19,168 bases of DNA from a bacterium (GTDB lineage Bacteria > UBA4055), in NCBI GenBank assembly GCA_029559475.1, contig JAKQBN010000014.1, positions 1 to 19,168 of the forward strand, written 5' to 3'. The translations under genes and the position numbers were made by a program. Positions within the stretch are counted from its first letter, which is position 1, and the number at the start of each line of letters is the position of its first letter. The notes under the pieces were generated by a model. It was not told the DNA's origin, made no database searches, and worked only from the letters and a program-made list of their open reading frames with translations. This document shows, in pieces, positions 1 through 19,168 of the stretch.

Positions 1-29
1 ACTTCGATCAGTGTAAATCCTTTTCTCAT
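1..29 (-). CDS. Type IV prepilin/pseudopilin, N-terminus only (cut by window edge)
   Basis: Only the first nine codons are in the window. They read MRKGFTLIE, a class III (prepilin) signal: a short basic leader, a Gly, then Phe at +1 and Glu at +5 of the mature protein, which is the canonical prepilin-peptidase site. The ATG lies 2 nt after the stop of the neighbouring prepilin gene, so the two are almost certainly co-transcribed. GGAG lies a few bases upstream of the ATG, inside the end of the previous gene. Adjacent small prepilins like this usually encode minor pilins or pseudopilins of a type IV pilus or type II secretion-like machine. The subtype cannot be told from nine residues. Confidence 0.8.
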
Positions 30-31
30 AA

Positions 32-433
32 TTACTCCTGTACCGATGAAAGCATTTCTGCCTGAAAAATTTGTCGGTTGTCAACAGTTACATTTGCTCT
101 CACATACTTTAACAAACCCGTACCAGATGTAGGAATGTCTCCCAAGTTTGAAAGAGTAACATCATACTGAGTAAGCATATCTCCTGAGTTAGTGGGCAAT
201 AAATATTTATGCGGCGAAGCATCTATTAGATCATCCACCTCTGAAATAAGATTCTTGCTCTGTATTTCTTCAAAGACCTGATTAACTGCAAGTGAAGCAT
301 TGTATCTGTGCGTATCATCAATTATGATATTCTGAATTACAATGAAAGTTGAAAGCATGCCTACAATTGCAATTACAAGTATGGTTGCCGTCACTAGAAC
401 TTCTATCAGTGTGAAAGCTTTCAAGCCTCTCAT
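32..433 (-). CDS. PilV-like minor prepilin/pseudopilin
   Basis: A 133-residue protein beginning MRGLKAFTLIEVLVTATILV. It has a short basic leader, a prepilin-peptidase site before FTLIEV, and a single hydrophobic helix of about 20 residues that serves as both membrane anchor and pilus-core helix. The residue before the cleavage point is Ala rather than the usual Gly, which prepilin peptidases tolerate. The rest is a small globular domain without cysteines, typical in size for PilV or GspI-type minor pilins. GGAG lies a few bases upstream of the ATG. The gene is followed 2 nt later by another prepilin start, so this is a minor-pilin cluster that continues beyond the left edge. The pilin class is clear; the exact subtype is inferred. 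Confidence 0.85.
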   Translation of the reverse strand: MRGLKAFTLIEVLVTATILVIAIVGMLSTFIVIQNIIIDDTHRYNASLAVNQVFEEIQSKNLISEVDDLIDASPHKYLLPTNSGDMLTQYDVTLSNLGDIPTSGTGLLKYVRANVTVDNRQIFQAEMLSSVQE

Positions 434-567
434 TTTCTACTCCGTTTTAAAGTGTATTTCAAAGAATTCTGTGAATTTTGTGTAAATCTCAGCCTGTTAT
501 CTGTGGTAAATGGAGTACTAGGTTCCACATTTGCGACTATCATTGCTATGAAAGTACCCATGACCAT
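430..567 (-). CDS. Possible 45-residue small ORF coupled to the prepilin gene
   Basis: A small ORF starting MVMGTFIAMIVANVEPS and ending in a basic KRSRK tail. Its stop overlaps the prepilin start as ATGA, a classical translational-coupling arrangement. It is preceded by a very good SD, GAGAGGTGAT, 7 nt before the ATG, and lies downstream of the minus-strand promoter at 734-762. The N-terminal third is mildly hydrophobic. No family is recognised. Against it: the same DNA carries degenerate CTGTG-rich intergenic repeat sequence at about 470-510, the length is short, and no homologue can be checked here. It could be a leader peptide, a small membrane-associated protein, or fortuitous. Confidence 0.35.
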   Translation of the reverse strand: MVMGTFIAMIVANVEPSTPFTTDNRLRFTQNSQNSLKYTLKRSRK

Positions 568-603
568 CTTTTTTATCACCTCTCTTTGTTTTTTTGTTTT
601 CTA

Positions 604-632
604 CAAAAAACTTTGATCGTAATCCATCAAAG
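604..632 (-). terminator. Intrinsic terminator inside the pilin-operon leader
   Basis: On the minus strand CTTTGAT and ATCAAAG form a perfect 7-bp stem around an 8-nt loop, followed at once by six T. On the plus strand there is no T-tract, so it acts only leftward. It lies about 95-125 nt downstream of the minus-strand promoter and about 40 nt before the first possible start codon. It therefore either ends a short RNA or works as an attenuator for the pilin genes. Confidence 0.65.
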
Positions 633-733
633 CACAAGTGAACGCTTTTCTAGTTTTTTGCCCGTTGCCTCCCTATTTTAATTAACTGCTGTTTTTTGGG
701 TTTTGCCGTTATTGCCATCAACCCTCTGAAAAA

Positions 734-762
734 AATATAACAAAAACTTTTCGATATGTCAA
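734..762 (-). promoter_or_regulatory. Sigma-70-like promoter for the pilin operon
   Basis: Read on the minus strand there is a perfect TTGACA (762-757), a 17-nt spacer and TATATT (739-734). Transcription would start near 727 and run left through a leader of about 300 nt into the prepilin genes. The -35 box lies 46 bp from the -35 box of the divergent promoter at 809-837. Confidence 0.7.
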
Positions 763-785
763 CAGCAATTTTCGTAAGATTCACT

Positions 786-803
786 ATCTGCGAAATCTGC
801 GAA
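786..803. repeat. Tandem 9-bp direct repeat between divergent promoters
   Basis: ATCTGCGAA occurs twice in immediate succession, in the gap between the two divergent -35 boxes. CTGCGAA/CTGTGAA-type repeats are common intergenic filler in FCB-group genomes (from general knowledge), so this may be such a relic. Its position also fits a shared operator. Confidence 0.6.
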
Positions 804-808
804 TATTC

Positions 809-837
809 TTGACAGTTCAGTTTTTTTTGAGTAATTT
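809..837 (+). promoter_or_regulatory. Sigma-70-like promoter for the Ig-repeat exoprotein gene
   Basis: TTGACA (809-814), a 17-nt spacer and TAATTT (832-837). The expected start of transcription is about 844. That is only about 9 nt before the ATG at 853 but about 39 nt before the GTG at 883, which helps choose the start of the downstream gene. Confidence 0.65.
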
Positions 838-870
838 GCTTAAGAAGTTGCGATGAAAAACAGAGTCATC

Positions 871-877
871 AAGGAGG
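871..877 (+). promoter_or_regulatory. Strong ribosome binding site deciding a GTG start
   Basis: AAGGAGG lies 5 nt before the GTG at 883. The in-frame ATG at 853 has no comparable SD and would sit almost at the 5' end of the predicted transcript. Confidence 0.65.
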
Positions 878-882
878 CTAAA

Positions 883-2973
883 GTGAGATGCGAATACACA
901 GCAGTATTGTTAGTTTTGGTTAGTTATCAACTTTTCGGTCTACCGATTTTAAACTTGGGAACTCTTGATACCTTGAAATCGCATGTATATCAAGGTGATA
1001 GCTCTTTGGAGCAGTTTACAATTGGAAATGACGGTACAGAAGAATTAGTCTATGGAATGACGGTTGATTATGTAGTTAATGAATCAGCAGCAAAAAGTGG
1101 TGGTCCTGATGCATTTGGATACTACTGGAAAGACAGCGACGAGTTAGATGGACCTGATTACAACTGGGTTGATATATCTTCTTTCGGTACGAACTTGTAT
1201 ATAGGAGACGAGGAAGTTACGAATCCTCTGAATTTAGGATTTAATTTTGATTTCTATGGAAATATATACAATACTGTAAATGTCTGCAGCAACGGATATT
1301 TGATCTTCGATTCGGATTACGACGATTATAACAATTTTCCGATACCGAATTCAGATTTTGAACCAAATAACTTTATTGCAGCATTTTGGAATGATCTTGA
1401 CCCGTCAGTAAGGGGTGGGGTTTATTATTTTTCAGACAGTTCGAATAAAAGATTTATTGTTCAGTTCAACGGTGTGAGCCAATATGACAGCCTGAGTACT
1501 AATACATTTCAGATAATTCTGTATCAGAATGGTTCAATACTTCTCCAATATAAAGAGATGAACGGATGGTTAGAAAATTGTTCTGCTGGAGTTGAAGATA
1601 TTACTGGAACAATAGGATTGGAAGTCGTTTACAATGCCCAGTTGATTAAGAATAATTATGCAGTTCTGATAAGACCTACGGTTAAATGGCTGACACTTTC
1701 ACCTGAATCCGGTATCGTGCAGCCGTCAGAAAATGACCCTATTAACGCGACATTCGATTCTGTAGATCTTTTTGCAGGTGTTTACAAAGCCATAATAACA
1801 TTAACAACAAATGATCCGGTCAACGCAATTGTCACTATACCTGTGGAATTTGATGTGCTTGCTATACCTGCACCTGTTCTTTCATCACCGGCAGATTTAA
1901 GCCTAACAACAGATCTGACTCCGACTTTTGACTGGGGGAACGTGAATATTGCGACATCATATACCATACTGGTTGACAATAATTCCAATTTCAGCTCTCC
2001 GGAAATAAACCAGACTCCGACAGCAAGTACTTATACTCCCGGAACAAATCTTGCAACCGGAACTTATTACTGGAAAGTACGAACAAATATTTCAGCTTTA
2101 TCAGGCAGCTATTCATCAGTATGGACATTTGAACTCGGCAGTCTTCCTTCAGCCCCGACACTGATCTCTCCGGCAACATGGTCATACCTAACAGATTTTA
2201 CGCCCACATTAGACTGGTCTGATGCATCCGGCGCGACTTCTTACACATTACTTGTCGGCAACTCGGATTTCAGCGTTATAGAGATCGACACTACGGTAAC
2301 CTTAAGCACATTTACTCCGGCAACAAATCTTGCTGCCGGCGGACACTACTGGAAAGTTCTTGCGAACAATAAATTCGGCTCAAGCTCATATTCTGCAAGA
2401 TGGTATTTCATACTTGGTAACGTTCCTGCGGTCCCAACGCTTTCTTCACCTGCAGACGTAAGCTCTACAACAGATCTCACCCCGACATTCGACTGGGCTG
2501 ACGTATCCGGAGCAACTTCGTACACGATCATTGTTGATAACAACTCGGACTTCAGTTCTCCTGAGATCACGCAGTCTCCTACGGCAAGCACATATACCCC
2601 CGGGACGGATCTGGCTGCAGCGACTTATTACTGGAAAGTGCTGGCGACTAATAATTTCGGTTCGAGCGCATATTCTTCCGCATGGAACGTAAGGCTTTAT
2701 ATCCTTCCGGCGGTACCGGCGAACGTAACAACTTCTGTCGTAAGCGGCAACATTTACATCAACTGGGACGATTCGGCAAATGCAACGAGCTATGATATTT
2801 ACTCAAGCACTACACCGTACGGAACATATTCACTCCTCACGAACGTCTCTGTAAGCGAGTATACTTATAATTCCGTATCAGGAAATTCGAAAATGTTCTT
2901 TAAAGTTGTCGCAAAGAACACTACAAAAGTATCTCCTGCTGCTATTGAGGTCAAGGGACCTGTAAGTAAGTAA
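883..2973 (+). CDS. Large exported protein with nidogen-like region and Ig/Fn3-like repeats
   Basis: The GTG start is preferred because of the AAGGAGG just upstream; an in-frame ATG at 853 would add ten residues. The protein is about 696 residues and opens with a hydrophobic signal segment (AVLLVLVSYQLFGLP). Next comes a beta-rich region (about 1080-1670) with the pattern LGFNFDFYGN, SNGYLIFD and AAFWNDLDP, which resembles nidogen-like domains of FCB exoproteins. A short Hydin/BACON-like sandwich follows, with WLTLSPESG and TTNDP. Then come three tandem Ig/Fn3-like modules starting at about 1867, 2146 and 2425 (period 93 residues; each carries SPA, LTPTxDW, ATSYT and YYWKV). A last Fn3-like domain starts at about 2707. 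No catalytic motif and no clear C-terminal sorting domain is visible. Most likely it is a surface or secreted adhesive or structural protein; its ligand is unknown. Confidence 0.8.
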   Translation: MRCEYTAVLLVLVSYQLFGLPILNLGTLDTLKSHVYQGDSSLEQFTIGNDGTEELVYGMTVDYVVNESAAKSGGPDAFGYYWKDSDELDGPDYNWVDISSFGTNLYIGDEEVTNPLNLGFNFDFYGNIYNTVNVCSNGYLIFDSDYDDYNNFPIPNSDFEPNNFIAAFWNDLDPSVRGGVYYFSDSSNKRFIVQFNGVSQYDSLSTNTFQIILYQNGSILLQYKEMNGWLENCSAGVEDITGTIGLEVVYNAQLIKNNYAVLIRPTVKWLTLSPESGIVQPSENDPINATFDSVDLFAGVYKAIITLTTNDPVNAIVTIPVEFDVLAIPAPVLSSPADLSLTTDLTPTFDWGNVNIATSYTILVDNNSNFSSPEINQTPTASTYTPGTNLATGTYYWKVRTNISALSGSYSSVWTFELGSLPSAPTLISPATWSYLTDFTPTLDWSDASGATSYTLLVGNSDFSVIEIDTTVTLSTFTPATNLAAGGHYWKVLANNKFGSSSYSARWYFILGNVPAVPTLSSPADVSSTTDLTPTFDWADVSGATSYTIIVDNNSDFSSPEITQSPTASTYTPGTDLAAATYYWKVLATNNFGSSAYSSAWNVRLYILPAVPANVTTSVVSGNIYINWDDSANATSYDIYSSTTPYGTYSLLTNVSVSEYTYNSVSGNSKMFFKVVAKNTTKVSPAAIEVKGPVSK
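1867..2706 (+). repeat. Three tandem 93-94-codon Ig/Fn3-like modules
   Basis: Units start at 1867, 2146 and 2425, with spacings of 279, 279 and 282 bp. Similarity is visible in DNA as well as protein, for example the ACAACAGATCT segments in the first and third units, which points to duplication within the gene. The first and third units resemble each other more than the second. Confidence 0.75.
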
Positions 2974-2997
2974 TAAATCCGCATTTGCATTATTATT

Positions 2998-3025
2998 AAG
3001 AGCAGGTTATCCTGCTCTTTTTTTT
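2998..3025 (+). terminator. Intrinsic terminator after the exoprotein gene
   Basis: AAGAGCAGG, a TTAT loop, then CCTGCTCTT, running into a tract of eight T. It lies 24 bp after the stop codon. Confidence 0.9.
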
Positions 3026-3106
3026 AATTTTTAATTTTTAAATAAAAATGTTATATTATTATTATTTGACAGACCGCATAAAGTTAAATTAAAAATGAGG
3101 GAAAGT

Positions 3107-4423
3107 ATGAAAAGATCTGTTTATTTGTTAATGCTGGTGCTGACAGCGGTTTTCTATTTCGGCTGTTCTGACGACGATTCTCCATCTAAACCGAAACCGA
3201 CGTATCTGACCGTTCATGTTTACGGCAAAACTCCGACCGATACGACAGCGATCTTCAATTCGAATGTAGTTGTTTACAATGCCGAAACAAACCAGTCTGT
3301 AGCCAGAGAACTTACTGATCTAAACGGCGAATGCACTTTCGAGATAGCTTCTGGAAATTACTATCTCGAAGTTACTGCCCAGGAATACGATCCGTCTCCT
3401 GCTCCTAACGTTACACCGGTTCCTTTTTTTGTAACGGCTCATATAAACAACGTACAGAACAGATACCTGAACGAAAATGTTATACCGAACTCGGGCTATA
3501 TAGAAGGAACGGTTTCACCTGTTGTAAATAATGTTCTCGTGATCGCGGAAAACACTTTGAATTCCGATAAAAAATACGGCGGAGTGACCGGACCCGACGG
3601 ATATTTCGTGATATACAACGTTCCGTTCGGAAGCTATGACCTTGATATTTTCAAAGCCGGATATAAAATTTCGGGAACGGCATCGGCTGCGATCTCGAAT
3701 TCGACACCGCACGTAAATGTACCGATAACTATTACCGGTTACTCAGGTTCTTCTCTATCGGGAAATATTTCGTTTCTTGCAACGACAGATACTTCGAATG
3801 TCGATGTAGTTCTCCGTGATCCTGCTACTAAACAAGTGATACCCGGAATGAGAACGAGAGAGGACGGCGGGAATTACAGCTTAGACAGCATTCCTGACGG
3901 AGAATTTTTGGCGTGGGCATCATTTGAAAATGACGGCTACGTAATAGATCCTGACTGGATATTTAAAAATCCGGGATCTTTGGACTTGAGCTTTCCTGCG
4001 GACAGCGGTACGGTATTGAACTTCAGCGTTACAGGTTCAATAAAACTACTTTCACCTACCAATCCGGCTGATTCGATCTATGCATATATGGCCGATTCAT
4101 CGACACCGACTTTCAGCTGGGAAGCATATCCTTCCACAAAAGAATATTTCATCGAAGTGAGAGATATAAATGGGAACAGGATATGGGGCGGATTCAATTC
4201 TGACGGTACTGTAAATCACGGATATATTGACGACAGCGTAACAAGCGTCCAGTTCGATTTTGACGGAACGGCTTCTGCCCAGCTTGTCCCTGGAGAGATA
4301 TATCAGTGGAAATTATGGGCGGATAAAGGAACAGCCGTCGACAGTGGTGTTGAACAGATGATATCTTCATCAGAAGATCTTCTGGGAATATTCCAGGTGC
4401 CGGAACCGGTACCCGTAAAATAA
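3107..4423 (+). CDS. Lipoprotein with carboxypeptidase-regulatory-like beta-sandwich domains
   Basis: Start chosen at the ATG at 3107, because GAGGG sits 5 nt before it and overlaps the alternative ATG at 3095. The protein is 438 residues. Residues 1-20 form a type II signal peptide with a lipobox ending FGC and the lipidated Cys at 20. This is followed by SDDDS, an acidic stretch like the export signal that sends FCB lipoproteins to the cell surface. The body has about three repeated beta-sandwich domains of carboxypeptidase-regulatory/transthyretin type, with patterns such as TDLNGECTFEIASGNYYLEV and GPDGYFVIYNVPFGSYDL. It ends in a Fn3-like domain with STPTFSWEAYP and YQWKLW. No enzyme motif is seen. 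It stands alone between two terminators. Probable role: a surface-anchored structural or binding protein. Confidence 0.8.
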   Translation: MKRSVYLLMLVLTAVFYFGCSDDDSPSKPKPTYLTVHVYGKTPTDTTAIFNSNVVVYNAETNQSVARELTDLNGECTFEIASGNYYLEVTAQEYDPSPAPNVTPVPFFVTAHINNVQNRYLNENVIPNSGYIEGTVSPVVNNVLVIAENTLNSDKKYGGVTGPDGYFVIYNVPFGSYDLDIFKAGYKISGTASAAISNSTPHVNVPITITGYSGSSLSGNISFLATTDTSNVDVVLRDPATKQVIPGMRTREDGGNYSLDSIPDGEFLAWASFENDGYVIDPDWIFKNPGSLDLSFPADSGTVLNFSVTGSIKLLSPTNPADSIYAYMADSSTPTFSWEAYPSTKEYFIEVRDINGNRIWGGFNSDGTVNHGYIDDSVTSVQFDFDGTASAQLVPGEIYQWKLWADKGTAVDSGVEQMISSSEDLLGIFQVPEPVPVK

Positions 4424-4442
4424 GCTATACAAGATATTAAAG

Positions 4443-4467
4443 AAACCCGGCTTAATGTCGGGTTTTT
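4443..4467 (+). terminator. Intrinsic terminator after the lipoprotein gene
   Basis: AAACCCG pairs with CGGGTTT around a 9-nt loop, followed by a short T run. It separates the lipoprotein gene from the formate operon. Confidence 0.75.
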
Positions 4468-4493
4468 AATGTTAAACATATTAAATTTTCAAA

Positions 4494-4522
4494 TTGACAT
4501 TGTAATATATTAATAATATTTT
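4494..4522 (+). promoter_or_regulatory. Promoter of the first formate dehydrogenase operon
   Basis: TTGACA (4494-4499), a 17-nt spacer and TATTTT (4517-4522). Transcription would start at about 4529, giving a leader of about 65 nt before the NuoE-F fusion gene. The spacer contains the AT palindrome TAATATATTA (4503-4512). Confidence 0.65.
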
Positions 4523-4539
4523 TCAGGGATTTATTCAGA

Positions 4540-4555
4540 TGTGAAAAATTTCACA
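4540..4555 (+). promoter_or_regulatory. CRP/FNR-family-like operator
   Basis: TGTGAAAAATTTCACA fits the CRP consensus TGTGA-N6-TCACA exactly, and the arms extend to 7 bp. It lies just downstream of the predicted transcription start of the formate operon, where a bound protein would block the promoter. No CRP/FNR-type gene is in the window, so the regulator is unknown. Confidence 0.55.
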
Positions 4556-4593
4556 GTTAAAATAGAACAAATTATCATAAAGGGAGAGCGTAT

Positions 4594-6321
4594 ATGCTTG
4601 ATCAGAAAATAATGGACAGGATACAGAAACTGAAGGACCGCTATCCAAGCAAGGATTCGGCTCTGATGCCCGCATTGATGCTTGCTCAGAAAGCCAACGG
4701 GAATTACCTTTCCGAAGAGGACATGAACGAAGTTTCAAAATTCGTCGGCGTCACATCGGGAAAAGCGTACGGGGTGGCGACCTACTACACGATGTACAAC
4801 ACGAAGAAAGTCGGGAAATTCCATATTCAGGTGGATACGAACATTCCCGCCACTCTTGCCGGAGCGGTAAAGATCCTGGAATTTGTTAAAAAAGAACTTG
4901 GGATCAATCCGGGAGAATCGACAAAAGACGGCTTGTTCACATTAAACGAAGTGGAATGCCTCGCTTCATGCGGCACATGCCCCGTTATTCAGGTAAATGA
5001 TACTTATTTCGAAAATATGACTACCGAAAAGACGAAAAACCTTATCGATTCACTCAAGAAAGGCGTGATGCCTAAACCGGAAGAACCTGTTTATTACGGC
5101 GGAACGGAATGTAACGTTCTTCTCAAGAACAGAAGACTAAAAAATTCCACTTCGATAGAAGTTTATAAAAAGAACGGCGGTTATAAAGCTCTTGCGAAAG
5201 CTCAATCTATGGAGCCTAAGGATATACTGAACGAAGTTAAGATATCAGCCATAAGAGGCAGAGGCGGAGCCGGTTTCCCGGCAGGGGTCAAATGGGGATT
5301 TCTTGCAAAAGGCACAGGTAAACCTATTTATCTGATCTGCAACGCGGATGAGGGCGAACCAGGAACTTTTAAAGACAGACAGATCATGGAGTACGATCCG
5401 CATCTATTAATCGAAGGAATGATAATATCGGCAAAATCCATTGGTTCCAAGCTCGGATTTATTTACATTAGAGGAGAATTCGACTGGATAGCCGATATAC
5501 TTGACAAAGCCATTGATGAAGCTAAAGCAGACGGGCAGATGAAAGATTTCGACATAATAGTTCACAGAGGGGCCGGAGCTTACGTTTGCGGAGAAGAAAC
5601 TGCGCTAATAGAATCTATCGAAGGCAAAAGAGGTCAGCCGAGGATGAAACCTCCTTTCCCTGCTGTTGCAGGACTTTACGGATGTCCAACTATCGTGAAC
5701 AACGTCGAAACACTTGCGAGCGTTCCGTTCATTATCGAGAAAGGCGCGGACGAATTCAAAAATTACGGTTACGAGAATAATACCGGATTCAAGCTTTTCG
5801 GGATCAGCGGCTGCGTGAATAAGCCGGGAGTTTACGAATTCCCCCTCGGAGTGCCCTTCAGCAAGATTCTCGAAGCGGCAGGCGGAGCTAAAGGAAAACT
5901 TAAAGCCGTTATCGTCGGCGGACTGTCAGTACCGATCCTTAAAGCGGATGAACTTGAAGGCTTGAACATGGATTACGATGCCTGCATAAAAAAAGGAACT
6001 ATGCTCGGTTCAGGCGGAATAATGGTCATAAGCGAAGAGTTCTCGATACCAGAAATAGCATACAGAACGATAAAATTCTACGCTCACGAAAGCTGCGGAA
6101 AATGCACGCCCTGCAAAGAAGGTTCGTACACGATCGTAAAAATACTTGAAAAACTTCTAAAAGGTAAAGCAAAGCAGGAAGACCTCGATAATATGATGAG
6201 AGTTATAACTTCGGTCAACGAGGGCGGATCGACGCTCTGTCCTACCGGTCAGGCTTTCGCTATGCCGATAAAAGCAATGTATGAAAAATTCAAAGACGAA
6301 TTTCAGAAACTAATAAAATAA
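4594..6321 (+). CDS. NuoE-NuoF fusion: NAD(H)-reactive diaphorase subunit for formate dehydrogenase
   Basis: A 575-residue fusion. Residues 1 to about 160 match NuoE (24-kDa type): a helical bundle ending YGVATYYTMY, then a thioredoxin-like ferredoxin fold. Residues from about 170 match NuoF (51-kDa type): FMN loop RGRGGAGFPAG (221-231), NADH site NADEGEPGTFKDR (250-262), AYVCGEETALIES (from 329), and [4Fe-4S] ligands C501, C504, C507 and C549. The protein should exchange electrons between NAD(H), via FMN, and the Fe-S chain of a NuoG-like partner, here the formate dehydrogenase 15 bp downstream. Odd feature: the first two Cys ligands of the NuoE [2Fe-2S] cluster are replaced (D81 and A86 in VDTNIPATLAG). 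The second pair, C122 and C126, is kept and an extra C129 is present. Electron bifurcation with ferredoxin is possible by analogy but not shown. The family call is firm. Confidence 0.93.
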   Translation: MLDQKIMDRIQKLKDRYPSKDSALMPALMLAQKANGNYLSEEDMNEVSKFVGVTSGKAYGVATYYTMYNTKKVGKFHIQVDTNIPATLAGAVKILEFVKKELGINPGESTKDGLFTLNEVECLASCGTCPVIQVNDTYFENMTTEKTKNLIDSLKKGVMPKPEEPVYYGGTECNVLLKNRRLKNSTSIEVYKKNGGYKALAKAQSMEPKDILNEVKISAIRGRGGAGFPAGVKWGFLAKGTGKPIYLICNADEGEPGTFKDRQIMEYDPHLLIEGMIISAKSIGSKLGFIYIRGEFDWIADILDKAIDEAKADGQMKDFDIIVHRGAGAYVCGEETALIESIEGKRGQPRMKPPFPAVAGLYGCPTIVNNVETLASVPFIIEKGADEFKNYGYENNTGFKLFGISGCVNKPGVYEFPLGVPFSKILEAAGGAKGKLKAVIVGGLSVPILKADELEGLNMDYDACIKKGTMLGSGGIMVISEEFSIPEIAYRTIKFYAHESCGKCTPCKEGSYTIVKILEKLLKGKAKQEDLDNMMRVITSVNEGGSTLCPTGQAFAMPIKAMYEKFKDEFQKLIK

Positions 6322-6336
6322 AAAACGGAGCCAGTA

Positions 6337-9024
6337 ATGAAAATTACCATTAACGGCAAAAATATAGAAGCCAGAGAAGGACAGACGATTCTTCAGGCTG
6401 CTCTTGCCAATGGAATTTACATCCCGCACCTCTGCTATCACGAAAAGATAGGCGCGGCGGGAAAATGCAGAGCATGTGTAGTTGAAGTAGAAGGAATGAG
6501 AGGGCTTCAGACCTCCTGTTCCGTAATGGCGAAAGAGGATATGGTTGTCAACACCTGTTCTCAAAATGCGCTGAACGCACAGAAGCTTGTGATAGATCTG
6601 ATGCTTTCATCAGGAACTCATGACTGTCTGGCCTGCGAACAGAACGGGAACTGCGAACTTCAGGACGCTGCTTATTTCCTCGGAATAGAAAGACCGTCAG
6701 TTCAATACGGCGAGATCAACAGAGAATTCGATACATCATCTGAATTCGTTTATGTTGAGAGGAACAAATGTATTTCCTGCGGAAGATGCGTTGCAGCATG
6801 TAACACGACCGTCGTGAACCAGGTGCTCGATTTCGGTCACAGAGGACATCATACGGAGATAGTTTTTGATACCGACAAAAAAATGGGAGAATCGTCCTGC
6901 GTACAATGCGGTGAATGCGTTCAGATGTGCCCGGTAGGCGCAATAGTAGATAAAAACGCGCGCGGAAAAGGAAGACTGTGGGATCTGAAAAAGGTAGAAA
7001 CAGTCTGTCCGTACTGCGGAGTAGGCTGCAAGCTAGAGCTTCATGTTAACGAAAAAACGAACAAGATCATTAAAGTCAGGGGGGTAGAAGACGCTCCGGT
7101 CAACAAAGGAATGCTCTGCGTAAAAGGCAGATACGGATTCGATTTCGTCGGTCATCCGGACAGGCTCACAACTCCATTAATCAAAGAGAACGGGCAGTTC
7201 AGAGAAGCTAGCTGGGAAGAAGCTATAGCTTTAGTTGCGTCAAAAATGACGGAGATCAAAGATAAATTCGGGGCAGATACAATAATGGGTCTGGCTTCTG
7301 CAAAAGTTACTAATGAAGAAAACTATACATTCCAGAAATTATTCAGGACAGCGATCGGAACGAACAATATCGATCACTGCGCGCGTCTCTGACATAGCTC
7401 AACAGTGGCCGGTCTGGCCGCATCATTCGGATCAGGAGCTATGACTAACGACATCAACGGAATAAAATCATCAGATGTAGCACTGATAATCGGATCAGAT
7501 ACAACCGAAGCTCACCCCGTTATATCCGCAAGGTTAAAACAGGCAGTGATAGAAGGCAAAACAAAACTTATCGTGATAGATCCCAAAAAGATAAAACTCG
7601 CCGATTTCGCGGCAATTTACGCAAGTCAGAGACCGGGAACAGACGTAGCCGTGATGAACGGAATGATGCACATCATTCTGAAGAACGGCTGGGAAGACAA
7701 GGAATTCATAGCGAACAGAGTTGAACCCGAAGGATTCGAAGCTCTGAAAAAAGAAGTCGAGAAATTCACGCCTGAATACGTCGAAAAGATTTCAGGTATA
7801 CCGGCAAAAACGCTGGAAGAAATAGCTGAACTTTTCGGAAAAGCCAAAGCCGCGGCGATATATTATGCAATGGGTATAACTCAGCATACTACAGGCGTTG
7901 ACAACGTGAAATCAACAGCGAACCTTCAGATGCTCTGCGGGAACATGGGTATTCCCGGCGGCGGCGTAAATCCGTTAAGGGGGCAGTCGAACGTTCAGGG
8001 AGCGTGCGATATGGGCGGACTGCCGAACGTATATACGGCTTATCAGCAGGTCGCTAATGCAGACGCGCAGGCTAAGATGGAAAACTATTGGAAAGTAAAG
8101 CTTAACAACAAGCCCGGCAAACCGATGACGGTAGCTTTTGATGATGCTTACGAAGGGAAAATGAAGGCTTTCTACATTATGGGCGAAAACCCGATGATCT
8201 CGGATCCTGACCTTCATCACGCCGAAGAAGCTCTGAAAAAACTCGAATTTTTAGTAGTCGAAGATATTTTCATGACTGAAACCGCAAAATTCGCTCATGT
8301 AGTTCTGCCGGCTTCGACTTATGCTGAAAAAGAAGGAACTTTCTCCAATACTGAAAGAAGGGTTCAGAAACTCAATCCGGCTGTAAAAGCGCCAGGTTCG
8401 GCACTTCACGACTGGGAGATCCATCAGCTAATAGCCAATAAAATGGGACTCAACTGGAATTACACAAAAGCTGAAGACATATTTAATGAGATAAGGGCGG
8501 TAACACCTTCTTATGCCGGAATGACTTACGACAGGATAGGCAGATACGGTCTTCACTGGCCATGCCCGACGACCGAACATCCCGGAACACCGGTTCTCCA
8601 CGTCGGAAAATTCACAAAAGGACTCGGAACAATGTTCCCGATACCGTTTAAAGATCCTGCAGAGCTTCCCGACGCCGAATTTCCTACATATCTGACAACC
8701 GGCCGTATCCTGCAGCACTTCCATACAGGAACGATGTCGAGAAAATCTGAAGGTCTGAACAATCTTGCCGGACCTCATGTGATGATATCGGTCGAGGATG
8801 CTGAAAGAATAGGCGTTAAGAATTCAGAAATGGTAAAAGTCACGACAAGAAGGGGCAGCATAACAACGAAAGCGTTTATTACGAAAAGAATCCCGAACGG
8901 AACTGCTTTTGTGCCTTTCCATTTCTGGGAAGCGCCTGCTAACCAGTTGACTAACAACGCGCTTGACCCGATCGCGAAAATACCTGAATACAAAGTATGC
9001 GCATGTAAACTTGAAAGAGCATAA
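6337..9024 (+). CDS. Selenocysteine formate dehydrogenase, NuoG-like N-terminus (FDH1)
   Basis: An 895-residue protein read through an in-frame TGA at 7390-7392 as selenocysteine 352, in HCARL-U-HSSTVAG. The N-terminus is NuoG-like: [2Fe-2S] (C33, C44, C47, C61), His-Cys3 [4Fe-4S] (H95, C97, C100, C106) and two ferredoxin-type [4Fe-4S] sites (C145, C148, C151, C198 and C188, C191, C194, C155). The catalytic part has CPYCGVGC (C224, C227, C231, with C261), Sec352-His353, the Mo/W-bis-MGD-binding segments (for example GVNPLRGQSNVQGACDMGGLP) and a C-terminal molybdopterin-dinucleotide domain (YLTTGRILQHFHTGTMSR). It catalyses reversible formate/CO2 interconversion in the cytoplasm; there is no Tat or Sec signal. 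The gene follows the NuoE-F fusion by 15 bp, with ACGGAG before the ATG, so the pair should form a NAD-linked formate dehydrogenase. Mo versus W cannot be decided. Confidence 0.95.
7390..7421 (+). promoter_or_regulatory. SECIS element and Sec codon of FDH1
   Basis: The UGA at 7390-7392 is followed after exactly 18 nt by a GGUCU loop (7411-7415), closed by the 6-bp stem GUGGCC/GGCCGC (7405-7410 with 7416-7421, one G-U pair). E. coli fdhF also has 18 nt between its UGA and the SelB-binding GGUCU loop, as recalled from the published sequence. Confidence 0.9.
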
Positions 9025-9060
9025 AATAGAATAAACAGAAACCAAAAAACAGGAGAAAAA

Positions 9061-10689
9061 ATGGCAGAAAAAAGCGGAAACCGTTGGCTGATAGCCATCA
9101 TGGGTACAGTACTACAGATCACTCTGGGTACTATTTATGCATGGAGTTTCTTTCAGAATCCTCTGATCGATAATTCTAAAGAGATCGCCGGAGTTACAGA
9201 GATCACCGCGAACATCGAAACGGCAAAAGCAACATTATTGACCAGCCAGGAAGCTTTACAATCTGCAGAAACAGCATTGCAGGATGCGCTATCTTTAAAT
9301 CAGGCTTCTGCAGCAAACCTTGAAACTGTAAAAGCTGATGCAGGTAAAAAACCTACAAAAGCTAAGCTTGAAATGATCACGGCTGCAGAATCACAGCTCG
9401 CAGCTTCAGAAACAGCAATGACCGAAGCTAATACAATCAAGGCAAATGCTGAAACAGCGGTAAAAACGGCTGAAGAAACTATTACTACAGAAGAGGCGAA
9501 ATTAACTGAAGCCAATAAAAAAGTATGGAACAACTCTCAGGTAGCATGGATACTTTCTTTCTCTATATGTTTCCTGGGTATCGGCGCTATGATCGGCGGA
9601 TTCATCCTGCCCAAATTCGGTCCGCGTAAGCTTGCCGTTACAGGCGCTGTACTTTACGGTCTAGGATGGATACTCGGCGGAATCGCTTTAGGCGGAGATA
9701 ACCCCAGCCTTCCTTTCCTTTACATCGGACTCGGTGTTATAGGCGGTATAGGTCTCGGACTCGGATATGTTACTCCTGTAGCTACGGCTGCAAAATGGTT
9801 CCCGGATAAAAAGGGATTCATCACAGGTATGGTCGTAATGGGATTCGGACTCGGAGCTCTTTTCATGAGCAAAGTATTCGCTCCGGTTATCATGGATATG
9901 TTCACAACGGACGGCGTTACTGATTTCCAGACAGCATTTATAGTGATCGGTCTTGTTCTCGGTATCCCCGGAATAATCGCCGGTCTGACTTTCCAGAATC
10001 CTCCGGCAGGATATGTTCCCGAAGGATATACTCCTCCGGCTGCTACAGCTTCATCTAATGCTCAGGGTAATCTTACGGTAAAAGAAAGCATTATGTCTGG
10101 TCCATTCTGGAAAATATGGTTCTTCTTCTTCTGCAATATTACAGCAGGTATCATGTTCATCGGATTCCAGTCACCGCTTCTCCAGGACCTTCTGAAAAAA
10201 CAGGACGGATCACTGGATAAAGTAGCTCTTGCTGCATCAGGAGCGACCCTTATCGCTATAAGTTCACTGTTCAACGGGATCGGCCGTTTCTTCTGGGGCG
10301 GACTTTCTGACAAGATCGGAAGAGCTCAGGCGTTCAGACTTATTCTCGGAACCCAGCTTGTAGTATTCTTACTTCTTATGGTAGTATCAAGCCCGATAAT
10401 ATTCAGCATTCTCGTATGCTATATACTCCTCTGCTACGGCGGCGGATTCGGTACAGCACCATCATTTGTTATGACCGTATTCGGACCTAAAGTCATGGCA
10501 GTTGTTTACGGAACTCTTCTTACTGCATGGTCAATGGGAGGTCTCGTAGGACCCCAGATCGCTGCTTATTTTAAAGATTCAAATCCTGCGACAGCAGCGA
10601 ACAACACATTCCTGGCGGGAGCGGTATTCCTTCTTGCAGGTCTGATCGTTGCGTTCATGACAAACAATAAAGAATACGGCAAGAACTAA
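9061..10689 (+). CDS. OFA-family MFS transporter (oxalate/formate antiporter type) with inserted helical hairpin
   Basis: A 542-residue membrane protein of the oxalate/formate antiporter family. TM1 is at residues 9-31 (LGTIYAWSFF). TM2 is at about 160-182. After it come the family signatures FGPRKLAVTGAVLYGLGWIL, AKWFPDKKGFITGMVVMGFG and GRFFWGGLSDKIGRAQAF, with about 12 helices overall. It follows FDH1 by 36 bp with AGGAG before the ATG and is the last gene before a strong terminator, so formate or a related carboxylate is the likely substrate. The odd feature is about 110 extra residues (about 45-155) between TM1 and TM2. They are rich in Ala, Glu, Thr and Lys, form two long helices joined by DAGKKPTK, and should lie outside the cytoplasmic membrane. 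Ordinary family members have only a short loop there. Substrate is inferred from context. Confidence 0.88.
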   Translation: MAEKSGNRWLIAIMGTVLQITLGTIYAWSFFQNPLIDNSKEIAGVTEITANIETAKATLLTSQEALQSAETALQDALSLNQASAANLETVKADAGKKPTKAKLEMITAAESQLAASETAMTEANTIKANAETAVKTAEETITTEEAKLTEANKKVWNNSQVAWILSFSICFLGIGAMIGGFILPKFGPRKLAVTGAVLYGLGWILGGIALGGDNPSLPFLYIGLGVIGGIGLGLGYVTPVATAAKWFPDKKGFITGMVVMGFGLGALFMSKVFAPVIMDMFTTDGVTDFQTAFIVIGLVLGIPGIIAGLTFQNPPAGYVPEGYTPPAATASSNAQGNLTVKESIMSGPFWKIWFFFFCNITAGIMFIGFQSPLLQDLLKKQDGSLDKVALAASGATLIAISSLFNGIGRFFWGGLSDKIGRAQAFRLILGTQLVVFLLLMVVSSPIIFSILVCYILLCYGGGFGTAPSFVMTVFGPKVMAVVYGTLLTAWSMGGLVGPQIAAYFKDSNPATAANNTFLAGAVFLLAGLIVAFMTNNKEYGKN

Positions 10690-10708
10690 TCATAGGTTAT
10701 TTTAACGG

Positions 10709-10744
10709 ACAAATACCTTCACAAGCGTGAAGGTATTTGTTTTT
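10709..10744 (+). terminator. Intrinsic terminator after the transporter gene, abutting mobA
   Basis: A perfect 14-bp stem, ACAAATACCTTCAC with GTGAAGGTATTTGT, around an AAGC loop and followed by TTTTT. The mobA ATG begins only 4 nt after the T-tract. The only SD-like bases upstream (GAAGG) are buried in the 3' arm of the hairpin. Confidence 0.88.
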
Positions 10745-10748
10745 ATAA

Positions 10749-11357
10749 ATGAATAAAAACATAAATATATCGTGCGCGATACTCGCCGGCGGAAAAGCGA
10801 AAAGAATGAATGGCGAGAATAAAGCGCTTTTGAAAATCGGAGAAAAGTCAAATCTTGAAAAGATAATTGCTTTTGCGGATAAATATTTCGGCGAAACGCT
10901 AATAATATCGAATCATCCAACGCACTATAATCAATATCAGAACGTAAAAATATTCAAAGATATTATAACGGACATCGGGCCTTTGGGCGGGATACATTCT
11001 GCCTTAAAAAATGCAAAAGGGAAGGCTGTATTTTTTTTCCCGTGCGACATGCCTTTCATCAATACCGCGCTTGTGGAAGAAGAGATCAAGGAATTTATAA
11101 ATAGAGGCTGCGAGATAATCGTTCCGAAGATAAAGGATTTTTATGAACCCCTGCATTCGATCTATTCAGTTTCGGTCGCCGAGAGGTTTGAACAGCATAT
11201 CAAAACTTCAACAGACCTTTCAGTAAGAAGCTTTTTTTCGAAAGCGAATGTATTTTTCTGGGAACTCGAAGATAGTGAAGTTAACAGGAAAAGTTTTATC
11301 AACATAAACACTAAGCACGATCTTCTTAACGCGATCGGGCTTCACAAACCGGAATAA
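10749..11357 (+). CDS. mobA: Molybdenum cofactor guanylyltransferase
   Basis: A 202-residue nucleotidyltransferase of normal length for the family. It shows the GTP-binding signature LAGGKAKRM (12-20) followed by NKALL, the GPLGGI loop (77-82), and the metal-binding PCDMPF (98-103). It would attach GMP from GTP to molybdopterin to make the MGD form that bis-MGD formate dehydrogenases need. The start has to be at or upstream of 10749, because the next ATG falls inside the LAGG motif. No normal SD is visible: the ATG sits directly after a terminator hairpin. The gene is followed 6 bp later by fdhD, so the two form an accessory operon. That operon is either transcribed by read-through from the formate operon or from a promoter not recognised here. 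Confidence 0.9.
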   Translation: MNKNINISCAILAGGKAKRMNGENKALLKIGEKSNLEKIIAFADKYFGETLIISNHPTHYNQYQNVKIFKDIITDIGPLGGIHSALKNAKGKAVFFFPCDMPFINTALVEEEIKEFINRGCEIIVPKIKDFYEPLHSIYSVSVAERFEQHIKTSTDLSVRSFFSKANVFFWELEDSEVNRKSFININTKHDLLNAIGLHKPE

Positions 11358-11363
11358 ATTCAA

Positions 11364-12146
11364 ATGGAAATCTCAACTTTTAAAAATATAATAAAATATA
11401 GAAATAACGTCAGGTCAAAGATCTCGGATCAGGTCGTTAATGAAATGATCCTGAATCTGGCTATTGATTATAAGAATTTAAGCTTTTTGACCTGCTCTCC
11501 CGAGCAGCTTGAAGAATTAACGGCGGGGTATCTTGTAACTTCGGGTATAGTTACAGAAGAAAACAGGCTTGTAAGCCTCAATTACGAAGAAAGTAAAAAT
11601 ATCATGCATATTGAGCTTGCGGATAACTCTGTTATAAAGGAAATGGTATTTTCGAAGCTAAAACCTGTAGGATGCGGTGCGGGGACCCTTTTATTTAATC
11701 TTAACCGTTCAGGTAATACGCCGGCATGGGATTTTACTATAACAAATATGCAAATATCAGCCGTAATGAACGAATTCAATAAATCATCTGAGTTGTTTCT
11801 TGCAACCGGAGGAGTTCACAGTGCGGCGGTAACCGACGGAAATTCAATTCTAGTTATGCGCGAAGACATAGGAAGGCATAACGCGATAGATAAGGTCATA
11901 GGTAACATTTATCTGGCAGGAAAACCATTGAGTGATAAGATCGTTCTCACAAGCGGGCGAATTTCGTCTGAGATAGTCTTAAAGCTTATCTATGCAGGTG
12001 TAAGAATGCTCATATCAAGAAGCGCTCCGACTCAGAAAGCGGTTGAACTGGCAGAAGAGAACGGAATAACGCTCGTAGGTTTTGCGCGAAGCACGAATTT
12101 TAATGTATATTCGCATTTCGAAAGGGTTCTGTTCGAACAGAATTAA
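11364..12146 (+). CDS. fdhD: Formate dehydrogenase accessory sulfurtransferase FdhD
   Basis: A 260-residue FdhD. Known role: it transfers sulfur from a cysteine desulfurase to the Mo/W-bis-MGD cofactor and hands the sulfurated cofactor to formate dehydrogenase. Visible signatures are LTAGYLVTSGIV (52-63), GGVHSAAV followed by MREDIGRHNAIDKVIG, and the C-terminal LTSGRISSEIVLKLIYAGV and GFARSTNFNVYSH. The sulfur-relay loop reads VGCGAG with a single Cys (C104), where E. coli has a two-Cys CxxC loop. Length and other motifs are normal, so it is probably functional. The gene lies 6 bp after mobA and 30 bp before a ModE-type regulator. Confidence 0.95.
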   Translation: MEISTFKNIIKYRNNVRSKISDQVVNEMILNLAIDYKNLSFLTCSPEQLEELTAGYLVTSGIVTEENRLVSLNYEESKNIMHIELADNSVIKEMVFSKLKPVGCGAGTLLFNLNRSGNTPAWDFTITNMQISAVMNEFNKSSELFLATGGVHSAAVTDGNSILVMREDIGRHNAIDKVIGNIYLAGKPLSDKIVLTSGRISSEIVLKLIYAGVRMLISRSAPTQKAVELAEENGITLVGFARSTNFNVYSHFERVLFEQN

Positions 12147-12176
12147 ATAAATCTCATTGATTCATAGGAGCTGAAA

Positions 12177-12563
12177 ATGAACAATAACGAGATAAACATC
12201 AGGTTCAATTACAAGATCTGGATCGAAACCGCAGAAGAGAAAGGAATTCTCGGCTACGGTCAGATGAGGCTTTTAAAAGCGATAAATGAAACCGGAACAC
12301 TCAACAATGCGATGAAAGTGATCGGATTCAACTACCGTAAAAGCTGGGGAAAGCTAAAAGAAATCGAATCATTGTTAGGATTCAAGATACTGATCACGCA
12401 CAGAGGCGGGGTTGAAAAAGGAAATACGGTACTGACCGAAAAAGGTAAAATTCTTATCGAAGCATTTGACAGATTTAATTATAGGTATGAGAATATACTT
12501 AGAGCAGCGTGCGATAACGCAACCAGGGACCTCTTGAACGAATTAAAAAGCAGTTTTGACTGA
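12177..12563 (+). CDS. ModE N-terminal-type winged-helix regulator, DNA-binding domain only (copy 1)
   Basis: A 128-residue protein matching the N-terminal DNA-binding domain of ModE, the molybdate-responsive regulator. It shows GYGQMRLLKAINETGTLNNA (27-46), the recognition-helix region GFNYRKSWGKLKEIE and the wing that ends TVLTEKGKILIEAF. Full ModE is about 260 residues and carries molybdate-binding Mop domains at its C-terminus; those are absent here. Only a short helical tail follows, possibly for dimerisation. It has AGGAG before the ATG and follows fdhD by 30 bp, so it is probably in the mobA-fdhD operon. It lies just upstream of the FDH2 promoter, a plausible target. The effector is unknown. 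Confidence 0.85.
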   Translation: MNNNEINIRFNYKIWIETAEEKGILGYGQMRLLKAINETGTLNNAMKVIGFNYRKSWGKLKEIESLLGFKILITHRGGVEKGNTVLTEKGKILIEAFDRFNYRYENILRAACDNATRDLLNELKSSFD

Positions 12564-12619
12564 ATTATTTAAGTATAAATATCTTTAATTTATATAATAT
12601 ATTTAGATATAAATATAAC

Positions 12620-12648
12620 TTGACATTCAATACCCGCATTATTAAATT
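12620..12648 (+). promoter_or_regulatory. Promoter of the second formate dehydrogenase gene
   Basis: TTGACA (12620-12625), a 17-nt spacer and TAAATT (12643-12648). Transcription should start at about 12655, giving a leader of about 138 nt. The 50 bp upstream is almost pure A/T and ends with ATATAAC next to the -35 box, similar to half of the ModE operator known from E. coli. Confidence 0.65.
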
Positions 12649-12653
12649 TTAGC

Positions 12654-12679
12654 CCGAATTGCAGAAGTGTGCAATTCGG
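12654..12679 (+). promoter_or_regulatory. Perfect 10-bp inverted repeat at the FDH2 transcription start
   Basis: CCGAATTGCA, then GAAGTG, then TGCAATTCGG. It begins at about the predicted +1. It has no T-tract in either direction, so it is not an intrinsic terminator. It fits either a repressor operator or a 5'-terminal hairpin in the mRNA. Confidence 0.6.
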
Positions 12680-12751
12680 AAAATAAATAAAATCAGATGA
12701 ACGTATAAGAAGAAGGAATATCTGTGATTTATACATTATTTAAACTAGTGA

Positions 12752-12764
12752 ATTCTGACAGAAT
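12752..12764. repeat. Small palindrome in the FDH2 leader
   Basis: ATTCTG-A-CAGAAT, 6-bp perfect arms, 28 bp before the FDH2 start codon. It could be a weak operator or simply chance in AT-rich DNA. Confidence 0.3.
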
Positions 12765-12792
12765 AAAATTTTAATATTTGAGCGGAGGCAAA

Positions 12793-15471
12793 ATGAACAT
12801 TACCATCAACGGAAAACAGGTTGAAGCCAGAGAAGGACAGACCGTTCTTCAGGCAGCTCTTGCGGCAGGTATTTACATCCCGCATCTATGCTATCACGAA
12901 AAAGTCGGCGTAGCCGGCAAATGCAGAGCCTGCGTTGTTGAGATCGAAGGCATGAGAGGCCTGCAGACTTCATGTTCTGTTATAGTAAAAGAGGACATGA
13001 ATGTAACTACGAACAGTCCGACCGTTCTCAACGCTCAGAGGCTTGTTGTCGATCTTATGCTTTCATCGGGGACTCACGACTGCCTTGCCTGCGAGCAGAA
13101 CGGGAACTGCGAACTTCAGGATGCGGCATATTATCTGGGGATCGAAAGGCCGTCGGTTCAGTATGGCGAGATCAACAGGGAATTCGACATATCCTCGGAA
13201 TTTATTTACGTTGAAAGGAACAAATGTATTTCCTGCGGAAGATGCGTCGCGGCGTGTAATAACGTCGTTGTAAACGAAGTTCTTGATTTCGGGCACAGAG
13301 GCCATCATACCGAGATAGTTTTTGATGCCGATAAAAAGATGGGTGAATCTACCTGTGTTCAGTGCGGCGAATGTGTTCAGATATGTCCTGTAGGAGCGAT
13401 AGTCGAGAAAAAGAACAAGGGAAGATCACGTTACTGGGAAACACAGAAAGTAAGAACAACCTGCCCTTACTGCGGAGTCGGCTGCCAGCTTGAACTTCAC
13501 GTTAAAGACGATCAGATAGTAAAGGTTACGGGTGTAGAGGATGCGGAACCGAATAAAGGAAGGCTCTGCGTGAAGGGAAGATTCGGATATGATTTCATAT
13601 ATTCGAAAGACAGGCTGACTACTCCTTTAGTAAAGGAAAAAGGTCAGTTCAGAGAAGCATCATGGGATGAAGCTCTGGGACTTATTGCAAGTAAATTCAA
13701 AGCTATTATAGAAAAGGACGGACCGGACGCTGTAGCGGGCGTAAGCTGTGCAAGAAGTATCAACGAAGACTCATACAGCATGCAGAAGCTTTTCAGAAGC
13801 GTCTTCAAGACCAATAATATAGACCACTGCGCCCGGACTTGACATGCTCCGACCGTTGCCGGTCTGGCAACTTCATTTGGATCAGGAGCGATGACTAACT
13901 CATTCTCGGAGTTCAGGAACGCAAAATGCTTTCTCTGTATAGGAACTAACATGACAGAGGCTCATCCCGTAGCGGCGACATTTTTAAAGAACGCCGTAAG
14001 GAACGGAGCGACACTAATCGTTGTCGATCCGAGAAAACAGCCGCTTGTAAAACACGCAAAACTTCATGCGCAGATCAAAGTAGGAACGGACGTTGCTTTC
14101 TTAAACGGGCTTATGTATGTTCTGATAAAAGAAGATCTTTATGATAAAGAATTCGTAGAGAAGAACTGCTTAGATTTCGAAGCTTTAAAAGAAACTGTAA
14201 TGAAATATCCTCCGGAAAGAGCAGCTGATATCTGCAAGATTAAACCTGAGCTTATAGTCGAAATAGCGAAAACGCTCGCTTCCGTAAAACCAGCTATGCT
14301 GTGCTATACCCTCGGGATCACCGAACACACATGCGGCAAGAACAACGTTATGAGCACTGCCAACCTTCAGATGCTTCTGGGTAATATGGGAATGGAAAGC
14401 GCCGGCGTAAATCCTTTAAGGGGCCAGAACAACGTTCAGGGAGCCTGCGATATGGGCGCTCTTCCTAACGTTTATCCGGGATATCAGAAAGTTATCGATC
14501 CCGCGGCTAAAGAGAAATTCGAGAAAGCATGGGGCGTAACAGGCATGTCCGACAAGAACGGAATTATGATGCCCGATATGATGGACGGGCTTGTTTCTAA
14601 AAAGATAAAAGGATTCTGGATATTCGGCGAGAACCTTGCCAACTCGGAACCGGACATCTCTCACGTAGAGCACTGCCTTGAATCCGCTGAATTTTTAGTC
14701 GTTCAGGATATTTTCCCGAACGAAACAACAAAATTCGCCGATGTAATTCTTCCTTCAGCGGCGTGGAGCGAAGACAACGGTACTTTCACAAGCAGCGAGA
14801 GAAGGATAAACAGAGTCCGTTCGGTCAAGAATCCGCCCGGGATCGCCAAACCGAACTGGTGGATTTTTAAAGAACTTGCTAAACACATGGGGCACAACTG
14901 GCCTTCGAACAGCGGTCAGGAACTTTGGGACAACGAGATATCTGTGCTCGCTCCTGCTTACAGCGGAGTTAAGTACTCAAGGATCGAAAATGACGGTCTG
15001 CAGTGGCCATGCCCGACCGTTGAACATCCGGGAACAAAATTTCTGCATAAAGACGGAAAATTCTCTCACGGGAAAGGAGTATTCAAATCCGTTGAGTGGA
15101 CACCTCCGGCCGAAGTCGAAGACAAGGATTTCCCGTTCGTTTTAAGTACGGGAAGAAGGCTCTATCAGTACCACACGAGAACTCAGACAGGAAGAGCCGG
15201 AATGGACGCTCTTTATAAAGAGGAAACAGCTGATATTTCGGTAGCCGATGCAGAAAGGCTAGGAATTAAACACGGCGAGAAGGTATATGTTGAATCGAGA
15301 AGGGGTAAAGTTCATGTTTCGGCAAGAGTGACCGAAGAAGTTCCGGCCGGAATGGTCTGGATGACTTTCCATTATCGCGAAGGGAACGCGAATTGGCTAA
15401 CCAATCCCGCATTCGATCCTGAAACGAAAACGGCGGAGTACAAAGCCTGCGCCGTAAATGTGTATAAATAA
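12793..15471 (+). CDS. Second selenocysteine formate dehydrogenase (FDH2)
   Basis: An 892-residue paralogue of FDH1 with the same domain order: NuoG-like [2Fe-2S], His-Cys3 and two ferredoxin clusters, then CPYCGVGC, Sec, the bis-MGD segments (GVNPLRGQNNVQGACDMGALP) and the C-terminal dinucleotide-binding domain (VLSTGRRLYQYHTRTQTGR). The in-frame TGA at 13840-13842 encodes Sec350 in HCART-U-HAPTVAG. The ATG at 12793 is preferred over an upstream TTG at 12778 because GGAGG lies 4 nt before it. Over the first 200 residues it differs from FDH1 at only 27 positions by hand count, whereas after Sec roughly half the residues differ. It has its own promoter and terminator and no adjacent NuoE-F gene, so it either shares the upstream diaphorase or uses another partner. 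Expected reaction: formate/CO2 interconversion in the cytoplasm. Confidence 0.95.
13840..13871 (+). promoter_or_regulatory. SECIS element and Sec codon of FDH2
   Basis: The UGA at 13840-13842 is followed after exactly 18 nt by a GGUCU loop (13861-13865), closed by the perfect 6-bp stem GUUGCC/GGCAAC (13855-13860 with 13866-13871). Spacing and loop are identical to FDH1, while the stem sequence has co-varied. Confidence 0.92.
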
Positions 15472-15480
15472 TACAAGAAT

Positions 15481-15506
15481 AAAGAACGGGCATCTGCCCG
15501 TTCTTT
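15481..15506 (+). terminator. Intrinsic terminator after FDH2
   Basis: AAAGAACGGGC, an ATCT loop, then GCCCGTTCTTT, followed by TCTTT. It makes FDH2 a single-gene transcription unit. Confidence 0.88.
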
Positions 15507-15538
15507 TCTTTATATAAGAATTTACACGGTGAATCAAT

Positions 15539-16285
15539 TTGAATATCTTAGAAAAACTTCTCGCCGGTTCAATTCATTCGGCAGAGAATAAAACAGTCAA
15601 AACCGTAACTCTGGGAGTTAATTACTGTGCGGTGCAGATATGTAACCGACATGCGGGACTATCCTGGACATGGTCACATCAAGACTGCTGCGGGCAGGAT
15701 AAAGAGAGATTTACCGACTATGAAGGAATGCCGGCCGTCGAACTTTTGAAAAATCTTACAGTAAGCAGTCCGTCATCACGCAGTATGGCAATGGCTCTTT
15801 TGAATGCGCTTAATTCTGAAAGAGCAGAAAAATTTCCCCATGATTATGACAACAGCACGGTTTTTGATACGCTAAACCTGAAGAAAAACAGCAGACTCGT
15901 AATGGTCGGTTTTTTCAGGCCTGTAGTAAAGCTGTTACAAGAAAAGGGCGTTGATATCTACATCGCCGATAAAGGCAATAACATGGGAGATGAAGAAGAA
16001 CTCACGGACAGGCTGAATAGCTGGGCAGAAGCAGCTATTCTAAGCTCGACAAGCATAGTTAACGGCACTTACGACAGCCTGATCAGCATGTGCGGGAAAA
16101 GATACCCCGTAGCTATGCTCGGACCTACAACGCCATTATTCCCTGAAATATTTAAAGATTACGGAGTAAGTATTCTAGCAGGTTCTGTTGTAAATGACTC
16201 TGATATGATAATGAAGCTGATAAGGCAGGGGGCAGGAACGCCGGATTTTAAGCACTACACGAAAAAAGTTTATGTAAAAATATAG
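15539..16285 (+). CDS. DUF4213/DUF364 Rossmann-like protein (putative metal-handling)
   Basis: A 248-residue protein with a TTG start and GGTGA 6 nt upstream; a GTG at 15529 is out of frame. Residues 1 to about 90 match the DUF4213 enolase-N-like domain (TLGVNYCAVQ and the SRSMAMALLNAL helix). From about 105 it matches the DUF364 Rossmann-like domain (SRLVMVGFFRPVVKLL, then ILSSTSIVNGTYDSLI and MLGPTTPL). The family is described as possibly chelating heavy metals and often lies beside metal-uptake or molybdo/tungsto-enzyme genes; its biochemistry is unproven. Cys and His cluster in the N-terminal part (QICNRH, SHQDCCGQD). It lies after the FDH2 terminator and 16 bp before an FmdE-like gene, so a role in handling Mo/W or its cofactor is plausible but inferred. 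Confidence 0.82.
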   Translation: MNILEKLLAGSIHSAENKTVKTVTLGVNYCAVQICNRHAGLSWTWSHQDCCGQDKERFTDYEGMPAVELLKNLTVSSPSSRSMAMALLNALNSERAEKFPHDYDNSTVFDTLNLKKNSRLVMVGFFRPVVKLLQEKGVDIYIADKGNNMGDEEELTDRLNSWAEAAILSSTSIVNGTYDSLISMCGKRYPVAMLGPTTPLFPEIFKDYGVSILAGSVVNDSDMIMKLIRQGAGTPDFKHYTKKVYVKI

Positions 16286-16301
16286 AAAACAAGGAACTTC
16301 A

Positions 16302-16880
16302 ATGAGCGATATTTGCGGAATGAAATATGACGAATATGTTAAATTGGTCACAGACTTTCACGGAACTGTCGCACCGGGACTGATCATCGGTGGATATATG
16401 GTCGATATGGCCTACAAAAAACTTCCGAAAGGCGGATTGTATGATGTTGTATGCGAATCGGTAAAATGTCTGCCTGATGCTGTTCAGCTTCTCACACCCT
16501 GCACAATCGGTAACGGCTGGCTTAAGATCGAAAAGATAGGCAGATTCGCAATTACTTTCTATGATAAATACACAGGAGAAGGAATAAGATTATATCTCGA
16601 CAATGAAAAATTAAAAGATTATCCGCCTGTTCAGGAATGGTTTTTTAGAACTAAACCGAAACACGATCAGGATTCGGAAGCGCTTTTAAGATCGATCAAA
16701 GAGGCCGGAAGCAGCATAATTTCAGTACAGAAGGTTTTAGTAGAAATAAAGAAAGATAATAAGGAAAAACACACAATAGCGTCAGTCTGCCCGGTGTGCG
16801 GAGAGTCGTATCCTTTTAGAGAAGGAAAAGACATGTGCAAGGTCTGCAGCGGAGAAATAAAATATTATTCGAAAATATGA
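16302..16880 (+). CDS. Stand-alone FmdE-like protein with C-terminal zinc ribbon
   Basis: A 192-residue protein of the FmdE family, named after a gene in molybdenum formylmethanofuran dehydrogenase operons. The core has FHGTVAPGLIIGGYM (19-33), the Cys-rich segment VCESVKCLPDAVQLLTPCTIGNG split over residues 50-72 (C51, C56, C67), then a beta-rich part. The C-terminus is a probable Zn ribbon: C163, C166, C179, C182. No formylmethanofuran dehydrogenase genes are present, so this is one of the many bacterial FmdE homologues found near molybdo- or tungsto-enzymes. A cofactor or metal chaperone role is often supposed but not established. AAGGA precedes the ATG. It sits 16 bp after DUF364 and 28 bp before the second ModE-like gene, so all three probably form one operon. 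Confidence 0.88.
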   Translation: MSDICGMKYDEYVKLVTDFHGTVAPGLIIGGYMVDMAYKKLPKGGLYDVVCESVKCLPDAVQLLTPCTIGNGWLKIEKIGRFAITFYDKYTGEGIRLYLDNEKLKDYPPVQEWFFRTKPKHDQDSEALLRSIKEAGSSIISVQKVLVEIKKDNKEKHTIASVCPVCGESYPFREGKDMCKVCSGEIKYYSKI

Positions 16881-16908
16881 CATTAATTACTATCCGGAGA
16901 AGTAAGTA

Positions 16909-17304
16909 ATGAGCCCTGACAGGCCGAAAATAAGATTCAATTATAAAGTATGGCTCGAGACCGAAGACGGCGAGGGTATCTTCGGCTATGGTCAGATGAG
17001 GCTCTTAAAGGCGATCGAAGAATCTGGAACGCTTAAATCCGCTTCAAATGAAACGGGATTCAATTATAAAAAAAGTCTGGCTAAATTGAAAGAGATCGAG
17101 GATATCCTGGGCTACCGGATAGTAAAACAACAAAGAGATAACGGAAGAAGATTTACCGGACTTACCGAAGAGGGAAAACTGCTTATTCAATTTATCGAGG
17201 ATTTTAATAAAACCTATGAAAAGCTTATTAATAAAGCATGCGAGGAAGCCAGCGATAAGCTGAATTCAGGATTAAGATCGTGTAAAAGTAATATTGACAA
17301 ATGA
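16909..17304 (+). CDS. ModE N-terminal-type winged-helix regulator, DNA-binding domain only (copy 2)
   Basis: A 131-residue paralogue of the regulator at 12177. It shares IRFNYK, GYGQMRLLKAI, ESGTLKSA, GFNYKKSLAKLKEIE and a LTEEGKLLI wing. Like copy 1 it lacks the Mop/TOBE molybdate-binding domains of full-length ModE, and it ends in a short Lys- and Ser-rich tail. GGAGAAG precedes the ATG. It is the last gene of the DUF364-FmdE unit and is followed by a bidirectional terminator. The two copies diverge around the recognition helix (RKSWGK against KKSLAK) and in the tail, so they may read different sites. Effector sensing, if any, must come from a partner protein. Confidence 0.85.
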   Translation: MSPDRPKIRFNYKVWLETEDGEGIFGYGQMRLLKAIEESGTLKSASNETGFNYKKSLAKLKEIEDILGYRIVKQQRDNGRRFTGLTEEGKLLIQFIEDFNKTYEKLINKACEEASDKLNSGLRSCKSNIDK

Positions 17305-17330
17305 GATCTCGTTCGAAATTTATCCAAATG

Positions 17331-17360
17331 AAAAAAGGCGGCCAATCGACCGCCTTTTTT
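17331..17360. terminator. Bidirectional intrinsic terminator between convergent operons
   Basis: AAAAAAGGCGG, an 8-nt loop, then CCGCCTTTTTT. The A-tract on one side and the T-tract on the other let it serve both the plus-strand regulator gene and the minus-strand serCA operon, which converge here. Confidence 0.9.
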
Positions 17361-17375
17361 CGTTTATAAAACTTT

Positions 17376-18302
17376 TTACTTATTTACCTGGAACTTCCTG
17401 TCGCCTTTTTCGAAGAAATTAACGATCTGGTTCGCTGCTGCGAGTCCCGCGTTTATGTTGGCTTCCGATGTCTCCGCGCCCATTTTCTTTGAAGTCGCGT
17501 GATATCTGGCTCCGTACTTTTCCATAAGTTCTGCATGGCATTCCGGCGCGATGTCCGTAATGTATTTAAAGTCCTCTCTTTCAGCCATGATTTTTTTTAA
17601 GCTTTCTTCACAGATCACTTCTTTTCTGGCAGTATTGATCAGAGCCGCGCCTTTTTTCATTTTCGACATTAAATCGTAATTGATCGATTTTTTCGTTTTA
17701 TCATTCGCAGGGATGTGTAGCGAAACGTAGTCGCACTGGCTGTAAAGGTCTTCCATTTTATCAAAGACCTTAACGCCTTCCGCTTCCATTTTAGCTTTTT
17801 CTACAAAAGGATCGAAAGCGTAGATCTCCATTCCGAATCCTCTGGCGATATTTGCCACAAGCCTTCCGACGTTCCCGTACGCGTGAATTCCAAGTTTTTT
17901 CCCTTTCAGCTCGCTTCCGTTACCCTGAGTGAACTTGTTCCTTGCCGCGAACAGCATAAATCCGATCGCGAGTTCGGCTACCGCGTTGGAATTCTGTCCC
18001 GGAGTGTTCTGGGCGCAGATGCCTTTTGCAGTAGCTGCGTTCAGATCGATATTATCGTATCCTGCGCCTGCCCTGACTATAATTTTCAGAGCTTTTGCAG
18101 CTGCAATAACATCTGCGTCAGCTTTATCCGATCTGATGATCATGGCGTCCGCGTTCTCAACAGCCTTAAGCAGATCGGTTTTTTCGGTATATTTCTCAAG
18201 CTTAATAAGCTCATATCCGGCTTTATTAAAAATGTTCGCGATACCCTCAACGGCTACTTTCGCGAAGGGTTTTTCTGTAGCAAGAAGTACTTTTTTCGTC
18301 AT
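17376..18302 (-). CDS. serA: D-3-phosphoglycerate dehydrogenase (short form, no ACT domain)
   Basis: A 308-residue D-2-hydroxyacid dehydrogenase. With serC directly upstream, it should oxidise 3-phosphoglycerate to 3-phosphohydroxypyruvate, the first step of serine synthesis. Visible features are VRAGAGYDNID (substrate-binding), the NAD fold LGIHAYGNVGR, the catalytic Arg in NTARKE, a Glu in DIAPE, and a His in RYHATSKKMGAETSEAN. The dinucleotide motif has Ala in place of the first Gly of GxGxxG. That variant and the HATSKKMGA segment are typical of Bacteroidota-type SerA (from general knowledge). The C-terminal ACT domain that gives serine feedback in longer SerA proteins is absent. AAAGGGAG precedes the ATG, and the gene follows serC by 14 bp. 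Confidence 0.9.
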   Translation of the reverse strand: MTKKVLLATEKPFAKVAVEGIANIFNKAGYELIKLEKYTEKTDLLKAVENADAMIIRSDKADADVIAAAKALKIIVRAGAGYDNIDLNAATAKGICAQNTPGQNSNAVAELAIGFMLFAARNKFTQGNGSELKGKKLGIHAYGNVGRLVANIARGFGMEIYAFDPFVEKAKMEAEGVKVFDKMEDLYSQCDYVSLHIPANDKTKKSINYDLMSKMKKGAALINTARKEVICEESLKKIMAEREDFKYITDIAPECHAELMEKYGARYHATSKKMGAETSEANINAGLAAANQIVNFFEKGDRKFQVNK

Positions 18303-18316
18303 GTCGATACTCCCTT

Positions 18317-19168
18317 TTAGTTCTCTTTGTCGAATTTTTTAATGAAAGCAACGAGTTTTTCAACGCCTTCAACAGGCATAGCGTTGTATATGCTGGCCCT
18401 CATTCCGCCTGTTTTTCTGTGGCCGCTTAAAGTTACAAGGCCTTCTTTTGCAGCGTCAGCGAGGAATTTCTTGTCAAGTTCTTCAGTCGGCGTTCTGAAC
18501 GGGATGTTCATGATCGAACGGTCTTCTTTCGCCTGAACGTGACATTTGAAAAGCTTCGAATTGTCGATCGCGTCATAAAGCATAGCGGCTTTCTTCTCGT
18601 TTATCTTCTGGATCGCGGGTACTCCGCCCATGCTCTGCAGCCATTCAAATCCGAGTTTTGCGATGTAGATGCCGTATGTAGGAGGAGTATTGAACATGGA
18701 TCCGTTATCGGCGTGGGTCTTATAGTTAAGCATAGTAGGCGTTTCGGGTCTTGCGCAACCGATCAGGTCTTCTCTAATTATAACAAGCGTAACGCCTGCG
18801 GGTCCGATGTTTTTCTGCGCGCCTGCATAGATCAGCGCATAATCGTTCACATTGATCACTTTTGACAGGATGTCGGACGACATGTCAACAACAAGCGGTT
18901 TTCCTTTTACATCAGGATATTTCTTCCATGAAGTTCCGAAGATGGTATTGTTCGAAGTCATGTGAACGTAATCCGCATCCGCTCTGAAATCACTTTCATT
19001 TATCTTAGGCAGATGATTGAAAACTTCCGGTTCTGATGTTGCAACGACTTTTACGTCCCCGTACCTTTGAGCTTCTTTGATCGCTTTCGTCGACCATTCG
19101 CCGGTATTAACATAATCTGCTTTTCCGTTTTTCATCAGGTTCAACGGAACCATAGCGAACTGCATGGA
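18317..19168 (-). CDS. serC: Phosphoserine aminotransferase, 3' part (N-terminus beyond window)
   Basis: About 284 codons of SerC; full-length proteins are about 360 residues, so roughly 75-80 N-terminal residues lie past the right edge. The first ATG in the window encodes the Met in SMQFAMVPLNL, a conserved internal motif, and is not the true start. Visible features are HMTSNNTIFGT, the PLP-binding Lys in IYAGAQKNIGPAG, the YKTHADNGSMFNTPPTYGIY segment split around the substrate site, and the C-terminal GHRKTGGMRASIYNAMP. It transfers the amino group from glutamate to 3-phosphohydroxypyruvate to make phosphoserine. serA follows 14 bp later on the same strand, giving a serC-serA operon. Confidence 0.95.
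   Translation of the reverse strand, partial: SMQFAMVPLNLMKNGKADYVNTGEWSTKAIKEAQRYGDVKVVATSEPEVFNHLPKINESDFRADADYVHMTSNNTIFGTSWKKYPDVKGKPLVVDMSSDILSKVINVNDYALIYAGAQKNIGPAGVTLVIIREDLIGCARPETPTMLNYKTHADNGSMFNTPPTYGIYIAKLGFEWLQSMGGVPAIQKINEKKAAMLYDAIDNSKLFKCHVQAKEDRSIMNIPFRTPTEELDKKFLADAAKEGLVTLSGHRKTGGMRASIYNAMPVEGVEKLVAFIKKFDKEN

Follow-up and report, generated by a model that had tools for sequence, protein, structure and literature searches.

An MFS carrier of small acids that works as a single protein is normally a compact molecule whose outer loops are very short. Why, then, does one such carrier, encoded in a 19,168-nucleotide bacterial contig (the window, meaning the whole stretch of DNA analysed), have a long additional segment between its first two transmembrane helices, TM1 and TM2, and what might that segment do? 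The initial annotation of the window described it as a long extracytoplasmic helical hairpin on a formate-type transporter. The features discussed below are located in Table 1.

Table 1. Coordinates of the transporter, its insert and neighbouring genes (positions in the window)
Feature	Position	Strand	Remark
NuoE-NuoF fusion, likely NADH-linked FDH partner	4594..6321	+	575-aa protein
Selenocysteine formate dehydrogenase (FDH) alpha	6337..9024	+	TIGR01591, 852.7 bits with UGA read as Sec
MFS carboxylate transporter, SfMCT/OxlT-like, 542 aa	9061..10689	+	ORF open, in frame
Insert between TM1 and TM2, residues 37-155	9169..9525	+	absent from 78/81 compared homologues
Predicted hairpin helix 1, residues 45-94 (50 aa)	9193..9342	+	AlphaFold2; heptad core VILLLNLA / IASAASV
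Most conserved stretch, residues 86-118	9316..9414	+	31/33 invariant
Predicted tip turn, residues 95-99 (GKKPT)	9343..9357	+	invariant in three species
Predicted hairpin helix 2, residues 100-152 (53 aa)	9358..9516	+	AlphaFold2; heptad core ILMKVIL / KASAAAEA
TM2, helix 158-186	9532..9618	+	directly after W156, where homologues resume
MobA-like molybdenum cofactor guanylyltransferase	10749..11357	+	best match, below cut-off
FdhD	11364..12146	+	TIGR00129, over cut-off

TM1 (...YAWSFFQNPLI) and TM2 (VWNNSQVAWIL...) are spaced by 127 residues in the window protein. The same loop has 12 residues in 77 of 78 other close homologues and 15 in the remaining one, so that the gain in length relative to homologues is about 115 residues. 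The insert as first annotated stands; its limits, originally given as residues 45-155 (about 110 residues), prove slightly wider, at about 37-155. It is in frame, as had been stated (9193-9525 encodes residues 45-155), and the claim that it has no hydrophobic span agrees with a highest 19-residue Kyte-Doolittle mean of 0.78. Cys and aromatic residues are absent from it. An assembly error is ruled out because an insert of equal length occupies the same site in the separate assemblies of two other species (L031 and L032).

The carrier around the insert is of a known kind. It matches the MFS model of Pfam, PF07690, with 122.1 bits (gathering cut-off 33.4) and marginally passes NF049980, the NCBIfam model of the L-lactate transporter SfMCT, with 323.3 bits against a cut-off of 320, about 3 bits over; its genus homologues score 327.3 (G001/L031) and 320.8 (G002/L032). 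The earlier description of an otherwise standard OFA transporter needs correction, since the cut-off of the oxalate/formate antiporter family TIGR00890 is missed widely (182.6 vs 374.85 bits). The full-length predicted fold resembles that of OxlT, the oxalate:formate antiporter (8hpk; Z 41.8, 381 residues, rmsd 3.0, 26% identity), and that of the Syntrophobacter fumaroxidans transporter SfMCT (6g9x; Z 40.6), with which it shares the 12-TM core, the match spanning the whole carrier. The core can be aligned with both by sequence too, with 30-31% identity to SfMCT over aligned residues. Both known carriers lack the hairpin, and the TM1-TM2 loop of SfMCT aligns without an insert.

The same sequence alignments suggest what is carried. 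The SfMCT carboxylate site, Y119, N276, R280 and D378, is kept as Y236, N405, R409 and D506, of which Y236 in TM4 and N405 and R409 in TM8 are invariant across 29 homologues; N405 and R409 also correspond to OxlT Asn268 and Arg272. F369 stands at the aligned place of the proton-coupling His of SfMCT TM7 (H250), for which reason the protein is termed SfMCT-like and is not classed as an orthologue of SfMCT. In OxlT, Lys355 binds the second oxalate carboxylate (PMC10070484). This second basic residue, in TM11, is absent here, and its place is taken by W490, again invariant in 29 homologues. With the SfMCT carboxylate site kept and W490 in place of Lys355, a monocarboxylate fits better than oxalate.

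Gene context narrows the choice further and also sets the gene apart from that of SfMCT. The transporter gene lies in a formate dehydrogenase operon; the FDH alpha gene ends 36 bases upstream of it, and the order FDH1-MFS-MobA-FdhD is kept in L031 and L032. The proposal that homologues sit beside FDH genes is borne out more widely: an FDH homologue lies near the transporter in 30 of 80 homologue loci from many phyla (within fetched flanks, many contigs ending close by), and several of the homologue loci have a fused NuoE-NuoF gene together with FDH. Because FDH neighbours recur across phyla, formate appears to be the most likely substrate; judged by this context, the carrier likely transports formate or a related monocarboxylate.

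TM1-TM2 loops of MFS carriers are extracytoplasmic, and the MFS TM2-TM3 motif, GGFILPKFGPRK in the window protein, faces the cytoplasm. Both termini are cytoplasmic in MFS carriers of this family (PMC6573034). With the N-terminus inside and GGFILPKFGPRK in the cytoplasm, the TM1-TM2 loop faces the periplasm, and on general knowledge of MFS carriers the hairpin should therefore lie on the extracytoplasmic side, as first annotated.

Structure prediction of the insert region, which had been set beforehand as a check, yields a confident antiparallel helical hairpin and not disorder. AlphaFold2, run on the full-length protein with a 29-sequence alignment, gives a mean pLDDT of 90.2 and a pTM of 0.82. 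Block-mean pLDDT is 92-98 in the two arms of this model, and the insert modelled alone is helical almost throughout, as two helices (pLDDT 94.5, pTM 0.78), values to be read with the caveat that long charged helices often receive high pLDDT from AlphaFold2. The two arms had been estimated at about 45 and 55 residues, with a central break at DAGKKPTK; the predicted lengths are 50 and 53, and the predicted break falls close to the guess. In the model, helix 1 begins right after TM1b (helix 29-43) and helix 2 stops six residues before TM2, and by arithmetic at 1.5 Å per residue each arm would reach ∼7.5-8 nm. Heptad periodicity is modest in power spectra (P=0.02 and 0.009 for the two arms of the window protein) and weaker in relatives. 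Each helix has one large and one Ala-rich column, a pattern that fits a close-packed antiparallel pair.

The insert is confined to one lineage. All three sequenced species of the Candidatus Delongbacteria genus carry it, and all 78 other close homologues compared lack it. A close homologue is present in 4 of 13 genomes of the phylum, these being the three genus members and G009, whose protein (L064), from another genus of the same family, has no insert. The idea that homologues in related genomes keep it thus holds within the genus and fails for L064. Among the matches listed from a search of 386 genomes with the SfMCT profile, a break at position ∼30 occurs only in the three genus members; in the other split matches listed the break lies at ∼130-158, in the TM5-TM6 loop. 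Some family members, including L064 (G009) and those of G083, G224 and G353, have inserts of ∼30-60 residues in this TM5-TM6 periplasmic loop instead. In a quick maximum-likelihood tree built with the insert left out, the three carriers form one clade (SH-aLRT 100) nested in a supported group whose other members, from Fermentibacterota, Spirochaetota and Pseudomonadota, lack the insert; a single gain thus suffices. The open-access literature yielded no OFA or MCT member with such a hairpin, in keeping with the initial annotation, which knew of none described.

Several sources of the insert have been considered. Copying from elsewhere in the genome is ruled out by the absence of a second copy in its own genome (E≤10) and in seven relatives. 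TRF finds no tandem repeat, only short 17-base partial repeats being present, which argues against repeat expansion, and a mobile or phage origin is rejected for lack of matches among phages, plasmids and PHROGs. Nor does the insert match a known domain: Pfam and PDB-sequence matches are at chance level, and NCBIfam coiled-coil look-alikes score far below cut-off. Thus no significant sequence relative of the hairpin emerges from any of these collections, coiled-coils being fast to diverge. A fold search with the hairpin alone returns generic hairpins only, none at E≤0.001. For example, the receptor-binding hairpin of colicins E2/E3 (2ysu, 1ujw) has a similar shape (TM-score 0.84, rmsd 2.0-2.1), with 10-11% identity and E-values of 3.5e-3 or worse, a common shape that does not imply kinship.

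The insert is under purifying selection. Pairwise dN/dS is 0.12-0.16 in the insert vs 0.04-0.07 in the core (Nei-Gojobori, with some dS near saturation), and amino acid identity among the three species is 74-76% vs about 93-96%. Conservation is unevenly spread. Invariant residues cluster at 86-118 more strongly than in 99.9% of shuffles (permutation P=0.00075), and outside the tip 19 of 22 heptad-core positions are invariant vs 23 of 53 elsewhere (P=5e-4; register picked by hydrophobicity alone, tip excluded), a clearer heptad signal than that of the power spectra, these tests having low power because the only three carriers are all close species. The base of helix 1 is just 61-63% identical between species. 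What drifts in the rod is its outer surface; its length and packing persist, and the tip stays fixed. Codon use had been called like that of the neighbours, which does not hold: in all three species GC3 is lower in the insert (0.24-0.29 vs 0.40-0.45 in the core) and the Leu codons TTA/TTG are in excess (6/10, 6/9 and 5/9 vs 2/48, 4/48 and 7/46 in the core; for the window gene, Fisher P=1e-4 against the rest). Amino acid composition, a separate origin of the insert or a slowing of translation in the arms could each account for this difference.

Given the insert, its genus restriction, the selection on it, its predicted fold and its gene context, all read from sequence and computation, the hairpin is best explained as an accessory rod fused to the carrier on its periplasmic side, with a conserved tip that would bind an envelope component, a reading to which we assign a probability of roughly 0.4 and for which we infer substrate, docking and partner. 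That the tip is fixed while the rod surface drifts suggests contact between the tip and something else, although the conserved tip could instead reflect a folding constraint of the turn. In the proposed mechanism, the 12-TM carrier of formate or a similar monocarboxylate would serve the adjacent, probably NADH-linked, selenocysteine FDH. The stem ancestor of the Delongbacteria genus would have acquired the insert, ∼115 residues long, where TM1 reaches the periplasm, and this would fold as an antiparallel two-helix coiled-coil rod of ∼50 residues per arm, projecting from TM1/TM2. The Lys-rich tip would dock on an envelope partner, either peptidoglycan or a protein of the periplasm or outer membrane, and docking would keep the carrier close to an assembly or a source of substrate. 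Only tentatively can it be added that the carrier's own rod might link it to one specific envelope partner, with uptake or release of substrate at a defined site. It is equally tentative that such a rod would correspond, in bacteria and in fused form, to the pairing of MCT with basigin, an arrangement not described for this carrier family.

A different proposal is that the hairpin works within the transporter, in contact with other periplasmic loops or with another copy of the protein, so as to tune the opening of the carrier or to bundle copies. Its arms join the carrier almost directly at TM1b and TM2, and there are precedents: efflux by QacA depends on EL7, a hairpin that joins TM13 to TM14 and acts through EL1 (PMC10425836), and MmpL5 loses all efflux when its coiled-coil, a predicted trimeric tube, is deleted (PMC12501195). 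However, most of a ∼8 nm rod would be too distant from the carrier loops, the QacA hairpin having ∼27 residues, and conservation peaks at the tip and not at the base. MFS carriers of this type are, moreover, mostly monomeric. An intramolecular role is thus somewhat unlikely. Also unlikely is an insert of little function, either a spacer that is tolerated or the product of a recent low-complexity expansion. Its richness in Ala, Thr, Glu and Lys, deviating GC3 and Leu codons, divergent helix 1 base and confinement to one genus would fit such an origin, but its equal length in three species, low dN/dS, heptad-patterned conservation, nearly invariant tip and lack of tandem repeats would not.

As an antenna, a charged rod could also gather protons and substrate anions around the transport mouth and so be a fused counterpart of basigin Ig-I, which raises lactate uptake by MCT1 via oppositely charged patches (PMC7996999). 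The insert does contain 17-19 acidic and 12-13 basic residues, but stretches of 15 residues have a net charge of only +1 to -2, and charge would be expected near the mouth, whereas the conserved part is the far tip, making an antenna improbable. A cytoplasmic or disordered loop, for which these analyses found no supporting evidence, is highly improbable in view of the MFS topology, the two confidently helical models and the whole-carrier fold matches to OxlT and SfMCT.

The accessory rod favoured here has partial likenesses among known transporters. MmpL5 also has a long antiparallel coiled-coil inserted in its periplasmic part, but it differs in its unrelated RND fold, its 196-residue insert, its ∼13 nm tube and a tip disulphide. 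QacA (MFS, DHA2) similarly bears an extracytoplasmic helical hairpin on an MFS carrier, although EL7 is short (residues 441-467) and directed to the bilayer. The haloacid permease Deh4p (MFS, MHS) has a long periplasmic loop too, of ∼118 residues, that no other member of its subfamily shares (PMC2777183); this is the fifth periplasmic loop, towards the C-terminus, and is not known to have been described as a hairpin. MmpL5, QacA and basigin would be functional analogues only, as none of the tests indicates kinship to the hairpin.

The kind of transporter is known; the lineage-restricted hairpin on it appears to be new, and its predicted fold is well supported. A selected rod of ∼8 nm that was gained once would offer a clean natural experiment on an extracytoplasmic accessory domain of a carboxylate carrier, because insert-less near relatives can serve as controls. 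If the rod does dock on a partner, this would point to formate exchange being organised within the envelope of an uncultured lineage.

The wider neighbourhood contains a second FDH group. In each of the two FDH alpha genes a single in-frame TGA falls within the active-site motif, at 7390-7392 (HCARL-U-HSSTV) and near 13840-13845 (HCART-U-HAPTV), and with this codon read as selenocysteine both pass TIGR01591. Each FDH group is followed by a short ModE-type DNA-binding protein; the one at 12177-12563 matches the ModE domain below cut-off, and the one at 16909-17304 is similar by eye. After the second FDH, 15539-16880 encodes two proteins of 248 and 192 aa with no NCBIfam match at E≤1e-10, the 192-aa protein being FmdE-like by eye only.
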